From Brachyspira murdochii DSM 12563 (GTDB lineage: Bacteria; Spirochaetota; Brachyspiria; Brachyspirales; Brachyspiraceae): 64,000 nucleotides of DNA. Below, one piece after another: positions 1-64,000 of this stretch. The notes beneath the pieces were generated by a model. The model had not been told where the DNA came from. It searched no databases and saw nothing but the letters and a program-made list of their open reading frames with translations. The stretch is taken from contig NC_014150.1 of the NCBI RefSeq assembly GCF_000092845.1, positions 1,946,919 to 2,010,918 of the forward strand. The letters run 5' to 3'. Made by a program: the position numbers and the translations under genes. Numbering within the stretch: position 1 is the first letter of the stretch; each line of letters begins with the position of its first letter.

Positions 1-1821
1 GTTTTCAACAGCAGTATTATATATTTTGCTCTTTTCTTCTAATTCTTTTATTTTTGTTTCTATAGTTTGTATTTGTATACTTTCTTCTGCCGTTCTATAG
101 TCTTCTAACTTCATAGTAGCAGAATCTATATATGTAATTCCGTCTAAAACTACAGTTTTTAAATTAGGATATAGTCTAGTAAGTTTATCAGTTACTTGGT
201 TTAATCTTTCAGTAGCTGCTGCATCTAACTCTTTGGCACTAGCTAGTTTTTGATACTCTTCAAATAAACCTACATCTTTAAAAGAATTATCATTTAATTC
301 TTTTGTGCTGTTAGCTAATTGGTTTGAAGTATCTATTAATGCTTTATATTCCTGATTTAATTTATATGCTTTTACTGCTAAAGCACCAAGTCCTACGGTT
401 AAAGCTGTTATAATACCAACAGGACTTGCAATCATTACTGTATTTAATGCTTTCCAAGCTGTACTTAATCCTTGAATAGAGCTTGCGGCTGTCTTTAATG
501 TAGATACCGCATTTTTAAAATCTTTTATAGTTTTCTTAGCTTCTGTTATTCCTTTTGAAAGTCCTACTATACCTTTTAATGCAGGACCAAAGCCTGCTGC
601 TAAAGCAACAAAGCCTACACTTACTGCCTGCAAAGGTGCTGGCAAGTCGCTGAATGTTTTTATTAAAGATATAATAGTAAGAATCATTTTTTCAGCTATA
701 GGTACTATTTTATCTTGCATAACAGGAAGTAAATCTTCATTAACAACAGGAAGTAAACTATTTCCAAGCTCTACTACTAAAGCACTAAGCTCTGCTTTCA
801 TTTTTTCAAACTGTCTTGCTGGACCGTCATCTATTTTTTTGAATGCCTCAGCTGTAGCTCCTGCCGAATTATTCATCTGATCTAAAGCATCTTTAAACTT
901 ATCTGCATTCTTTCCAGATAAAGCTAAACCAGCATTTGCTGCCTCAACACTGCTGAACATACTAGAAATATCTTTTCCGCTTTTATCAGCTTTTTCAGCA
1001 AGCATTTGAAGAGCTTCCTGTAAAGTTCCTCCTTGCTCTATAAACTCTTTAAAGCTTTTTCCTGCTATTTCTCTAAATGCTATATCTGTAATGCTTCCTT
1101 CTTTATTAAGTTCTACTAAAGCCTGACGAATCTGTGTTGTTGCAACAGAAGTAGGAGTTCCTTGTGCAGTCATTACAGCAATAGCAGCTCCTATATCTTC
1201 AAACTTCACTCCTAAAGCTGAAGCGGTAGGAATAACATTAAATAAAGATTTTGATAACTGAGTAAAGTCTGTTTTTCCTAGCTTCAGTGTTTGAAACATT
1301 ATGTCTGAAGCTCTATTAGTATTAAGAACTTCTGTTCCATAAGCATTAGTAACAGAAGTAAGTCCGTCAACTGAAGTTTCTAATTCAGCAACACCTGCAA
1401 TAGCAGCTTCGCCTGCCGTTTTTAAGAACTCAAATACATTTTCACGTGGAACTCCTGCAGAAAGTGCTTGATAAAGAGCTTTAGTTGTTTCTTCTGGAAG
1501 TTTGCCTATTTCTTTACTAAACGCTAAAGTTTCATTTTTTAATTTTTCAAAACCTTCATTGCTTAATTTAGGAAGAAGAGTAAGAACCTCACGCATTCCA
1601 TTATCAAAATCAGTAGCTTTTTTAGTAGCTAATGCAAAAGCTGTTGTCCCTGCTGCTATTGGCACAGTTAAACTTTTAGTAGCTAAAGAACCGAACTTGT
1701 CAAAAGATTTTCCTATTTTATCAAAGCCTTTTTCTAAGTCTGTTGTTTTATCTTTAAGTTTTCCAAATGCCTCAATAGCTTGAGAAGCATCTGCATTAAT
1801 ATATACATTTAATTTACTCAT
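1..1821 (-). CDS. Phage tail tape measure protein (partial, C-terminus outside window)
   Basis: Open reading frame from ATG at 1821 leftward to the window edge, about 607 residues without a stop. The N-terminus (MSKLNVYINADASQAIEAF) and the following stretch with repeated KATDFDNGMREV and TASALGVKFEDIGAAIAVM type segments match the TP901/phi-type tape measure core. A hydrophobic alanine/glycine-rich stretch around residues 390-480 would be the membrane-inserting part. In tailed phages this protein sets tail length and is ejected at infection. It is the last gene seen of the tail operon, directly after the tail chaperone. The C-terminal part is missing because the window ends, so total length is unknown. 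Confidence 0.9.
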   Translation of the reverse strand, partial: MSKLNVYINADASQAIEAFGKLKDKTTDLEKGFDKIGKSFDKFGSLATKSLTVPIAAGTTAFALATKKATDFDNGMREVLTLLPKLSNEGFEKLKNETLAFSKEIGKLPEETTKALYQALSAGVPRENVFEFLKTAGEAAIAGVAELETSVDGLTSVTNAYGTEVLNTNRASDIMFQTLKLGKTDFTQLSKSLFNVIPTASALGVKFEDIGAAIAVMTAQGTPTSVATTQIRQALVELNKEGSITDIAFREIAGKSFKEFIEQGGTLQEALQMLAEKADKSGKDISSMFSSVEAANAGLALSGKNADKFKDALDQMNNSAGATAEAFKKIDDGPARQFEKMKAELSALVVELGNSLLPVVNEDLLPVMQDKIVPIAEKMILTIISLIKTFSDLPAPLQAVSVGFVALAAGFGPALKGIVGLSKGITEAKKTIKDFKNAVSTLKTAASSIQGLSTAWKALNTVMIASPVGIITALTVGLGALAVKAYKLNQEYKALIDTSNQLANSTKELNDNSFKDVGLFEEYQKLASAKELDAAATERLNQVTDKLTRLYPNLKTVVLDGITYIDSATMKLEDYRTAEESIQIQTIETKIKELEEKSKIYNTAVEN

Positions 1822-1834
1822 TATTGCTAAACTC

Positions 1835-1884
1835 AAAAAAGCCTTTGAGAAAATCGATAATAAATTATCGATTTGGCTTTTTTT
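1835..1884 (-). terminator. Hairpin with flanking A/T runs between tail chaperone and tape measure genes
   Basis: A perfect stem AATCGATAA/TTATCGATT with loop TAAA is nested in an outer AAAAAGCC/GGCTTTTT pair, so it ends in a T-run on either strand. It lies between the end of the chaperone extension (1911) and the tape measure start (1821), inside what should be one operon. It could be a partial terminator that lowers tape measure expression, or a processing hairpin. The core resembles the palindromes at 11973 and 15973. Confidence 0.65.
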
Positions 1885-1910
1885 CGTTTTTTATTCCTTT
1901 TTTATTATTG

Positions 1911-2512
1911 CTAATTATTTACCGTAATAGTTTCTATTTCCCATAAACCTTGTCTTTCTTTTTTTATAGTTTTATTTCCCTGTTTTATTTCAGATGAAGA
2001 ATTGTTTGATTTAGTTTTCTCTTCTACTTCTATAATATAAGGCAAATTTAAAGAAGCTGTATAATAGAGCAGAAGTCTTTGCAAACTCATCTCCATCATA
2101 CAGTCTTCTGTCCACCCATAGCTATTAGCTAAATGTGCAAATAACTTTATTAATTCTATTTTTATTAGTTTTCTTTTTTTTTATCCTCATTAGGAGCATC
2201 AATTCCTGCTTTATAAAAGCCGTCCATTATCATTCTGAATATTTTTATAAGCTGATCATAATTAAAATCTTCTAATATATCTTCTCGGCAGGTATTTTTA
2301 TCCTGTCTTTGTATAAGAGGAATTACTATATCTTCTATCACAGTCTGTGAATCAAGAAAACCTTTCTCTGCTATAGACTGGCTATAATCACTTATTTTTA
2401 ATGCCAAGCCCACAGGTATATCATTAACATTTATCTTGTATTTGCCAAGTTTGGCATAAACTGCTTTTTTATTACTAAACTCTTCTAAATCTACAATTTC
2501 TATATCTGCCAT
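1911..2512 (-). CDS. Tail assembly chaperone, -1 frameshift fusion (G-T type)
   Basis: The 115-residue frame that stops at 2165 ends in AAA AAA AAA G. From that A9 run the -1 frame stays open: it reads RKLIKIELIKLFAHLANSYG, WTEDC, and then the 62-residue frame beginning with two Met codons at 2099 and ending at 1911. The spliced product is about 200 residues. This is the layout of the gpG/gpGT tail chaperones, which sit just before the tape measure gene and use a programmed -1 shift. The extension has no plausible start of its own. The frame relation was checked base by base; slippage itself is inferred. Confidence 0.75.
2165..2512 (-). CDS. Tail assembly chaperone, unshifted form (G-like)
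   Basis: A 115-residue acidic protein (MADIEIVDLEEFSNKKAVYA...). It lies between the major tail protein and the tape measure gene, the fixed position of tail assembly chaperones in siphophages, which coat the tape measure protein during tail polymerisation. No sequence motif is diagnostic; the call rests on position, size and the frameshift architecture. The start at 2512 is 11 bases from the end of the tail protein gene. The last codons (GAT AAA AAA AAA GAA AAC TAA) contain the slippery run. Confidence 0.75.
   Translation of the reverse strand: MADIEIVDLEEFSNKKAVYAKLGKYKINVNDIPVGLALKISDYSQSIAEKGFLDSQTVIEDIVIPLIQRQDKNTCREDILEDFNYDQLIKIFRMIMDGFYKAGIDAPNEDKKKEN
2174..2182 (-). promoter_or_regulatory. 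A9 slippery run for -1 ribosomal frameshift
   Basis: On the minus-strand mRNA nine A residues are followed by G, with 0-frame register AAA AAA AAA GAA. A AAA AAA is a permissive tandem-slip heptamer. Slipping back one base opens an 87-codon extension. No obvious pseudoknot was worked out downstream. Confidence 0.65.
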
Positions 2513-2523
2513 ATTTCAGATCC

Positions 2524-3927
2524 TTATATATTTGCATTTATATTTACTTCTATATCTTTTACAATATCTTCACTGCCTGTTTTTTTAGCTGTGATTTTTA
2601 ATGTAGCTGTACCTTCTGCCTTTCCTGTGATAGTGAAAGTTTTAGTTTCAGCTTCATAGCTCACATCAAAAAACTGCTGGTCTGGAGGCTCTACTGTATG
2701 TGTTATCTCGTCAGCATTTAAAGTTAATACTACAGTATCATTTTCATCTGCTCTTATATCTACATTTGGTTTATCACTTTCTAAAGTTAAAGCTTCTGGA
2801 ACCGCTTGTATATTAATAGATATATCTTTAGTAATATCTTCACTGCCTGCTTTTTTAGCTGTGATTTTTAATGTAGCTGTACCTTCTGCCTTTCCTGTAA
2901 TAGTGAAAGTTTTAGTTTCAGCTTCATAGCTCACATCAAAAAACTGCTGATCTGGAGGCTCTACTGTATGTGTTATCTCGTCAGCATTTGAAGTTAATGC
3001 TACAGTATCATTTCCATCTGCTCTTATATCTACATTTGGTTTATCACTTTCTAAAGTTAATGGAACATTAGGTTCACTTTCTGTATCTGATGTTTCCTCT
3101 TCTGTATCTTTTATTTCTTCTTCATCTTTACCTACAGACTGTTCATCTTCATACCATGCAAGCTGCTCTCCGCTTTGCTGACTGCCTGCTAAAGTCGCTG
3201 AGAAACTTAATTTCCCTACCAACACATCCTGTGCTTTATCAGAAGGGAAGCTAAACTCTAAGCCGCCTGCTATTGAAGCCTGCGGTAAATATATTCTTAA
3301 TTCTTTACTCTCAGCATTAGTATTAACTATCATTATGCATTTAGGTTTGATTGTAGAACTTTTTCCTCCTGTTGCCATGCGTACCATTTTAGGCATAGTT
3401 CTAGTATATGTAATAATTAAAGTATCTGTGCTAGGAGATATTTTAGTATCTGTAATTTTTATTCCATTAGTTCCTATTTTTTCGTAGCTTGATTCTTCTA
3501 TGCGAATATTTCCCATAGAGTTTTTCTTTTCTACTTTAGTTATTGTTACTTCGCTTCCGTCTGCATTTCTAAATGGAACTTTTATTTCTTCACCTCTTTT
3601 ATATGTATCTGATTCTACTATATACTGTTTTGTAACTTCTGTTTTACCATCATAGCTGTCTATATTATCTATACCGCCTCTTGCCTCAGCATAGTTTTTG
3701 AAATTAATTTCTAAACTGTCAAGAGTTAATTCCATTTTATGTTCTGTCACTAAAGTAGCTATAGTTCCTGCATTGTCGCTTTCTATATCTGATGTAGTTA
3801 TAGTTTCTTTTACAGCAACACTGCGTGCTGCTCCTATATTTATAAGTTTATCAAATCTATCTCCTATCAAAACTTTGGCACTTCCGTATCTTATTGTTTT
3901 TTTTTCTTGCACACTTGTTTGACTCAT
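2524..3927 (-). CDS. Major tail protein with C-terminal tandem Ig-like (BIG_2) repeats
   Basis: A 467-residue protein. The N-terminal part (about 1-275) is the tail tube-like domain (VLIGDRFDKLINIGAARSVA). An acidic linker rich in Glu/Asp/Ser/Thr (about 265-290) follows. Two C-terminal repeats of 90 residues each begin LTLESDKPNVDIRAD and continue with AEGTATLKITAKK, typical of bacterial Ig-like group 2 domains. Phage tail tube proteins often carry such surface Ig domains that decorate the tail and may bind cell-surface glycans. It lies between the tail terminator gene and the chaperone. The two repeats differ at only a few residues. Confidence 0.85.
   Translation of the reverse strand: MSQTSVQEKKTIRYGSAKVLIGDRFDKLINIGAARSVAVKETITTSDIESDNAGTIATLVTEHKMELTLDSLEINFKNYAEARGGIDNIDSYDGKTEVTKQYIVESDTYKRGEEIKVPFRNADGSEVTITKVEKKNSMGNIRIEESSYEKIGTNGIKITDTKISPSTDTLIITYTRTMPKMVRMATGGKSSTIKPKCIMIVNTNAESKELRIYLPQASIAGGLEFSFPSDKAQDVLVGKLSFSATLAGSQQSGEQLAWYEDEQSVGKDEEEIKDTEEETSDTESEPNVPLTLESDKPNVDIRADGNDTVALTSNADEITHTVEPPDQQFFDVSYEAETKTFTITGKAEGTATLKITAKKAGSEDITKDISINIQAVPEALTLESDKPNVDIRADENDTVVLTLNADEITHTVEPPDQQFFDVSYEAETKTFTITGKAEGTATLKITAKKTGSEDIVKDIEVNINANI
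2551..3060 (-). repeat. Tandem 270-bp repeat encoding two Ig-like domains
   Basis: Positions 2551-2790 and 2821-3060 align at a constant offset of 270 bases with few substitutions, for example across the identical TACATTTGGTTTATCACTTT block at 2761 and 3031. 270 bases is exactly 90 codons, so copy number can change in frame. Confidence 0.95.
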
Positions 3928-3961
3928 AATATCTCCTTATTGTTATTATGCTAGCTTTATA

Positions 3962-4333
3962 TTAATATTTATATAATATTTCTATTATTGTCATTGTCTG
4001 ATATGCATTATCTATACGAGAATGGCTTTCATTGCTTATATCACAGCCGCATATCTCAATATTATCTATCTTTTTTTTCAAACTATTAAAATACTTACCT
4101 ATTTTTTTCTGAAGAGTTAATGCATGTTCTAAACTTGTAGAATAAACACTAACTTGATAAATATCTCTTGAATATTCAAACTCATATTTAGGATTTGAAC
4201 TTTGAAGAGAATAAACTATATAGCTTTTATCATTATCTACATTGCTGTCCTCAACAAAATCCAAATAAACACCTGCCGTTTTTTTATCTTCTTGAGTAAG
4301 ACTTTTTAATAATTGATAAATTACTCTATGCAT
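3962..4333 (-). CDS. Tail terminator/completion protein (DUF3168-like)
   Basis: A 123-residue protein (MHRVIYQLLKSLTQEDKK...). Its size and its position between the HK97 gp10-like gene and the major tail protein are those of the DUF3168/gpU-like tail completion proteins that cap the tail tube. The segment around residues 50-75 (FEYSRDIYQVSVYSTSLEHA) has the strand-helix pattern seen in this family. The stop at 3962 is 35 bases before the tail protein start. Recognition is by context more than by sequence. Confidence 0.65.
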   Translation of the reverse strand: MHRVIYQLLKSLTQEDKKTAGVYLDFVEDSNVDNDKSYIVYSLQSSNPKYEFEYSRDIYQVSVYSTSLEHALTLQKKIGKYFNSLKKKIDNIEICGCDISNESHSRIDNAYQTMTIIEILYKY

Positions 4334-4344
4334 ATTTATAAACT

Positions 4345-4803
4345 CTATTTATTATTAGCTTTTTGTATTACTATATTCAAAGCACTTTTGACTGCCTCTT
4401 CTATATTCTCTCTGTTTGATTCAAATAGAGGTATTAACAAAGGCACTTCATTTTTATATTTATTTCCATATTCATTAAAAAAAGCATAATACCTATCGCC
4501 TTGCTCTTTATACCATTTTATTTTATTTTTCTCAGGTGCTGTGCCTCTTTTTCCGCTAATTGTAGTAATCTTAACATTGCTTTCAGTATTACTCTTTTTG
4601 TTTATTCTTGTTTCTTTTACAGTAAAATATTTATCAAAAGTCCAGCCTCTGCTTTTTGCTTTTGCATTAGCTTCTTTTGCTATTCTTCTAGCTTCTTTTA
4701 ATGAGGCTTTTTTTACTTCATTCTTAAAATCAATTCCTAACTCTTCTAAAGTTTTCCTGAACTCATCAAACCCTGTAAGAGTTACTTTATTTTTTTCAGA
4801 CAT
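4345..4803 (-). CDS. HK97 gp10-like head-tail (neck) protein
   Basis: A 152-residue basic protein. The N-terminus reads VTLTGFDEFRKTLEELG, followed by a Lys/Ala-rich helix (KASLKEARRIAKEANAKAKS) and a later PLLIPLFESN segment. This is the pattern of the HK97 gp10 family of minor structural proteins found at the head-tail interface. It starts one base after the stop of the head-tail adaptor gene at 4805, so the two are probably translationally linked. The next gene is the tail terminator. Confidence 0.75.
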   Translation of the reverse strand: MSEKNKVTLTGFDEFRKTLEELGIDFKNEVKKASLKEARRIAKEANAKAKSRGWTFDKYFTVKETRINKKSNTESNVKITTISGKRGTAPEKNKIKWYKEQGDRYYAFFNEYGNKYKNEVPLLIPLFESNRENIEEAVKSALNIVIQKANNK

Positions 4804-4804
4804 A

Positions 4805-5158
4805 TTACTCTCTATTGTCAGCTTTTTTATTATTTACTAATTTCTTTATTGTAAATATGCATTCTATATTTTTATATGAAACATTCTCCATATTAATGAC
4901 TTCATAGATATCATTTTCACGGTTTATTTTGGCCATCATTCCTTTGGTATCAAACTCTTTGAAATAATGAGTATGTACTTTCAAAGTTCTTGTTAAATCT
5001 TTTCTTTTACCCTGCTGTATATCTTTATATGTTATATCTTCAATAGAGCATTTTACTTTTCTTAATTCTATTAATTCATTACTTCCTGTTCCGTTTCCAT
5101 TATCTATATACTTTGTTCTATAAAAAGTTATAGTATGAATTAATTTTCCAACTTTCAT
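4805..5158 (-). CDS. Phage head-tail adaptor (SPP1 gp16/head-closure type)
   Basis: A 117-residue protein starting MKVGKLIHTITFYRTK, with the conserved opening of head-tail joining proteins: a short N-terminal strand, then an oxidoreductase-like phrase RTLKVHTHYFKEFDTKGMMA and a C-terminal EVINMENVSYKN. Such proteins close the capsid after DNA packaging. It lies between the gp6-like connector and the gp10-like gene, in canonical HK97 order. Confidence 0.75.
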   Translation of the reverse strand: MKVGKLIHTITFYRTKYIDNGNGTGSNELIELRKVKCSIEDITYKDIQQGKRKDLTRTLKVHTHYFKEFDTKGMMAKINRENDIYEVINMENVSYKNIECIFTIKKLVNNKKADNRE

Positions 5159-5170
5159 TATTGTTATATT

Positions 5171-5219
5171 CGCCTCGCCTAATAAAAGCGAATAAGTAAA
5201 CTTATTCGCTGGCTTGGCT
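5171..5219. repeat. GC-rich palindromic element (copy in intergenic space)
   Basis: Perfect 10-bp stem AGCGAATAAG / CTTATTCGCT with loop TAAA, flanked by GCCTCGCC on the left and GGCTTGGC on the right. It fills the 67-base gap between the adaptor (start 5158) and connector (end 5226) genes. Its layout resembles elements at 5532 and 21660. Confidence 0.7.
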
Positions 5220-5225
5220 CATCTC

Positions 5226-5666
5226 CTATAGAGTAAACTTTTCCCTTGCAATGGCCAATAATCTATGAACACCTTTCAAAGCAACTTCCTCACTTTGACT
5301 GGCTTCTCCTGTTTTGCTTTCAAAATAATGAGCAGCAAGTCCAAGAATAGCATACCTAACTTCAGGAGGACAATCGGCTCTTTTGTATTCTATTTCATTA
5401 GCTTTATTACAATAGCCGATTGCACTGTCTAAAGTCAGATGCAGTATATCATCATCATAGTCAATGCCTTCTAAGTTTAGAAACTTTTTGAACTCTGACA
5501 AAGTAACTACTTTATTATCTTCGCTCGCTACAAGCCCCGACAATCCCGAGTGATTAGTATCACTCGGCGGGCTTTCCGCTTGCTTTTCTTCGTCATCATC
5601 ACCTTCTTCGACTACTTTTCTGACATCAATGTCTATACTATTAATATCTTCAGTATCACTGCTCAT
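5226..5666 (-). CDS. Head-tail connector protein (HK97 gp6-like)
   Basis: A 146-residue protein. Residues about 55-146 are recognisable as the gp6-like connector: VVTLSEFKKFLNLEGIDYDD, then a helix with LDSAIGYCNKANEIEY, and PPEVRYAILGLAAHYFESK. The N-terminal 50 residues are acidic, low complexity and unlike the family. Part of this N-terminal extension (residues about 31-45) is encoded by the GC-rich palindrome at 5532-5574, suggesting the element was inserted in frame. The gene follows the major capsid gene by 24 bases. Confidence 0.75.
   Translation of the reverse strand: MSSDTEDINSIDIDVRKVVEEGDDDEEKQAESPPSDTNHSGLSGLVASEDNKVVTLSEFKKFLNLEGIDYDDDILHLTLDSAIGYCNKANEIEYKRADCPPEVRYAILGLAAHYFESKTGEASQSEEVALKGVHRLLAIAREKFTL
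5532..5574. repeat. GC-rich palindromic element inside the connector gene
   Basis: Inner perfect stem CCGAGTGAT / ATCACTCGG with loop TAGT, and outer arms AAGCCC / GGGCTT. It is far richer in G+C than the surrounding sequence and is translated in frame as part of the connector's N-terminal extension. Confidence 0.75.
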
Positions 5667-5690
5667 ATATAAAAGCCTTATTAAAAATTA

Positions 5691-6974
5691 TTAAGCTGCA
5701 TACGCTTGATCATTTGGAAGTAATCTTACAAATGCTGATTTTTGAATAGGGGCACCGTCTCCCCAATATCCTACTTGGAAACCTACCTGATTTGTTTTGC
5801 TGTATAACTCATGCAAAACTTGAAGTTCCATAGACAAGCTGTCAAAAATCCAATAATATTTTAAGTTTGCTAAGAACCCAAAATATTTTGTAGCTTCCAG
5901 CTTATCTTCTATAAAGTCATTTTGCACAACTGGTATACCAAGTAAAATACTAGGCTGTCCCGCTATTAAACTTTCCTGCCAAATAGGACGGTCCTGCTTA
6001 TCTTTTAATTTTCTTAAAGCAGCAACTGCTTTTTTATTAAGCATCCATACCGCTCCGTTTTGATATCCGCCTTTCAATCCGCTTACTGCATCTACTAAAC
6101 CATCATAAGTTATAGCAGCACTTGCAGTTCCTACTTTTATATCTCTGTCAGTTGGAATAGCTGCTGTATTATCTGAAGTTTGAGCAAATATACCTAGAGG
6201 TTTATCCTGTCCATTTCCATATAAATAATTATGCTCTAATGTAGAAGCCAATTTATATACTATTCTCTCCTCAACTAAACCTTGAATATCTATGTTGCTT
6301 TGCTTTATTAATCTTTTACTAAGTTTAACTAACTTAGTTAATTGATTAGCCTTCATTTCTCTTTTTCCAAAAGACATATTTGTATCTTCTGTAACTTCTG
6401 CGATTTCTGCTGTCCAATCAAGATCATTTAAATCACTGTCAAGTGTAGGTATTCCTATGCTTGCATATCCGTTCATAGCAGGAATGATATTTGCTCTTTT
6501 TCTTATCTGTACTGCATCATCTAAGTCTTTTATAATTTGCTTTACTAGATACTGAGGTGCTATAGTATATCCGCCGCCTTCGGCAACGCCTGCCTGAAGT
6601 GTTTCTCTTATTTCTTTATCATTGCCTGATCTAAACCATCTGTCAACTTTAGCTCTTAATTCAGCTTCGTTATCATCAGCAGATGAATTGTCCAAATTAT
6701 CAGCTAAATTTCTTTTATTCATAGAAGATTTAGTTTGAAGTGATAGAAGTTTATCATTTCTCTCTATTTCCTTATTTCTATTTTCTATATTCTTCATTAA
6801 AGTATCTATATCATTATCTAGTTTTGATATATCTTCTTTTTTATTTTCTCTCTCTTCAATACTCATAGCAGAATATGCTTGTCTTTTTTGCATAAGTTCA
6901 TCAATAGATTGTAAATCTAAAGCATTTTCATTTTTTAGTTTTTCTATTAAAGCTCTCAATTCTTCTGGTGACAT
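5691..6974 (-). CDS. Major capsid protein, HK97 family
   Basis: A 427-residue protein. Residues 1-110 are a charged, heptad-like coiled coil (MSPEELRALIEKLKNENALD), the delta/scaffold domain that the prohead protease removes in HK97 phages. The mature fold follows: GGGYTIAPQYLVKQIIKDLD, KLSKRLIKQSNIDIQGLVEE, a Trp-containing AVWMLNKKAVAALRKLKD, and a C-terminal LPNDQAY. The start has a good AAGGAG ribosome binding site 9 bases upstream. It is preceded by the protease and followed by the connector, as in HK97. Confidence 0.93.
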   Translation of the reverse strand: MSPEELRALIEKLKNENALDLQSIDELMQKRQAYSAMSIEERENKKEDISKLDNDIDTLMKNIENRNKEIERNDKLLSLQTKSSMNKRNLADNLDNSSADDNEAELRAKVDRWFRSGNDKEIRETLQAGVAEGGGYTIAPQYLVKQIIKDLDDAVQIRKRANIIPAMNGYASIGIPTLDSDLNDLDWTAEIAEVTEDTNMSFGKREMKANQLTKLVKLSKRLIKQSNIDIQGLVEERIVYKLASTLEHNYLYGNGQDKPLGIFAQTSDNTAAIPTDRDIKVGTASAAITYDGLVDAVSGLKGGYQNGAVWMLNKKAVAALRKLKDKQDRPIWQESLIAGQPSILLGIPVVQNDFIEDKLEATKYFGFLANLKYYWIFDSLSMELQVLHELYSKTNQVGFQVGYWGDGAPIQKSAFVRLLPNDQAYAA

Positions 6975-6993
6975 AATTTGATACTCCTTATTA

Positions 6994-7656
6994 TTATTTA
7001 TTTTTTATTTTTAGATATTTTATTTTTTGTTCATATTCTTTATTTCTATAATCAAAATCATCATTCTCTATAGGTATAGATTTATCAGGCGGTTTTGCCG
7101 ATAGGCACCTACTCGGTGGAATATATACATCTTCATTTTTATGCCTAACATTCGTTTGAGGATAAGCTGGAAATGTTACTAATGATATTTCATGCAAAGT
7201 GATTTCTTCTACTTCACGTATAGGCATTCCGTATTCTTTTAATGTTTCTTTATCATCAATCCAATTATCTCTCACTACTTTGAATCCGAAAGACATCTGC
7301 TTTATATCGCCTCTGTCCACGCTTTCTTTCAAATCTCTTGCCCAAGTAGTATTTGGCATAGAAACTTCAAAATATAACCCTTTTTCATCTTCTCTTAAAA
7401 TTAATGTGCCAGAACTCTTTCTGCCTAGAACATATCTTGTATCATGTCCCCATAAACATACTTGATCATTTTCTAATAATGATTTAGTGAAAGCTCCTCT
7501 GTTTATACGCTCTCTAAATAAATCTCCATAGAGAGGCTCACTTAAAGAATTATATACAATAGCATAGCCTCTTAATTTAAGAGGCTCACCTTCTGTGTCT
7601 GTACTTTTTTGAATATTAATATCTATACTTCTAATTTCATTATTACTTGCTGGCAT
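6994..7656 (-). CDS. HK97 family prohead protease
   Basis: A 220-residue protein. It opens with the phrase LKLRGYAIVYNSLSEPLYGD and continues with RINRGAFTKSL, LWGHDTRYVLGRKSSGTL (His in the GHD motif), RGDIKQMSFGFKV (the SFGF catalytic serine motif), and EITLHEISLVTFPAYPQT. These are the hallmarks of the assemblin-like capsid maturation protease that cleaves the scaffold domain of the neighbouring capsid protein. Its start overlaps the portal gene end by 14 bases. A copy of the GC-rich palindrome (7097-7118) lies within its C-terminal tail, beyond the catalytic domain. Confidence 0.93.
   Translation of the reverse strand: MPASNNEIRSIDINIQKSTDTEGEPLKLRGYAIVYNSLSEPLYGDLFRERINRGAFTKSLLENDQVCLWGHDTRYVLGRKSSGTLILREDEKGLYFEVSMPNTTWARDLKESVDRGDIKQMSFGFKVVRDNWIDDKETLKEYGMPIREVEEITLHEISLVTFPAYPQTNVRHKNEDVYIPPSRCLSAKPPDKSIPIENDDFDYRNKEYEQKIKYLKIKNK
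7097..7118. repeat. 22-bp GC-rich quasi-palindrome, exact inverse copy at 17177
   Basis: The 22 bases at 7097-7118 (starting GCCGATAGGC, ending TACTCGGTG) are found exactly, in reverse complement, at 17177-17198 in ssb. The element is nearly self-complementary and encodes the SRCLSAK part of the protease tail. Confidence 0.8.
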
Positions 7657-8920
7657 CTTTATATTCCTCTTCTAATTTTTTATTTTCATTATTATTTATA
7701 TTAAAGTCTTGATTGCTCTCATTTTCTGAAGTTTCATAAACTGTTTTTATTGGTCTTATTTGCTGAGAAACGAAATACTCATCTCCGTATTCATCATCTA
7801 CTTCGTTAAGGTTTTCCAGTATCCGCCATTCATTTCTAGTGAGAACACCATTATTTAATTTTATTTGGTTAGCCTGCTGCCTTGTAAGAGTATCGCCTCT
7901 CAAAAGTCCGTCTAAATTAAACTCTATATTATATTTTTTTCTTTCTAAATTATTTAATAAATAGCCATTCAATGCTTTTTCTATACGAACGCACCACGGT
8001 CTTATTGTGTGCGTTACAAACTCTATACTTTGATGTTCTATATTATTATTTGTACTCCTGCTTAAATCACCAATTAAATGTGGAGGTACACGGAACACTC
8101 GGCATATTTCCTCTACTGAAAATCTTCTGCTTTCTAAAAACTGTGCATCTGACAAGTTCATTGTGATAGGGTCTATTTTCATTCCTTCTTCAAGAACAAC
8201 AATACCTTTTTCCCAAGCATCTCTGAAACTTTCTTTGAGATTTTGTTTGGCTTCTTTGCTTAATTGTTGCGGATGCGAAATAATTGGAACTTTTTTAACA
8301 CCATTAGAAAAGAAATCTAATGCAAAATTATCCTGATAAAGTCCAGTAGTTATTTGCTTACGCATCATAGCTATTGGACTGTATCCTATCACTCCGTTCC
8401 ATCCAAGTCCTGCTATATGCATAACTTGAGACGGAGATAAAGTAATTATTTCTCCATCATCTGAATATTCAAACATTTTATTGCCGTTTGAATCTCTATA
8501 TATTTTAATCTTATTTGAATCTATTAGATAAAGTTCTGTTACTCTGTTGAAATTATCCCTTACTACTTCTACAAAGCCGTTGCCTTGAAGAAGTATTTGA
8601 GTGATTAGACTTTCTATAAATGATACTGATGTGCATTCTTCATTAGGAGCGTCATGCAATAATCTATATAAAGAATGATCTTTAGCTTTTATTTTATTAT
8701 TTCCATTTACTTTATATACAAAAAGCGGTAAAGTAGCTATTGTTTCAGCAATAACTCTCACGCATGCAAATACTGTAGAGAAAGTTAAAGCAGTATTTGG
8801 ATTGACTGCTGATAAAGTTTTATCATTTTGAATTGATAAAAAATTACTGCTGTCAATATAGCTGAAATCAGGAAACAGCCATTTTTTTATATAATTCCTT
8901 ATATTTTTTATTACAGACAT
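7643..8920 (-). CDS. Phage portal protein, HK97 family
   Basis: A 425-residue protein with classic HK97 portal phrases: TFSTVFACVRVIAETIATLP, DAPNEECTSVSFIESLI, GNGFVEVVRD, HIAGLGWNGVIGYSPIAMMR, FSVEEICRVFRVPPHLIGDL, and TRQQANQIKLNNGVLTRNEW. The portal dodecamer forms the DNA-packaging channel of the capsid. It is the first gene of the leftward structural operon. No Shine-Dalgarno sequence precedes the ATG at 8920; instead a terminator-like hairpin lies just upstream. The terminase genes, usually its upstream neighbours, point the other way. Confidence 0.95.
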   Translation of the reverse strand: MSVIKNIRNYIKKWLFPDFSYIDSSNFLSIQNDKTLSAVNPNTALTFSTVFACVRVIAETIATLPLFVYKVNGNNKIKAKDHSLYRLLHDAPNEECTSVSFIESLITQILLQGNGFVEVVRDNFNRVTELYLIDSNKIKIYRDSNGNKMFEYSDDGEIITLSPSQVMHIAGLGWNGVIGYSPIAMMRKQITTGLYQDNFALDFFSNGVKKVPIISHPQQLSKEAKQNLKESFRDAWEKGIVVLEEGMKIDPITMNLSDAQFLESRRFSVEEICRVFRVPPHLIGDLSRSTNNNIEHQSIEFVTHTIRPWCVRIEKALNGYLLNNLERKKYNIEFNLDGLLRGDTLTRQQANQIKLNNGVLTRNEWRILENLNEVDDEYGDEYFVSQQIRPIKTVYETSENESNQDFNINNNENKKLEEEYKDASK

Positions 8921-8928
8921 ATATATAT

Positions 8929-8979
8929 AAAAAAAATATAAGGAAATATAAGTTTTATTTTATATTTCCTATTTTTTTA
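8929..8979. terminator. Bidirectional terminator-like hairpin between portal and terminase
   Basis: Perfect 11-bp stem AGGAAATATAA / TTATATTTCCT (8941-8951 and 8960-8970) with an 8-base loop, an A-run on the left and TTTTTTT on the right. It lies between two genes that both read away from it, so it would stop transcription entering either operon from outside, or act as a leader hairpin for portal. Confidence 0.65.
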
Positions 8980-9049
8980 ATGTATTTATAGTCATAAATT
9001 ATTATATTCATTACTATTTAATGAGCATTATTTTTTAATGGAGTCTATT

Positions 9050-9448
9050 ATGCAAAATAAAAATGATAAAAAAAGATATAAAATACAAGCTCCTCCTAAT
9101 TATTTTAATAAATATTCTATAAAAAAATGGAAAGAACTTGCACCTATCTTTGCCGAAAAAAATATGCTCGGACCTGCTGACATATCAGCTTTTGAGCTTT
9201 TATGTCTTCATTACGGCGATGCTATGAATCTTTATGAGGCTATGATTAATGAAGGAGGTTCTATAGCTGGTTATTTATCAGGTAAAAACTCTCAGACTAT
9301 GGGAGAATATTTAGCTTATCATAAAGCTATAACGGCATATACAAAAATGCTTACCGAGTTTGGTTTAACTCCTGCTTCAAAAAAGAAAGTACCATATCCT
9401 GAAACTATAGAAGAGGATGATCCGCTTGAAAAAATGATAAATGGTTAA
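9050..9448 (+). CDS. Terminase small subunit (P27 family)
   Basis: 132 residues from the ATG at 9050. An ATG at 9038 is in frame but it overlaps the TGGAG ribosome binding site (9039-9043) that serves 9050. The protein has the P27-type helical layout: PNYFNKYSIKKWKELAPIFA, then FELLCLHYGDAMNLYEAM, and YLAYHKAITAYTKMLTEFGL followed by TPASKKK. P27 small terminases recognise phage DNA and load it on the large subunit, whose gene follows 8 bases downstream. Confidence 0.87.
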   Translation: MQNKNDKKRYKIQAPPNYFNKYSIKKWKELAPIFAEKNMLGPADISAFELLCLHYGDAMNLYEAMINEGGSIAGYLSGKNSQTMGEYLAYHKAITAYTKMLTEFGLTPASKKKVPYPETIEEDDPLEKMING

Positions 9449-9456
9449 ATAATATA

Positions 9457-11229
9457 ATGTATACCTATGAAGAATATATCAATAAAGTTATAAATAAAGA
9501 ATTGCCAGTGTGTCAAGCTGCTTTTTTATCTGTAAAAAGGCATTTGGACGATATAGAAAAATCAAAAAATAATGATTATCCTTTTTATTTTGATGATAAT
9601 GAAGCTAAACGTCCTATCATGTTTATACAATCTTTAGTACATACAAAAGGAGAATGGGCAAATCATAATATTATACTAGAGCCTTGGGAACAGTTTATAA
9701 TAGCAAGTATATTCGGATGGAGAAGAAAGGAAAATAAACTCAGACGTTACAAAAAAGCATACGTTCAAGTGAGCAGGAAAAATGGAAAAACTACTTTTGC
9801 ATCTGGCATTGGTAATTATTGTTTTTTCTGCGACAGTCCTGCAGAGGCTGGAGTTGAAATATATTATATAGCTACTAAAAAAGATCAAGCGAAAATTGCA
9901 TGGAGCGAAAGCGAAAGGCAAATAAGAAAAGCAAAAGCTCTTAATAAAGAAGCGATTACATATAAACAAACTTCTACAATTACAAAGAAAAAAGATACTG
10001 CATCAAAATCCAAACCGCTTGGACAGGACAGCAACACTGAAGACGGATTAAATCCTCATTTAGTGATAGTAGATGAGTACCATGCACATCCTGATAATGA
10101 ACTACTAAATGTTCTTGAATCTGGAATGGGAGCTAGAAGGCAGCCGCTTGTATTTATAATTACTACTGCTGGTTTTGATAAATCTTCAGTGTGTTTTTCT
10201 GAATATGAATATGCAAAGCAAATATTAAAAGGTTCATTAAATAATGATGAATACTTTACAATAATATATGAGCCTGACAACATCAATGATATTTGGGTAT
10301 TTATGTCCGAATATAAAGAAAAATTAAATAAAAATGAAGATGTTTCTAAGCAGGAAGAATTAATAAATAAAATTATTTTTCAAGCTAATCCTAATATAAA
10401 TGTTTCTGTAAAAGACAGTTATCTCAAATCTAGGCTTTTAGAAGGGCTAGATAAACCTATTCAAAGAACTGATATACTTACAAAAAACTTGAATGTTTGG
10501 ACACAGGCTAGTGAAGTTTGGATATCTTCTGACAGATGGATTAAATCTTATTCACATCAAAATATAAATATAAATGAATTAAAAGGCAGGAAAGCCTGCA
10601 TCGGTTTGGATTTAGCAACTACAAGAGATATAGCAGCTTATGTTTTATGTTTTGATTCTATTGATAATGGTCCGTATATACTTCTGCCTCGCTTCTTTAT
10701 GCCTAAAGAAAATATAAGGCAGCGTTCTAAAGAAGACAGAGTGCCTTATGAATTATGGGCTTCGCAAGGTTTAATTACTTTAACAAGCGGTGATATAATA
10801 GATTTTGATGTTATAGAATCCTCAATACTAAATGATGCGAAAGATTTTGAAATTATAGAAATAGCTTATGACCCTTGGAAAGCTATTGAAATAGTAACAC
10901 ACTTAGAAAGTGAGGGCTTCAAAATGGAACAGGTTAGGCAATCTTTTGCAGTCGGCGGTTTATCTGAAGGAACTTCTTTATTTGAAAAAACTATAGATGA
11001 ACGAAAACTCCTTCATGGTAATAATGCAGTTCTTAATTGGATGATAAGCTGCTGTGAAGTAAAAACGGATGGGAGGGATAATTATTTGCCTGTAAAACCT
11101 GACAGAAGAAGATCATATAAAAGAATAGATGGTGTTGTAGCCTCCATTATGGCTCTTCATAGAGTGATTAAAAATCATTTTGAAGATACTAAAAGTATTT
11201 ATGAAACTGAAGGCGTTTTTACATTATAA
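9457..11229 (+). CDS. Terminase large subunit (DNA packaging ATPase-nuclease)
   Basis: 590 residues, the usual length of TerL. The Walker A-like P-loop SRKNGKTT is at about residues 106-113 and Walker B HLVIVDEYHAH with catalytic Glu near 207. The C-terminal RNase H-like nuclease shows CIGLDLATTRDIAAYVLC (about 383-400), AYDPWKAIEI, and DGVVASIMALHR near 560, supplying the acidic metal ligands. It pumps DNA into the prohead through the portal and cuts concatemers. It follows the small subunit on the plus strand. Its strand is opposite to portal, which is unusual. Confidence 0.95.
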   Translation: MYTYEEYINKVINKELPVCQAAFLSVKRHLDDIEKSKNNDYPFYFDDNEAKRPIMFIQSLVHTKGEWANHNIILEPWEQFIIASIFGWRRKENKLRRYKKAYVQVSRKNGKTTFASGIGNYCFFCDSPAEAGVEIYYIATKKDQAKIAWSESERQIRKAKALNKEAITYKQTSTITKKKDTASKSKPLGQDSNTEDGLNPHLVIVDEYHAHPDNELLNVLESGMGARRQPLVFIITTAGFDKSSVCFSEYEYAKQILKGSLNNDEYFTIIYEPDNINDIWVFMSEYKEKLNKNEDVSKQEELINKIIFQANPNINVSVKDSYLKSRLLEGLDKPIQRTDILTKNLNVWTQASEVWISSDRWIKSYSHQNININELKGRKACIGLDLATTRDIAAYVLCFDSIDNGPYILLPRFFMPKENIRQRSKEDRVPYELWASQGLITLTSGDIIDFDVIESSILNDAKDFEIIEIAYDPWKAIEIVTHLESEGFKMEQVRQSFAVGGLSEGTSLFEKTIDERKLLHGNNAVLNWMISCCEVKTDGRDNYLPVKPDRRRSYKRIDGVVASIMALHRVIKNHFEDTKSIYETEGVFTL

Positions 11230-11409
11230 TAATATCACTAATTTTATAAGTACCCCCTAATAAAAAAATTATCGCCATGCACAAAAGACTCCCCACTCGT
11301 TGCACCGATTGAAAGCCTGTAGAGATTTTCCCCACCCCCCGCCAAGCAAATATAAATCACTTATAATTTTGTTAAAGAAAAAAAGTTATTAATTTTAATT
11401 GAAAAATAG
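11230..11409. other. Intergenic segment with short G/C-rich tracts; no gene seen
   Basis: 180 bases after terL containing TACCCCCTAA and CCCCACCCCCCGCC tracts, unusual in this AT-rich sequence. I see no ORF with a ribosome binding site and no clear hairpin with a T-run. It leads into the promoter at 11410. Confidence 0.5.
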
Positions 11410-11437
11410 TTGACATTTTTTCAAGATATGCTATAAT
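11410..11437 (+). promoter_or_regulatory. Consensus sigma-70 promoter for small hydrophobic peptide 1
   Basis: TTGACA (11410-11415), 16-base spacer, TATAAT (11432-11437), with a TGC just before the -10 (extended -10). Transcription should start near 11444, giving a short leader before the AAGGAGG ribosome binding site at 11456-11462. This is one of the best promoter matches in the window. Confidence 0.85.
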
Positions 11438-11470
11438 ATAATTAATCCTAGATAAAAGGAGGAAATAATT

Positions 11471-11557
11471 ATGGAAGTCTTAACTTTCATAGCTACAATT
11501 ATTGATATAATGACCCTTATCGTAATTGTGGTTAAGCTGATAAAGATTAAAAAATAA
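11471..11557 (+). CDS. 28-residue hydrophobic peptide 1, candidate type I toxin
   Basis: The frame starts at ATG 11471 behind a perfect AAGGAGG site with 8-base spacing. The peptide begins MEVLTFIATIIDIMTLIV and ends VVKLIKIKK: one membrane-spanning helix followed by a basic tail. Size, strong ribosome binding site, strong promoter, sequestered start codon and an opposing promoter downstream all match prophage type I toxins such as TxpA/BsrE/BsrG of Bacillus and holin-like toxin peptides. No homology search was possible. It could instead be a small phage membrane peptide of other function. It lies right after terL in the accessory segment. Confidence 0.65.
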   Translation: MEVLTFIATIIDIMTLIVIVVKLIKIKK

Positions 11558-11614
11558 TTTTTATTAGCTTACGAAAGGGAGCTGAGTTTGCCGACTTGGC
11601 TCCTGACTTCCATA
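11545..11614 (-). ncRNA. Candidate antisense RNA (type I antitoxin)
   Basis: From the minus-strand promoter at 11621-11648 a transcript would start near 11614. It would run leftward through the inverse of the hairpin at 11579-11603 and over the end of peptide 1. It would pair perfectly with the 3' arm of the toxin mRNA. An A/T-rich AAAAATTATTTTTT stretch (11549-11562, read on the minus strand) could be its 3' end. The length of about 70 nt is inferred; nothing shows the RNA exists beyond the promoter and the fold. Confidence 0.5.
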
Positions 11615-11620
11615 GTTATT

Positions 11621-11648
11621 ATTATATATATAATATAGGAGTTGTCAA
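11621..11648 (-). promoter_or_regulatory. Consensus promoter facing peptide 1 (antisense)
   Basis: Read on the minus strand: TTGACA (11648-11643), 16 bases, TATAAT (11626-11621), both hexamers perfect. It faces the peptide 1 promoter and overlaps the ribosome binding site region of peptide 2. Two perfect promoters converging on a 28-codon frame within 240 bp is hard to explain without an antisense RNA. Confidence 0.75.
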
Positions 11649-11660
11649 GATGTTAACAAC
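11641..11660. promoter_or_regulatory. Operator-like inverted repeat at the peptide 2 start
   Basis: GTTGTCAA GATG TTAACAAC, 7 of 8 arm positions complementary. It overlaps the -35 box of the antisense promoter and the start codon of peptide 2. A closely similar palindrome lies at 22033-22057. A repressor binding here could control the antisense RNA. Confidence 0.45.
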
Positions 11661-11739
11661 TATAAATGCAATATTATCTTTAGTATCATTATCACTTAAT
11701 ATAGCAGTTTTAGTTCTTTTATTTAAAAGAGGTAATTAA
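11650..11739 (+). CDS. 29-residue hydrophobic peptide 2
   Basis: ATG at 11650 is preceded by AGGAG (11637-11641) at 8 bases. The peptide begins MLTTINAILSLVSLSLNI and ends AVLVLLFKRGN: one transmembrane helix and a short basic end, the same plan as peptide 1. Its stop TAA shares a base with the ATG of the next gene (TAATG at 11737-11741), so translation of the RHH protein is probably coupled to it. Function unknown; a second toxin-like peptide or a translational leader are both possible. Confidence 0.6.
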   Translation: MLTTINAILSLVSLSLNIAVLVLLFKRGN

Positions 11740-11945
11740 TGGATAATAAAAAAAATACTCATGGTGGTGCTAGAATTGGAGCTGGCAGAAAAAAGAAAGA
11801 TGATAAGGATAAAAAGCCTAGCTATAGAATATCTTTTAGATTAAATGAAGAAGAAAATAAAATGCTTGAAGAAGCCGCAAAAAAAGAAGGAATGAGCATA
11901 GGACAATATGCTAGAAAATGTGCTTTGGAGAAATTTAAAATATAA
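11739..11945 (+). CDS. Ribbon-helix-helix DNA-binding protein
   Basis: A 68-residue protein. The N-terminus carries the basic GGARIGAGRKKKD motif common in RHH/plasmid-type regulators. Residues about 29-66 (SYRISFRLNEEENKMLEEAA, then KKEGMSIGQYARKCALEKF) form the strand-helix-helix unit. It probably represses the surrounding module; palindromes at 11641 and 11973 are candidate sites. It is coupled to peptide 2 upstream and lies 63 bases before the GHKL-nuclease gene. Confidence 0.75.
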   Translation: MDNKKNTHGGARIGAGRKKKDDKDKKPSYRISFRLNEEENKMLEEAAKKEGMSIGQYARKCALEKFKI

Positions 11946-11972
11946 CAAATAAATAATTTATATATATTAGGT

Positions 11973-11998
11973 GTTGCGATAATAAAGGTTATCGTATT
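11973..11998. repeat. Palindrome at left edge of the two-gene nuclease cassette
   Basis: GTTGCGATAA TAAAGG TTATCG followed by TATT: 6 to 8 pairs of an inverted repeat whose left arm is identical to the perfect palindrome at 15973-15998. It lies in the leader of the GHKL-nuclease gene. Confidence 0.6.
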
Positions 11999-12008
11999 GG
12001 AATTCATT

Positions 12009-14027
12009 ATGTATGTAAAAAAAGAAAGTAAATTAATAAAAGTAAATGGAAGATTAATAACAAATTCTTTAGTAGATAAAAGCAATACTTTTTTAGCTTT
12101 ATGTGAACTTATAAATAATTCTATTCAAGCATCTGCAAATAATATAGAAATAAATATGACATCTGATTCTGAAGGTGAAATGATAAAAGATAGTATAACT
12201 TCTTTATCAATAAAAGACGATGGAGAAGGTGTATCTCTTAGTGATTTTCAAAAGAAAATATTAGAAATAGCTACAGACATAAAACCTAAAGGAAAAGGAA
12301 CAGGAAGATTTTCAGTCTTTCAATTTGGTAAAACTGCTTATTTTGAAACAGTTTCTTATGATAAAATTTTAAATAATTATACAAAGACATCATGTACATT
12401 AAATTTAAATGAACTTCAAAATGGATATATAGATAAAGAAGTAGAACTTGAAAGTTATATTTTTAATTCAAAAAAGGATACATATTTTTTTATAGAAGTA
12501 AGAGACATATTTACTAAAGATTATGAAAATTATAACAGTAGAAAACATAAAATTTGTGATGCATTAAAAACAGAAAATATAGGTTTATCATTATTTACTA
12601 TGTATCCTATAGAAATGTTAGATAAAAATATTCAATTTTTTGTAAATGGTATAAAAATTGATACTAAAAACTATCAGTTGGATAGAAACAAATTTGAAAG
12701 ACAATATAACGATTATTCAATAGAATATGATGTTATAGAACATAAGTCTAAAAAAAAGAAAGAAGAAAAAGTACTTTGTATAAGAACTGAAAATAACAAT
12801 ATAAAAAATATATTAAATTATTTTGATATAGAAATGGATATACCTTATAAAGAAAAATCGGAAGTTAGTTGGCATATATATGTGGATTCTGAATACATAG
12901 ATAAAAATGTAGAATCATTTGAAAATATAGATTTAAAGGATATGAATATTGATGTAAAAAATTTTTTAAATCAAATAGAAACAGATATCAAAAATTTTTT
13001 CTTAAATAATTATGAAGAATATTTTAATTTTAGAGATAAACTAATAAAAAATGATAACTATCCATATAAAAACAATATTAGTTCATCTAAAAGTAAAGAA
13101 ATAGCATTTATACAAATAGCGTATTCTATAGAAGATAAATATAAATTATTGTCATCTAATAATAAAGATTTGATGAAAATTATTTATCCATTATTAGATG
13201 GTTGTTTAGATAATCCAAATTTAAAAAAAATAATTAATAGTATTAATACGCTAAAAAAAGAACACATCAAACAATTTGAAGAATTAATAGATAAAACAGA
13301 ATTAGATGAAGTTATAACTTTTTCTGATAATGTTGCTAATAAAATGGCATTTTTAGATTTTTTACATGAAATTAATTATAGTGATGATATATCTAAATAT
13401 ATATTAGAACGTAAACAGTTACATAAAGTACTAGAGAAAAATTTATGGATATTTGGAGAACAATATATTTATAGTAGTGCTATAATAGAAAGTGATACTA
13501 ATTTAGGAAAAAATTTAGAACGATTACGAGCAAATATTATGAAAAATAATTGTGAAGAGTTTGATGAAATAAAATCAGATGATAATATAACAAAAATAAC
13601 AGATTTATTCTTTTATTCAGACTTTAAATTTAATAAAAAACATGAGGTATTAGTTGTAGAATTAAAGAGACCTAGTGTTAAATTGGGTAATAAAGAAATT
13701 GAACAAGTAAAAAGATATGGATCTGAGATATCAAAATCCAGTAGTATAAGTAAACAAAATGTAAATTTTAAAATCATATTAATAGGTTCAAGTATTAATG
13801 AAGATGATGCAATATATATAAGCAATAATGAACCATTATATAAAACAGGAAATATTGAAATATGGGTAATGAACTGGGCTGATTTAATAAAAGAAAATAG
13901 AGATAAATTAACTTATATGAGTAATGAAATAAAAGTTAAAGATAATTATATATTAAATAATATTGAAAAAAAATATCCTGAAATAAACTTCAATAATATT
14001 AAATTGAAGTTAAATGTGAAAAAATAA
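12009..14027 (+). CDS. GHKL ATPase fused to a Shedu/DUF4263-like PD-(D/E)XK nuclease; candidate anti-phage protein
   Basis: 672 residues from ATG 12009 (GGAA 6 bases upstream; an in-frame TTG at 11997 is less likely). The N-terminal Bergerat fold shows the N-box LCELINNSIQA (Glu33, Asn36), DDGEG (residues 70-74) and KGKGTGRFS (94-102). The middle part is Lys/Asn-rich and alpha-helical. The C-terminus has LWIFGEQYIYSSA, then KITDLFFYSDF (Asp532) and VLVVELKRPSVKLG (Glu551, Lys553) followed by IEQVKRYGSE, the pattern of DUF4263/Shedu nucleases. An ATP-gated nuclease guarding the lysogen is the likely role. Its codons are even more AT-rich than the phage genes. Function is inferred from domains. 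Confidence 0.7.
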   Translation: MYVKKESKLIKVNGRLITNSLVDKSNTFLALCELINNSIQASANNIEINMTSDSEGEMIKDSITSLSIKDDGEGVSLSDFQKKILEIATDIKPKGKGTGRFSVFQFGKTAYFETVSYDKILNNYTKTSCTLNLNELQNGYIDKEVELESYIFNSKKDTYFFIEVRDIFTKDYENYNSRKHKICDALKTENIGLSLFTMYPIEMLDKNIQFFVNGIKIDTKNYQLDRNKFERQYNDYSIEYDVIEHKSKKKKEEKVLCIRTENNNIKNILNYFDIEMDIPYKEKSEVSWHIYVDSEYIDKNVESFENIDLKDMNIDVKNFLNQIETDIKNFFLNNYEEYFNFRDKLIKNDNYPYKNNISSSKSKEIAFIQIAYSIEDKYKLLSSNNKDLMKIIYPLLDGCLDNPNLKKIINSINTLKKEHIKQFEELIDKTELDEVITFSDNVANKMAFLDFLHEINYSDDISKYILERKQLHKVLEKNLWIFGEQYIYSSAIIESDTNLGKNLERLRANIMKNNCEEFDEIKSDDNITKITDLFFYSDFKFNKKHEVLVVELKRPSVKLGNKEIEQVKRYGSEISKSSSISKQNVNFKIILIGSSINEDDAIYISNNEPLYKTGNIEIWVMNWADLIKENRDKLTYMSNEIKVKDNYILNNIEKKYPEINFNNIKLKLNVKK

Positions 14028-14073
14028 TTATTAATTATATATTAATATAAAATAAATATTTTGGGAATACATT

Positions 14074-15933
14074 ATGGAATATGAAAAACTTATTACAAAA
14101 TTAGCATATGATTATAACATATTTAATAAAGATTCTAGTATAGAAAATATTTTAGAGCTTTTTAAAGATACAAATGAAATTAGTATTAAAGAATTAAATT
14201 TATTAATATTCATTATTATCAATGAAAAAAGTTACTCTAATTTTTGTAAAGAATTAAAAAATATAACTAACATATATTCAGATGAACAATTAAGTAGTCT
14301 ATTTTTAAGTTTTATAGCAATTGCTAATTCTGATAGCATAGATATCACTATGCAGTATAGAAATAAATTAGAAAATGAAAAAGAATTAAATATGGTATCT
14401 ATGACAAATAGTAATATAAAATTAGAAAATAATTATTTTTCATGTAATGATATTATTGACACTACTGTAGATCTTTTAGACTTTAATTTTAAATTATTTA
14501 AGTATATAACTAACAATAAGGAAATAATATCATCTACTATCAATTATATGAATATTGATCTAGTAAGAGAAAATAATAAATTTTTAATTTTAAAAACTAT
14601 TTATGAATATATATGTTTTGAAAATGCATTTTTATCTGAAGTTAGTATTTATAAATATAAAATAGAATATAAAGATAAGTTTCATATATTAAAATATATT
14701 AATTTATTGAAGGTTAATGAAAAATTAATATCTTCTCTAATGAATACTCATAACTTGAAAATATATTATTTTGATAACATATACATAGAAAATTTAAAAA
14801 TAAACGAAATGACTGGTGAAATATTTTTTGATATAGAAAAAAAGTCGGTAAAAAATATGTATATAGAAGGTAGAATGAAATTATATATAAATAGTTTAGT
14901 AATATACCATTATTACTATGATAAAAATTATAATGATATGGCACTAAATTTTTTCAGAGTGTTTATTGCATTAGATTATATACTATACAATGTATCAAAT
15001 TATATAACTGATACAAAGCATAATATCAATTTTTATTTATTTAAAATAAATAAAAAATTACTATCTGAATATTGTACAAAAATAACTAATTTAGATAGTA
15101 ATATTTGTGATGATATAATAGAATATTTAACTTATGATAATAAATCTAGTTTTTGGAATAAACCTTTAATAAAAAATGGTGATTTTTATCATTTATTAAT
15201 TACACCTATAAAATATGGCAATATTATATTTATTGTAGATGAATATATGAATAATAAAACAACTTGTTTTAAAGATAAAAAAGGAAATCTATTTGAAAAA
15301 TTTGTCGTAGATGAAATTACACTTCTATTATCTGAAAAAAAATTTTTTTATAAAATAGATCATGGTAAATATAAAATTTCTAAAAAAGAGATGGAGGAAA
15401 TAGATTTTATATTAGAAACAAAAAATACAATTATAGTAGCTGAAATTAAATGTATTAGATATCCATTTAATTCACAGTTAATACAAAGATATGAAACTAT
15501 TATTAATAAAGCGGTTGATCAAATAATAAGAAAAACTACATTTTTAATAAAAAATAATAAAAAATTTCAAAATAAAAAAATTTCATTTCAAAATAAAAAA
15601 ATTATTAAATGTGTTATAACAAATTATAGTTTATTTTCTGGAACAGAAAGATCTGGAGTTTATATTATAGATATAAATATGCTTCGTAAATATATTAATG
15701 TTGGTAAAGAAGGATTTATCAAGTATGACTTAAGTACTAGAGAAAAACATGAAATAGCTAAAAACTTATATAATACTGAAGATGAATTTTCTAATAACTT
15801 TGAAATATATTTTATGAGCTCAAATTCTTTTTATGAAGATAGAATTAAAATAATAACTAAGAAATTAAAAATAGGAAATTTTGAAATATCTATACCTACA
15901 ATAATAGAGAATAAATTGTTTCATTACGAATAA
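14074..15933 (+). CDS. Large protein with C-terminal PD-(D/E)XK nuclease-like domain; partner of the GHKL-nuclease
   Basis: A 619-residue protein starting 46 bases after the GHKL-nuclease gene on the same strand. Residues 1-400 are not recognised: Asn/Lys/Ile-rich and mostly helical. A restriction-like core begins near 425: GNLFEKFVVDEITLLLSE (Glu), then EEIDFILETKNTIIVAEIKC (Asp444, Glu457, Lys459) and a helix QRYETIINKAVDQI, the typical E...D...ExK layout. The base composition and absence of phage-family similarity mark it as cargo. Together with its neighbour it looks like a two-component defence module. Confidence 0.65.
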   Translation: MEYEKLITKLAYDYNIFNKDSSIENILELFKDTNEISIKELNLLIFIIINEKSYSNFCKELKNITNIYSDEQLSSLFLSFIAIANSDSIDITMQYRNKLENEKELNMVSMTNSNIKLENNYFSCNDIIDTTVDLLDFNFKLFKYITNNKEIISSTINYMNIDLVRENNKFLILKTIYEYICFENAFLSEVSIYKYKIEYKDKFHILKYINLLKVNEKLISSLMNTHNLKIYYFDNIYIENLKINEMTGEIFFDIEKKSVKNMYIEGRMKLYINSLVIYHYYYDKNYNDMALNFFRVFIALDYILYNVSNYITDTKHNINFYLFKINKKLLSEYCTKITNLDSNICDDIIEYLTYDNKSSFWNKPLIKNGDFYHLLITPIKYGNIIFIVDEYMNNKTTCFKDKKGNLFEKFVVDEITLLLSEKKFFYKIDHGKYKISKKEMEEIDFILETKNTIIVAEIKCIRYPFNSQLIQRYETIINKAVDQIIRKTTFLIKNNKKFQNKKISFQNKKIIKCVITNYSLFSGTERSGVYIIDINMLRKYINVGKEGFIKYDLSTREKHEIAKNLYNTEDEFSNNFEIYFMSSNSFYEDRIKIITKKLKIGNFEISIPTIIENKLFHYE

Positions 15934-15967
15934 TAATACCTCTGCGTAAGCTTTGTGTAGTATTATT
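15932..15967 (+). terminator. Hairpin after the nuclease cassette
   Basis: AATAATAC (15932-15939) pairs perfectly with GTATTATT (15960-15967) across an 20-base loop, directly after the stop codon at 15933. There is only a weak T-rich tail, so it may be a weak terminator or a protective 3' stem. Confidence 0.4.
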
Positions 15968-15972
15968 ATATA

Positions 15973-15998
15973 GTTGCGATAACATAAATTATCGCAAC
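15973..15998. repeat. Perfect palindrome at right edge of the nuclease cassette
   Basis: GTTGCGATAA (15973-15982), spacer CATAAA, TTATCGCAAC (15989-15998): a perfect 10-bp inverted repeat. The left arm is identical to that at 11973, exactly 4000 bases away. It lies 8 bases beyond the stop of the small RHH gene on the other strand, so it could also be a shared terminator, although no T-run follows. Confidence 0.65.
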
Positions 15999-16005
15999 AC
16001 TGTAT

Positions 16006-16134
16006 CTAATTGATATAATCTAAAATAAGTTTTTTAATATACTTACGTACGCTCATATTATTTTCTTTAGCTAATCTTTTTAATAGCTTATATTCTTTAT
16101 AATTAAATCTGCAAACTACTAATCTTTTTTTCAT
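16006..16134 (-). CDS. 42-residue RHH/Arc-like protein, possible excisionase or regulator
   Basis: Not an obvious gene by length, but the start is strong: GGAGG lies 8 bases before the ATG at 16134, and TAATG joins it to the integrase stop (one shared base). The protein begins MKKRLVVCRFNYKEYKLLKR and continues LAKENNMSVRKYIKKLIL, a strand followed by two helices as in Arc/MetJ repressors. Position directly behind integrase and translational coupling suggest a recombination directionality factor or an integrase regulator; this is inference. Confidence 0.65.
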   Translation of the reverse strand: MKKRLVVCRFNYKEYKLLKRLAKENNMSVRKYIKKLILDYIN

Positions 16135-17081
16135 TATTCTACCTCCAAACTTTTTAAGTATATTCCTGTTATAGCTATACTGCTATGATTTAATGCCTGT
16201 CTAATGAGTTCTATATCTTTGGTTTGTTTGTATAAAGTAACAGCAAAATAATGCCTTATATCATGTATAGAATATGCAGCTTTTATTTTACCTTGCTGAT
16301 ATAAACGCTTTGAACTTCTATAAAAAATGTTTCTTATCACTTCAGAACTTTTATTTTTGAAAGGATTATTAAAAGAAAGATTATTCTGTTTCGCTCTGCG
16401 GGCTTTAGCCAATAATTTAATAACTTTATCTGTAACTTTCCAGCTTATTTCCTTGCCTTTTGAATATGAATAATATTTGTTATTTCTTATTTCTAGTTTA
16501 GGTAAAGCACCAACACGTACTCCGCATTCCATTATAAAAATGATGGCCACTTTTATAAGAGGATCTGCTATATCTTTAATTATTAATTCAATTTCTTTTT
16601 TAGTTGGGACTTCAAGTCTTTTTTTGTTCTTCACAGGCGGACGAGTTTTTGTACCTCGAAAAGGATTTTTCATAAACGGATATCTTCTCTCTAAAAAAGA
16701 AAAGAAAGAGGAACATGAAGAAACTAATGCACGTATACTTAAATTAGAAAGTTCACTTGAATTGACTTCCGTTATAAAATCATCAGCTTCTCTTGCTTTA
16801 ATAAATAAAATATTTTTCTTATTCATTTTGCAGTATTCCTCTAGTTTATTAAGTCCGTTTCTATATTGTCTTTTTGTGTGATTGCTTTTTGTTTTTGAAC
16901 ATTGCTTAAAAAAGTTTTCTTTTTCTATTTCATAATCTATCTGTTTAATAAGCTGCTCTTCTTTCATATAGTCAAGTATATTTAAGTAGTTAGCTTGCTT
17001 AATGAGAAGTTCCGCTTGTTTTTCTGTTATTATATTATTATTGTTTTGTACTATTAATTTATTATTGCTTTTAGAAGCCAT
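16134..17081 (-). CDS. int: Tyrosine recombinase (phage integrase)
   Basis: A 315-residue protein. The N-terminal SAM-like core-binding domain spans about residues 55-140 (NHTKRQYRNGLNKLEEYCKM). The catalytic domain carries the full set: Arg189 in CGVRVGALPKLE, a candidate Lys near 208-210 in the beta-hairpin, His273-x-x-Arg276 in SIHDIRHYFA, His299 in ALNHSS, and Tyr308 in TGIYLK. It would integrate and excise the prophage at att sites. Unusually it lies inside the prophage, between cargo and early genes, and not at a boundary visible here. It starts downstream of a 13-bp inverted repeat. Confidence 0.93.
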   Translation of the reverse strand: MASKSNNKLIVQNNNNIITEKQAELLIKQANYLNILDYMKEEQLIKQIDYEIEKENFFKQCSKTKSNHTKRQYRNGLNKLEEYCKMNKKNILFIKAREADDFITEVNSSELSNLSIRALVSSCSSFFSFLERRYPFMKNPFRGTKTRPPVKNKKRLEVPTKKEIELIIKDIADPLIKVAIIFIMECGVRVGALPKLEIRNNKYYSYSKGKEISWKVTDKVIKLLAKARRAKQNNLSFNNPFKNKSSEVIRNIFYRSSKRLYQQGKIKAAYSIHDIRHYFAVTLYKQTKDIELIRQALNHSSIAITGIYLKSLEVE

Positions 17082-17089
17082 GTTTATAC

Positions 17090-17132
17090 CTTTTTATTAA
17101 ATTAAAGACAAAAGCCTTCATTTAATAAAAAG
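17090..17132 (-). terminator. 13-bp perfect inverted repeat between ssb and integrase
   Basis: CTTTTTATTAAAT (17090-17102) and ATTTAATAAAAAG (17120-17132) are perfect reverse complements with a 17-base loop. It lies 28 bases downstream of the ssb stop and 9 bases upstream of the integrase start. It probably ends the early operon; an arm-type integrase binding site is the alternative. Confidence 0.55.
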
Positions 17133-17159
17133 AATATAAACTTTTATAACTATGTATTA

Positions 17160-17567
17160 TTAAAACGGTACCTCCTCACCGAGTAGGTGCCTATCGGCAT
17201 CATCTTCCTGACTATTATTTTCTACTGCATTATTCACATCTTTTTTATCAGCAAGCATCTGCATTGACTGCATAATTATTCTCACTTTAGATTTAGTAGT
17301 GTTTGTATTTTTATCCTGCCATCTTTCCTGCCTTAGTGTTCCGCATATTAAAACTTGCTTTCCTTTTATAAGATATTTACTTACTGTTTCTGCTAATTTT
17401 CCAAAAGCTACTATATCAAAATAATTTACTTCTGTAGTGTTTTTTGTAATTACATAATAATTGTTTGCTATAGAGAACTCAGCAATTTCCATTCCTCCTT
17501 GTGTATATTTTCGCTGCGGGTCAGCAGTTAGCCTTCCTATTAATGTTACAATGTTATGATCGCTCAT
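17160..17567 (-). CDS. ssb: Single-stranded DNA-binding protein
   Basis: A 135-residue OB-fold SSB: NIVTLIGRLTADPQRKYTQG, FSIANNYYV, VNYFDIVAFGKLAETVSKYL and KGKQVLICGTLRQERWQD are the conserved strands. The protein ends in an acidic tail with GEEVPF, the tip that binds partner proteins. It belongs to the phage early/replication genes, next to a putative nuclease. The last 15 residues include a stretch encoded by the GC-rich palindrome at 17177-17198, so the exact spacing of the tail tip was set by that element. Confidence 0.95.
   Translation of the reverse strand: MSDHNIVTLIGRLTADPQRKYTQGGMEIAEFSIANNYYVITKNTTEVNYFDIVAFGKLAETVSKYLIKGKQVLICGTLRQERWQDKNTNTTKSKVRIIMQSMQMLADKKDVNNAVENNSQEDDADRHLLGEEVPF
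17177..17198. repeat. 22-bp GC-rich quasi-palindrome inside ssb
   Basis: Exact reverse complement of 7097-7118. It encodes the DADRHLLG part of the SSB tail, just before the EEVPF tip. Confidence 0.8.
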
Positions 17568-17593
17568 TATATTTCACTCCATATTAATTAATG

Positions 17594-18091
17594 TTATTCA
17601 TATTCTATATAATCCCTAATTAAAATATTGCTGCATTTGCCATGGTTAATTCTTTTTATAGTATTAATTAAAAGCCTGTTTTCAAGTCCTTTATCAATTT
17701 TGAATGCACCGCTTTTTTTCTGTATTTTAAAATTACCATTATCATAATACCATATTAATCCCCATCCGATAGGTAAGTCCTCTTTTTTTATTAATCCTTC
17801 AGGACATACATAATATCTATTTGTACCTATAGAAGATTTAAAAGTTTCTATACGCATTTTACTATCTAATTTATAAACTATCCTATGTGGTTTTAACAAA
17901 TCCCTTCTAAAATCTTTTACATCTGTTTTTATTTCATAAAGAGTTGTATTTGAATAGTTATCAAATATTAATACATCAGGATTTTCCTTCACTAATAAAC
18001 ATTTATATTCTATCAAAGCAATACTTTCCAAAAAATATTTAGCTGTAAGACGGCATAGATCCGAATGTGTTATTTTTTTTATTTTTTTCAT
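17594..18091 (-). CDS. Putative PD-(D/E)XK nuclease (MmcB-like)
   Basis: A 165-residue protein. The middle holds ENPDVLIFDNYSNTTLYEIK followed by TDVKDFRRDLLKPHR: an Asp, a strand, then Glu-x-Lys with a trailing Asp, the restriction-like core of small phage nucleases and MmcB-like repair proteins. The C-terminus (GWGLIWYYDNGNFKIQKKSG) also fits that family. It lies 27 bases after ssb in reverse order of transcription, upstream of it in the operon. Role in phage DNA processing is inferred. Confidence 0.55.
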   Translation of the reverse strand: MKKIKKITHSDLCRLTAKYFLESIALIEYKCLLVKENPDVLIFDNYSNTTLYEIKTDVKDFRRDLLKPHRIVYKLDSKMRIETFKSSIGTNRYYVCPEGLIKKEDLPIGWGLIWYYDNGNFKIQKKSGAFKIDKGLENRLLINTIKRINHGKCSNILIRDYIEYE

Positions 18092-18113
18092 TTTACTATA
18101 CCTATTTCATTGC

Positions 18114-18281
18114 TTAAAAGTTTAGCTTTATTAATATATCACAAAGTAAAGCAGCAATATTTGATAAAAAGAAACAAAGTAAATAAAATGCTTTACCTAT
18201 AATATTTTTATTTGCTATACTAATAAATAAGAATATAAATCCTAGTATATGCCAAGATATAGATAAAAAATTATACATCAT
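18114..18281 (-). CDS. 55-residue two-helix membrane protein
   Basis: ATG at 18281 overlaps the stop of the preceding gene (ATGA, 18281-18278), so it is translationally coupled. The protein begins MMYNFLSISWHILGFIFLFI and has a second hydrophobic stretch AFYLLCFFLSNIAALL, giving two membrane helices with a short basic turn. Unknown function; it is within the early operon, away from any endolysin in this window, so a holin role is not supported. Confidence 0.55.
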   Translation of the reverse strand: MMYNFLSISWHILGFIFLFISIANKNIIGKAFYLLCFFLSNIAALLCDILIKLNF

Positions 18282-18523
18282 TTATATATCTCCGCATTAC
18301 TATAATAATTTTTATATGATAGTGCTAATTTTCTTGGAAGTTTTGAAACTCTCTTGAATAATAAGCATCTATATTTTTTACCGATTTTTACTAATATCTT
18401 TAATTTTGCTATAACATCTATCTCATTTTTATAACTTATCTTTTTATGCCAATCATATCTAACACGCCTTTTTATTCGTTTATAAATAGCTTTATATTTA
18501 TTAGCTTTATTTTCTGAAGTCAT
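18278..18523 (-). CDS. Small basic phage protein, unknown
   Basis: An 81-residue, strongly basic protein (KAIYKRIKRRVRYDWHKK, LFKRVSKLPRKLALSYKN). The start overlaps the previous gene's stop by 4 bases and its own stop overlaps the next start, so it is a coupled member of a dense early operon. I recognise no family; nucleic acid binding is plausible from charge alone. Confidence 0.5.
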   Translation of the reverse strand: MTSENKANKYKAIYKRIKRRVRYDWHKKISYKNEIDVIAKLKILVKIGKKYRCLLFKRVSKLPRKLALSYKNYYSNAEIYK

Positions 18524-18756
18524 ATACCTTTCTCCTTATTATTTAATATATTTTCTACTGCCTGCATATAAAAACCTAAATTATGATGACACTCCAATCT
18601 CTCATTATTTATAGTTAAAAATAATTCATTTTTCTTTCTTACTTTTTTATAACTAACATTAATATTTTTGTATTTATATTTTAATATTCCTAGAATATCA
18701 TTCATTCTTCTGAACTCATCATTTACATCATTATAATTAATAATCGCTTTAATCAT
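18520..18756 (-). CDS. Small phage protein, unknown
   Basis: A 78-residue protein (MIKAIINYNDVNDEFRRMND...), overlapping its downstream neighbour by 4 bases and separated by 3 bases from the gene upstream. No motif recognised. Its reality is supported by the tight operon packing. Confidence 0.5.
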   Translation of the reverse strand: MIKAIINYNDVNDEFRRMNDILGILKYKYKNINVSYKKVRKKNELFLTINNERLECHHNLGFYMQAVENILNNKEKGI

Positions 18757-18759
18757 TTT

Positions 18760-18960
18760 TTATATCTCTACTATATCAAATAATGAGCTTAGAACATTAT
18801 AATATTTATTATATTCATCTTCTGAATCACATTCTATTGTTGTAGGCAATCCGCTATCTAAAGTAAATATCCTTATGCTCTTTTTATTTTCATCAAAATA
18901 AATATTTGATATACAGTTTATATTTATTAAATATTTTTTAATAAAAATACCTTTCAGCAT
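18760..18960 (-). CDS. Small phage protein, unknown
   Basis: 66 residues, starting MLKGIFIKKYLININCISNI, with alternating short strands and an acidic C-terminal half. It fits between two neighbours with 3-base gaps. No family recognised. Confidence 0.45.
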   Translation of the reverse strand: MLKGIFIKKYLININCISNIYFDENKKSIRIFTLDSGLPTTIECDSEDEYNKYYNVLSSLFDIVEI

Positions 18961-18963
18961 AAA

Positions 18964-19158
18964 TTACTCCTCATATTCACAAACAATCGTTATTGGAATA
19001 CCCATATACTTTGATAAACCTTCTAAGCATGATATACAAAGTTTACCTTCTTTTTCTTTCTCTTTTTCTATACCATCTTTATCTTTATATTTAATATTTA
19101 TTTGTCCTTCCAATATCTCATCATCATTTATATTTTTTTTACATATATCACAAATCAT
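18964..19158 (-). CDS. Small CxxC zinc-ribbon-like protein
   Basis: A 64-residue protein with MICDICKKNIND at the start and LCISCLEGLSKYMG near residues 45-58, two CxxC pairs that could bind one zinc ion. The middle is a highly charged KDKDGIEKEKEKEGK linker. Such mini zinc-ribbon proteins are common in phage early regions; function unknown. Confidence 0.55.
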   Translation of the reverse strand: MICDICKKNINDDEILEGQINIKYKDKDGIEKEKEKEGKLCISCLEGLSKYMGIPITIVCEYEE

Positions 19159-19188
19159 TTTTACACTCCGTTTTTTATTATTTAAGGT

Positions 19189-19908
19189 TTATATATCTTT
19201 TATTAATTCCAACATTTTATTGCACTTTTTTTCTATCCGAAGTCTTTCACCGCATCTATTTAAAATATATCCGAGTGTATAAAACCTATCAAAAACTTCC
19301 ATACTTAATGTATTGCAATGCTGTATTAAAGCAGAAGCTCCTATTAAGTTTAATTGTATAAATGACATATATACACACATCAAATCTAAATCATTAATAT
19401 TCCATATTAATTTTTCTGCATAATTATAGCCTAATTCTTCTACTATCTGACATGAAGCTATAACAATTCCTCCGCTTCCTGCTGCTGGTTCATTGCAGTA
19501 AATAAAAGATTTACTTTCCAATAATGATTTATCAAAATTAATTTTATTCATACAGTATGATAATTCATAAGGTGTAAAAAATTGACCTTTGAAATCATTT
19601 TTTAATTCAAGTTCTTGAAATAAAACTCCTAATACATCCTGATATCTGTTACTCTGGTATTCATTTACTAATCCTAATTTAAATGCATTAAAAAACTCCA
19701 TTTCATTTTCATCATAAGCAACAGCAATTTTTTTAAATTGTTCTATTCTTTTTTCCTTATCTTCCATATTAAGACTTATTCCTATTGCAATATTTAATGC
19801 TGTCATAGCTATAAAATCATAAAATACTTTAGCTATTGTATGTTTATAAGCAACATTCTTTAATATGTTATACAGATTTTTATATTTAGATGATTTTAAT
19901 TTATTCAT
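19189..19908 (-). CDS. N-6 methylase-like protein lacking the catalytic NPPY motif
   Basis: A 239-residue protein. It has KGQFFTPYELSYCMNKI, typical of HsdM/N-6 methylases, and the SAM-binding motif I NEPAAGSGGIVIASC, followed by an acidic motif II region (IWNINDLDLMCVYMSFIQLN). Where the catalytic (N/D)PP(Y/F) should follow there is only HCNTLSMEVFDRFY. It may bind SAM or DNA without methylating, or be a decoy/anti-restriction factor. It overlaps the next gene upstream by 4 bases. Confidence 0.65.
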   Translation of the reverse strand: MNKLKSSKYKNLYNILKNVAYKHTIAKVFYDFIAMTALNIAIGISLNMEDKEKRIEQFKKIAVAYDENEMEFFNAFKLGLVNEYQSNRYQDVLGVLFQELELKNDFKGQFFTPYELSYCMNKINFDKSLLESKSFIYCNEPAAGSGGIVIASCQIVEELGYNYAEKLIWNINDLDLMCVYMSFIQLNLIGASALIQHCNTLSMEVFDRFYTLGYILNRCGERLRIEKKCNKMLELIKDI

Positions 19909-20342
19909 TTTTTATTTCCCTTATTCTTTTTTATATATTTATACAAAGTTTCTTTATTATCTTTGACTTTATATAATATATCCAAAACAACATCTTCAGG
20001 TTTTTTCTTAGTGTTTATAGCAGTTTGATATATAAGTGTTGCATATCCTATTAAAATATCTTCATAGCTGCCTTTGGTTTTTATCAGGGTTTGATTTTCT
20101 TTTGTATTATCAAATATTATAATAGTGTCTTTCATTATATCTTTCCATTTATCATATTCATATATCTTGTTTTTATTATTAAGTTCTTCTATAATTAAAT
20201 CTATTTTTTCCCTATCTTCTTCAGATTGTTTAAACTCCCATGAATAAGGCTCTTCTAAATCGATAAGTTTAATAAAATGCTTTTTAATAATCAAAAAGCA
20301 TTTTATTGCCTTCGCTATCAACTTTATCACCATCTGCATCAA
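19905..20342 (-). CDS. Phage protein, unknown; start uncertain
   Basis: 145 residues if started at 20342, which overlaps the upstream gene by 59 bases. A TTG at 20294 would cut the overlap to 11 bases and give 129 residues, preferable by spacing. The C-terminal half (LIGYATLIYQTAINTKKKPE, DVVLDILYKVKDNKETLYKY) is helical. It overlaps the methylase-like gene by 4 bases. No family recognised. Confidence 0.5.
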   Translation of the reverse strand: MMQMVIKLIAKAIKCFLIIKKHFIKLIDLEEPYSWEFKQSEEDREKIDLIIEELNNKNKIYEYDKWKDIMKDTIIIFDNTKENQTLIKTKGSYEDILIGYATLIYQTAINTKKKPEDVVLDILYKVKDNKETLYKYIKKNKGNKK

Positions 20343-21138
20343 AATCCCAATTATTTATATTATCAGTATCTACACTTAATGGATCTTCATCTTCATCTAT
20401 TATTTTATAATTAGACTGTTCTTCATCTTCTGAGAAAGACATTATCTCATTGTTTTCTTTTAATGTTTCTTCAAAAGATTTATTTTCTCTTTTATCAATT
20501 TCTTTTTGTATATCTTCTTTATAATGATCATTCATTGTAACTTTATTCAATTCTTTTAACTCATCAATAGTAAGCTCTGATAGTCTTCTGCCCTGTGTTA
20601 TTTTATTTTCAAGCTCTCTGCTTTTATTAAACTTCCTGCCTTGTAAAATATGTTTTGCAGTTTCTGTGGTATTATATAAAGCTGATAATTCTTTATCTAA
20701 TGGAATTATTTTCTCAAGTTCTTCGTCTGTCAGTTCATTGTATGCTCTGCCATTTGTTATAGATTGTATTTTATTTTCAAGCTCAGTTTTCCTTGATATT
20801 TCTTTTATTGGTTTTTCTACTTCTTCTATATTGTTATCATCAATATATTCACCTCGTTTTTTCAATTCTTCTATAACTCTATTTCTATATCCTTCTTGCA
20901 AATTATAATTTAAAAGATATTGTTTTAATGAAATAGTATTTATTAGAATCCATACAGTTCCTTTGTACTCACCTATAGGACATACAGAAAAATCAATATT
21001 TTCTTTTTTACCATTGCTGCTATTTTTTAATATAAATCTCTGTATAGCATTCATAATAGTGTTAGCTTCTGCTTTATCATCAGATGTAAAAGTTATACCA
21101 AAAACCCCGTTATTTTCTATAAAGTTTACTTCTCTCAT
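20284..21138 (-). CDS. Phage early protein with two repeated LENKI...ELT motifs, unknown
   Basis: A 284-residue protein. The N-terminal 90 residues form a strand-rich domain (VFGITFTSDDKAEANTIMNA, YKGTVWILINTISLKQYLL). Two related helices follow at about residues 119-140 (ELENKIQSITNG, NELTDEEL) and 175-195 (ELENKITQGRRLSELTIDEL). The C-terminus from 225 on is very acidic. It may be a recombination or replication accessory protein, but nothing proves it. Confidence 0.5.
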   Translation of the reverse strand: MREVNFIENNGVFGITFTSDDKAEANTIMNAIQRFILKNSSNGKKENIDFSVCPIGEYKGTVWILINTISLKQYLLNYNLQEGYRNRVIEELKKRGEYIDDNNIEEVEKPIKEISRKTELENKIQSITNGRAYNELTDEELEKIIPLDKELSALYNTTETAKHILQGRKFNKSRELENKITQGRRLSELTIDELKELNKVTMNDHYKEDIQKEIDKRENKSFEETLKENNEIMSFSEDEEQSNYKIIDEDEDPLSVDTDNINNWDFDADGDKVDSEGNKMLFDY

Positions 21139-21141
21139 TAT

Positions 21142-21369
21142 TCATTCCTTTTTTTCTAATTCTGTTTTTAATCTTACCGCATCTTTTATAATATCCACAA
21201 AACCATCAGCAGGTACATTTTCTTTATTGGTTACAAAGTATATAAACTCTGTTAACAAATAAATAGTATCTTCGCTGCTAATATTTTTAGCATCGATAAT
21301 AATACGTTCTTCTTTATTATCTCGTTCTATATGTATATATTGTTTTTGACTATCTATTTTCATAATCAT
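21142..21369 (-). CDS. Small phage protein, unknown
   Basis: 75 residues (MIMKIDSQKQYIHIERDNKE...), mixed strand and helix with a C-terminal VDIIKDAVRLKTELEKKE helix. It starts 6 bases after the HNH gene and ends 3 bases before the next gene. No family recognised. Confidence 0.45.
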   Translation of the reverse strand: MIMKIDSQKQYIHIERDNKEERIIIDAKNISSEDTIYLLTEFIYFVTNKENVPADGFVDIIKDAVRLKTELEKKE

Positions 21370-21375
21370 ATCCTA

Positions 21376-21645
21376 TTAATAATCTTTCTTTTTATTTCCA
21401 AAAGCTCCATCTTCTTTTGCTGTTTTTCTGCTATGACACCTTTTGCATAAAGCCTGCAGATTATTTTTATCATAAAACAGAGGATCATCTTCGCTTTCTA
21501 TTCTTTTTATATGGTCCACATGTTCAGCAAAGTTATGGCACTCCTCAAAGTTTTTGCAAAGCGGATTTTCTTTTAAAAAACTTTCTCTAAAAGCACGCCA
21601 TTTTTTGCTTTTGTATCTTTTATATGCTTTTTCATCACTTCTCAT
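21376..21645 (-). CDS. HNH endonuclease
   Basis: An 89-residue protein. YKSKKWRAFRESFLKENPLC is the usual HNH lead-in, then HVDHIKRIESEDD (the catalytic D-H pair near residues 44-45), NNLQALCKRCHSRKTAKED (Asn and the last His near 71), with structural Cys30, Cys36, Cys67 and Cys70 binding zinc. In HK97-type phages an HNH gene normally sits next to terminase and stimulates cos cleavage. Here it is 10 kb away among early genes. Confidence 0.9.
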   Translation of the reverse strand: MRSDEKAYKRYKSKKWRAFRESFLKENPLCKNFEECHNFAEHVDHIKRIESEDDPLFYDKNNLQALCKRCHSRKTAKEDGAFGNKKKDY

Positions 21646-21659
21646 TGCTGCTATGTTCG

Positions 21660-21706
21660 AACCCGCCTAATATACCCGAGCAAACAAGTTTACTCGGCGG
21701 CGGTTT
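21660..21706. repeat. GC-rich palindromic element between HNH and DUF1599 genes
   Basis: Outer AACCCGCC / GGCGGTTT arms with inner CCGAGCAAAC / GTTTACTCGG and an AT-rich spacer on the left arm only. It fills the gap between two genes, with the same architecture as the copies at 5171 and 5532. Confidence 0.7.
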
Positions 21707-21707
21707 C

Positions 21708-21998
21708 TCACTTTCCTCCTTTATTACTACCTTGTTCTTTTAGATAAATACTAAAAAGAACTGCATAGCCTGCTATATCAAATACAGTATCAATAATACT
21801 TTCCTCTACCATTGGTTCTTCTTTTGATAGTATAAGAGTTTTTAATCTATTTAATTTATCTTCTATTCTTGCTAACCCAATCTGTATTCCAAACTCATCT
21901 AATGTTTTATCATAACTGTTTCCATAATCTTTATTCTTCTTAATTAATAAGTTTTTAAGCTCTTCACATTCATTAATAATTAAATCTTCTTTATTCAT
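21708..21998 (-). CDS. DUF1599/nucleotide-modification-associated domain 1 protein
   Basis: A 96-residue protein. It shows KKNKDYGNSYDKTLDEFG at about residues 20-37, RIEDKLNRLKTLILSKEE, and a final ESIIDTVFDIAGYAVLFSIY with the spaced acidic residues of the DUF1599 family, which occurs in phage genomes with nucleotide metabolism or base modification genes. No modification enzyme is visible beside it. Biochemical role unknown. Confidence 0.75.
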   Translation of the reverse strand: MNKEDLIINECEELKNLLIKKNKDYGNSYDKTLDEFGIQIGLARIEDKLNRLKTLILSKEEPMVEESIIDTVFDIAGYAVLFSIYLKEQGSNKGGK

Positions 21999-22032
21999 TT
22001 TTTATCTCCTAATTTTTGAACATCTTATTTAC

Positions 22033-22057
22033 AAGTTATCAACATTGTTGACAACTT
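22033..22057. promoter_or_regulatory. 25-bp operator-like palindrome
   Basis: AAGTTATCAACA T TGTTGACAACTT, 11 of 12 arm positions complementary. It lies in the 71-base gap ahead of the DUF1599 gene on the minus strand. Its core resembles the inverted repeat at 11641-11660, so one regulator may bind both. Confidence 0.5.
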
Positions 22058-22069
22058 ATGAACATAGCA

Positions 22070-22345
22070 TTATTCATTTTCACTAATTCGCTCTCCTATA
22101 TCCAATATCAAAGATTCTGAATCTTCATAGCAATATGGTGCTTTTCCATCAAAACATATTTTGAATAATCCGTCATCTATATCTATATAACATCCGCATA
22201 AATCACTATTAATTTCTAATCTGTTTCTTTTTATCACCATAGAGTTGTTTAAGTCTGGATATTCCTCTGCTATTCTATTTAATATCATTTCTAAAATAGC
22301 CAATTTAGTTTGAATGTAATGCCTACATAATTCATCTAAATACAT
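22070..22345 (-). CDS. Small phage protein, unknown
   Basis: 91 residues. An N-terminal helix (MYLDELCRHYIQTKLAILEM) is followed by strands with a conserved-looking CGCYIDIDDGLFKICFDGKA. Its small size, acidity and location in the early operon are all that can be said. It ends 12 bases before the operator-like palindrome. Confidence 0.5.
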   Translation of the reverse strand: MYLDELCRHYIQTKLAILEMILNRIAEEYPDLNNSMVIKRNRLEINSDLCGCYIDIDDGLFKICFDGKAPYCYEDSESLILDIGERISENE

Positions 22346-22356
22346 TTTTTATCTCC

Positions 22357-22617
22357 TTATTTATAATTTGTAAAATCAATAACTAAATCTGTTTTTATAT
22401 TATTATTATTTTTATTTATGATTTTATCACGAAGTTCGGTATATCCTCTATCAATAGTATCTACGCAATCTGAAGATAAAATAAAGAATTTGTATTTTTT
22501 ATCATCTTCAATAATTAAATTATATTTGTTTATTGATAATCCATTAATATCAGCTTTATATATGTGCATAGGTTTTTCAATAAAAAATAAACTATTATCA
22601 GTTATTATAGTTAGCAT
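22357..22617 (-). CDS. Small phage protein, unknown
   Basis: 86 residues beginning MLTIITDNSLFFIEKPMHIY, with a C-terminal Asn/Lys-rich segment. Located 11 bases upstream of the preceding small gene. No family recognised. Confidence 0.45.
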   Translation of the reverse strand: MLTIITDNSLFFIEKPMHIYKADINGLSINKYNLIIEDDKKYKFFILSSDCVDTIDRGYTELRDKIINKNNNNIKTDLVIDFTNYK

Positions 22618-22688
22618 ACATATTTTCCTCTTTTAATAAAATCTTATAAAAATAATCAAAATAATATTTTGACTATTTATAATAAAAG

Positions 22689-23135
22689 CTAATTTAATTC
22701 TGATTCCTCAAGTTTATGAAACAAATCCAGAGGTTTACTTAAATCAATTTTCTGTGTTCTATAATTTTCAATATAAGACTGATGACTTACAACCTTAGCT
22801 TTTGCATTTTCCGTATCTTCTATAGCTCCATTAAAAATGTATATATCACTGAAGATAATCCAATTGAATAATTGTACATTCTGCCATTTATAACAGCCTC
22901 TTGCATAGCCAAAGTCTTTTATTTCTAATTTTTCCTGCAATTCTTTATCTATATGAACATCTTTAGCTTTATATTCTCCTACTTTTACAAATAGCTCTCT
23001 TTCATATATACCGTTTGAGTAGTTATCTATGATTTTTATTAATCCTAGACTTTTAAATAGCTCTATATCTTTTGTAATATTTCCATCCCAAAATAAAGCT
23101 ATTTCTGTACTTCTCATTTTTCTGCATAACTGCAT
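22689..23135 (-). CDS. Phage early protein, unknown
   Basis: A 148-residue protein with several aromatic residues (GYARGCYKWQNVQLFNWIIF). Its first 45 residues (MRSTEIALFWDGNITKDIEL) might be a winged-helix-like start, but this is weak. It follows the DnaC-like loader gene by 17 bases and is likely co-transcribed with the replication genes. Confidence 0.45.
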   Translation of the reverse strand: MQLCRKMRSTEIALFWDGNITKDIELFKSLGLIKIIDNYSNGIYERELFVKVGEYKAKDVHIDKELQEKLEIKDFGYARGCYKWQNVQLFNWIIFSDIYIFNGAIEDTENAKAKVVSHQSYIENYRTQKIDLSKPLDLFHKLEESELN

Positions 23136-23152
23136 AATAACCTCCTTATCCT

Positions 23153-23989
23153 CTATGATGCTAATTTATCAGATTTGATTTCAAACTTCTGCATTTCTAT
23201 TTCTATAATTTTTAAGTTTAATAGTCTGCTTGTAAGTCTGCCTTTCATATATTCAGAATCAGTTTTTTTATTCAAACTCTTTAATAAATCATCATAGCTT
23301 TTATTTGATGTCAGTATTACAGTTTTTTCTAATGCTCTTATTTTATCAAATAGTTTATAATAGCCTTCGGCTGCATAATGAAAACCTACGCTGTCAATGT
23401 CGTCTATCATAATAATATCTGCAAATTTTATATTATCTATTTTAGCATCTATACTTGATTTCAAATCTCTGTCCTGTGCATTTTTATTAAATAAGTTTTT
23501 ATGCATATCTTCAAAACTAGATGCCTTCATATACAATGCTTTAATATTATTAATAGCATATATCTGCCATAACATTTTTAGCATTGTAGTTTTACCAGTT
23601 CCGCTTTCTCCTTCAATATAAAGTGAGTTCATACTTCCTAATTCTAAATATTTTTTTATACTGCTTACTAACTTTTGATTATTAAACTTTTCTGCAAAAA
23701 TATTTAATGTCATATCATTGTCTAATTTATTAAATACCGTATTATATCTTTTTATTATTATTTCCAAATCCTCTATTTTTTTTTCTATCTTGCTTTTTTC
23801 ATCACTCACACAATAGCAAACAATAGGAACTATACTTTTAGAACCTTTTAGAAATCCAAACTCATCGCATTTTGTGCAGTGAGGGTCTTTGCCTTCTCTT
23901 GCCGTTTTTTTCAATTCTTCCAAATGTTTTTTATAGCTAAGAAGGCAATAACTGCTATCCGCAATTTGCAATTTTAGCATACGCTTCAT
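23153..23989 (-). CDS. DnaC-like AAA+ helicase loader
   Basis: A 278-residue protein. A zinc-binding CTKC (38-41) with CYC (58-60) precedes an AAA+ domain: Walker A GESGTGKTT at 127-135, Walker B ADIIMIDDIDSVG near 195-205, sensor region EKTVILTSNKSYDDLLKSL, and arginine-containing MKGRLTSRLLNLK. This is the DnaC/IstB layout of phage helicase loaders. Its start overlaps the upstream winged-helix replication gene by 35 bases (or 26 if Met4 is used), so the two act together. Confidence 0.85.
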   Translation of the reverse strand: MKRMLKLQIADSSYCLLSYKKHLEELKKTAREGKDPHCTKCDEFGFLKGSKSIVPIVCYCVSDEKSKIEKKIEDLEIIIKRYNTVFNKLDNDMTLNIFAEKFNNQKLVSSIKKYLELGSMNSLYIEGESGTGKTTMLKMLWQIYAINNIKALYMKASSFEDMHKNLFNKNAQDRDLKSSIDAKIDNIKFADIIMIDDIDSVGFHYAAEGYYKLFDKIRALEKTVILTSNKSYDDLLKSLNKKTDSEYMKGRLTSRLLNLKIIEIEMQKFEIKSDKLAS

Positions 23990-24893
23990 TTATGTTTCCT
24001 CCTTTTTCTAATTCATTTAATAAGAAGTCTAATTTATCAAGCCCTCGAGGGATTGCATATTTTTTATTGCTGTCGGTTTTATTTTCTTTGTTGGTATTAT
24101 TTTGATGACTTTCATTTTTTTGACATAAAGCCATTCTTAATAAATCTTGCATTTTAAGTGAGTATCTTTTATTAAAAGGTAATTTTAAGAAATTAAACTT
24201 TACTATAGACAACGCTTCATCAAAATTATCATGCACACGTTTTTTGAATATATCAATTAAAAAGCTAGTATATATTTTATGATATTTATGATTGATTTTA
24301 ACGCCTATTAATTCTTTATGAAGCTCATTATATTTTTCTAAAAACTCTTCCTGCTTTTTATCCTCTTCTTTTTCCTCAGGAGTTTTTTCTTCTTCACTTT
24401 TTTCTTTTTCCTCTTTGATTAATTTCGGAGGCTGCAGAGGTTCAGTGCTTACATCATCATTAAACAAACTAGGCTCATCGTATTTCTGCTCAACAGGTGC
24501 ATCCATATTTTGTATTGCTCTGTCTTCTTCAACAAGCATCTCTATAGCTTTTTTTAATCCAGAGAAATTATATACTGTTCCCGTTCCTGCAAATCTATCG
24601 CCTATGTAAACATTTCTGCTTGAAAAAGTTAAATAGCCTTTTGCATACAAGCTCTGTCTTTGTCTATAATAATTTTTTTCTTTTGGATTTATTTCTTTGT
24701 CCCTTATTTCTTTATCTTTCTTCCAGCTTAAACTCATTACAGCGATTATAAACTCAAACTCGCTTGCTGTAAGTCCTAGTCTTTTTCGGTAATAAATTAA
24801 TGTATTCGGTATTGATGTAAAGCCTCTGTCAAGCATGGCATCGCCATACGTTGCTATTAAATATTCACTTTTTATTTCTCTTTCAGTCTGCAT
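23955..24893 (-). CDS. Winged-helix phage replication protein (DnaD/RepO-like)
   Basis: A 312-residue protein. The N-terminal 110 residues form a winged helix: GFTSIPNTLIYYRKRLGLTA, EFEFIIAVMSLSWKKDKEI, then RQSLYAKGYLTFSSRN. A long Glu/Lys-rich linker (about 160-190) follows, and a helical C-terminal domain. Phage replication initiators of this type bind the origin and recruit the DnaC-like loader encoded by the next, overlapping gene. The phage origin could lie inside this gene, as in lambda-like phages, but I did not find iterons. Confidence 0.7.
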   Translation of the reverse strand: MQTEREIKSEYLIATYGDAMLDRGFTSIPNTLIYYRKRLGLTASEFEFIIAVMSLSWKKDKEIRDKEINPKEKNYYRQRQSLYAKGYLTFSSRNVYIGDRFAGTGTVYNFSGLKKAIEMLVEEDRAIQNMDAPVEQKYDEPSLFNDDVSTEPLQPPKLIKEEKEKSEEEKTPEEKEEDKKQEEFLEKYNELHKELIGVKINHKYHKIYTSFLIDIFKKRVHDNFDEALSIVKFNFLKLPFNKRYSLKMQDLLRMALCQKNESHQNNTNKENKTDSNKKYAIPRGLDKLDFLLNELEKGGNINEAYAKIANCG

Positions 24894-25251
24894 TCTCTTC
24901 CGCCTCTGTAAATAATTTTTTTGCTAGTTTATATAAATTATCAAGATGATTTGTATTGTTATTTTTATCAAGCTCCATAGCCATTTCTATAGTTTTTATT
25001 TTTCTGTTTTTTGCCAATTTTTTAAGATTAATCTTTTTTATTCTTGCATATTCTGCATATAGAATCTCATATCTTAATCCTATTAATTTATTATTTCCAA
25101 AGCTCACTTTATAAATATACTCATAAAGTTTTCTTCTGATGTTGTTATCAGATATCTGCTCTTCATTAAAGTTTGATAAATCTTTTTTATTAAATATTTT
25201 TTTTATAATATTTTTGAAAAATGCTTTAACTCCTTTTTCATTAACTATCAT
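24883..25251 (-). CDS. Phage early protein, unknown
   Basis: 122 residues, very basic (FFKNIIKKIFNKKDLSNFNE, YAEYARIKKINLKKLAKNRK). It overlaps the replication gene by 11 bases. A small early regulator or nucleic acid-binding protein is conceivable; no family recognised. Confidence 0.45.
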   Translation of the reverse strand: MIVNEKGVKAFFKNIIKKIFNKKDLSNFNEEQISDNNIRRKLYEYIYKVSFGNNKLIGLRYEILYAEYARIKKINLKKLAKNRKIKTIEMAMELDKNNNTNHLDNLYKLAKKLFTEAEENAD

Positions 25252-25577
25252 TTTGAACTTCTCCCCATAACTATATTTTTTAAAAATATACCTCCTTCTG
25301 CAGTAACAAAAATTATTACATCAAAGAACGATGCTGAAGATTTTGAAAAGTATAAATTTCTACTGCATTTATTTTTGATATTTTTTAGCAGGAATGCTAA
25401 TAGATAAAATAGACTCTGTTTTTTATTATAAAAGCTGTAACCAAACTTTTTATTTATATTTATGATTTTCGATATTTTGAGAAATTGATTTTGTTTTAAA
25501 TCTAGTATGCGATTAACACATACTAGATTTTTTATATTGTCGATAAGAGAAATTTTTGAAACTCGTACCGCTTTCAA
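25248..25577 (-). CDS. Doubtful ORF at the prophage right border
   Basis: 109 codons starting near the point where the damaged Rpn gene begins on the other strand, and overlapping the preceding gene by 4 bases. Its composition is Lys/Ile/Phe-rich and unlike a folded protein, and there is no ribosome binding site. The plus strand here also contains a stretch reading NDAEDFEKYKF, which may be a relic of another gene. I treat it as possible at best. Confidence 0.25.
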   Translation of the reverse strand: MKAVRVSKISLIDNIKNLVCVNRILDLKQNQFLKISKIININKKFGYSFYNKKQSLFYLLAFLLKNIKNKCSRNLYFSKSSASFFDVIIFVTAEGGIFLKNIVMGRSSK

Positions 25578-25598
25578 TAATCTTTGAAAAGCAGTTAA

Positions 25599-26522
25599 AA
25601 CGATTATTTTGTACGCTATCTTTTAGGCTCTGTTGGAAGTGAGGATATACTAGAGAACATAGTAAACGCCGTACTTGAAGATTTGGGCTTTGAAACAGTA
25701 CATAATCTGCAAATAATCAATCCTCACAACTTACCAGAGAATATTAATCTAAAAGAGTCCGTACTAGATGTAAAAGCTGTTACAAAAGATAGCAGAAAAG
25801 TTATTATAGAGATACAATTATCCGGAAATATAGACTTTTTGAAGAGAATATACTATTATATATCTAAGAATATAGTAAGCGAAGTAGAAGAAAAAGAGCC
25901 TTATGATATAATAAGCGAGGTAATAAGTATTAACTTTGTAAACTTCAATATGGACTTTAGCGATGCTGGTAAGCCACATAGATGTTTTAAGCTGATAGAT
26001 ACAGAAAATCCTGATATTGTTTTGGATATGGTGCAGATGCATATAGTAGAAGTACCAAGATTTAGGAGAATACTAAATAATGCTGATTTTGAAGATATTA
26101 AGAGAAAGAAAATATTATCTTGGATAGAATTTTTTACAGCAAAAGATTTTGATAAAGTTAAAGATAAATTAAAGGAGGTAAATAATATTATGCCTAAAGT
26201 AATAAATAAATACGAGCGTTTTATATCCAGTGAAGATGAGATTGAGGTTTATAACGCGAGAGATGCTTTTTTATACGGACAGACTTTAATGTTAAGAAGA
26301 GAGCGTGAAGAGGGCTTACAGGAAGGAATGGAGAGAGGTTTACAAGAGGGTATAGAAAAAGGAATGGAAAAAGGTTTAGAAGAAGGAAGGAGAGAAGGTA
26401 TGCAGGAGGGTATAAGAAAAGAGCAAATTACTATAGCTAGAAGTTTCAAAAATGCTGGTATAGATATAAAGATAATCAGTGAAAATACTGGGCTTAGTAT
26501 AGAAGAGGTGTTAAAATTATAA
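25599..26522 (+). pseudogene. Rpn-family PD-(D/E)XK nuclease/putative transposase, 5' end lost
   Basis: The conserved N-terminus NDYFVRYLLGSVGSEDILEN begins at 25599 right after an in-frame TAA (25596-25598), and no ATG or GTG follows for 28 codons (first candidate TTG 25683). The catalytic strand SVLDVKAVTKDSRKVIIEIQ (Asp...Glu-x-Gln) is intact, as is the C-terminal coiled Gly-Glu repeat (EGMERGLQEGIEKGMEKG). Rpn proteins are DNA nucleases that promote recombination and are abundant in such genomes. The lost start marks the likely prophage junction. Confidence 0.7.
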
Positions 26523-26614
26523 TTTTACATATTGATGTCTTAATTGATTTATATAAACTTTTTTATTCAAAATTATTTGTATAATTATTTAATTGCTGAT
26601 TTATAAAAAAGCAT

Positions 26615-26703
26615 ATTTGACTTTGGCAGTAAGATATATTTATATTCAAAGTAAAGCTGGAAATTTTGATTTAATATATATTTCTGCCATAGTAAAATCA
26701 AAT
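26615..26703. repeat. Imperfect long inverted repeat after the Rpn gene
   Basis: ATTTGACTTTGGCAGTAAG near 26615 and a partly complementary TTTCTGCC...AAAATCAAAT ending at 26703 would form a long, interrupted stem. It lies between two convergent genes and may be a shared terminator or a relic of a mobile element end. Confidence 0.35.
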
Positions 26704-26713
26704 TATAAAAAAA

Positions 26714-27670
26714 TTATTTTGTTAAAACATTTATAGGATTGCCTTCCAAAAATGCCTTTATATTTTCGTAAACTTTATGCATAAGTCTAGTTCTTGCTTC
26801 AAAAGTATTACCTGCGAAATGCGGGGTGATGTAGCAGTTTTTGGCTGTAAGTAAAGGGTTGTCTGCTGAAGGTGGTTCTTTTGCAAGTACATCAAGTCCG
26901 GCACCTGCTATTAAATTATTGTTCAAAGCATATGCTAAGTCTTTTTCTACTATTACGCCACCTCTTGAAGTATTTATTATAAAGGCTGTTTTTTTCATTT
27001 TTGAAAGTAATTTTATATTAACTAAATTTTCTGTTTCTTTATTTAGAGGTGTATTTAAAGATAAAAAGTCTGCTCTCTCAAAAAGCTCTTCTATACTAGA
27101 GGCATTTTCAAAACCTTCTTTTTTACTTCTTGAATATACTAAAACTTTCATTCCCATAGCTGAAGACATTTTAGCAACCTCTCTTCCTATATCTCCGAAA
27201 CCAAATATTCCTATAGTTTTATTTTCAAGCTCTATTAAAGGGTATGAACTAAATGAATAATCTTTGCATTTTACCCAGTCTCCATTATGTACTTGATTAT
27301 TATGTTCAACTATCCTAAAAGATAATGATAATACAAAAGCCATAACAAGCTGGGCTACAGACTGAGGTCCGTATCCTCTTACATTTGTAACAGTTATCCC
27401 AAGTTCTTTTGCAGCTTCTATATCAACTGTATTATATCCAGTAGCAAGCATACCAATATATTTTAAATTCGGTAAAGACTGCATTAATTTCTTGTCAATA
27501 ACAACTTTGCTGTTTAATATTCCCCAAGCATCATAAGCTATTTCTTTTACTTTATCATACTCTGTTCTGTCATAAACTTTTAAATCAGCTATGCTTTCTA
27601 TCTCACCCCAAGATATATCCCCGGGATTTAATATACCTCCGTCCAATACTACGATTTTGGGTTTACTCAT
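26714..27670 (-). CDS. D-2-hydroxyacid dehydrogenase (NAD-dependent)
   Basis: A 318-residue protein. The Rossmann motif is GIFGFGDIGREVAK at about 148-161. Catalytic Arg lies in NTSRGGVIVEKDLA, Glu in AGLDVLAKEPP, and His in YITPHFAGNTFEARTRL. This is the D-isomer 2-hydroxyacid dehydrogenase family (glycerate/hydroxypyruvate reductase, D-lactate dehydrogenase group), reducing 2-oxoacids with NADH. Substrate cannot be fixed from sequence. Monocistronic on the minus strand. Confidence 0.9.
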   Translation of the reverse strand: MSKPKIVVLDGGILNPGDISWGEIESIADLKVYDRTEYDKVKEIAYDAWGILNSKVVIDKKLMQSLPNLKYIGMLATGYNTVDIEAAKELGITVTNVRGYGPQSVAQLVMAFVLSLSFRIVEHNNQVHNGDWVKCKDYSFSSYPLIELENKTIGIFGFGDIGREVAKMSSAMGMKVLVYSRSKKEGFENASSIEELFERADFLSLNTPLNKETENLVNIKLLSKMKKTAFIINTSRGGVIVEKDLAYALNNNLIAGAGLDVLAKEPPSADNPLLTAKNCYITPHFAGNTFEARTRLMHKVYENIKAFLEGNPINVLTK

Positions 27671-28114
27671 ATTTTCTCCTTTTTTATATATTAAAAAATC
27701 TCACTTATTATCATATTCCAGCTAAAGCTGTCATATGCTCGAGTTTTTAATTTAGATTTTATATATTATAACATATACTTGATTTTTAGTTTTATATACA
27801 ATAAATAATTATTAATTTTTTGATTAAGTTATAAATATATATATACTGCAAATTTTTAAGTTTGTCAACATAAGCATGCTTTCATCTTTGTTCGGGAGGT
27901 TTTGTTGCTAGATTTATGTACGTTATTATTTACTATCATGAGATTATTCTTGGGATTATTATAGATTTGTTTTAACCTAAATTCTATAAATAATTATGCA
28001 TCTTATTAAAATTATATAGTATAAATATATTTTACATTTCAATTATAATAAAGTTATATTTATATACATTGTTTCAAGTTATATTTATATTTGTTAGATT
28101 TTTGGGGATACAAT
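27671..28114. other. Intergenic region, no clear gene
   Basis: A divergent region between the dehydrogenase and the creD-like gene, AT-rich with a GGGAGG at 27894. Two hydrophobic frames of 19 codons lie nearby but neither has correct ribosome spacing. No tRNA or convincing hairpin seen. Confidence 0.4.
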
Positions 28115-29476
28115 ATGATAAAAAATATTAATGATATTGCAAAGACTTTAGGGTTTAAGATACTTATAATAGTGATATTAGGACTTTTACTTTTAATTCC
28201 TATGAGTTTTATAAACGGCGTTGTAAGAGATAGAATACGATATCAAGATGAGGCGGTATCTTCAATAATAGAGCCTGTAGGAAATAGTGCAAATATACAG
28301 GGTGTTGTTATTGCGATACCATATTTAAATAGAGTTATTGACAGTGAAACCAAAGAAATAAGCTATATAAGAAAATATATTTTTTATATGCCTAATGAAT
28401 ATAATGTTGAAGGGAATGTTGAAGTTTCTAGTTTAAGCAGGGGTATATTTAAAGCTCCTATTTTTAATTCAAAGTTAAATATTACAGGAAAATTCGATAA
28501 GTATAATGCTGAAATATTCAATTTAGATGAAAATAATAATACTATACTTTATGATGAGGCTATGCTTATATTGGGTATAGGAAACAAAAAAAATCTTATG
28601 AAACTTCCTAATGTATCAGTTAGTCAAAATGAAGAGCTTCAATATTATGAGAAAAATATAAATATATCTTTAAATATGTTTAAAAATAAGTTTTTATATA
28701 CTGTTTCAAGAGATAAAATACTAAACGGTTTTAATTTTAATATAACTATGGATATTCAGGGAGGAAACTCTCTCATAATAACGCCTTTAGCTTCTGAAAA
28801 TACTTTTAAAATATCTTCAAAATGGAGAGATCCTAGCTTTACGGGAGGATTTCTTACTACAAAAAGAGAAGTTAATAATGACGGATTTAATGCCGAGTGG
28901 AATATAGCAAGTTTTAATACAGCATTTACAAAGTATTGGACTAGTGATGAAAATGCAAATAGAATAAGCGATAATGAATATTTGAGGGCTGGTGATGAAA
29001 ATTCTAATAATGTATTAGTATCTTTTCTTCTTCTCAATGACAATTATCAGAAAACATCAAGAAGTGTAAAGTATGCTATACTTTTTATCTTCATACCATT
29101 TTTTGTACTCTTTTTATGCGAGGTGCTTTCAAAGAAGCGTATACACCCAGTGCAGTATATATTAATAGGAATAGCTAATGCTGTATTTTATCTTCTTCTT
29201 TTAGCTATATCAGAGCATTTAATATTTAATTTAAGTTATTTTTTAAGTGCTTTAATGGTAACAGCTTTAACTTCGATTTATATAGGATACATTATAAAAT
29301 CTCCTAAATACACTATTTCAATGGCTTTAGTAAATGCATTAATTTATATATTCCTATTTGGCATACTTCAGCTTACCGATTATGCTCTTCTTATGGGAAC
29401 ATTAGGATTATTTGCTGTTATTGCTCTTGCTATGTACTTTACACGTAATGTAGACTGGTACGGAGAGAATAATTAA
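28115..29476 (+). CDS. CreD-family inner membrane protein
   Basis: 453 residues from ATG 28115, which has GGGG 7 bases upstream; an in-frame TTG at 28091 is less likely. One N-terminal membrane helix (ILIIVILGLLLLIPMSFING) is followed by RDRIRYQDEAVSSI and a large extracytoplasmic beta-rich domain with WRDPSFTGGFL, then several C-terminal helices (KYAILFIFIPFFVLFLCEVL onward). This is the CreD architecture, an envelope-stress-linked protein in Gram-negatives. No creBC two-component genes are nearby. Confidence 0.8.
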   Translation: MIKNINDIAKTLGFKILIIVILGLLLLIPMSFINGVVRDRIRYQDEAVSSIIEPVGNSANIQGVVIAIPYLNRVIDSETKEISYIRKYIFYMPNEYNVEGNVEVSSLSRGIFKAPIFNSKLNITGKFDKYNAEIFNLDENNNTILYDEAMLILGIGNKKNLMKLPNVSVSQNEELQYYEKNINISLNMFKNKFLYTVSRDKILNGFNFNITMDIQGGNSLIITPLASENTFKISSKWRDPSFTGGFLTTKREVNNDGFNAEWNIASFNTAFTKYWTSDENANRISDNEYLRAGDENSNNVLVSFLLLNDNYQKTSRSVKYAILFIFIPFFVLFLCEVLSKKRIHPVQYILIGIANAVFYLLLLAISEHLIFNLSYFLSALMVTALTSIYIGYIIKSPKYTISMALVNALIYIFLFGILQLTDYALLMGTLGLFAVIALAMYFTRNVDWYGENN

Positions 29477-29819
29477 TTTTTATTATTAGGTTTTGTTATA
29501 CGCACGTTAAACGATACTTTAAATATTAAAAAGGTTTATATTTTTTAAACTACTCTATATTTTAAGTTTTGTTATACGTGCGTTTTGCAGATTATGAATT
29601 AAAAAAACGCTTGGGTGGGTGCTAATATTTCTGTTTTGGTTTTAAAAAAATAATAAAGCATAAATATTTTAATAAAGTGCTTAACTATAGTGGGCGGGGA
29701 TTAGTATAATTTCTAAAGTAAAAAAATTATTTTAATATTCATCTTAATTTTTATTTTAGAAGCTGCTTATCTTATAAAGCATCTATTAAAAAAAATTTTA
29801 AATTGGAAGTTATAATAAT
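29477..29819. other. Intergenic region with a short direct repeat
   Basis: The block TTTTGTTATACGCACGTT near 29492 recurs near 29567 with two changes. A 15-mer CGATACTTTAAATAT at 29510 also occurs near 39964. No gene seen. The repeats may be operator sites or debris of a small mobile repeat. Confidence 0.4.
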
Positions 29820-30728
29820 TCACACTTCTCTTTTTATATTAGGAGTGTATATTATTCTTCTGAAATCGTAATCTTTATCGTCCATATCTCCTAAAAATAT
29901 TCTTTCATGTTCTGGTACTTTTTCATAAGCCTCTTTTAATAATTCTCTATTATAATCTGAAGGATATGCAAGATAAGTATGATATTGTTTTACGGCACAA
30001 TCAAAAGCACTTTCTTTTCCTGAAATCTTTTTTATATTTTCTTCTATCTCTTTTAATTTTTCTTTTTTGTTTGTGTATTTTAAAGTAGATTTTAATTTAA
30101 GTTTGCAAAGGTTTTCTATTATTATAGTATCATCTTCTTTGGGGTATAGAAGAAGTTCATTTTTATTAAACATAGTTTTTATATTATTGAAAGAATATAT
30201 TTTTTCATCATCATAAATTGTATAGCAAGTTAAAAATATTTCTTTGCTAGATGCATAATTACTAGATTTTCTAAATATAAAATAACTTTTTCCTTCTGAT
30301 AAATCATATCCAAATTGAGCTTTCATTTTAAAATTAATAGGATTTACCATAAATGACACTTTTAAACTTTCCCATTTTTTTATTTCTCTTTCAGTTGTTC
30401 TATAAATGTTCTCCATCTCTGGATTCATTTCTTTTAATATGCTTTTAATATAATCATAGAAATCATCTTTATGAAACCACTCTGATTCTAAAATTTTAAA
30501 ATCTCCTATACCATGAATATTCAATTCTTCATTATTTTCTATATATGATACAACCCATTTTATTTTTAATTCTTTTTCAAATTGGTAAATATCAAATTTA
30601 AACCAAGCACTTACTATGCCGTCTTCATAAACTGATAGATTGAAAAGAAAGTAATTACCGTTTTTTATAATGCCGAAAAAACTTCTTCCTTCTATTTTTT
30701 GATTTCTGTATATATTATTTTTCTTCAT
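29820..30728 (-). CDS. Conserved-looking hypothetical protein
   Basis: A 302-residue soluble protein (MKKNNIYRNQKIEGRSFFGI...), with no signal peptide. It has a beta-rich N-terminal half, a long charged helix (ENIYRTTEREIKKWESLK), and a C-terminal YLAYPSDYNRELLKEAYEKV then PEHERIFLGDMDDKDYDFR. The acidic, evenly spaced C-terminal end looks conserved, but I do not recognise the family. Transcribed alone, divergent from trmB. Confidence 0.5.
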   Translation of the reverse strand: MKKNNIYRNQKIEGRSFFGIIKNGNYFLFNLSVYEDGIVSAWFKFDIYQFEKELKIKWVVSYIENNEELNIHGIGDFKILESEWFHKDDFYDYIKSILKEMNPEMENIYRTTEREIKKWESLKVSFMVNPINFKMKAQFGYDLSEGKSYFIFRKSSNYASSKEIFLTCYTIYDDEKIYSFNNIKTMFNKNELLLYPKEDDTIIIENLCKLKLKSTLKYTNKKEKLKEIEENIKKISGKESAFDCAVKQYHTYLAYPSDYNRELLKEAYEKVPEHERIFLGDMDDKDYDFRRIIYTPNIKREV

Positions 30729-30801
30729 ATGATAAATATATATTTTAATTCTAATTAGTCAATGAAATATATAATTAATTTTTATATATTTATATACCAT
30801 A

Positions 30802-30830
30802 TTGACATAATGATTAAGTAATAATATCAT
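30802..30830 (+). promoter_or_regulatory. Sigma-70 promoter for trmB
   Basis: TTGACA (30802-30807), 17-base spacer, TATCAT (30825-30830). The TTG start codon of trmB follows 31 bases downstream behind GGAG. Confidence 0.7.
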
Positions 30831-30860
30831 TCAAATAAAATAATAATATGGAGTTATACA

Positions 30861-31508
30861 TTGAGAAATTTAAATCTTAATGATGATATATTAAAAGAAT
30901 ATTTGCTTGATGATTTTAATAATGAAGATAGTTCTTTAATAGCAGATGAATTATCAAAAAGATTGGCTAATTATGATATAAGAGAATTAGAAATAGGATG
31001 CGGCAATGGAAAATTTATCACAGAGCTTGCTATGAATAATAAAGATAAATATTTTGTAGGAATAGAGTATTCATATAAAGCTGCTAAAAAGGCCGTATCA
31101 AAGGCTTATAAGAGAGATATAAAAAATCTTACTATTATATTTGGAGAGGCCAATAATGTTATAGATAAATATTTAAACGGCGAATATGTTTTTGATAAAA
31201 TATATTTGAACTTTCCAGATCCTTGGCCTAAGAAGAAGCATGCCCATAGAAGAATATTTAACAAAGAGTTTTTAAATAAAATATACCCTTTGCTTAAAGA
31301 TGACGGAATATTTTATTCAGTTACAGATGATGATAATTATGCTTTGGAAATAATGAATCCTATATATAAAGAGGTTAATAATTTTAAGAATATTTTAGAT
31401 AATGATTATGTTCATAAACTTGAAGGCTACGGAGTTACGCTTTATGAGGAGAAGATGAGAGCTATTGGACATGATATATATTTTTTTGCTCATATAAAGA
31501 ATATATGA
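30861..31508 (+). CDS. trmB: tRNA (guanine-N7-)-methyltransferase
   Basis: 215 residues, starting at TTG 30861 with GGAG at 30850-30853. SAM-binding RELEIGCGNGKFITELA is followed by FVGIEYSYKAAKKAV, the hallmark LNFPDPWPKKKHAHRRIF (substrate-binding/catalytic PDPWPKxxH), and a C-terminal YGVTLYEEKMRAIGHDIY with the family's final tyrosine-rich motif. It methylates N7 of G46 in tRNA. Length equals the bacterial norm. The lipoprotein gene starts 20 bases downstream, so the two may be co-transcribed. Confidence 0.94.
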   Translation: MRNLNLNDDILKEYLLDDFNNEDSSLIADELSKRLANYDIRELEIGCGNGKFITELAMNNKDKYFVGIEYSYKAAKKAVSKAYKRDIKNLTIIFGEANNVIDKYLNGEYVFDKIYLNFPDPWPKKKHAHRRIFNKEFLNKIYPLLKDDGIFYSVTDDDNYALEIMNPIYKEVNNFKNILDNDYVHKLEGYGVTLYEEKMRAIGHDIYFFAHIKNI

Positions 31509-31527
31509 TTAGGTTTTTATATTTATT

Positions 31528-32514
31528 ATGAAATTAATCAAATTAGTTAATTGTTTTATACTTCTATTTATTTTAGTTTCCTGTGTTAGCGAGGATTATG
31601 ATGATAAACCCGTTATAGTAAGCATAATAAAGGAAGAAAATACAAAAAAATTTAATGCTATAGAAAAAGGACTAATAGATCAAATATCATTAGATAAACT
31701 TAATGTAAAAATTAACTTCTATATTTCAAACGGAGATGATGCTTCTATTATAGAAATAGCCAATAATGTGCGTGAGGATAATTCTAGTATAGCAGTTGTT
31801 ATAGGAGAGAAGGCTGTTTTACTTTCTATGAATATAATAGTACCTCAGTCTATATTATTTGCAGGCTGTTTTGATAATTTATCTTTATCTTCTATAGAAA
31901 AAAGCAGAGTTCAGAATAATAATATTACAGGAGTTTACGGCAATTTGGATATTACTAAATATTTAAAAAGAATATCTGAAAGCGATGTGAATAGTTTGGG
32001 CTATTTGTATAGTAAAAACTTTGAAGTTTCTGATAATATTTCTGAATATTTAGCCAAATACTGCAGCAATGAAAATATTCATTATTATCCTATAGCTTTA
32101 GAAGCAGATTATACTATAAATGATATAGAGAATATTATATCCTCTTTAGATATAGATTATTTATTTATAGCTAAAGATGATTATATAGATGATAATATTT
32201 ATAATATAGATAATTTATGCGGTAAATATTCTATACCAATAATAAATACTGATATAGAAAATGCCTTAAATACGGACATACTTTTTTCACTTGACTGTAA
32301 TTATTATTATTTAGGAAGAAAACTTGCAGAACTTTTAAAAGAGGTTATTGATAATGAAGGCAGTACAGATTCTATAGATTTTATTGAAGTTTCTGATTCA
32401 TACAGAATACTTATCAATAAAGATACAGCAAAATTATACAGAATAAACTTTACAGATAAAATATTGGATGATAGTTATTTTATAGTAGAAGATAAAAATG
32501 TTATAAGAAAATAA
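31528..32514 (+). CDS. Lipoprotein, ABC-type substrate-binding-like (PF04392 type)
   Basis: A 328-residue protein. It has a lipoprotein signal: basic MKLIKLVNCF, hydrophobic ILLFILVS, then the lipobox Cys near residue 19 (VSCVSED). The rest has the periplasmic-binding-protein fold pattern seen in PF04392: VIVSIIKEENTKKFNAIEKG, SIAVVIGEKAVLLSMNIIVP, and two Rossmann-like lobes. No permease or ATPase genes accompany it, so its transport role is unproven. Confidence 0.6.
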   Translation: MKLIKLVNCFILLFILVSCVSEDYDDKPVIVSIIKEENTKKFNAIEKGLIDQISLDKLNVKINFYISNGDDASIIEIANNVREDNSSIAVVIGEKAVLLSMNIIVPQSILFAGCFDNLSLSSIEKSRVQNNNITGVYGNLDITKYLKRISESDVNSLGYLYSKNFEVSDNISEYLAKYCSNENIHYYPIALEADYTINDIENIISSLDIDYLFIAKDDYIDDNIYNIDNLCGKYSIPIINTDIENALNTDILFSLDCNYYYLGRKLAELLKEVIDNEGSTDSIDFIEVSDSYRILINKDTAKLYRINFTDKILDDSYFIVEDKNVIRK

Positions 32515-32616
32515 ACTCTGTCCGTATTTTTATAGTATTCATTTTAATAATGTGTTTAATGTATAAAATAATTGTATAAAGTTTTTATAATAAGTGCTAT
32601 ATTATGTTAATTCTGC

Positions 32617-32645
32617 TTGACAAAATTGCCGCTTCATAGTATGAT
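32617..32645 (+). promoter_or_regulatory. Sigma-70 promoter of the rpmF-plsX-rnf unit
   Basis: TTGACA (32617-32622), 17-base spacer, TATGAT (32640-32645). A leader of about 75 bases leads to rpmF with an AAGGAG site at 32712. Confidence 0.75.
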
Positions 32646-32725
32646 AGTCTATACTTTATATTGTAAAATGCAACTATTATCTATTTTTAGTTAATAGTCT
32701 CTAATAAATTTTAAGGAGAAATAAA

Positions 32726-32920
32726 ATGGCAGTACCAAAGCATAGAAAATCGAAATCTAAAAAAAGATCAAGACAAGCCGCTAATGATAAAAGATTCTTA
32801 GGTTCATTATCAATCTGTCCTCAATGCGGAGCAGAAAGAATGCCTCATAGAATTTGTCCTGAATGCGGTTTCTATAAAGACAGAGTAGTAAAAGCTCCAA
32901 AAAGCCAAAATGCAGGCTGA
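32726..32920 (+). CDS. rpmF: Ribosomal protein L32
   Basis: A 64-residue protein with the universal start MAVPKHRKSKSKKRSRQAA. A four-cysteine zinc finger follows: ICPQCGAERMPHRICPECGF (CxxC...CxxC), then the basic tail. It is the zinc-containing form of bL32. rpmF followed by plsX is a widespread bacterial arrangement linking ribosome and membrane lipid synthesis. Confidence 0.97.
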   Translation: MAVPKHRKSKSKKRSRQAANDKRFLGSLSICPQCGAERMPHRICPECGFYKDRVVKAPKSQNAG

Positions 32921-32948
32921 TAAAAATTAAAATTAACTAGGAAATATT

Positions 32949-33968
32949 ATGAATTTAGCCATAGATGTAGCCAGCGGAGAGAAACCTCTCGAAGAATTAG
33001 TTCTTGGAGCAGTTAATGCTTTATCAGTAAATAATGATGTTAATTTAATATTAGTGGGCAATGAGAAAAGTATTACTAAAGTTTTATCTAAAGCAAAATA
33101 TGATCATAAACGTGTAGATATAAGACATACAGATGAAATAATAGATATGAATGAAAGTCCTGCTAATGGTATAAAGCATAAAAAGAATGCTTCAGTTTTG
33201 ATGGCTGCCCGTTTGGTTAAAGATAAAGAAGCTGACGGATTTTTCTCTCCGGGCAATACAGGAGCTACACTTGCTGCTGCTCTTACAGAAATAGGTCGTT
33301 TAAAAGGGGTTATGCGTCCTCCGCTTATATCTACGCTTCCGAAATTCGGCGGCGAGTTTTGTATGCTTGATATGGGTGCTAATGTGGATTGTACTCCGGA
33401 CTATATGGCACAGTTTGCTGTTATGGGCAGGGTATTTGCAAAAAGATATTTAAAGATAGAAAATCCTAGAGTTGGTCTTCTTAATATAGGCGAAGAAGAC
33501 TCCAAAGGTAATGCAGATACTAAAAAGTTTTTTGAACGCCTTCAGAAAATGAAAAAAATAAACTTTATAGGTAATGTTGAACCTAATGATATGCTCAAGT
33601 CTGATTGTGTAGATGTTGTGGTTGCTGACGGGTTTGACGGTAATATAGTTTTAAAAACTATAGAGGGTACAGCAGCTTTTGTTGTAAATATGCTAAAAGC
33701 TGAAGTTAAGAAAAATCCTGTAAGTGTTATGGGCGGGCTTATGATGAAGCCTGTATTCGGTAATTTGAAATCAAAAATGAGTTCTGATTCTTATGGTTCT
33801 GCTATACTATTAGGCTTAAACGGCGGTGCTTTTGTGGGTCATGGCAAAACAAGCGGAGTAGGTATGAAAAATGCTGTGCTTAATATGTATAGATTCTTGG
33901 ATGCTAAAATTAATGAAAAGATAGCTAAAGAACTATATGATTCCGGAGCTAAAAGAAGAATATTCTAA
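32949..33968 (+). CDS. plsX: Phosphate acyltransferase
   Basis: 339 residues, normal length. It shows MNLAIDVASGEKPLEELVLG (variant of the AxDxMGGD start, where the glycine-rich GGD has become ASGEK), GFFSPGNTGATLAAALTEIG, RLKGVMRPPLISTLPKFGG, LLNIGEEDSKGNADTKKFF and VADGFDGNIVLKTIEGTA, all characteristic of PlsX. The enzyme makes acyl-phosphate from acyl-ACP for phospholipid synthesis at the membrane. It follows rpmF by 28 bases. Confidence 0.94.
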   Translation: MNLAIDVASGEKPLEELVLGAVNALSVNNDVNLILVGNEKSITKVLSKAKYDHKRVDIRHTDEIIDMNESPANGIKHKKNASVLMAARLVKDKEADGFFSPGNTGATLAAALTEIGRLKGVMRPPLISTLPKFGGEFCMLDMGANVDCTPDYMAQFAVMGRVFAKRYLKIENPRVGLLNIGEEDSKGNADTKKFFERLQKMKKINFIGNVEPNDMLKSDCVDVVVADGFDGNIVLKTIEGTAAFVVNMLKAEVKKNPVSVMGGLMMKPVFGNLKSKMSSDSYGSAILLGLNGGAFVGHGKTSGVGMKNAVLNMYRFLDAKINEKIAKELYDSGAKRRIF

Positions 33969-34010
33969 TAAAAAGAATATATTGATTATTGTTATTAAAG
34001 GAATTTTGTA

Positions 34011-34865
34011 ATGGTATACATTAAATCTTGTAAAAGCATTTATAAAAAAGAGCAAACCAATATGGCTGCTTCTGATTTAGCTTTGATTCCCATTAATGAG
34101 GTTATAAAAGATATAGATGTTTCTGAAATAGATGCTATTATTTGTGCCACTGTTACTAAAGATTATGTTTATCCTTCTACTGCATGTATATTAGCAGGAA
34201 AAATTAAGGCTTCTAATGCTTTTTGCTTTGATATAGAAAGTGATTTTACCGGATTTTTATCAGCATTGAGATTAGCTTATGCTTTTGTAAAGAGTAATAG
34301 ATATAAAAATATTTTGGTTGCAGCAGTTGAATCATTCTATATATGTGATGATAAAGATAGATTTGATGATGCAAGTGTAGCTGTTCTAGTTACCAATGAA
34401 AAGTCTGATATACAAATAGATTTTATAGATTCTGTAACTGACGGAAGTGCTTTAGAAAACTGCTATATACCTATGGGCGGAACTGCTAAGCCTTATACTA
34501 AAGAAGGTGTATTAAATAAAGAACACTTCATATCTATAAAAGACAGCAGCATCTTTGAAGAAGAGGCAAAAAAAGCTGCTTTATATGTTAAAGATGTTTT
34601 ATCTTCTAATAATATAGAGCCTAACTATTATATACCTTCCTACTCAAGTAAAGCTGCTTATGATAATTTTGTTAATGCTCTATCAGTAGATAAGGATATA
34701 GTATATTCAAAAATGGAAGATGCCCATTCTTCTTTAAGTGCTTCTTCTGGTGTGGCATTGTCTATGGCTTTGGAAGATGGGTTTATTAAAAAAAATAGTA
34801 AGGTAGCTGTATGCGGTTACGGAAGCGGTTATACCAAATCTGTAGCTGTTATTTCTATAAATTAA
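34011..34865 (+). CDS. FabH-like (KAS III) protein lacking catalytic residues
   Basis: A 284-residue thiolase-fold protein in the position where fabH normally follows plsX. FabH's AACxGF active-site motif reads DIESDFTGFLSAL here, so the catalytic Cys is Phe. The HQAN motif region reads YYIPSYSSKAAYDNF (His to Ser), and GNTSAAS reads AHSSLSASSG (Asn to Ser). The glycine loop at the end, CGYGSGYTKSVAV, remains. It is about 35 residues shorter than usual. It cannot catalyse the standard Cys-His-Asn condensation and may be a structural or regulatory paralogue. Confidence 0.75.
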   Translation: MVYIKSCKSIYKKEQTNMAASDLALIPINEVIKDIDVSEIDAIICATVTKDYVYPSTACILAGKIKASNAFCFDIESDFTGFLSALRLAYAFVKSNRYKNILVAAVESFYICDDKDRFDDASVAVLVTNEKSDIQIDFIDSVTDGSALENCYIPMGGTAKPYTKEGVLNKEHFISIKDSSIFEEEAKKAALYVKDVLSSNNIEPNYYIPSYSSKAAYDNFVNALSVDKDIVYSKMEDAHSSLSASSGVALSMALEDGFIKKNSKVAVCGYGSGYTKSVAVISIN

Positions 34866-34927
34866 ACAAATATAATTAAATTAATAATAGTGTTTTAATT
34901 AATTTGATTAAATGAAGGATTGATAAT

Positions 34928-36235
34928 ATGAAATTAGGTAAATTTCGTTTTGGCGGAGTACATCCAAATGATAGTAAAGATACTGCCGAAATCTCTTCAT
35001 CTGCTCTTTCTGTATTACCTAAAACTGTTTTAATATCTATGGCTCAGCATATAGGTGCTCCTGCTAAAATGTTAAAAAATAAAGGTGATAAAATAAACAG
35101 AGGTGAGCTTATAGGCGAGGCAGGAGGTTATGTTTCCGGTAATGTTCATTCCTCTGTTACTGGAACTGTTGCTTCTGTAGATATAGCTCCTAATCCTTTG
35201 GGACGCGGTGCTAATGCTTTACTTATTAATGCTGACAGTGCTGCTGACAATTTGGCATACTATGAAAACTCAAATTATATGTCATTATCAGCAGAAGAAA
35301 TGTCTAAAAAGATACAGGCGGCTGGTATAGTTGGTATGGGAGGTGCTACTTTCCCTACTAATGTTAAAGTTGATGGTGCTGCTAAGGGCGGCTGTGATAC
35401 TTTGGTTATCAATGGTGTAGAATGCGAACCTTATATTACAAGCGACTATAGGCTTATGATAGAATATACCCAAGATTTATTTAAGGGTATTGAAATATTA
35501 AGAAAAATTATTCCTTCTGTAAAAAGAACTGTTATTGGTATAGAAAATAACAAGCCTAAAGCTATAGAAGAAATGACAAAAATAGGAAAAGAGTATAATG
35601 TTGAGGTTATGCCTTTAAGACTTCGCTATCCTCAAGGTGCTGAAAAAATGCTTATTGATGCTACTACTGGAAGAGTTGTCCCAGTGAGCAAACTTCCTAT
35701 GGATGTTGGAGTTTTAGTTGTTAATGTGGCTACTCTTTACGCTATATATGAGGCTGTTGCTAAGGATAAGCCTCTTATAGAAAGACTTGTTACTGTTTCC
35801 GGAGATGCTATAAAAGAACATAAAAATGTTTGGCTTCCTCTTGGTACTCCTATTTCACATGTTGTAGAAGAGTGCGGCGGTATTACTGCTGAAAATGTTC
35901 TTATACTCGCAGGCGGTCCTATGATGGGTACAAGCGTTCCTAATACAGATCAATGTGTTAATAAAGGTACTAACTCTCTTCTTTTCTTGGATAAAGATAA
36001 AATGCCTAAAGAGGTAGAATATCCTTGTATTAAATGCGGAAGATGCGGAAATGCCTGTCCTTTGAGATTATCTCCTACTGAAATCGCACACACTGCTAAA
36101 GCTAAAATTAAAGATAAATTAAATGATTTGGATATAGCAACTTGTTTTGAATGCGGAAGCTGTTCATACATATGTCCTTCAAAGATTCCTTTGGTGCAGT
36201 GGATTAGATTTGGTAAAGATTTGTTAAGAAGATAA
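34928..36235 (+). CDS. rnfC: Ion-translocating ferredoxin:NAD oxidoreductase subunit C
   Basis: A 435-residue protein. It opens with GKFRFGGVHPND and has the RnfC N-terminal domain, then GIVGMGGATFPTNVKV, NGVECEPYITSDYRLM (NADH/FMN domain), and two [4Fe-4S] motifs near the C-terminus: CIKCGRCGNACPLRLSP and CFECGSCSYICPSKIPL. RnfC is the peripheral subunit that exchanges electrons with NADH in the Na+- or H+-pumping Rnf complex. rnfD starts 16 bases downstream. Confidence 0.96.
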   Translation: MKLGKFRFGGVHPNDSKDTAEISSSALSVLPKTVLISMAQHIGAPAKMLKNKGDKINRGELIGEAGGYVSGNVHSSVTGTVASVDIAPNPLGRGANALLINADSAADNLAYYENSNYMSLSAEEMSKKIQAAGIVGMGGATFPTNVKVDGAAKGGCDTLVINGVECEPYITSDYRLMIEYTQDLFKGIEILRKIIPSVKRTVIGIENNKPKAIEEMTKIGKEYNVEVMPLRLRYPQGAEKMLIDATTGRVVPVSKLPMDVGVLVVNVATLYAIYEAVAKDKPLIERLVTVSGDAIKEHKNVWLPLGTPISHVVEECGGITAENVLILAGGPMMGTSVPNTDQCVNKGTNSLLFLDKDKMPKEVEYPCIKCGRCGNACPLRLSPTEIAHTAKAKIKDKLNDLDIATCFECGSCSYICPSKIPLVQWIRFGKDLLRR

Positions 36236-36250
36236 ATTAAGGAGATAATA

Positions 36251-37336
36251 ATGAAATTTTACACAGAATCATCTCCTCATATAAAAGACGGAGATACTAC
36301 TAATAAGATAATGCTAAGAGTAATTATAGCTCTTTTACCTGCAGTTATATATAGTATTGTTTTGTTTGGGGCAAGAGTTATAGTTTTATATCTTGCTGCT
36401 ATTATAACTTGTATTGTTTCTACTATAATAGTAAAAAAAGTAAGAAAAAAACCTTTGATTCCAGATTATGCTGTAACAGTTACTGCTATACTTCTTGTTA
36501 TGACGCTTCCTCCTTCTGCTACTATTACTATGGTTGTAATAGGAAGTGTAATAGCGATAGTTTTTGCTAAAGAAGTTTTCGGCGGATTAGGTTCTAATAT
36601 ATTCAATCCGGCTTTGGTAGGAAGAGCTTTTCTTCAGGTGGCTTTTCCTGCTCAAATGACTATGTATACTCCTCCTAAAAATGTTCCTTTCTTAGGGGTG
36701 TTTGAAAATATACTTAAAGATTTCACTCTTACAGTTTCAGGGGCAAGTCAGTCTTTGGATGCAGTAAGTGCTTTAACTTCTGCTACTCCTTTAACTTTCC
36801 TAAAATACAATTCTATTGATTTCGGAGGTACTTTAGCTTCTCAAATACAAGTAGAATCACACTATTATTTACAGATGTTATTAGGAAGTACAGCAGGTGC
36901 TATAGGTGAAACTTCATTCTTACTTCTTCTAATAGGCGGAATATTCCTCCTAATTACTAATACTATAGACTGGAGAATACCTCTAGGAATGTTTATTTCT
37001 TTGGTAGTTGTTAGCTTCCTTCTTTGTTTGGCTATGCCGGGTAAAGTTGCTTCTCCTATATATCAAGTATTAGCAGGCGGTTTCGGACTTGGTGCTTTCT
37101 TTATGGCTACTGATATGGTTACTTCACCTTCAAGTCATTTGGGAGCTTGGATATATGCTCTTTTAATAGGTGCTGTTCTTGCTATATTAAGAACTTTTGG
37201 TTCTTCTCCAGAGTATATGATGTATTCTATACTTATAGGTAATATGTTTATGCCTTTGATTGCTATGCTTACTCGTCCTTTGCCTTTCGGTAAAAAAGAG
37301 TTCCTTGCTATTAATCAGAAAGAAGGAGGTAAATAA
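36251..37336 (+). CDS. rnfD: Ion-translocating oxidoreductase subunit D
   Basis: A 361-residue membrane protein with many helices (IMLRVIIALLPAVIYSIVLF onward). The FMN-attachment region VSALTSATPLTFLKYN, with the conserved threonine, and the RnfD/NqrB signature FGGLGSNIFNPALVGRAFLQ are present, with a late MATDMVTSPSS motif. It carries covalent FMN and forms part of the ion channel. The stop shares one base with the rnfG start. Confidence 0.96.
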   Translation: MKFYTESSPHIKDGDTTNKIMLRVIIALLPAVIYSIVLFGARVIVLYLAAIITCIVSTIIVKKVRKKPLIPDYAVTVTAILLVMTLPPSATITMVVIGSVIAIVFAKEVFGGLGSNIFNPALVGRAFLQVAFPAQMTMYTPPKNVPFLGVFENILKDFTLTVSGASQSLDAVSALTSATPLTFLKYNSIDFGGTLASQIQVESHYYLQMLLGSTAGAIGETSFLLLLIGGIFLLITNTIDWRIPLGMFISLVVVSFLLCLAMPGKVASPIYQVLAGGFGLGAFFMATDMVTSPSSHLGAWIYALLIGAVLAILRTFGSSPEYMMYSILIGNMFMPLIAMLTRPLPFGKKEFLAINQKEGGK

Positions 37337-37908
37337 TGAAAAAAGAAGTTGGTTATACTGCTGTTATTTCAGTTACTATTACTGCATTGCTTGCTGGTTT
37401 TTTACTTTCATTTGTGTATTCTTCTTTTGAAAAAGATATATTAGCTAACAATGAAAAAACTGTACTCAATGGTGTAAAAGCTGTTATTGAGGGTGCTGAT
37501 GAGCTTGAAGGTCCTCTAACAGAAAACTCTGCATATCCATACTATATAGGAAGAAAAGCTGATGGCACTATAGTAGGTTATGCTATGCTTTCTTCAGCAG
37601 GCGGATATAATGGAGAGAATAAAGTGCTTGTTGGTTTTGATGCCAATATAGATACTATTACTGCTATAGTTGTTACTGAACAGGCTGAAACTCCGGGGCT
37701 TGGTGCTAAAATTACTGAAGCTAGTTTTAGAGATCAGTTTAAAGGACAAAGCTCTATTATTCCTTTAAGTGTTGTAAAAGGAATAAAGCCGGAAGATGCC
37801 ATTGAATCACAGATTGCTGCTATAAGCGGTGCAACTATATCTTCTACTTCAGTTGTTAATGCTGTTAATAGTGCTAAAGATGAGGCTGTTAATTTATTTA
37901 AAAATTAA
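37336..37908 (+). CDS. rnfG: Ion-translocating oxidoreductase subunit G
   Basis: A 190-residue protein. One N-terminal membrane helix (YTAVISVTITALLAGFLLSF) is followed by an extracytoplasmic FMN-binding domain with TEQAETPGLGAKITEASF and the attachment motif ISGATISSTSVVNAV, whose Thr takes the FMN. It begins at the TAATG junction with rnfD, behind AGGAGG. No rnfE, rnfA or rnfB follow; a terminator does. Confidence 0.95.
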   Translation: MKKEVGYTAVISVTITALLAGFLLSFVYSSFEKDILANNEKTVLNGVKAVIEGADELEGPLTENSAYPYYIGRKADGTIVGYAMLSSAGGYNGENKVLVGFDANIDTITAIVVTEQAETPGLGAKITEASFRDQFKGQSSIIPLSVVKGIKPEDAIESQIAAISGATISSTSVVNAVNSAKDEAVNLFKN

Positions 37909-37930
37909 GTTATATATATTCTTAAATTAA

Positions 37931-37970
37931 AGGCTTATAAGATGTGTATATTCATTTTATAAGCCTTTTA
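37931..37970 (+). terminator. Rho-independent terminator after rnfG
   Basis: Perfect 10-bp stem AGGCTTATAA (37931-37940) / TTATAAGCCT (37958-37967) with a 17-base loop, followed by TTTATATTTATT. It closes the rpmF-rnfG unit. Confidence 0.8.
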
Positions 37971-38111
37971 TATTTATTATTTGTGTATCATAAAACAATG
38001 CATTTAGTTTTTTAAACGGTTTAATCTCAATAAGAAATTAAATAAAACACAATTTTATATTATTAATAGACTTTTACAATAAAAAAGATAAGAGACTGCT
38101 ATATTTATTCC

Positions 38112-38963
38112 TTAATCTTTTGAATATTGAATATTATCTGGAGATATTATAGTTTCTTTCTCTATATACTTAGCTGAAATAGGTACATTATCATATCTTA
38201 ATTTTATATCAAGTTTACGGTTATAATCAGCATATAAGAAATATAGATTAGGCAATATACTGTCATTATTATGATGGCTTTTTATCCAAATGCCGTCATA
38301 TAAAAGACCTTGAAATATTGTATACTCATCTATTTGACCTATACTTCCCCAGCTTCCTTCAAAGAAAACAGAAGGTATTTTTACCTTTACTTTATCATTT
38401 TCAGAATATGTAACAAAATCTTTATTTATATCTAAAGTTCTTTTTAATCCGTTTTTATCTGTATTAACTCTTGTACCGTAGAAATGAGCATCTATTCCTT
38501 TTTTTTCTCCGGGTGCCTTATCTATAATTCCGCATATTATATCTGAAGTTGTTCTATTTTTTATATAAACATAACCAACTGTTTCATCATAAATTGGAAA
38601 ATGAATCTCTCCAACCCATTTTCCATCACTTATGATATATCCGAAATACCTTTGATAATATATATTACTTTCCTCTTTTTCACAGCTATAAATACTGTCT
38701 TTTGAAAAATTAACATTCTCTGATTTATTAGAAACTACCAAATTATTAATTGATCCATCAGATATGTAAACATCTACAGCTTTTGCTCCTTTATAATCCG
38801 AATTAAAAAATTTCCAAACAGCATTATATTTACTGTCAATACCTTTAACAGTGTATTTAGTCTCTTCAAGAATCGGACTAGTTACATTATTATTTTTTTT
38901 GCTGCAGCTTACTGTCATTAATAAAAATATAAATGACAAAATATAGATTGTTTTTTTTATCAT
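38112..38963 (-). CDS. Lipoprotein of unknown function
   Basis: A 283-residue protein with a clear lipoprotein signal: MIKKTIYILSFIFLLMTVSC, Cys20 in the lipobox, then a Lys/Asn-rich linker. The mature part is beta-rich with motifs such as YCQRYFGYI-like aromatic clusters and SVFFEGSWGSIGQIDEYTI. No family recognised. It is probably exposed in the periplasm or on the outer membrane. It is monocistronic and convergent with the rnf unit. Confidence 0.65.
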   Translation of the reverse strand: MIKKTIYILSFIFLLMTVSCSKKNNNVTSPILEETKYTVKGIDSKYNAVWKFFNSDYKGAKAVDVYISDGSINNLVVSNKSENVNFSKDSIYSCEKEESNIYYQRYFGYIISDGKWVGEIHFPIYDETVGYVYIKNRTTSDIICGIIDKAPGEKKGIDAHFYGTRVNTDKNGLKRTLDINKDFVTYSENDKVKVKIPSVFFEGSWGSIGQIDEYTIFQGLLYDGIWIKSHHNNDSILPNLYFLYADYNRKLDIKLRYDNVPISAKYIEKETIISPDNIQYSKD

Positions 38964-39182
38964 AATATTTTATTCCTCTTGTATTACAACTTTAATTTAA
39001 TAAAAATACTATCATATTAAATAAATACAATCTACCATGATTATTTAATAAAAATTATTATTAGGCAATAATCTTTTACAATTATTTGTATTTTATAAAA
39101 AATTATAATAATTTAGGTATATCTATATATATTTTTTACATATTTGAAATAGCAGATGATTTTTTGTGTTATATTTGATAAT

Positions 39183-39218
39183 AAAAAAGCCTGAATCCTT
39201 TTACAGAACTCAGACTTT
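39183..39218 (-). terminator. Terminator of the PepSY-like gene
   Basis: Read on the minus strand: AAAGTCTGA...TCAGGCTTT stem (one G-U) followed by TTTATT. It lies 36 bases past the stop of the gene at 39254. Confidence 0.65.
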
Positions 39219-39253
39219 TATAATAAAAAAGTTAAAGAGATACAATAATAAAA

Positions 39254-39634
39254 TTATGCAAGTAGTATTTCGCCGTTATGTCTTATGCATAATTCTAATG
39301 AATTAGTTAATTTTATTCTGTAAAACTCTATTCTTTTATTAATTTCAAATACATAAGCATTTTTATATTTTTTCATTATGCTTTTTACTTTATGTGCTAT
39401 ATTTTTAGGAAGTATATTTTCAGATAATTTATCATCGCTGCTTATATAATTCCAAGAACCGTTTTTATCAAAGTTTATATATATTCCATTGCTCAATTTT
39501 ATTTCATATTCATCTTTAACTTTATCAATATAAACTATTTTTGCTTTACTGTAATTAACAGCTATAAAATTTCTTATATTTTCTGGAAGTTTACTAGGTG
39601 TTATTTTTATAAAAAGTCTTAAATTATTAGTCAT
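39254..39634 (-). CDS. PepSY-like (DUF2874) protein without signal peptide
   Basis: A 126-residue protein with two tandem PepSY-like units: KLPENIRNFIAVNYSKAKIV ... YEIKLSNGIYINFDKNGSWN, and LPKNIAHKVKSIMKKYKNAY ... YRIKLTNSLELCIRHNGEIL. The pattern 'P..I...I...Y..A.I..I.......Y.I.L.NG..I.FD..G' is that of the secreted paralogues at 53637 and 54259, but this one has no signal peptide (MTNNLRLFIKITPSK). Perhaps cytoplasmic, or its true start lies elsewhere. Confidence 0.7.
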   Translation of the reverse strand: MTNNLRLFIKITPSKLPENIRNFIAVNYSKAKIVYIDKVKDEYEIKLSNGIYINFDKNGSWNYISSDDKLSENILPKNIAHKVKSIMKKYKNAYVFEINKRIEFYRIKLTNSLELCIRHNGEILLA

Positions 39635-39991
39635 TTGTATCTCCTTAATTGGTTATTGTAAAATCTCTTTACATTTATTATTATAGCAGAGAGCATGTTT
39701 TTTGCAATATTATTTTACAATTATTTTACAAAATTTTTACAAATATAAAATAAATTAGATATTCGTAATACATATCATACATATTCTGCTGTATTTGTAA
39801 AAATAATGTAAATAAAATCTGTTAAAAACTGTAGTTTCTTGATAATTACACTATTAAACTAGCATAAATATGGCGTATTTTTGATATTTACAGAATATAT
39901 AATAATATTTTTTTACAAAACTTTTTTATTTAAAGCATTTTTATATTAATTCGATAACTAAAGCGATACTTTAAATATAACGGCTTTTACT
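39635..39991. other. Divergent intergenic region
   Basis: 357 bases, very AT-rich, with repeated TTTTACAA units (39712-39745). It also holds a copy of the CGATACTTTAAATA word seen at 29510. It should hold promoters for both neighbours, but no pair of hexamers is convincing. Confidence 0.4.
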
Positions 39992-41242
39992 ATGAAAATT
40001 ATTAAATACATATTAATATACTCTTTTATGATAACATTAAGCAATCTGCTATTTGCTAATAGTTTCAAAGTAATATCAAGACAGGGAGAGGCATCTGTAA
40101 TAGTTAATGAAGAGCATGCTGATATAGATGTTAAAAAAAGTTTTCCAGACGATTATTTCTCAATATCTACAAAAGAGGAATCATATTTGGTAATAGATAA
40201 TGGGGAGAAATCTATTATACTTATGCCGAGTTCAAAACTAACATACGAAAGCAGCAATTTTACTTTGCATTCTGGGTATATGTATATAAAAAGCAAACAT
40301 AATGATGATATTAATATGACTATAACAAAAGATGAAAGAGGATATGATTTTAAAGGAAAATCATTTGCTGTTGTAGCATATGATGATGAAATATCAGTAA
40401 TAACATATAATAACGCCGTAAAAATAACTCCTTCATCATCTTTAGGTGTAAGCTATTTTTTGGAGCCTAATCATAAAACTTCTATAATACCTATTCTTGA
40501 CGGACCATACAGAACAACAGAAAATGAAAAATCGTTAATAGAAAGCGTATCAAGACAATTAGAAATGGAAGTTGCAAGCCATCTTAATGAAGATATAGAC
40601 AGATATAATTTCAAGATAATGGAAGGAACAAAAAATGAAAACACAATATATAGAGTAGTTCACCCAGAAAAAGGACCTAATATATTTTTGATAGTTCCGC
40701 ATGGAAGCGAAAGAGTAGGAACTGATGTTGCTATGGAAAGAATTAATATGCCTATAAAAAAAGGAAGCCTTACTATAGTGCCTATTGCCGTACCTGAAGC
40801 ATACAGAAAAAATACTAGGGCAATAGAGGGACAGGATATTAATAACAGATTCTTTGATAAAAAAGTGAGCAGAACCGATACGGATAAATTAGCTAAAGAG
40901 TATATGAAAATGCTTGATGAATATGATATAGATGTGGTGCTTACTCTTCATGAGGGCAATGGATTTAAAGAGTTTTTCGGAGATTCTATTATATATGACA
41001 GCAGAAAATTAGATGATAAAGTTGTGAGTGTGCTTAATAATATTAATTCAAGAATAGAGCCTATGAAATTTAAATTCAGACAAATGTATTATCCTATGCC
41101 TACTACTATAACATATTATGCTGCTAAAAAAAATATAGAATCTTTTGGAATAGAATTAACTAGAAATTTGGATTATGATAAAAAAAGAATAATTATGCAT
41201 ACTATATTAAGCGAATTCTTAAAAATATACGGTATGGAATAA
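39992..41242 (+). CDS. FecR-like domain fused to M14/AstE-type zinc carboxypeptidase
   Basis: A 416-residue secreted protein. A signal peptide covers about residues 1-23 (cleavage after LLFANS). Residues about 25-160 look like a FecR beta-domain (VISRQGEASVIVNEEHADID, LMPSSKLTYESSNFTLHSGY). The C-terminal half has the M14 zinc site: IFLIVPHGSERVGTDVAMER (His and Glu ligands), RAIEGQDINNRFFD, and DVVLTLHEGNGFKEF (third ligand His). AstE/aspartoacylase or peptidoglycan carboxypeptidase activity is plausible. The fusion with FecR is unusual. Confidence 0.65.
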   Translation: MKIIKYILIYSFMITLSNLLFANSFKVISRQGEASVIVNEEHADIDVKKSFPDDYFSISTKEESYLVIDNGEKSIILMPSSKLTYESSNFTLHSGYMYIKSKHNDDINMTITKDERGYDFKGKSFAVVAYDDEISVITYNNAVKITPSSSLGVSYFLEPNHKTSIIPILDGPYRTTENEKSLIESVSRQLEMEVASHLNEDIDRYNFKIMEGTKNENTIYRVVHPEKGPNIFLIVPHGSERVGTDVAMERINMPIKKGSLTIVPIAVPEAYRKNTRAIEGQDINNRFFDKKVSRTDTDKLAKEYMKMLDEYDIDVVLTLHEGNGFKEFFGDSIIYDSRKLDDKVVSVLNNINSRIEPMKFKFRQMYYPMPTTITYYAAKKNIESFGIELTRNLDYDKKRIIMHTILSEFLKIYGME

Positions 41243-41283
41243 TATTTAATAAAAAAATATAAAAATATAACTTGGAGAAAATA

Positions 41284-41700
41284 ATGAAATCTTACAGAAA
41301 AGTATTAGAAATAAATTACCCTAAAAGAAGAGGATATATCAATATAACACCAGAGGTACAAAAATGTTTAGATGAAAGCGGCATAAAAGAGGGACTAGTT
41401 TTATGCAATGCCATGAATATAACAGCAAGCGTATTTATAAATGATGATGAAAGCGGACTTCATAATGATTTTGAAGTGTGGCTTGAAAAATTAGCTCCGG
41501 AAAAGCCTCATATCCAATATAAACATAACGGATACGAAGATAATGCTGATGCTCATATGAAAAGACAATTAATGGGAAGAGAGGTTGTTGTAGCTGTTAC
41601 AGATGGGAAATTAGATTTCGGAACTTGGGAGCAAATTTTTTACGGTGAATATGACGGAAAAAGATTAAAAAGAGTATTAATAAAAATCATAGGCGAATGA
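41284..41700 (+). CDS. yjbQ: YjbQ family protein (UPF0047)
   Basis: 138 residues from ATG 41284 with GGAG 5 bases upstream (a longer frame from TTG 41272 would swallow this site). The family motifs are present: [40 protein letters not shown], and [18 protein letters not shown]. YjbQ-like proteins show secondary thiamine-phosphate synthase activity; the true role is unsettled. It is 41 bases after the FecR/M14 gene. Confidence 0.9.
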
Positions 41701-41769
41701 TTATTGATTATATATAAAAATAAACTATCATATTTTTTATATCAGCTAAATATTATGAGTTAAACACTA

Positions 41770-41797
41770 TTGACATTATACTATACTTGGGTATAAT
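41770..41797 (+). promoter_or_regulatory. Consensus promoter with no intact gene behind it
   Basis: TTGACA (41770-41775), 16-base spacer, TATAAT (41792-41797), the same geometry as the toxin-like promoter at 11410. It leads to a broken hydrophobic peptide frame. Confidence 0.7.
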
Positions 41798-41834
41798 ACT
41801 ATAAAAAATACAAGTACGGAGTTATTTTATATAT

Positions 41835-41918
41835 ATGTGAGGAATTAGCTGCATAATCGGGCTGATTATATTTGTAGTAGTGAGTTTAATAGAGAAGATT
41901 AAAGGAAAAAAAGAATAA
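41835..41918 (+). pseudogene. Broken small hydrophobic peptide (ATG directly followed by TGA)
   Basis: ATG (41835-41837) is followed at once by TGA, and then an uninterrupted frame reads GISCIIGLIIFVVVSLIE, KIKGKKE, stop at 41916-41918: a membrane helix with a basic tail like peptide 1 at 11471. GGAG lies 12 bases upstream of the ATG. With a perfect promoter upstream this looks like a recently inactivated type I toxin-like gene. Confidence 0.5.
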
Positions 41919-41925
41919 ATTATAC

Positions 41926-42339
41926 TTACTCTTTTGAATATTTTTCAATAAGTTCATCTATTAATTTTATTTTATCCTTATTTTTTATATGATAAAATTT
42001 ACCTATAGTAGCAGGAAAATAATCTTCTTCTTTAAGTTTATATATTTTTACTTTCGCTGCTATTACCCAATCTGAAATATTTATCCTCTCTATTTCATTT
42101 TTATTAAATTTAATATCAAATTTATCTAAAGAATCAGAATCAGTTTTAGCAATAGCAACGGCAACTGTGGTAAGTCCGTCTGCTATCATTATTTTTGTGC
42201 CTTTAAAAAACTTTTTTTCTTTTACTTTTTGCACTCCAGCTTTCACTTCAGCAAATACTATATTATGATTATAAAATATATCAAGAAGTTTTATCTCTCC
42301 TTCTTTTCCTCTTCTGCTTCCAAACTTCACATACTGCAT
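41926..42339 (-). CDS. Hypothetical protein next to the RNA repair gene
   Basis: A 137-residue soluble protein (MQYVKFGSRRGKEGEIKLLD...), no signal peptide. It contains FKGTKIMIADGLTTVAVAIA and INISDWVIAAKVKIYKL strands and a charged C-terminal helix. It lies 51 bases downstream of the RNA repair gene on the same strand, so may be co-transcribed and functionally related. Family not recognised. Confidence 0.5.
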   Translation of the reverse strand: MQYVKFGSRRGKEGEIKLLDIFYNHNIVFAEVKAGVQKVKEKKFFKGTKIMIADGLTTVAVAIAKTDSDSLDKFDIKFNKNEIERINISDWVIAAKVKIYKLKEEDYFPATIGKFYHIKNKDKIKLIDELIEKYSKE

Positions 42340-42390
42340 TTTTATTCTCCTAAAAAATTATTAATTCATTAAATTAAACTAATTCATATT

Positions 42391-44685
42391 TTATTTAAGC
42401 TCATCTAAAACTTCATTATAACTTTTTAATACTTCATCTATAGTAAGACTTCTCCATTCTTTTAATTTATTTTCTCTTTTATATTTATTAAATATTTTAT
42501 TTCCAGTAAAAATAACATGCTGATTAGGATAATGAATATTTAATGAATGACTTAATCTATTTAAACGCATAGCCTCTGATCTTAATGCCTTCTTAATAAT
42601 ATAAAAAGGACATTTTACTTTTACCATAAATCCATTATCATCTTCAAATACCACACCCTCATAGTCTATAGAAAAATCATCAATATATTTATAAAACATT
42701 TTTTTTATATAATTATTATATTCATCTCTTGAAATATTATCATCTGGTTTTTCAAATATTTCTATTCTCTCTTTTATTTGAAACTGCGATGATATTTCTT
42801 TATCTGATAACTCTTCATAGGATAATTTTCTAAAACTCTCTTCATTGTATATAATATCAAGTAAAACCAATAAAGATTTATCATAAACAATAGGGTGGGA
42901 AGAATCTTTTAAGTGTATGCATTCAAATACAAATGTGGTATTATTTTTTTTACAGTATTCTTTTATAAAGTTTTTGTTTTCTTCAGTTAATAAACTTTCT
43001 GCCCAAGAGGTCATCTTTGTATTGATAGAACTTTTTGTAGCAAATATTAACTCATCTCTTATTTTATCCAAAAATACCAAAAATAAATATCCGTTATATT
43101 TTTTGTATACGCTTACTGGAAACTTTATATTTTTCTCTAAACTTTTTAATTTAGTTTCATTAACTTCATCATAATTAAAAAATTTATTATAGCTTCTTCC
43201 TGCTATTTCTTTAGTATCATTATATCTGTATAATCCTCTTGCTTTAATAGTCTGTTCATTCCATAATCTTTTATAAAACACACTCTCTGAAAAATTAGTT
43301 GAATAAACTGTATCATAATATTTAAAGCGTACAAGATTATTATTTTCTGTATCAAATAAATCATCTATCTTTTTATCATTTTGATAATGCTCTACAGATA
43401 AATCATTCAAATTCAAAATTATCAAATCCTCCCCATACTCAACAGAGTTTTCTATACAATAGGCATTATCATTTATTTTGCATAAATTATCTTCTAATTC
43501 ACTTTGAAGTACATTTCTATGACCGAATATCTGAATAATATCATTGTGATTTTCTTTAAATCTGTTTCCTGCTTCTATGTAAGATTTATACTTGTCTTCA
43601 TCATAATTATATCCATATGTTACAATTCCATTTAAAAGAGAAGCTGGTATATGCTCGTACATTTTATCTATACCTGAATGATTAACAAAAAATTTCTTGC
43701 CTTTAAAAGTGAAGAAATAATAAAGTCTGAATCTCTTATAAAAACTTCTTATTTTCTTTTTGTAATTATTTAATTCTATTTCATTTAATATTTTCTCTTC
43801 TATAACATTATTATTATCATCTTTTGATTGCCTTATACTTGTAAATGATTGCTTTATCTCTCTATAAGTAGTTTTATAAAACTCCTGACTTGTAACTTTT
43901 ATATCATTAGCAAAGAAATTTAAGTTCACATCATGATTGCCTTCTATAAAATAAACATTACTTCCTATATCATTATTAAGGAAATAATCAATCAATTCTT
44001 TTGATTTACTTCCTCTGTCTATCAAATCGCCTGCAAATATATAAGCTATTTTCTCATCTTTAAAATAATTCTCTTTTTTTAAAAATTTTTTAAATACATC
44101 ATATTCGCCATGCAAATCTGGTATTACTTTTATATTATCATATTTTTCAAACTCTTTTTCATTTAAATAAAAACTGTCCCATTTTGAAGCCTCAAGCAAT
44201 GCAGTTTCAGCACTGTCATAATCCGAAGCCTTATAAATATTAGCTCCAGACAATTTAAAATCTTTCATACGCATAAAAAAGTCTTTTATAACTTCTTCTG
44301 ATATATTATTTCCAACTTCTCTATTTCTTACATTATCAATGCATTCTTTAAGAGATACATTATCAAATAAAACAGCAGCTATTCTGTATCCGTATTTTTT
44401 GGCAAGCTCTGTAATACTCTTCAAATTAAAAAGCCCAGTACTGTCTAATATAGTAAATAGCCCCAAACGAAATCTATTTTCTAATATGCTTAATATTAAA
44501 TTATTCCAAATATAAGAATTGTCTTTTTCAGAAATAGAAAGCCCATTTTCTCCATCTGGAAAAATACCTGAATATAATATTCTTAAACTATCAGAACTTA
44601 CACTGTAATTTTCAAGTTTAGCTTTTTTTATTGTGTAAGTTTTACCGCTTCCCTGAGCTCCTACTGTTATAATTAATACTTTCAA
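42391..44685 (-). CDS. Three-domain RNA repair enzyme: kinase, phosphatase, T4 Rnl1-like ligase
   Basis: A 764-residue protein. Kinase: P-loop GAQGSGKT (9-16) with SSDSLR. Metallophosphatase: VIPDLHGEYD (Asp190, His192), FAGDLIDRGS (220) and EGNHD (249-252). Ligase: KKYNG with nucleotidyl-accepting Lys529, then FVFECIHLKDSSHPIVYD, DYEGVVFEDDNG and VKVKCPFY, the Rnl1 motifs IIIa, IV and V. It would heal and seal broken RNA ends, as Pnkp does. No hen1 methyltransferase gene lies beside it; a Nudix gene does, 35 bases upstream. Confidence 0.87.
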   Translation of the reverse strand: MKVLIITVGAQGSGKTYTIKKAKLENYSVSSDSLRILYSGIFPDGENGLSISEKDNSYIWNNLILSILENRFRLGLFTILDSTGLFNLKSITELAKKYGYRIAAVLFDNVSLKECIDNVRNREVGNNISEEVIKDFFMRMKDFKLSGANIYKASDYDSAETALLEASKWDSFYLNEKEFEKYDNIKVIPDLHGEYDVFKKFLKKENYFKDEKIAYIFAGDLIDRGSKSKELIDYFLNNDIGSNVYFIEGNHDVNLNFFANDIKVTSQEFYKTTYREIKQSFTSIRQSKDDNNNVIEEKILNEIELNNYKKKIRSFYKRFRLYYFFTFKGKKFFVNHSGIDKMYEHIPASLLNGIVTYGYNYDEDKYKSYIEAGNRFKENHNDIIQIFGHRNVLQSELEDNLCKINDNAYCIENSVEYGEDLIILNLNDLSVEHYQNDKKIDDLFDTENNNLVRFKYYDTVYSTNFSESVFYKRLWNEQTIKARGLYRYNDTKEIAGRSYNKFFNYDEVNETKLKSLEKNIKFPVSVYKKYNGYLFLVFLDKIRDELIFATKSSINTKMTSWAESLLTEENKNFIKEYCKKNNTTFVFECIHLKDSSHPIVYDKSLLVLLDIIYNEESFRKLSYEELSDKEISSQFQIKERIEIFEKPDDNISRDEYNNYIKKMFYKYIDDFSIDYEGVVFEDDNGFMVKVKCPFYIIKKALRSEAMRLNRLSHSLNIHYPNQHVIFTGNKIFNKYKRENKLKEWRSLTIDEVLKSYNEVLDELK

Positions 44686-44720
44686 TTTAAACCTCTTTTA
44701 ATCATTAAACTATTTTTTTA

Positions 44721-45233
44721 TTATTTAAGTTTATCATAAATATCATAAAAATATCTTATAGAAGATACAATTTTTTTGTTTTTGCACATCTCAAAATATT
44801 TTTCTCTGTCTACTATCATAGCTTCACTTACTTCATTTTCCTGCAAAATTAAATTTTCTAATTTTACATCTCTTCTAAACATAAAGGCATCTATTATAGT
44901 TTTTGAACGCTCCAGTATAAAAGAAGTTAAAAATATACCTTCTTCTTTTTCAAATGACAAACCAATCTCCTCTTTAATCTCTCTTATAGCTCCTTCAATA
45001 CTGCTTTCCCCAGTAAGTATAGAGCCTTCTGTACATTCCCATTTATTAGGACATATTTTTTTACTTTTGTGCCTTTTAGTCATTATAACTTCATCATTAC
45101 TATTTACCACCCAAGCATGTATAACTATATGATATTCATTTTTTCTTAAAGGAAGTCCCCTTTGATGAATGCGTCCTGTTTTTTGCTTGTTTCTATTATA
45201 AACGTCCCAAATCTCTGTCATAGTATTTTCCAT
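44721..45233 (-). CDS. Nudix hydrolase
   Basis: A 170-residue protein. The Nudix box is complete: GSILTGESSIEGAIREIKEE followed by IGL, at about residues 69-91. The N-terminal WDVYNRNKQKTGRIHQRG and CPNKWECTEG resemble the IPP isomerase-like/YfcD subgroup. Start may be Met1 (45233) or Met5 (45221). It is upstream of the RNA repair enzyme and may act on nucleotide by-products, or be unrelated. Confidence 0.85.
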   Translation of the reverse strand: MENTMTEIWDVYNRNKQKTGRIHQRGLPLRKNEYHIVIHAWVVNSNDEVIMTKRHKSKKICPNKWECTEGSILTGESSIEGAIREIKEEIGLSFEKEEGIFLTSFILERSKTIIDAFMFRRDVKLENLILQENEVSEAMIVDREKYFEMCKNKKIVSSIRYFYDIYDKLK

Positions 45234-45263
45234 AAATAAATTAAATAATAATTCTTGATAATA

Positions 45264-45304
45264 AAAAAGCCCCCTTAAAAAGACTTATTTTTTAAGAAGG
45301 CTTT
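45264..45304 (-). terminator. Rho-independent terminator after dppA
   Basis: Minus-strand stem AAAGCCTTCTTAAAAAA ... TTTTTAAGGGGGCTTT followed by a T-run, 32 bases past the dppA stop. It separates dppA from the Nudix gene. Confidence 0.8.
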
Positions 45305-45335
45305 CATAAGTTATCGGACTTTTATATTATAAAAT

Positions 45336-46142
45336 TTATAATATAAATTTCAAGGCTCTTAATATCTCATAATAGTCATTATTTTCAAAAACTACAGTGG
45401 TATCATTAATTTTTTTAGCATTAGGATAGAATGATACTTTATGAGCATATCCATGTTCTTTATAGCAAACTTCAAGTTTAAAATGATTAGGAAGTTTTAA
45501 TAATTTGCCCTTAAAATCCTGACTTAATGCTTCTTTAGTCTTTTCTTTAATCATTTTTACCATTAAATTTGGAGAATAATTAATAGTAGAATATCCTATA
45601 CCCTCTTTTACAGGAAGTGTTATTAAATTGGGGTGATTAGGATTCATCTTCATAGCTTCTTCACATAATCCTTTATCGCCAGACAAAAATACTGTAGGAA
45701 CTTTCCTATAAGCTGCAGCATAACTAAAAAACATAAACTCGCTTGCCAAAACTTCATTAAGTTTCACATATACATTTCTATTATTCATAGTATGCGAAAG
45801 AGGATTATTTCCAATAGAAGCTGCATTATGATACCCTATAAACATAGCCGCATCAAAGCTCTCATCAATACCTTCTACCATAGAATAAGGATCTCCGCTC
45901 CATCTTCTATGTATCTTTACGCATTCCGGCAAAGCTGTTTGATCTATATTCATAGCAGAGTCATGTGCATCTTTTACAAATATTTCTTTAGCTCCTGCCG
46001 CTATAGCTCCTTCGCATGCTGCATTAACTTCTTTAGTCATTTGCAGAGTATGCTCTTTATAAGTTAAACTTCCTGCATCCGTATCTGGCCATTGTGTAGT
46101 TGTAGTAATTCCCTCAATATCCGCACTAATAAAAACTTTCAT
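45336..46142 (-). CDS. dppA: D-aminopeptidase DppA-like (M55)
   Basis: A 268-residue protein starting with the M55 signature MKVFISADIEGITTTTQW (SxDxEG, zinc-binding Asp/Glu). It continues with EIFVKDAHDSAMNID, FIGYHNAASIGNNPLSHTMN (ligand His), NEVLASEFMFFSYAAAYRKV and FLSGDKGLCEEA. DppA enzymes are decameric zinc D-aminopeptidases that trim D-amino acid peptides, for example from peptidoglycan. Usual length. Monocistronic. Confidence 0.92.
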   Translation of the reverse strand: MKVFISADIEGITTTTQWPDTDAGSLTYKEHTLQMTKEVNAACEGAIAAGAKEIFVKDAHDSAMNIDQTALPECVKIHRRWSGDPYSMVEGIDESFDAAMFIGYHNAASIGNNPLSHTMNNRNVYVKLNEVLASEFMFFSYAAAYRKVPTVFLSGDKGLCEEAMKMNPNHPNLITLPVKEGIGYSTINYSPNLMVKMIKEKTKEALSQDFKGKLLKLPNHFKLEVCYKEHGYAHKVSFYPNAKKINDTTVVFENNDYYEILRALKFIL

Positions 46143-46241
46143 ATAATTCCTCTAACATTTAAAAATTTATTTTAATGATTAAAAACTATATTATATTTCT
46201 CATTTTATTCAATATGTTAATTATTAGTTTTTATAAAAATA

Positions 46242-46250
46242 TGCTATAAT
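46242..46250 (+). promoter_or_regulatory. Extended -10 promoter of the type IIL RM gene
   Basis: TGCTATAAT ends 26 bases before the ATG of the RM gene. A matching -35 is weak, as expected for extended -10 promoters. GGAG (46264-46267) is the ribosome binding site. Confidence 0.5.
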
Positions 46251-46276
46251 AAAAAATATATTAGGAGTTTGTATTT

Positions 46277-49006
46277 ATGGCTAATTTATCTTGGAATGAA
46301 ATAAAAAACAGAGCTTTAGACTTTCAAAAAAAATGGCAGAATGAAAAAAGAGAGAATGCAGAAAAGCAGACTTTTTATAATGAGTTTTTTGAAGTTTTCG
46401 GAATAAGCAGGAGAAGAGTTGCTAGTTTTGAAGAACCTATAAAAAAATTAAATAATAAACAAGGATTTATAGATTTATTTTGGAAGGGTGTATTATTAGT
46501 TGAGCATAAATCATTAGGCAAAAACTTAGAAGAAGCAAAAGCACAGGCATTTGAATATTTTGAGGGATTAAAAGAAAGCGAACTTCCTAGATATATATTA
46601 GTTTCTGACTTTAATAATTTTGAACTTTTTGATTTAGATGAAAATCAAGAATACAAGTTTGAGTTTAAAGATTTTTATAAAAATATAAAATTATTCGGAT
46701 TTATAGCGGGATATCAGAAAAGGGTTTATAAAGATTTAGAGCCTGCCAATATAAAGGCTTCAGAACTTATGGGAAAACTATATGATAAGCTTGCAAAAAA
46801 CAATTATAAACAGCATGATTTAGAATTATTTTTGGTGAGGGTGCTTTTTTGTTTATTTGCTGATGATACAGGAATATTCAAAAATGAAGATTTTAAATAT
46901 TTGATAGAAGATAAAACAAAAGAAGACGGAAGCGATACAGGAATATGGCTTCATCAATTATTTGAAGTGCTTGATACAAAAATAGAAGATAGACAAACTA
47001 ATTTAGATGAAACATTAAAGGAGTTTCCTTATATTAATGGTTCTTTATTTGAAAATACTGTAAGGATACCTTCATTTGATAAAGAGATGAGAGATGCTTT
47101 GATTGAATGCTGTTATTTTGATTGGAGCAATATATCTCCTGCAATATTCGGATCGCTTTTTCAATGCGTTGCTGATAAAGAAAAAAGGAGAAGTTTCGGA
47201 GAGCATTATACAAGCGAAAAAAATATAATGAAAACTATAAGTGCATTATTTTTAGATGAATTAAGAGAAGAGTTTGAGAAAGTAAAGACAAATAAAAATA
47301 AATTAAAAGAGTTTCATCAGAAGATATCAAAATTAAAATTTTTAGATCCTGCATGCGGCTGCGGAAACTTCTTAATTATAGCATACCGAGAAATAAGAGA
47401 ATTAGAAATAGATATATTAACAGAGCTTTATAAAGAAGATTTAAAAGACGGAGTATTATCTATAGACATTTCAAATTTATCTTTGATAGATGTTGATAAT
47501 TTTTACGGCATAGAAATAAATGAATTTCCTGCTAAAATAGCGGAAGTGGCTTTATGGCTTATGGATCATTTGATGAATTTAAAACTTTCTATTAAATTCG
47601 GCAGAGCATTTGAAAGAATACCATTAAAAAAATCGGCAGTTATAAAAAATGAAAATGCTTTGATTATAGATTGGAAAAATATAATAGATGTAAAAGAACT
47701 TTCGTATATACTTGGAAATCCTCCTTTTGTTGGAGCTAGAATGAAGAGCAAAGAACAAAGCGAGGAGATGAAAAAAGTATTTAATAATATGAAAGGATAC
47801 GGCGATTTAGACTATGTAAGTGCTTGGTATAAAAAGTCAGCTGAACTTATAAAGGGTACAAAAATAAAAGCTGCATTTGTTTCAACTAACTCTATAACGC
47901 AGGGTACACAGGTGAGCATATTATGGGAAAATCTTATAAAAGAATGCGGAGTTTATATACATTTTGCCCATAGAACTTTTGAATGGAATAATGAAGCTAA
48001 GGGCAAGGCACATGTTTACTGCGTAATAATAGGTTTTGCTAACTTTAATATTGATAAGAAAAGACTTTTTGACTATGAGGATATAAAGGGCGAACCTCAT
48101 GAAATAATAGCTGAAAATATTAATCCTTATTTAATAGATTTTGAAAATATTTTTATAGGGAGCAGAAATAAAAGTATTTCAGAAATTCCTAATATAGGAA
48201 TTGGTAATAAACCTATAGATGATGGTAATTATTTATTTAAAGAAGATGAAATGATAGAATTTATAAAAAATGAGCCTAATTCTGAAAAATATTTTTATAA
48301 ATGGACAGGTGCTAAATTATTTATAAATAGTGAAACTGATTATGTCTTATTAGCCTCAAAAATACCGCCTAATGAATTGAAAAAAATGCCTTTGGTTATG
48401 GAGAGAATAAAAAAGGTGAAAGAATTTAGAGAAAAAAGCAGCAGCAAGCCAACAAGAGATATAGCAAAATATCCAACAAAATTTCATATAGAAAATTTTC
48501 CAGAAAATAATTATTTACTTATTCCTAGAGTTTCTTCTGAAAGGAGAAAATATATTCCTATAGGATTTATGGACAAAAATACTATAGCTGGGGATTCTTG
48601 TCTTATAGTACCAAATGCTGAACTTTATCATTTTGGGGTGCTTACTTCAATCATGCATATGGTTTGGACAAAATATGTATGCGGAAAATTAGAAAGCAGA
48701 TACAGATATTCTAAAGATATAGTATACAACAATTTCCCTTGGCCGCTATCCATATCTGAAGAGCTTAAAACCAGCATAGAGATTAGGGCTAAAGGGGTGC
48801 TTAGTGCTAGGGCTATGTTTCCAGACTCTTCGCTTGCTGATCTTTATGATCCTTTGACTATGCCTAAAGTGTTGATTGATGCTCACAGCAAATTAGATTT
48901 AGAAGTTGATAAGGCGTACGGCGTCAAAAAAAATGAACTCAAAAATGAAAGTGAGAGGATTAAATTCCTATTCAAAATGTATGAAAAGTATATTGATAAT
49001 TTATGA
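46277..49006 (+). CDS. Type IIL restriction-modification enzyme (MmeI-like), single chain
   Basis: A 909-residue protein. The N-terminal nuclease reads FYNEFFEVFGISRRRVASFE and GFIDLFWKGVLLVEHKS, with Asp66 and Glu76-x-Lys78. The gamma-class methylase has FLDPACGCGNFLIIAYREI (motif I, near 355) and YILGNPPFVGARM (catalytic NPPF, near 480). The target-recognition domain and C-terminal helices follow (RYRYSKDIVYNNFPWP). Such enzymes methylate one strand and cut nearby with one polypeptide. It starts the defence island. Confidence 0.9.
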   Translation: MANLSWNEIKNRALDFQKKWQNEKRENAEKQTFYNEFFEVFGISRRRVASFEEPIKKLNNKQGFIDLFWKGVLLVEHKSLGKNLEEAKAQAFEYFEGLKESELPRYILVSDFNNFELFDLDENQEYKFEFKDFYKNIKLFGFIAGYQKRVYKDLEPANIKASELMGKLYDKLAKNNYKQHDLELFLVRVLFCLFADDTGIFKNEDFKYLIEDKTKEDGSDTGIWLHQLFEVLDTKIEDRQTNLDETLKEFPYINGSLFENTVRIPSFDKEMRDALIECCYFDWSNISPAIFGSLFQCVADKEKRRSFGEHYTSEKNIMKTISALFLDELREEFEKVKTNKNKLKEFHQKISKLKFLDPACGCGNFLIIAYREIRELEIDILTELYKEDLKDGVLSIDISNLSLIDVDNFYGIEINEFPAKIAEVALWLMDHLMNLKLSIKFGRAFERIPLKKSAVIKNENALIIDWKNIIDVKELSYILGNPPFVGARMKSKEQSEEMKKVFNNMKGYGDLDYVSAWYKKSAELIKGTKIKAAFVSTNSITQGTQVSILWENLIKECGVYIHFAHRTFEWNNEAKGKAHVYCVIIGFANFNIDKKRLFDYEDIKGEPHEIIAENINPYLIDFENIFIGSRNKSISEIPNIGIGNKPIDDGNYLFKEDEMIEFIKNEPNSEKYFYKWTGAKLFINSETDYVLLASKIPPNELKKMPLVMERIKKVKEFREKSSSKPTRDIAKYPTKFHIENFPENNYLLIPRVSSERRKYIPIGFMDKNTIAGDSCLIVPNAELYHFGVLTSIMHMVWTKYVCGKLESRYRYSKDIVYNNFPWPLSISEELKTSIEIRAKGVLSARAMFPDSSLADLYDPLTMPKVLIDAHSKLDLEVDKAYGVKKNELKNESERIKFLFKMYEKYIDNL

Positions 49007-49022
49007 TTTTGTTTTTATCAAC

Positions 49023-49050
49023 TTTTTTTGCTAAAAACAAAGCAAAAAAA
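49023..49050. repeat. 10-bp perfect inverted repeat after the RM gene
   Basis: TTTTTTTGCT / AGCAAAAAAA with loop AAAAACAA. The T-run is on the 5' arm, so it is not a classical terminator. Confidence 0.4.
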
Positions 49051-49187
49051 CAAATTATTTTTAATATAAAATATACTGTTTAGTGTTTAGGATATAATTA
49101 TGAATGAGAAAGAAAAACAATTAAATATTTGAAATAATGGAAATATGTTATAAAATATCATCATATTATAATTTAGGTTATTTTATT

Positions 49188-50159
49188 ATGATAAAGAATT
49201 TTGAAATTCATGATTACAGACAATTTAAAAATGCAAAGTTTGATGATTTTTCTAATATAAATTTATTTGTAGGAGAGAATGATACAGGAAAAACTACAAT
49301 ATTAAAATTTTTATATTGTATAAGTCAAGAATTAAAAAACATCGTAAATGCAAATATTAGAACATGCAATATCTTTAAATACATTAATAATATATATACA
49401 TTTAATAATTTTAAATTTGGAGTTAGTTATAAACCAACATATAAACTAAAAAAACTTTATTTGTATGATGAAAAAACTATCCATTTTAATGCGTCTCTTT
49501 TAAATAGCAAAGATGAAATTATAACTTCTGATGATAATATTAATAATTATAATTATGACTATAAACCTTTATTTATACCTGCTAAAGAAATTTTATCTAT
49601 TATGAATGCTATTCTTTATTTAAAAAATCAAAATATAGAAAGCGGATTTGATGATTCATATACTGATATAATTTATGAAATACTTGCAAGAAAAAATATT
49701 GATGAAAGAGAATTATTAAGCGTATTTAAAAATAAGTATGATTTCTATAATGGTAATATACAAATAGATAAAAATACTAATATGATTAATTATCATAAAA
49801 ATGACGGAAATATTTATAATATTAATATAACTGCTGAAGGAATAAAAAAGCTAGGAATATTTGAAGTTCTTCATAATACTGGAAATCTAACAAAGAAAAG
49901 TATTTTATTTATTGATGAACCAGAAAACAGTCTGCATCCTAAAATGGTTCGTGAGCTTATGAGATTTTTGTATGATATTTCAAAAGAAGGAGTACAGATA
50001 TTTATAGCTAGTCATAATTCATTTGTTTTAAATCAGCTTAGCAATATTGCCATAAAAAATAATTATCCTATAAATGTATATTTTTTTATAAAAGAAAATA
50101 ATTATACAAAAATAGACGGAGCTTATGATTTATCAAAAAACTGTGCTGAATTAAAATGA
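49188..50159 (+). CDS. AAA ATPase, OLD-like
   Basis: 323 residues from ATG 49188, giving the standard start MIKNFEIHDYRQFKNAKF; an ATG at 49137 would add 17 odd residues. P-loop GENDTGKTT is at 29-37. ILFIDEPENSLHPKMVREL is the Walker B/D-loop of ABC-type (RecF/OLD) ATPases, then FIASHNSFVLNQLSN. No TOPRIM nuclease domain is attached, and no partner nuclease follows on this strand. It lies between an RM gene and a TA pair, so defence is likely. Confidence 0.8.
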   Translation: MIKNFEIHDYRQFKNAKFDDFSNINLFVGENDTGKTTILKFLYCISQELKNIVNANIRTCNIFKYINNIYTFNNFKFGVSYKPTYKLKKLYLYDEKTIHFNASLLNSKDEIITSDDNINNYNYDYKPLFIPAKEILSIMNAILYLKNQNIESGFDDSYTDIIYEILARKNIDERELLSVFKNKYDFYNGNIQIDKNTNMINYHKNDGNIYNINITAEGIKKLGIFEVLHNTGNLTKKSILFIDEPENSLHPKMVRELMRFLYDISKEGVQIFIASHNSFVLNQLSNIAIKNNYPINVYFFIKENNYTKIDGAYDLSKNCAELK

Positions 50160-50242
50160 TATTAAGATAAATATAATCAGATTTTGTTCAAGATATTAAT
50201 AATTTACAATTATTTTTTGTATACATATTGTTTAATAAAATA

Positions 50243-50719
50243 TTATTTTTGTATTATAAATTTGATATTATTTTCTCTTATAAAATGATGTGGTAATAAG
50301 TATCTAATATTATGTTTTTTACAGATATTTATTAAAGCACTATCCCTAGTTACAACTGTTGAATCAAAATATTTAGCGTAAGCCAATATTAATACATCTG
50401 CTCCATTTTTATTGTTCTTATTATCTAATAATTTTATAATGTCATGATCTTTTATTAATTCAATAAATATAATTTCTATTTCTTCATTGTATTTATATAC
50501 AAAAATTTCTTTATTATTTTTTATATATTCCTTTAATAAATCTTCTTTTTTATTATTTCCAGATATAAGTTCCTCAAAAACTTCTTGGGTAATATAACAT
50601 ATTTTATCCTCTGCCATATTTTTTAATTTATCCCAAAAATCAATAAATACATCAGGAGAATAATAAACATTCCATGATTCTATGAAAAAATTACTATCCA
50701 AACAATAATGATACGGCAT
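50243..50719 (-). CDS. PIN-domain protein (DUF4411), toxin of the adjacent antitoxin
   Basis: A 158-residue protein. MPYHYCLDSNFFIESWNVYY carries the first catalytic Asp (residue 8), ITQEVFEELISGN the Glu, NKNGADVLILAYAKYFDS the third acid and VVTRDSALINICKKHNIRYL the last. This is the DUF4411 PIN RNase family. It starts one base after the stop of the XRE-ImmA gene, as expected for a TA operon in which the antitoxin is first. Confidence 0.85.
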   Translation of the reverse strand: MPYHYCLDSNFFIESWNVYYSPDVFIDFWDKLKNMAEDKICYITQEVFEELISGNNKKEDLLKEYIKNNKEIFVYKYNEEIEIIFIELIKDHDIIKLLDNKNNKNGADVLILAYAKYFDSTVVTRDSALINICKKHNIRYLLPHHFIRENNIKFIIQK

Positions 50720-51865
50720 TTATTGTATCCTTTTAATATATTTTTCTAATTTATATGGCTTAATAGATAATAAATTGCAGGTATCTTTTAAAGTAATATT
50801 ATTATCACAATAAGCATCTAATACATAATTGCTAAATTTTTTAGTATTTAAATTTCTTTTTATATAATAAGGATCTGGTTGTCCATTCAATATTTTATTC
50901 TGAAATTTAACATTTGAAAATTTATTAAATAATTGATTAAATATATCTTCTTCTATATATCCAAAAGATTTTGCTTTTACCAAAATAGATAATTTGCTTA
51001 CAGGTAATTTTGAAGAAATGAAAGATATTTTTTCTTCTATATTTCCACTAATAAAATTAGTCCAATATTCATTAAATATATTTTTAGGAATCAAAATTTC
51101 AGAAGCTACTTTATTACAATATCTCTCTATTTTATTTTGCTTATTTATATCAGTAAATGTTGCATTAGAGATTCCTGTTTCTCCAATAAAAATATGAACC
51201 AATTCATGAATTAGAGTAAATAACTTAGCATTATCTGTATCGGAAGAATTTACAAATATAAATGGAGCTATTTTATCAGCTATAGCAAATCCCCTTATTT
51301 CTTTAACTTCTACAGAAGAACGATAATTAAAGTTATAAGAATTACCTACAGATACAAAAATATTATTATTTTCTAATAATTCTTTAATATTATCAAAATT
51401 ATACTTACTATCTTTATTAAAATTTATTTCTATATTTAATGCATTTTTAATTTTATATATAGTATCTTTTATATTAGTATTTATAGAAATTATACCAACA
51501 AAATCTAATTCTTTTGCATTATTTGAAATTAAATAACTTTTAACCCATTCCTGATGCTCAATTAATTTTCTCATTAAAAATATGGCATTTATTGATAATT
51601 TAGTATCTAATTGCCTAAAATCATTAATTTTAGGTTGAATATTCTTAGGAATAGATGTCATATATAAAACGGCAAATGAAATACCGTATAACTTAGCTAA
51701 TTTTTTTGTAAGATTTAAATCAGGCAACTGTTCACCATTTTCAAACTTTACTAAATCATCTTTGGTAAAAGTTTTCATTTTAATTTTATCAACAACATCA
51801 TCAATTGATAAATTTACACTTTCTCTTGCCCATTTTAAAACTTCATTATTTATTTTTACTTTCAT
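50720..51865 (-). CDS. XRE regulator with ImmA/IrrE metallopeptidase domain (antitoxin)
   Basis: A 381-residue protein. The N-terminal HTH (WARESVNLSIDDVVDKIKMK and FENGEQLPDLNLTKKLAKLY) spans about residues 10-65. A COG2856 zinc-peptidase domain has LFTLIHELVHIFIGETG (HExxH near 220) and GIETYC-like downstream helices (ERYCNKVASEILIPKNIF). HTH-ImmA/IrrE genes paired with DUF4411 PIN genes are a known toxin-antitoxin configuration. It should autoregulate the pair. Confidence 0.88.
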   Translation of the reverse strand: MKVKINNEVLKWARESVNLSIDDVVDKIKMKTFTKDDLVKFENGEQLPDLNLTKKLAKLYGISFAVLYMTSIPKNIQPKINDFRQLDTKLSINAIFLMRKLIEHQEWVKSYLISNNAKELDFVGIISINTNIKDTIYKIKNALNIEINFNKDSKYNFDNIKELLENNNIFVSVGNSYNFNYRSSVEVKEIRGFAIADKIAPFIFVNSSDTDNAKLFTLIHELVHIFIGETGISNATFTDINKQNKIERYCNKVASEILIPKNIFNEYWTNFISGNIEEKISFISSKLPVSKLSILVKAKSFGYIEEDIFNQLFNKFSNVKFQNKILNGQPDPYYIKRNLNTKKFSNYVLDAYCDNNITLKDTCNLLSIKPYKLEKYIKRIQ

Positions 51866-51970
51866 ACATATAAAATAATGATATTTTTTGTATATATTAT
51901 AATAAAATAATTATTTTGTCAAAAATTTAAACTATAATTTTTTTCATTAATATTAATCCCTATAAACATA

Positions 51971-52007
51971 AAAAAAGAGGAGCTTTGTAAAAAATAAAAA
52001 CTCCTCT
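51971..52007 (-). terminator. Terminator after asd
   Basis: GAGGAG / CTCCTC stem with A/T continuation, followed on the minus strand by TTTTTTT. It lies 24 bases past the asd stop. Confidence 0.8.
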
Positions 52008-52030
52008 AATAAATAACAAATATTAATGAT

Positions 52031-53113
52031 TTATTTTTTTGTTGCTTTTTTTCTTACGCAAGTTCTTTTTGCTGCAGTTTTCTTAGCAGGAGCTTCTTCG
52101 CCTTTCTTTTCTAATTCAGGTAAAAGTAATTCTGCTATCTGAACAGCATTCGTAGCAGCCCCTTTTCTTATTTGGTCTCCAGCACACCATAATACTAATG
52201 AGTTTTTAGCACTGATGTCTTCTCTTATTCTTCCTACAAATATATCATCTTGGTCAGATGTATCTAAAGGCATAGGGTATCTGAACTTCTCTGGATCATC
52301 AACTACTTTAACACCTTTAGCTTTTGATAATAAATCTCTAGCTTTTTTTACAGTAATTTTCTTTTCTGTTTCTATAGTAATAGCTTCACTATGACTTCTT
52401 ATAACAGGTACTCTTACACAAGTACAGCTTATCTGCATCTCAGGTGCATGAAGTATTTTTCTTCCTTCATTAGTCATTTTTAATTCTTCTTTAGTGTATC
52501 CATTTTTGTCAAATGAATCTATTTGAGGAATTAAGTTGTGAAGTATTTGATATTTAAAAGTGCTGTTTTTAAGTTTGTTTCCAGCAACATAATCCTGCAA
52601 TTGCTGTTCTAACTCTTCCATACCTTCTTTACCAGCACCAGAAACAGCCTGATAAGTAGAAGCTATAATACGTTTAATTTTTCCAAACTTATGAAGCGGA
52701 GCTAAAGCTACTAAAGCTATTATTGTAGAACAGTTAGGATTAGATATTATACCTTTGTGTAATTTAACATCATCAGGATTCACCTCTGGAACAACCAAAG
52801 GAACATTCTTATCCATTCTAAAAGCACTGCTGTTATCTACAACAATACTTCCGGCCTTTACTGCTTCAGGACTAAGTTTTTTGCTCAAATCAGCACCTAC
52901 AGCAACTAATGTAATATCCATATTGTTAAATGAATCTTTAGTTACTTTTTCTATAGTGTATTCTTTTTTATTGAATACTACTTTTTTCCCAGCCTCTCTG
53001 TTTCCAAGCAATCTTAATTCATTAATTGGAAATTTTCTCTCTTCTAGTACTTTAAGCATTTCCTGACCAACAGCACCAGAAGCTCCTAATAAACATAAAT
53101 TTACTTTTTTCAT
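52031..53113 (-). CDS. asd: Aspartate-semialdehyde dehydrogenase
   Basis: A 360-residue protein. The N-terminal NADP site reads LLGASGAVGQEML, the catalytic Cys lies in IISNPNCSTIIALVAL (about 131), then GAGKEGMEELEQQLQDYVAG, and the His-containing VRVPVIRSHSEAITIET. It makes aspartate semialdehyde for lysine/diaminopimelate, threonine and methionine synthesis. The last 23 residues (EEAPAKKTAAKRTCVRKKAT) are a Lys/Ala-rich tail absent from typical Asd. Confidence 0.94.
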   Translation of the reverse strand: MKKVNLCLLGASGAVGQEMLKVLEERKFPINELRLLGNREAGKKVVFNKKEYTIEKVTKDSFNNMDITLVAVGADLSKKLSPEAVKAGSIVVDNSSAFRMDKNVPLVVPEVNPDDVKLHKGIISNPNCSTIIALVALAPLHKFGKIKRIIASTYQAVSGAGKEGMEELEQQLQDYVAGNKLKNSTFKYQILHNLIPQIDSFDKNGYTKEELKMTNEGRKILHAPEMQISCTCVRVPVIRSHSEAITIETEKKITVKKARDLLSKAKGVKVVDDPEKFRYPMPLDTSDQDDIFVGRIREDISAKNSLVLWCAGDQIRKGAATNAVQIAELLLPELEKKGEEAPAKKTAAKRTCVRKKATKK

Positions 53114-53535
53114 GATGGTTACCGTTAATTATTTATTTTTGTTCCTGCAATTATATAATAATTGTATATTAAAATCAAGAAGTTTTACTTGTTATACTAA
53201 ATATATTTTTTTATCTAATCTTATGATTATTTTATCTGATTGAAGTTATATAAAAGATTATAAATAATGTTTTATGATTTTTTTATTATTACTTTTGAAG
53301 AATTACTTTGTATAATGTGCGATTAAAAAAACTTTATATAAAAATCCTGATATATTTACTAAGTTATAAATAAAAAATATTTTCAAATAATACTAGTATT
53401 TTATTATGATTAATTGTTATGAAATATTATACTTTTAATTAAAAAAAATCTATATTAATTTTTGTAACACAAGTCTATTATAGCAATTTATAAAAGAAAA
53501 AATGTAAAATTTTAGTAAAAAAACAGTAAATTTAA
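53114..53535. other. Intergenic, very AT-rich, no gene seen
   Basis: 422 bases between divergent asd and the PepSY-like gene. No ORF with a ribosome binding site, no hairpin with a T-run. The far end leads into the promoter at 53536. Confidence 0.5.
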
Positions 53536-53564
53536 TTGACATTATTTGATAAATATACTATAAT
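53536..53564 (+). promoter_or_regulatory. Perfect sigma-70 promoter of the PepSY-like pair
   Basis: TTGACA (53536-53541), 17-base spacer, TATAAT (53559-53564): ideal in sequence and spacing, suggesting high expression of the secreted proteins downstream. GGGGA ribosome site at 53625. Confidence 0.85.
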
Positions 53565-53636
53565 TATAATGTAAAGATAATTTACCAGTAAGCAATATGT
53601 CTTTACAAATGAAATAATTAATAAAGGGGATAGTTT

Positions 53637-54209
53637 ATGACTACAATAAAAAAATCATTATCAATACTTTTTGTTTTAGCAATATGTACAGGCTCATTAT
53701 TTGCTCAATATAATGGATACTATGATAATCAGCAGGGAGGTCAGGGATATCAAAACCCTTATGGTCAGCCTCAGGTACAGCCGGACCCTCAAAATAATTA
53801 TCAAGACCCTTATGCTCAGCAGCAAGGTCAAAATAATGCACAATATGGATACGGGGTTCAATTATCATCTATACCTCAGAATGCTCAAAACTTTATAAAA
53901 CAGCATTTTGCTAATGTAAAAGTAACTTTTATAGAAAGAGATTGGGACGATATTGAAGTATATTTAGAAAACGGAACACAAATAGATTTCTTCCCTAACG
54001 GCGATTGGAAAGAAGTTAAATGCTATGGAAACATGCCTTCTACTATACTTCCAGCTAATGTTATGAATACAGTAAAAAGAACTTATCCTAATGCAGCAAT
54101 TATAAAAATAGAAAAACAGTTTACTACATTTGAAATAAAATTAAATAATATGATGGAATTATACATAGATAGTAACGGACAGTTATTAGGTCAGAAATGG
54201 GACGATTAA
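53637..54209 (+). CDS. Secreted PepSY-like (DUF2874) protein with Q/N/P/Y-rich linker
   Basis: A 190-residue protein with a signal peptide, cleaved after about residue 23 (SILFVLAICTGSLFAQ). Residues about 25-70 are a low-complexity Gln/Asn/Tyr/Gly/Pro stretch. Two PepSY-like units follow: IPQNAQNFIKQHFANVKVTF with DIEVYLENGTQIDFFPNGDW, and LPANVMNTVKRTYPNAAIIK with FEIKLNNMMELYIDSNGQLL. The end matches the next gene almost exactly. Likely abundant periplasmic protein; function unknown. Confidence 0.8.
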   Translation: MTTIKKSLSILFVLAICTGSLFAQYNGYYDNQQGGQGYQNPYGQPQVQPDPQNNYQDPYAQQQGQNNAQYGYGVQLSSIPQNAQNFIKQHFANVKVTFIERDWDDIEVYLENGTQIDFFPNGDWKEVKCYGNMPSTILPANVMNTVKRTYPNAAIIKIEKQFTTFEIKLNNMMELYIDSNGQLLGQKWDD

Positions 54210-54258
54210 TTTACAATTTTTATAAAAATAATTTAATAAATAAAAAAAGGAGAAAAAT

Positions 54259-54510
54259 ATGAAAAAAATACTTTGTTTATTAGCAGCATTAACAGTTATC
54301 AGTACTTCGGCTTTATTTGCTGATTGGTACGTACCCCTTAATCAAGTTCCTCAGGCAGTACTTGCTACAGCTAGAAGAACATATCCTCAGGCTCAAATTT
54401 GGGCAGTAGAAATGGAGCACTATAATGTGTATAAAGTAAAAATGAATAACATGATGGAATTATATATTGATAAATCCGGTCAGCTATTAGGTCAGGAATG
54501 GGACGATTAA
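54259..54510 (+). CDS. Small secreted PepSY-like (DUF2874) protein
   Basis: An 83-residue protein with signal peptide MKKILCLLAALTVISTSALF then AD. One PepSY-like unit: VPQAVLATARRTYPQAQIWA and YKVKMNNMMELYIDKSGQLL, ending GQEWDD, nearly identical to the end of the preceding protein. It is probably a partial duplication in the same operon, 49 bases downstream, with a good AAGGAG ribosome site. Confidence 0.8.
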   Translation: MKKILCLLAALTVISTSALFADWYVPLNQVPQAVLATARRTYPQAQIWAVEMEHYNVYKVKMNNMMELYIDKSGQLLGQEWDD

Positions 54511-54536
54511 TCATAAGCGTAAAAAATTAAAATAAA

Positions 54537-54579
54537 AGAACAGCGGATAATAATATATTTAATCCTCTGTTCTTTTTTT
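54537..54579 (+). terminator. Rho-independent terminator of the PepSY-like pair
   Basis: AAGAACAG.GGAT / ATCC.CTGTTCTT stem followed by TTTTTTT, 27 bases after the stop codon. Confidence 0.9.
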
Positions 54580-54821
54580 GTATTAAATACCAAAAAAATT
54601 TTAAGCTTCAGATTTTTATTTATTTTTTTCAAGCTTCATGCCAATACGCCAAACAAACTAAAAGATTCATATATTTGTGAAAATGCAGTTATTGTAATTT
54701 TATATATTGTGTTATGTAGTAAATATAGTGCAATTCCAATAAATTTATTATATATTTTTTCTGAGTTTGATGTTTGATTATTTATCTGCAGATGTTATAA
54801 AATAACCAAAAACTATATTTT

Positions 54822-56162
54822 TTAATTTAGCACATCATTTATAGATTTTACACACAAATCAATAGCCTTATCTATCTCTTCTTCATTAATTATAAGAGGC
54901 GGATTAAAATATATAACATTACCCAAAGGTCTTAATAATAATCCTCTCTGAAGTGCTTTTTTATATATTTGATAGCCCATTCTAAGTTTAGAGTCAAAAC
55001 CTTCCTTTGTATTTTTATCAGTAACTAATTCCATAGCATTAATAAGTCCTATATTTCTAATCTCTCCTATATTTGAATGATGCAATAATTTTTCTTTTAA
55101 TTTATTATTTAAATATTTTGCTCTTATTTGTGCCTTATTTAGAATATCATCTTCTCTTAAAACTTTTTGTACCGCCAAGGCAGCAGAACAGCCTAGAGGA
55201 TTTCCGCTGTAGGTATGACTATGCATAAAAGCCTTACCTTCATTATAGTCGGCATAAAAGGCATTGTATATTTTATCTGTAGTGATTGTTATAGCCATAG
55301 GCATGTATCCGCCTGTTAAACCTTTTGAAACGCACATTATATCCGGACTTATATTGGCATGATCGCATGCAAACATCTTTCCAGTGCGTCCGAAATTGGT
55401 TGCTATCTCATCAGCTATGAATAAAACATTATATCTATCGCAAAGCTCTCTTAACTTTTTTAAGTATAGAGGAGGATATATTCTCATTCCGGCAGAAGCC
55501 TGAAGCAAAGGCTCTATTATAACAGCACAAGTTTCATCAGCATATTTTTCAAACTTTTTCTCAGCGTCTAAAAAACATTCGCATCTGCATGTTTCTCTGT
55601 TTTGATTATATTTGCATCTGTAGCAGTCTGGTGCTTCTATATGTATAGTTTCCATAAGCATAGGCTTGTATATTTTTGCATATAAGTCCAAACTTCCAAC
55701 TGATAAAGCACCTATAGTTTCACCATGATAACCGTCAGTAAAGCACATAAACTTTATTTTTTTGGTATTGCCTATTTGATGCTGATACTGAAAAGCCATT
55801 TTTAATGCTGCTTCTACCGATGATGAACCGTTATCTGAAAAATTAAATTTAGTAAGTCCTTTAGGAAGTATTTTTACAAGCTCTTCGCAGAGTTTAATAG
55901 CAGTTTCATGCGAGAAGTTTGCAAATATTACATGCTCTAATCTGTCAAGCTGTGCTTTTATAGAAGCATTTATTTTTTCATTGCAATGCCCAAGTAAATT
56001 GCACCACCAAGAACTTACAATGTCAATATACTCTTTTCCGTTTTTATCATAAAGATATATTCCCTTTCCTCTATCTATTATTATAGGCGGAAGCTCTTCA
56101 TAGTCTTTCATCTGTGAGCAAGGGTGCCAAATATATTTTAAGTCTTTTTCTTCTAGCGTCAT
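54822..56162 (-). CDS. bioA: Adenosylmethionine-8-amino-7-oxononanoate aminotransferase
   Basis: 446 residues from Met at 56162, which has AAGG 8 bases upstream and begins MTLEEKDLKYIWHPCSQMKD; the 16 residues ahead of it in a longer frame are not family-like. It has DIVSSWWCNLLGHCNEKINA, FSDNGSSSVEAALKMAFQYQ, DGYHGETIGALSVGS, FIADEIATNFGRTGKMFAC, and the PLP lysine in CVSKGLTGGYMPMAI. It makes 7,8-diaminopelargonate in biotin synthesis. Last gene of the operon. Confidence 0.95.
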   Translation of the reverse strand: MTLEEKDLKYIWHPCSQMKDYEELPPIIIDRGKGIYLYDKNGKEYIDIVSSWWCNLLGHCNEKINASIKAQLDRLEHVIFANFSHETAIKLCEELVKILPKGLTKFNFSDNGSSSVEAALKMAFQYQHQIGNTKKIKFMCFTDGYHGETIGALSVGSLDLYAKIYKPMLMETIHIEAPDCYRCKYNQNRETCRCECFLDAEKKFEKYADETCAVIIEPLLQASAGMRIYPPLYLKKLRELCDRYNVLFIADEIATNFGRTGKMFACDHANISPDIMCVSKGLTGGYMPMAITITTDKIYNAFYADYNEGKAFMHSHTYSGNPLGCSAALAVQKVLREDDILNKAQIRAKYLNNKLKEKLLHHSNIGEIRNIGLINAMELVTDKNTKEGFDSKLRMGYQIYKKALQRGLLLRPLGNVIYFNPPLIINEEEIDKAIDLCVKSINDVLN

Positions 56163-56268
56163 AAATAAGCCTTTATTATAATATTCTGGAAGTAAAAAAT
56201 ATTCCCGCACACTCTTTTTACTAATATGGAGAAAAGCAAAAAGAATATATAAAAATAATTATTAATAA

Positions 56269-56937
56269 TTATTCAAAAAGTGAATGGATATTATCAGCTT
56301 TTAATTCCATGTTATTTACAGAATCAATAATACCAACAGTCTTTATATTTGTAATTTTTTCTATCATTTCTTTATTGTCTTCATGCATAACATTTGCTTC
56401 TTCAAATCTGTTTAATATAATGCCTTTAATTTTTATTTTTTTACTTTTCATATATTCTATAGTAAGAACTGCAGAATTAATTGTACCAAGCCCCGCATCT
56501 GCTACTATTAAACATGGCAAGTCAAGCTCTTTTATAATATCTTCTAAAAATATTTTTTTATCATCATCATATCTTATAGGGCATATTATACCTCCGCTTC
56601 CTTCTACTATCATATATTCATGATTTTTTGAAATATTTTTATAAGCCTTTTTTATAACTTTCATATCTGGAGGATTGCCCTCAATTTGTGCTGCCAAATG
56701 AGGAGAATATGCATGCTTATAGGTATATGAAACCATCTCTTCATAAGAATCTGTTAAATTGGCTCTCTCTTTTACGTACCAAGCATCGCTGTCTGTTATA
56801 TCATTACTTCCGCTTAAAGCTGCCTTATAATATCCTATATCAAATCCTTCTTCTTTCATCTGTTTGCATATAAGTGCTGATACATAAGTTTTACCTATAT
56901 CGGTACCAGTAGCAGTTATAAAAAGTACTTTAGCCAT
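56269..56937 (-). CDS. bioD: Dethiobiotin synthetase
   Basis: A 222-residue protein. P-loop FITATGTDIGKTYVSALIC near residues 6-24, IGYYKAALSG with the substrate-binding Lys, MIVEGSGGIICPI (the EGAGG-type motif, here EGSGG), and LNRFEE. It closes the ureido ring using CO2 and ATP. The spacing to bioB (17 bases) shows one transcript. Confidence 0.95.
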   Translation of the reverse strand: MAKVLFITATGTDIGKTYVSALICKQMKEEGFDIGYYKAALSGSNDITDSDAWYVKERANLTDSYEEMVSYTYKHAYSPHLAAQIEGNPPDMKVIKKAYKNISKNHEYMIVEGSGGIICPIRYDDDKKIFLEDIIKELDLPCLIVADAGLGTINSAVLTIEYMKSKKIKIKGIILNRFEEANVMHEDNKEMIEKITNIKTVGIIDSVNNMELKADNIHSLFE

Positions 56938-56953
56938 TGTACTAACTCCTTTT

Positions 56954-57955
56954 TTAATCTTCTGTTAATTCTATTTTATATCCTAACTCTTCAGCCATTT
57001 TTTTATCTGTTTCTATAGAAATACCTGCGGTTGTGAGCATATCTCCAGTTATAGCGGCATTTGCTCCAGATATGAAGCAGGCTCTTCCCTTATCTTTTAA
57101 AAGTCCTCTTCCTCCTGCAAGTCTTATAAATGCTTTTGGATTAATAAATCTGTATATTGCTACTATTCTTCTCATGTCATCTTCAGTAAGAGGAGTAATA
57201 TTTTCAAAAGGAGTGCTTGCTATAGGATTAAGCATATTAACAGGAATAGACATTATACCTAATTTTCTTAATTCTAATGCCATGTCAATTCTATCTTCCC
57301 AAGACTCTCCCATGCCCATAATGCCTCCGCTGCATACAGCCATTCCAGCTTTTTGTGCTGCCTTTATTGCTTTTATTTTATCATCATAAGTGTGGGTAGT
57401 ACAAACATTAGCAAAGAAGTTTCTTGAGGCTTCCAAATTATTATGCACTCTTCTAAGTCCAGCCTCTTTCATTTTTTTAAATCCTTTTTCATCAAGAAGT
57501 CCTAAAGATGCACATACATATCCGTCAGTTTCTTTATTAAGAGTTTCTATTGCATTATATACTTTATCTACTTCTTTACCGTACAATGCTCTGCCGGATG
57601 TTACTATAGAGTATCTTAAAACTCCTTTATCAAAATCGCTTTTACCTTGCTCTAATATTTTCTCTTTATCTAAAATATCATATTCTTCGCATTTGGTATC
57701 ATAATGAGCTGACTGTGCACAGAACTTGCAGTTTTCAGAGCATTTTCCGCTTTTGGCATTTATTATAGAGCACATATCAAATACATTAGAACAGAAATGT
57801 TTTCTTATATTATCAGCTGCTTGGCATAAATCTTCTAAATCTGAATCTACTAATTTTAAAGCCTCTTCCTTTGTTATATTATATCCGTTTATGATTTTTA
57901 GTTTTAATTCTTCCAAAGATATTTCTTCTTTTATAATTGCCTCAATATTACTCAC
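56954..57955 (-). CDS. bioB: Biotin synthase
   Basis: A 333-residue radical SAM enzyme. The cluster motif is GKCSENCKFCAQSAHY (CxxxCxxC near 66-73), then GVLRYSIVTSGRA, HNNLEASRNFFANVCTTHTY, GGIMGMGESWEDRIDMALEL, SIPVNMLNPIASTPFEN and FIRLAGGRG (Arg ligand of the [2Fe-2S] cluster). It inserts sulfur into dethiobiotin. It follows birA by 17 bases. Confidence 0.97.
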   Translation of the reverse strand: MSNIEAIIKEEISLEELKLKIINGYNITKEEALKLVDSDLEDLCQAADNIRKHFCSNVFDMCSIINAKSGKCSENCKFCAQSAHYDTKCEEYDILDKEKILEQGKSDFDKGVLRYSIVTSGRALYGKEVDKVYNAIETLNKETDGYVCASLGLLDEKGFKKMKEAGLRRVHNNLEASRNFFANVCTTHTYDDKIKAIKAAQKAGMAVCSGGIMGMGESWEDRIDMALELRKLGIMSIPVNMLNPIASTPFENITPLTEDDMRRIVAIYRFINPKAFIRLAGGRGLLKDKGRACFISGANAAITGDMLTTAGISIETDKKMAEELGYKIELTED

Positions 57956-57971
57956 ATTTATCCTCCAGTTT

Positions 57972-58955
57972 TTATGAAATTCTGTAATTAATACTTCCAG
58001 ATGTAAGTTTATCTACTTTTCCGTCTTCAAACTCTGCTACTAAAGCAAAGTTTTCATCTATATCTAGTACATTTATTATATTTTCTTTATTATCTATATT
58101 AATAGAAACTCTTTTTCCTATCAAAAAAGAACGCTTTTTATATTCATCATAAAATGATATATTATTAAAATAGTAGTCCCATAAATTTTCTAATATTCTT
58201 GCTATTAAAATATTTCTTATATCAGAATTTGAATCATTAGAATTAATAGAATCTGCAGTATCATTAATTTCTTTAGGAAAGCCTTTTTTTGGAAAATTAA
58301 CATTTATTCCAATACCTATAACAGCATAATCAAGTTTGCTGTCTTCAAAACTGAAAGTTCCTTCTGTAAGTATTCCGCATACTTTTTTATTATTAATAAA
58401 TACATCATTAATCCATTTTATATGAGTGTTTTTATTTGTTATCTCTTCTATTGATTTTGATACTGCCATAGCCGCTGCTGTGGTAATAAATGAACTTTTA
58501 AATATTTTTTTCTCTTTTTTAAGATTAAGTATTATACTCATATATATACCAGTACCATAAGGCGAGAAAAAAGATTTACCGTTTCTTCCGTATCCTTCTG
58601 TCTGTTCTTCTGCAATTACTACTGTACCGCTTTCTGCCCCTTTAGATGCTAATTCCCTAGCTATTATATTGGTTGACTTTACTGTCTTATATATAAGAAA
58701 ATTAAACTTATCCTTATATTTAAGCATATTATTTTTTATTATATTTGATGAGATAATATCAGTTTCTTTTGAGAGAGAATATCCTTTATTTTGTAAGGAA
58801 TTAATATTATAACCTTCATTTTTTAATGATTTTACTGCCTTCCATACAGCTGCTCTGCTTACATTTAGATCATCTGCTAATTTTTCCCCAGATATGAAAA
58901 GCCCTTTATTTGATTCTAGTATTGATATTATATTTTCTTTTACATTTCCCTTCAT
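57972..58955 (-). CDS. birA: Bifunctional biotin ligase and biotin operon repressor
   Basis: 327 residues from Met at 58955 (MKGNVKENIISILESNKGLF); a longer frame adds 12 hydrophobic residues and overlaps the promoter. The winged helix covers about 1-65 (GEKLADDLNVSRAAVWKAVK). The ligase domain has the GYGRNGKSFFSPYGTGIYMS motif (biotinyl-AMP binding, GRxGR variant) and KWINDVFINNKKVCGIL. It biotinylates the carrier protein of the Na+ pump and represses the operon. Operator directly upstream. Confidence 0.95.
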   Translation of the reverse strand: MKGNVKENIISILESNKGLFISGEKLADDLNVSRAAVWKAVKSLKNEGYNINSLQNKGYSLSKETDIISSNIIKNNMLKYKDKFNFLIYKTVKSTNIIARELASKGAESGTVVIAEEQTEGYGRNGKSFFSPYGTGIYMSIILNLKKEKKIFKSSFITTAAAMAVSKSIEEITNKNTHIKWINDVFINNKKVCGILTEGTFSFEDSKLDYAVIGIGINVNFPKKGFPKEINDTADSINSNDSNSDIRNILIARILENLWDYYFNNISFYDEYKKRSFLIGKRVSINIDNKENIINVLDIDENFALVAEFEDGKVDKLTSGSINYRIS

Positions 58956-58963
58956 AATATAGA

Positions 58964-58991
58964 ATAATATCATATAGAAGATAATTGTCAA
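58964..58991 (-). promoter_or_regulatory. Promoter of the birA-bioBDA operon
   Basis: Minus strand TTGACA (58991-58986), 16-base spacer, TATTAT (58969-58964). The -35 box is inside the left arm of the BirA operator. Transcription would start only a few bases before the birA ATG, giving a nearly leaderless mRNA. Confidence 0.65.
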
Positions 58992-59017
58992 CTTAAAAAC
59001 TATAAAAGGTTTACAAT
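58984..59017. promoter_or_regulatory. BirA operator
   Basis: ATTGTCAACT (58984-58993), 14-base spacer, GGTTTACAAT (59008-59017). The arms are inverted and match the TTGT(A/T)AACC / GGTTTACAA pattern with about 14-16 bases between arms known for bacterial BirA sites. It lies directly upstream of birA, the first gene of the operon, so biotin should switch off the whole cluster. Confidence 0.8.
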
Positions 59018-59129
59018 TTAAATAGCTTTACAGACATAATGGTAGCTATTTATAAATTAATAATTAACAATAATAACTTGAAAATACTAAAAAAATGAAA
59101 TATATTATTTTTTTATAATAAAAAATATT

Positions 59130-59815
59130 ATGAGTGCTAATATGTTATCATCAGAAAAATATTATGAAGAAGGCATTAATTATCATAAAGAATCAAAATA
59201 TAAAGAAGCAGTACAGTCTTTTAATAAAGCTATAAAATTAGATAATACTACATCAAAATATTATAGTGCAAGAGGTAGAGCAAAAAACAGTTTGAGACAA
59301 TATGAAGAAGCAAAAAAAGATGCTGAAAGGGCTTTGGAGCTGGATAAAAATAATGCTGAAAGCTATTTAGTATTTGGAAATATAAATTTAGATTTAAATA
59401 AGTATTTTGAAGCTATTAAAGACTATGATAAGGCTATAGAATAGACCCTAATTATAGTTATACTTATAATAACAGAGGAATTGCTAAAGATGACTTAAAA
59501 CAGTATTGTGAAGCTATCAAAGACTTTGACAAAGCGATAGATCTAAATCCTAATGATAGTGATGCTTATAATAACAGAGGAATATCTAAAGAAAAATTAG
59601 GACAGTATCGAGAAGCTATTAAAGACTATGATAAGGCTATAGAGCTAGACCCTAATTATAGTTATGCTTATAATAACAGAGGAGCTGCTAAGGGTAATTT
59701 AGGACAGTATAAAGATGCCTTAAAAGATTATAAAAAGGCTTTGAAATTAGACCCTAATGATGAATATGCTAGAGAAAATATACAAAATATTCAAAATAAA
59801 TATGGCTTGAGATAA
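59130..59815 (+). pseudogene. TPR repeat protein with a frameshift
   Basis: The frame from ATG 59130 encodes TPR units (YYEEGINYHKESKYKEAVQS, YYSARGRAKNSLRQYEEAKK) and stops at 59442. Right there the DNA reads ATAGAATAGACCC, where a later copy of the same repeat (near 59638) has ATAGAGCTAGACCC: one base is missing. In the +1 frame the TPRs continue (YNNRGIAKDDLKQYCEAIKD and so on) to a stop at 59813-59815. The restored protein would have about 228 residues and six TPRs. Confidence 0.8.
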
Positions 59816-59865
59816 TTTATACTGAAAATTTTTAAGTTTATAATTTTTTTATTCAACTTTTTGAG

Positions 59866-59950
59866 AAGCCTGCCTACGGCACGCAGAGCGGACGGCAAAA
59901 GAAGTGGGGTCTGGCACGACTGTGTGCTTCGCAGCAAAGCCACAGTTATA
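59866..59950. other. GC-rich island between TPR pseudogene and Na+ pump
   Basis: About 85 bases of GC-rich sequence (GCCTGCCTACGGCACGCAGA, then GGGGTCTGGCACGACTG) in an AT-rich gap. It includes CTGTG/CACAG arms around GCTTCGCAGC. No ORF. It may be an inserted repeat or a small structured RNA, of unknown kind. Confidence 0.4.
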
Positions 59951-60020
59951 AAAATAAAAATACAAAAATTGAAATAGTATAAATATTTCTTAATTGAGTT
60001 TTGAAACTAGTCTAATAAAT

Positions 60021-60056
60021 AAAAAACTCTGCTATTTTTATAAAAAAACAGCAGAG
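60021..60056 (-). terminator. Terminator of the decarboxylase operon
   Basis: CTCTGCT.TTTTTATAAAAA.AGCAGAG stem, followed on the minus strand by TTTTTTATT, 39 bases after the beta subunit stop. Confidence 0.85.
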
Positions 60057-60094
60057 CAAAAAACAATTAATTTATTCAAAAATATTATTATATA

Positions 60095-61222
60095 TCAATG
60101 AAAAAATGTAAGGAGTATACCCATAATAACAGCACCTGATATAATACCAGATATATTAACAGCCATAGCATGAAGAAGCAGACAGTTTGAAGAACTATTC
60201 TCCTGACCGTAAACATGTGCCCCCCAAGCAGGAACTGGAAAAGCACTTAAACCGGCAGAGCCTATTATAGGATTAACTTTTCCGCCTGATAATACATTAA
60301 TAATTTTTGCTGCAAGTATACCAATTGCTGTACTTAATACTAAAGACACTATTCCAAATACAAATATTAAAACAGTATCTAATGTCATAAAATAATCAGC
60401 TGTTGCCGAAGAGCCTATTGCCATTCCTATAAGCATAGTAAGTATACCAGTTAAAGATTTCTGTAAAGTAACAGAGAAATTTTTAATAATATCAGATTCT
60501 CTTAAAATACTTCCAAATAGAAGAGCAGCTATAAGAGGAAAAGAATTAGCTAAAAATATACCGCAAAGTCCCATAGCAATAACAGCAAATATAATTTTCT
60601 CACCTCTTGAAACCTGTCTTAAATAATTCATAGGAATTTTTCTTTCTTTAGAAGTAGTTAAAACTTTTGTAAGCCCAGACTGTAATACTGGAAGAAGCTC
60701 CATATATAGGTAAGCAGCCATCACAATAGCAGCAAAATATCTAGGCTCTGTAATAAGCGAAGACATATACATAGCCAAAGCTCCGTCAGCAGCACCAATA
60801 ATAGCAGTAGCAGCCGATAAGCCTTCTGATATATTTAGAGAACTCATAATATAAAATACTACAAGTATACCTATCTGCGAACTAGCACCTATAAAGAAGT
60901 TTTTAGGGTCAGCAAGTACAAGACCTAAATCTATCATAGTACCTACGGCAAAAAATACCAATACTGGATAAATACCGCTGTCAGCTCCCTGATGAAGAAG
61001 TCCTAAAAATCCGCTTACAACATCTTCTGTAAGTTTAGGAAGAGGCATGTTAGAAGCAAGTATTGCAACCCCCATAGGAAGAAGAAGCAAAGGTTTTCTC
61101 TTATAATATATAGACATATATATAAGATAAGCTCCTAAAAGTATCATTATAATTTGGGCTAAAGTCGGCGGATAAAAACCAGTAAGTAAATTGTTAAAAT
61201 CCAAACCTAAAGCATTATTCAT
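60095..61222 (-). CDS. mmdB: Na+-translocating decarboxylase beta subunit
   Basis: A 375-residue membrane protein with about nine helices. It has LLPMGVAILASNMPLPKLTE, DLGLVLADPKNFFIGASSQI, GAADGALAMYMSSLI, AIGSSATADYFM and ISGIISGAVIMGI-like C-terminal helices, all typical of the OadB/MmdB/GcdB family, including the conserved Asp of the Na+ path (IGAADGALA). It decarboxylates carboxybiotin and pumps Na+ outward. Last gene of the four-gene operon. Confidence 0.94.
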   Translation of the reverse strand: MNNALGLDFNNLLTGFYPPTLAQIIMILLGAYLIYMSIYYKRKPLLLLPMGVAILASNMPLPKLTEDVVSGFLGLLHQGADSGIYPVLVFFAVGTMIDLGLVLADPKNFFIGASSQIGILVVFYIMSSLNISEGLSAATAIIGAADGALAMYMSSLITEPRYFAAIVMAAYLYMELLPVLQSGLTKVLTTSKERKIPMNYLRQVSRGEKIIFAVIAMGLCGIFLANSFPLIAALLFGSILRESDIIKNFSVTLQKSLTGILTMLIGMAIGSSATADYFMTLDTVLIFVFGIVSLVLSTAIGILAAKIINVLSGGKVNPIIGSAGLSAFPVPAWGAHVYGQENSSSNCLLLHAMAVNISGIISGAVIMGILLTFFH

Positions 61223-61238
61223 ATCTACCCCTTAAATA

Positions 61239-61643
61239 TTACTTAATCTGCAATATAACTTGACCTTCAACTACAGATGAACCTTTTTCAACATGTATAG
61301 ATTTTACCTCACCAGAAGCAGGAGCAGTAAGTTCATTTTCCATTTTCATAGCTTCTAATATAGCTACAACCTGACCTTCAGTAACTTTATCTCCCACAGC
61401 AACGCTAAATGATACTATAGTACCCGGCATAGTTGCTTTTACTGATACAGCATTTTCATCTATAGCAGCAGCAGAAGAAGGAGAAGCTGCCTGAACAACT
61501 GGTTTTGCTTGCTGTACAGGTTTAGGTGCTTGAGTCTGTGCCTGAACAACAGGGGCAGAAACTTTTACTTTCTCTTGCTTAACTTCTTCTACTGATACAT
61601 CATAAGTTTTTCCATTAACAGTGATTTTGTATTGTTTAGTCAT
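61239..61643 (-). CDS. mmdC: Biotin carboxyl carrier subunit (gamma)
   Basis: 134 residues from Met at 61643 (MTKQYKITVNGKTYDVSVEE), preceded by GGAG; a longer frame from 61694 is less likely. A Val/Gln/Ala/Pro-rich flexible hinge (about 25-60) leads to the biotinyl domain ATMPGTIVSFSVAVGDKVTE and VAILEAMKMENELTAPASGE, with biotinylated Lys in AMKM. It carries CO2 between alpha and beta subunits and is the substrate of BirA encoded 2.3 kb away. Confidence 0.92.
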   Translation of the reverse strand: MTKQYKITVNGKTYDVSVEEVKQEKVKVSAPVVQAQTQAPKPVQQAKPVVQAASPSSAAAIDENAVSVKATMPGTIVSFSVAVGDKVTEGQVVAILEAMKMENELTAPASGEVKSIHVEKGSSVVEGQVILQIK

Positions 61644-61738
61644 AATGATATTTTCTCCAAAATATTTATTATTATTTAAGTTAATTTTTATCATTGCTTA
61701 AAACTTTATTAAAAATAATAGTTTTAAGCGAAAAATAA

Positions 61739-62056
61739 TTATTTTATATTTACTCTGTCAGCCATACCCCATATAGGAGTTTTAGATTCCTCTATAGAAG
61801 TAATGATAAATTTATTATTAGACATACCTGTATAAGCTGAAATTGCCGCAGTAATAACAGCGACAAGCTCAGTATCATCAAGCAAGTCTTCTTCTTTAGT
61901 TTTACTCTCCTCTACAACTTTGATTATTTCTTCTTCTTTTTTAAGATTTCTGCTTTTGAATATCATACCCAAAATTACAGATAATATATAAAAAACTAAA
62001 GCGACTATAAAAACAGATACTATACCAAATATTGTAATAGCTGCATTATGTTCCAT
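61739..62056 (-). CDS. Na+-decarboxylase small membrane subunit (OadG/MmdD-like)
   Basis: A 105-residue protein. One N-terminal membrane helix (ITIFGIVSVFIVALVFYILS), then a Glu/Lys-rich linker and a C-terminal domain LVAVITAAISAYTGMSNNKF, IITSI, ending in WGMADRVN. This is the OadG/MmdD-type subunit that holds the complex together. It lies between alpha and gamma genes, as in methylmalonyl-CoA decarboxylase clusters. Confidence 0.88.
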   Translation of the reverse strand: MEHNAAITIFGIVSVFIVALVFYILSVILGMIFKSRNLKKEEEIIKVVEESKTKEEDLLDDTELVAVITAAISAYTGMSNNKFIITSIEESKTPIWGMADRVNIK

Positions 62057-62088
62057 TTAACACTCCTTAAAATGATATATAATTTAAT

Positions 62089-63633
62089 TTATAGAGGTAT
62101 ATTACCATGTTTTCTAGGAAGTCTTGTTTCTCTTTTGCTTTTTAAAAGCTGCAAAGCATTAATAAGATAGCTTCTAGTATATTCAGGCTCAATTACATCA
62201 TCAACATAACCTCTTACAGCAGCTCTGTAAGGATTAGCAAACTCTTTTTTATACTCTTCTATTTTTTCAGCCCTAACTTTTTTAGGGTCATCAGCTTTAT
62301 CTATTTCTTTTTTGAATATTATATTAGCAGCTCCGTCTGGTCCCATAACAGCAATCTCCGCAGAAGGCCAAGCGTAAACCATATCAGCACCCAAATGTTT
62401 AGAACACATAGCAATATAAGCTCCGCCGTATGATTTTCTTATGATAAGAGTAATTTTAGGAGCAGTAGCCTCTGAATAAGCATATAAAAGTTTAGCACCA
62501 TGTCTTATAACTCCGTTGTGCTCCTGACCTACACCGGGCAAATATCCTGCTGTATCAACTAATGTGATTAAAGGAATATTAAAACTATCGCAGAAACGTA
62601 TAAATCTTGCTGCTTTGTCCGCTGCATTAATATCAAGTACGCCAGCCATAGAATTAGGCTGATTGGCTATTATACCAACTGATTTTCCGTCAAGACGTGC
62701 AAAACATATAACTATATTAGTAGCAAATAAAGGCTGAAGCTCAAAAAACTCTCCGTTATCAACCACTCTTTTTATAACTTCTTTAATGTCATAAGGTTTA
62801 TTAGGACTGTCTGGAAGTATATTAGATAACTCTTCATCGTTTCTATTAGGATCATCGCCTGTATTTTCTAAAGGAACATCTTCCAAGTTATTTTGAGGTA
62901 TATATGAAAGTAATGTTTTTACTCCTTCCAAAGTAGATACTTCATCTGGGAACATCAAAGAAGCAACACCTGAAGTTTTACTATGAACGTAAGCTCCTCC
63001 AAGCTCTTCAGCAGAAACTTGTTCTCCTGTTACAGCTTTTACTACCTGAGGACCAGTAATAAACATGTTTGAACTTTTATCAGTCATAAATATAAAGTCC
63101 ATCAAAGCAGGCGAATAAACAGCTCCTCCAGCACAAGGTCCCATTATAACACATATCTGCGGTATTACTCCAGAAGCCTGAACATTTCTGTAGAAAATAT
63201 CCCCGTATCCTCTTAATGAGTCAATACCTTCCTGTATCCTAGCCCCGCCCGAATCATTAATACCTATGCAAGGGCAGCCCAGCTTTATTGCCATATCCTG
63301 TACTTTACAAATTTTGGCAGCATGCATTTGTCCTAATGAACCGCCTATTACAGTAAAGTCCTGAGCATATATACATACTTGTCTTCCGTTAATTTTACCG
63401 TATCCTGTAACTACACCTTCTCCAGCTACCTTGTTTTTTTCCATACCAAAATCACTGCATCTATGCTCTATGAAAGCATCAATCTCGCAGAAAGTATTTT
63501 CATCTAATAATTGTAAAATACGTTCTCTTGCAGTTAATTTTCCTTTTTTATGGCGTTCTTCTATTTTGTCTTCTCCGCCAGCCTTTTCTATTTTTTCTTT
63601 TCTTTTTCTAAGTTCATTGATTTTTTCTTGCAT
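62089..63633 (-). CDS. mmdA: Methylmalonyl-CoA decarboxylase alpha (acyl-CoA carboxyltransferase)
   Basis: A 514-residue protein. Its opening KINELRKRKEKIEKAGGEDK, KGKLTARERILQLLDENTFC, CIGINDSGGARIQEGIDSL, MGPCAGGAVYSPALMDFIFM and LVDTAGYLPGVGQEHNGVIR are those of propionyl-CoA carboxylase beta/MmdA. The length fits MmdA (about 510) rather than GcdA (about 590). It transfers CO2 from methylmalonyl-CoA to biotin on the gamma subunit, making propionyl-CoA. First gene of the operon; AAGGA site 10 bases upstream. Confidence 0.92.
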   Translation of the reverse strand: MQEKINELRKRKEKIEKAGGEDKIEERHKKGKLTARERILQLLDENTFCEIDAFIEHRCSDFGMEKNKVAGEGVVTGYGKINGRQVCIYAQDFTVIGGSLGQMHAAKICKVQDMAIKLGCPCIGINDSGGARIQEGIDSLRGYGDIFYRNVQASGVIPQICVIMGPCAGGAVYSPALMDFIFMTDKSSNMFITGPQVVKAVTGEQVSAEELGGAYVHSKTSGVASLMFPDEVSTLEGVKTLLSYIPQNNLEDVPLENTGDDPNRNDEELSNILPDSPNKPYDIKEVIKRVVDNGEFFELQPLFATNIVICFARLDGKSVGIIANQPNSMAGVLDINAADKAARFIRFCDSFNIPLITLVDTAGYLPGVGQEHNGVIRHGAKLLYAYSEATAPKITLIIRKSYGGAYIAMCSKHLGADMVYAWPSAEIAVMGPDGAANIIFKKEIDKADDPKKVRAEKIEEYKKEFANPYRAAVRGYVDDVIEPEYTRSYLINALQLLKSKRETRLPRKHGNIPL

Positions 63634-63935
63634 ATTTTTTAAGTCCTTATTAGATTTTTTGTCTAATTATTAGATTTTAATGCTTTCATAAAACATATAC
63701 TATTTATTATTTATTGCAATGTTATTTTCTAACTTTTGTATGTTTTAACAATTTAGTCGAATGTTAAAAAATATTAAAAAATATAAAAAAATATCTGAAA
63801 AAACTTGCAAAAAAGTTAGAATGCTCTTACAATTATGCTTCTATTATAATAAATAAACAAAAAACAAACTATATATAGTTTATTTTTTTCTATATTATGG
63901 TTTATTATATAGATAATAATTAAAAGGATAATTAA
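63634..63935. other. Divergent intergenic region with a palindrome
   Basis: 302 bases between the divergent mmdA and the secreted-protein gene. It contains TATAAT (63845-63850) without a convincing -35, and a perfect palindrome AAACTATATATAGTTT (63868-63883) followed by ATTTTTTT, perhaps an attenuator or operator in the leader of the plus-strand gene. Confidence 0.45.
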
Positions 63936-64000
63936 ATGAAAAAATTAATAATAATAACAAGCATATTAATTATGAGTATAAGCAGCGGATTAATGGCAAA
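63936..64000 (+). CDS. Secreted protein, N-terminal part only
   Basis: ATG at 63936 behind AAGGA (63924-63928). The 21 residues seen, MKKLIIITSILIMSISSGLM then A, form a signal peptide with an Ala-containing cleavage region. The gene runs off the window, so nothing else can be said. Confidence 0.7.
   Translation, partial: MKKLIIITSILIMSISSGLMA

Follow-up and report, generated by a model that had tools for sequence, protein, structure and literature searches.

A conserved FabH-derived pseudoenzyme encoded behind rpmF and plsX in Brachyspiraceae

RESULTS

Organization of the locus

In the window (the whole 64,000-nucleotide stretch of Brachyspira murdochii DSM 12563 DNA that was analysed), the genes rpmF, plsX, a FabH-like gene and rnfC follow each other on the + strand (Table 1); a place after rpmF and plsX had been assigned to the FabH-like gene in an earlier note, made from the sequence alone, and this gene order was borne out. 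FabH, a drug target, initiates the synthesis of fatty acids in bacteria. The promoter-like site found upstream of rpmF is the best candidate for the promoter of the operon, as judged by its agreement with the consensus, and no terminator-like site was seen between the genes from this site to rnfC. Therefore, rpmF, plsX, the FabH-like gene and rnfC are probably co-transcribed. The ATG codon of the FabH-like gene is preceded, at a distance of 8 nt, by the ribosome-binding site AAAGGA. An overlooked N-terminus 5' of this codon was ruled out, as the frame is open for just 4 codons between the nearest stop and the ATG (a 288-residue open frame), and the residues MVY at the start are invariant.

Table 1. 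Positions in the window of the FabH-derived gene, its neighbors and the features discussed in the text
Feature	Position	Strand	Remarks
Promoter-like site TTGACA-17-TATGAT, 5' of rpmF	32617..32645	+	11/12 consensus matches; consensus only
rpmF (ribosomal protein bL32)	32726..32920	+	Pfam Ribosomal_L32p 5.8e-20
plsX (acyl-ACP:phosphate acyltransferase), ordinary member of the family	32949..33968	+	NCBIfam TIGR00182, 318 bits vs cut-off 243; solved PlsX homologues
FabH-derived gene without the catalytic triad	34011..34865	+	284 aa, ATG start
Deletion junction	34050..34055	+	codons 14-15; E. coli FabH 16-45 gone, including CoA-clamp W32, R36, T37; global profile alignment
Across-dimer loop TKDYVYPSTAC	34155..34187	+	codons 49-59; T49, D51, Y52, Y54, P55 invariant
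Strand before the old nucleophile, NAFCFDIESDFTGF	34215..34256	+	codons 69-82; D78-F79 for Ala111-Cys112; D78, F79, G81, F82 invariant
Conserved segment of low AlphaFold2 confidence, CYIPMGGTAKPYTKEGVLNKEHFISIK, candidate for partner binding	34461..34541	+	codons 151-177; block conservation 0.79-0.92, pLDDT 58-71
Ser for catalytic His244	34638..34640	+	codon 210
Ser for catalytic Asn274	34728..34730	+	codon 240
rnfC, next gene, link not constant	34928..36235	+	RnfC-like frame, named from sequence

Loss of the catalytic triad and of the substrate-binding sites

The 284-aa protein contains the Pfam domains ACP_syn_III and ACP_syn_III_C, both above the cut-off, and the solved structures closest to it are all FabHs. 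The NCBIfam FabH models TIGR00747 and NF006829 recognized it below their cut-offs, with 113 and 122 bits against 292 and 249, respectively, i.e. at half or less of the required scores; NF040746 (GrdC) was not among its NCBIfam matches. When the protein was aligned by profile with the FabHs of spirochaetes and of E. coli (probability 100%), Phe79 fell on the position of Cys112, Ser210 on that of His244 and Ser240 on that of Asn274. The E. coli reference sequence was checked by means of landmark residues. These columns are occupied by Phe in 16/16, Ser in 16/16 and Ser in 15/16 sequences of the dead-family alignment, respectively, and by Cys, His and Asn without exception in 26 intact FabHs. Moreover, Phe and the Ser at the His position are common to 28/28 Brachyspiraceae genomes. 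Replacement of all three catalytic residues (Cys to Phe, His to Ser, Asn to Ser), as postulated in the earlier note, was thus borne out by the profile alignment, and a Cys residue in the active site, which was looked for as the observation that would speak against the claim, is absent from it, Phe79 being aligned on Cys112.

The same note had estimated the protein to be about 35 residues short, and it is indeed shorter by 38-40 aa than the intact FabHs of its own genome (322 and 324 aa). On the basis of the alignment, the most plausible reading is that some 30 residues were lost internally, behind residue 14 (residues 16-45 of E. coli FabH), together with a 5-residue deletion (152-156). A simple N-terminal truncation is disfavoured by the global profile alignment, in which the gap falls after residue 14, and the AlphaFold2 model retains the first strand at residues 3-12; that the segment is missing is more certain than its placement near the N-terminus. 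Residues of the ACP-docking patch, K214/R249/K256/K257, are E/A/N/A in the window protein, and in the dead family K214 is replaced by E, R249 by N, A or E, K256 by N or D, and K257 by A. Changes in the pocket introduce bulkier residues (A111 to D, C112 to F, S276 to L), and M207, G209, A246, N247, I250, S276 and A111, which belong to the tunnel and the pocket, are all replaced, several of them by larger residues. Near-invariant positions of intact FabHs can be divided, according to established knowledge of FabH, into functional ones (catalytic, CoA- or ACP-binding) and others. In the former group 1 position was kept and 15 were lost (15/16), and in the latter 15 were kept and 19 lost (19/34; Fisher p 0.009). 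With both the CoA clamp and the basic patch for ACP lost, binding of acyl-CoA or ACP by the window protein appears unlikely.

Retained segments and the predicted fold

The loop carrying Phe87 of FabH reaches across the dimer into the pocket of the partner subunit. Both this loop (residues 49-59) and the strand preceding the catalytic Cys (residues 69-75) are retained in the window protein, with several positions identical in 16/16 sequences, and Tyr54 stands where FabH has Phe87. AlphaFold2, supplied with the window protein and 18 relatives, predicted a confident FabH fold (pLDDT 84.8, pTM 0.87), and the best PDB matches of the model are FabHs (TMq 0.75-0.86). Conservation correlated negatively with the confidence of the model (Spearman -0.54, p 0.002, 29 blocks), being high where the confidence was low. 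Blocks which are conserved and yet predicted with low confidence, e.g. 41-60, 71-80 and 151-170, correspond to the across-dimer loop, to the strand with the elbow of the former nucleophile, and to the segment CYIPMGGTAKPYTKEGV...KEHFISIK. Such a combination of conservation and low single-chain confidence would be expected of a surface that becomes ordered on binding of a partner. Fifteen invariant residues, including D78, F79, K177, Y192 and S210, are specific to the family, and are rare or absent in intact FabHs.

Conservation of the gene and selection

A complete gene was present in 28 Brachyspiraceae genomes, 25 of the genus of the window (70-100% identity) and 3 of two other genera (46-60%), and a 29th genome contains only a fragment of it at a contig edge. 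The frame is open, free of stops and frameshifts, and located directly behind rpmF-plsX in 28/28 of the complete-gene genomes; decay of the frame in relatives, which would have contradicted the earlier view that it is kept, was looked for and found in none of them. The rnfC gene lies downstream in 26/28 genomes. In genomes G021 and G027 it is no longer the next gene, and the order rpmF-plsX-dead fabH is kept (L065, L062). In the three genomes of other genera, the plsX stop codon and the start of the dead fabH share 1 nt. Comparison of dN/dS across Brachyspira, suggested in the earlier note, gave a median of about 0.10 for the dead gene, which indicates strong purifying selection (medians: dead FabH 0.099, plsX 0.077, rnfC 0.109, intact fabH 0.056).

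A profile search of 149 sampled Spirochaetota genomes found the dead family in Brachyspiraceae only; its members scored at least 422 bits (257 for the fragment), and the next matches, mostly FabHs of approximately normal length, at most 178 bits. One contig scan yielded no relatives beyond Brachyspira and its close relatives, the profile search having covered Spirochaetota only, and none were detected in the viral contigs searched.

Intact FabHs and the history of the gene

The genome of the window encodes two full-length FabHs with intact triads, both above the NCBIfam cut-offs (C1:1874902-1875867 and C1:1384209-1385171). They are about 51% identical to each other, and both lie more than 100 kb from the dead copy, not adjoining it. 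This genome search substantiates the earlier suggestion that fabH is located elsewhere, and contradicts its alternative, according to which fabH would be absent or growth salvage-dependent. All examined genomes of the genus contain FabH of the C1:1874902 type, that of the C1:1384209 type was not found in some genomes (e.g. G021), and an unlinked FabH accompanies the dead gene in every genome read that carries it.

FabH-like GrdC and PlsX-like GrdD form component C of glycine reductase. Their genes adjoin each other in the genome of the window at C1:3095655-3098440 (L067:4656-7441; GrdC, NF040746, 769 bits; GrdD, NF040747, 562 bits). The genome paper of B. pilosicoli names no fabH among its fatty-acid genes, and lists fabH and plsX in the grd cluster (PMC2897892); the latter two are probably the genes of glycine reductase component C.

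A separate observation concerns genome G007, a single contig which groups with B. pilosicoli. A frameshift within an A-rich run interrupts its plsX (L028:466-1483), and this may be a sequencing error; plsX is intact in the close relatives of G007. The second intact-type FabH of the same genome (C1:1384209 type) also has a frame break (L054:4968-5943), which suggests assembly or sequencing errors, or a real loss.

Two FabHs occur in the sister family in the order: an intact copy linked to plsX, and an unlinked copy that clusters with the working FabHs of Brachyspiraceae (99/97). Adjacency of plsX and fabH, with close or overlapping frames, occurs also with intact FabHs in other spirochaetes, and is ancestral in this phylum. 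The dead clade is solid (100/100) and has a long stem (1.21); the AU tests reject neither of the two FabHs of the sister family, plsX-linked or unlinked, as its origin (p 0.12 and 0.09). In the simplest history, not proved by the tree, the unlinked copy would have taken over and been duplicated, and the plsX-linked copy would have lost catalysis yet been retained.

DISCUSSION

As judged from its sequence, the product of the FabH-like gene is a functional pseudoenzyme derived from FabH, in which the FabH fold is kept and initiation of fatty-acid synthesis is impossible. The proposal made in the earlier note, that this dead enzyme is conserved and has a structural or regulatory function, gains support from purifying selection, intact frames and the Cys-less site. 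By analogy with PqsB and LstB, the protein is most likely a non-catalytic subunit which would pair with either an intact FabH or PlsX.

Our preferred reading, held with somewhat less than even confidence, would involve a heterodimer of the pseudoenzyme and the universal intact FabH of the C1:1874902 type, similar to PqsB-PqsC and LstB-LstA. The partner would be bound through the face that FabH uses to dimerise, D78-F79 might plug the dead subunit's own half, and the invariant loop 49-59, with Tyr54 in place of Phe87, could line and tune the acyl pocket of the active partner. The dose of the dead subunit would be linked to phospholipid synthesis through its expression from the rpmF-plsX operon. 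However, the dimer face, as far as it is retained, fits a homodimer equally well, the dead gene adjoins plsX rather than the proposed partner, unlike in pqsBC and lstAB, and FabH is so widespread that its co-occurrence with the dead gene says little. Likewise, since the adjacency of plsX and fabH is ancestral, it does not by itself demonstrate a functional link within the operon. A more specific proposal, that the dead FabH of the plsX operon is a regulatory subunit coupling fatty-acid initiation by the intact FabH with phospholipid synthesis by PlsX, is possible but should be regarded as doubtful.

Partnership with the adjacent PlsX, in which the FabH-derived subunit would scaffold or regulate acyl-phosphate formation in a manner resembling GrdC/GrdD, is rather unlikely, and still deserves attention in view of the gene order. 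The pair of plsX and dead fabH is preserved in all 28 genomes, even in the two where rnfC no longer follows, the two frames overlap in the three genomes outside the genus, and adjacency of the real GrdC and GrdD genes means that pairing of a FabH-like with a PlsX-like protein exists in the cell. Nevertheless, intact FabHs of other spirochaetes show the same adjacency, which may thus be merely inherited; PlsX of the window looks ordinary, and GrdC is a distant relative of FabH.

A further idea is that the protein forms a homodimer and serves as a regulator or scaffold, another protein (e.g. FabF, FabD or a membrane protein) being bound by its loops 49-59 and 151-177. Conservation of these loops and, apparently, of the dimer face, and the fact that besides PlsX no known partner adjoins, are in accordance with this idea; no particular partner is positively supported, however, and we consider it unlikely. 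A new enzyme, performing other chemistry at or near the old pocket with D78, S210, H172, K177, C59 or Y192 as candidate residues, might account for the 15 family-specific invariant residues, but the side chains of the pocket are larger and the contacts with CoA and ACP gone, and C59 and H172 are common also in intact FabHs, hence they are not new catalytic residues; this explanation is very improbable. At least as improbable is a sensor which would respond to acyl-CoA, malonyl-CoA or acyl-ACP without turnover, as suggested by FabH ancestry and the operon position: W32, R36 and T37 are deleted, the tunnel is changed at M207/G209/A246/N247/I250, and the basic ACP patch is lost. Finally, a pseudogene in which erosion is still to come, compatible with the loss of every catalytic residue, is ruled out by a dN/dS of about 0.1 in the genus and by 28 genomes, from three genera, in which the frame has neither stop nor frameshift; a ribosome-binding site is present as well.

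In the literature searched, we found no paper on the dead FabH protein and no account of a conserved inactive FabH in a housekeeping rpmF-plsX operon. The pseudoenzyme described here is conserved, belongs with the dead KAS III subunits, and is encoded at an unusual location. If it were a regulatory subunit, it would provide a means of tuning fatty-acid initiation, and if the coupling of the two pathways were true, it would place a dead KAS III in primary, and not secondary, lipid metabolism. The plsX-linked gene in Brachyspira should not be annotated as fabH, the true FabHs being encoded elsewhere.

With FabH (KAS III) itself, the window protein shares the fold, domain order, dimer-face loop and operon position (rpmF-plsX-fabH), and differs from it in the absence of the triad, deletion of the CoA clamp and loss of the ACP patch. 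Its similarity to the GrdC/GrdD system consists in a FabH-like protein being encoded beside a PlsX-like one, whereas GrdC has more than 500 aa, is only distantly related to FabH and takes part in another reaction. One working model is PqsB, which lacks the triad and associates with PqsC in the manner of the FabH dimer (residues 1-279 shown; PMC4807248). PqsB and the window protein are both FabH-fold proteins of comparable size in which all three catalytic residues are missing, and PqsB supports an active partner. PqsB is, in contrast, shortened in its C-terminal half and acts in a signal-molecule (Pseudomonas quinolone) pathway, while the window protein is shortened near the N-terminus and encoded in a housekeeping fatty-acid/phospholipid operon. 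In the lipstatin synthase, LstA and LstB cannot form stable homodimers, and LstAB is formed instead (PMC12141560). LstB resembles the window protein as a KAS III-like subunit predicted to heterodimerise via the FabH interface (PMC12141560), and is distinguished by Glu60, needed for activity, by clustering with LstA and by its role in secondary metabolism. Adjacency to the gene of an active partner, characteristic of the PqsB/LstB kind, is not seen at the locus, whereas another of its traits, a FabH fold devoid of the triad and maintained under selection, is present in the window protein.
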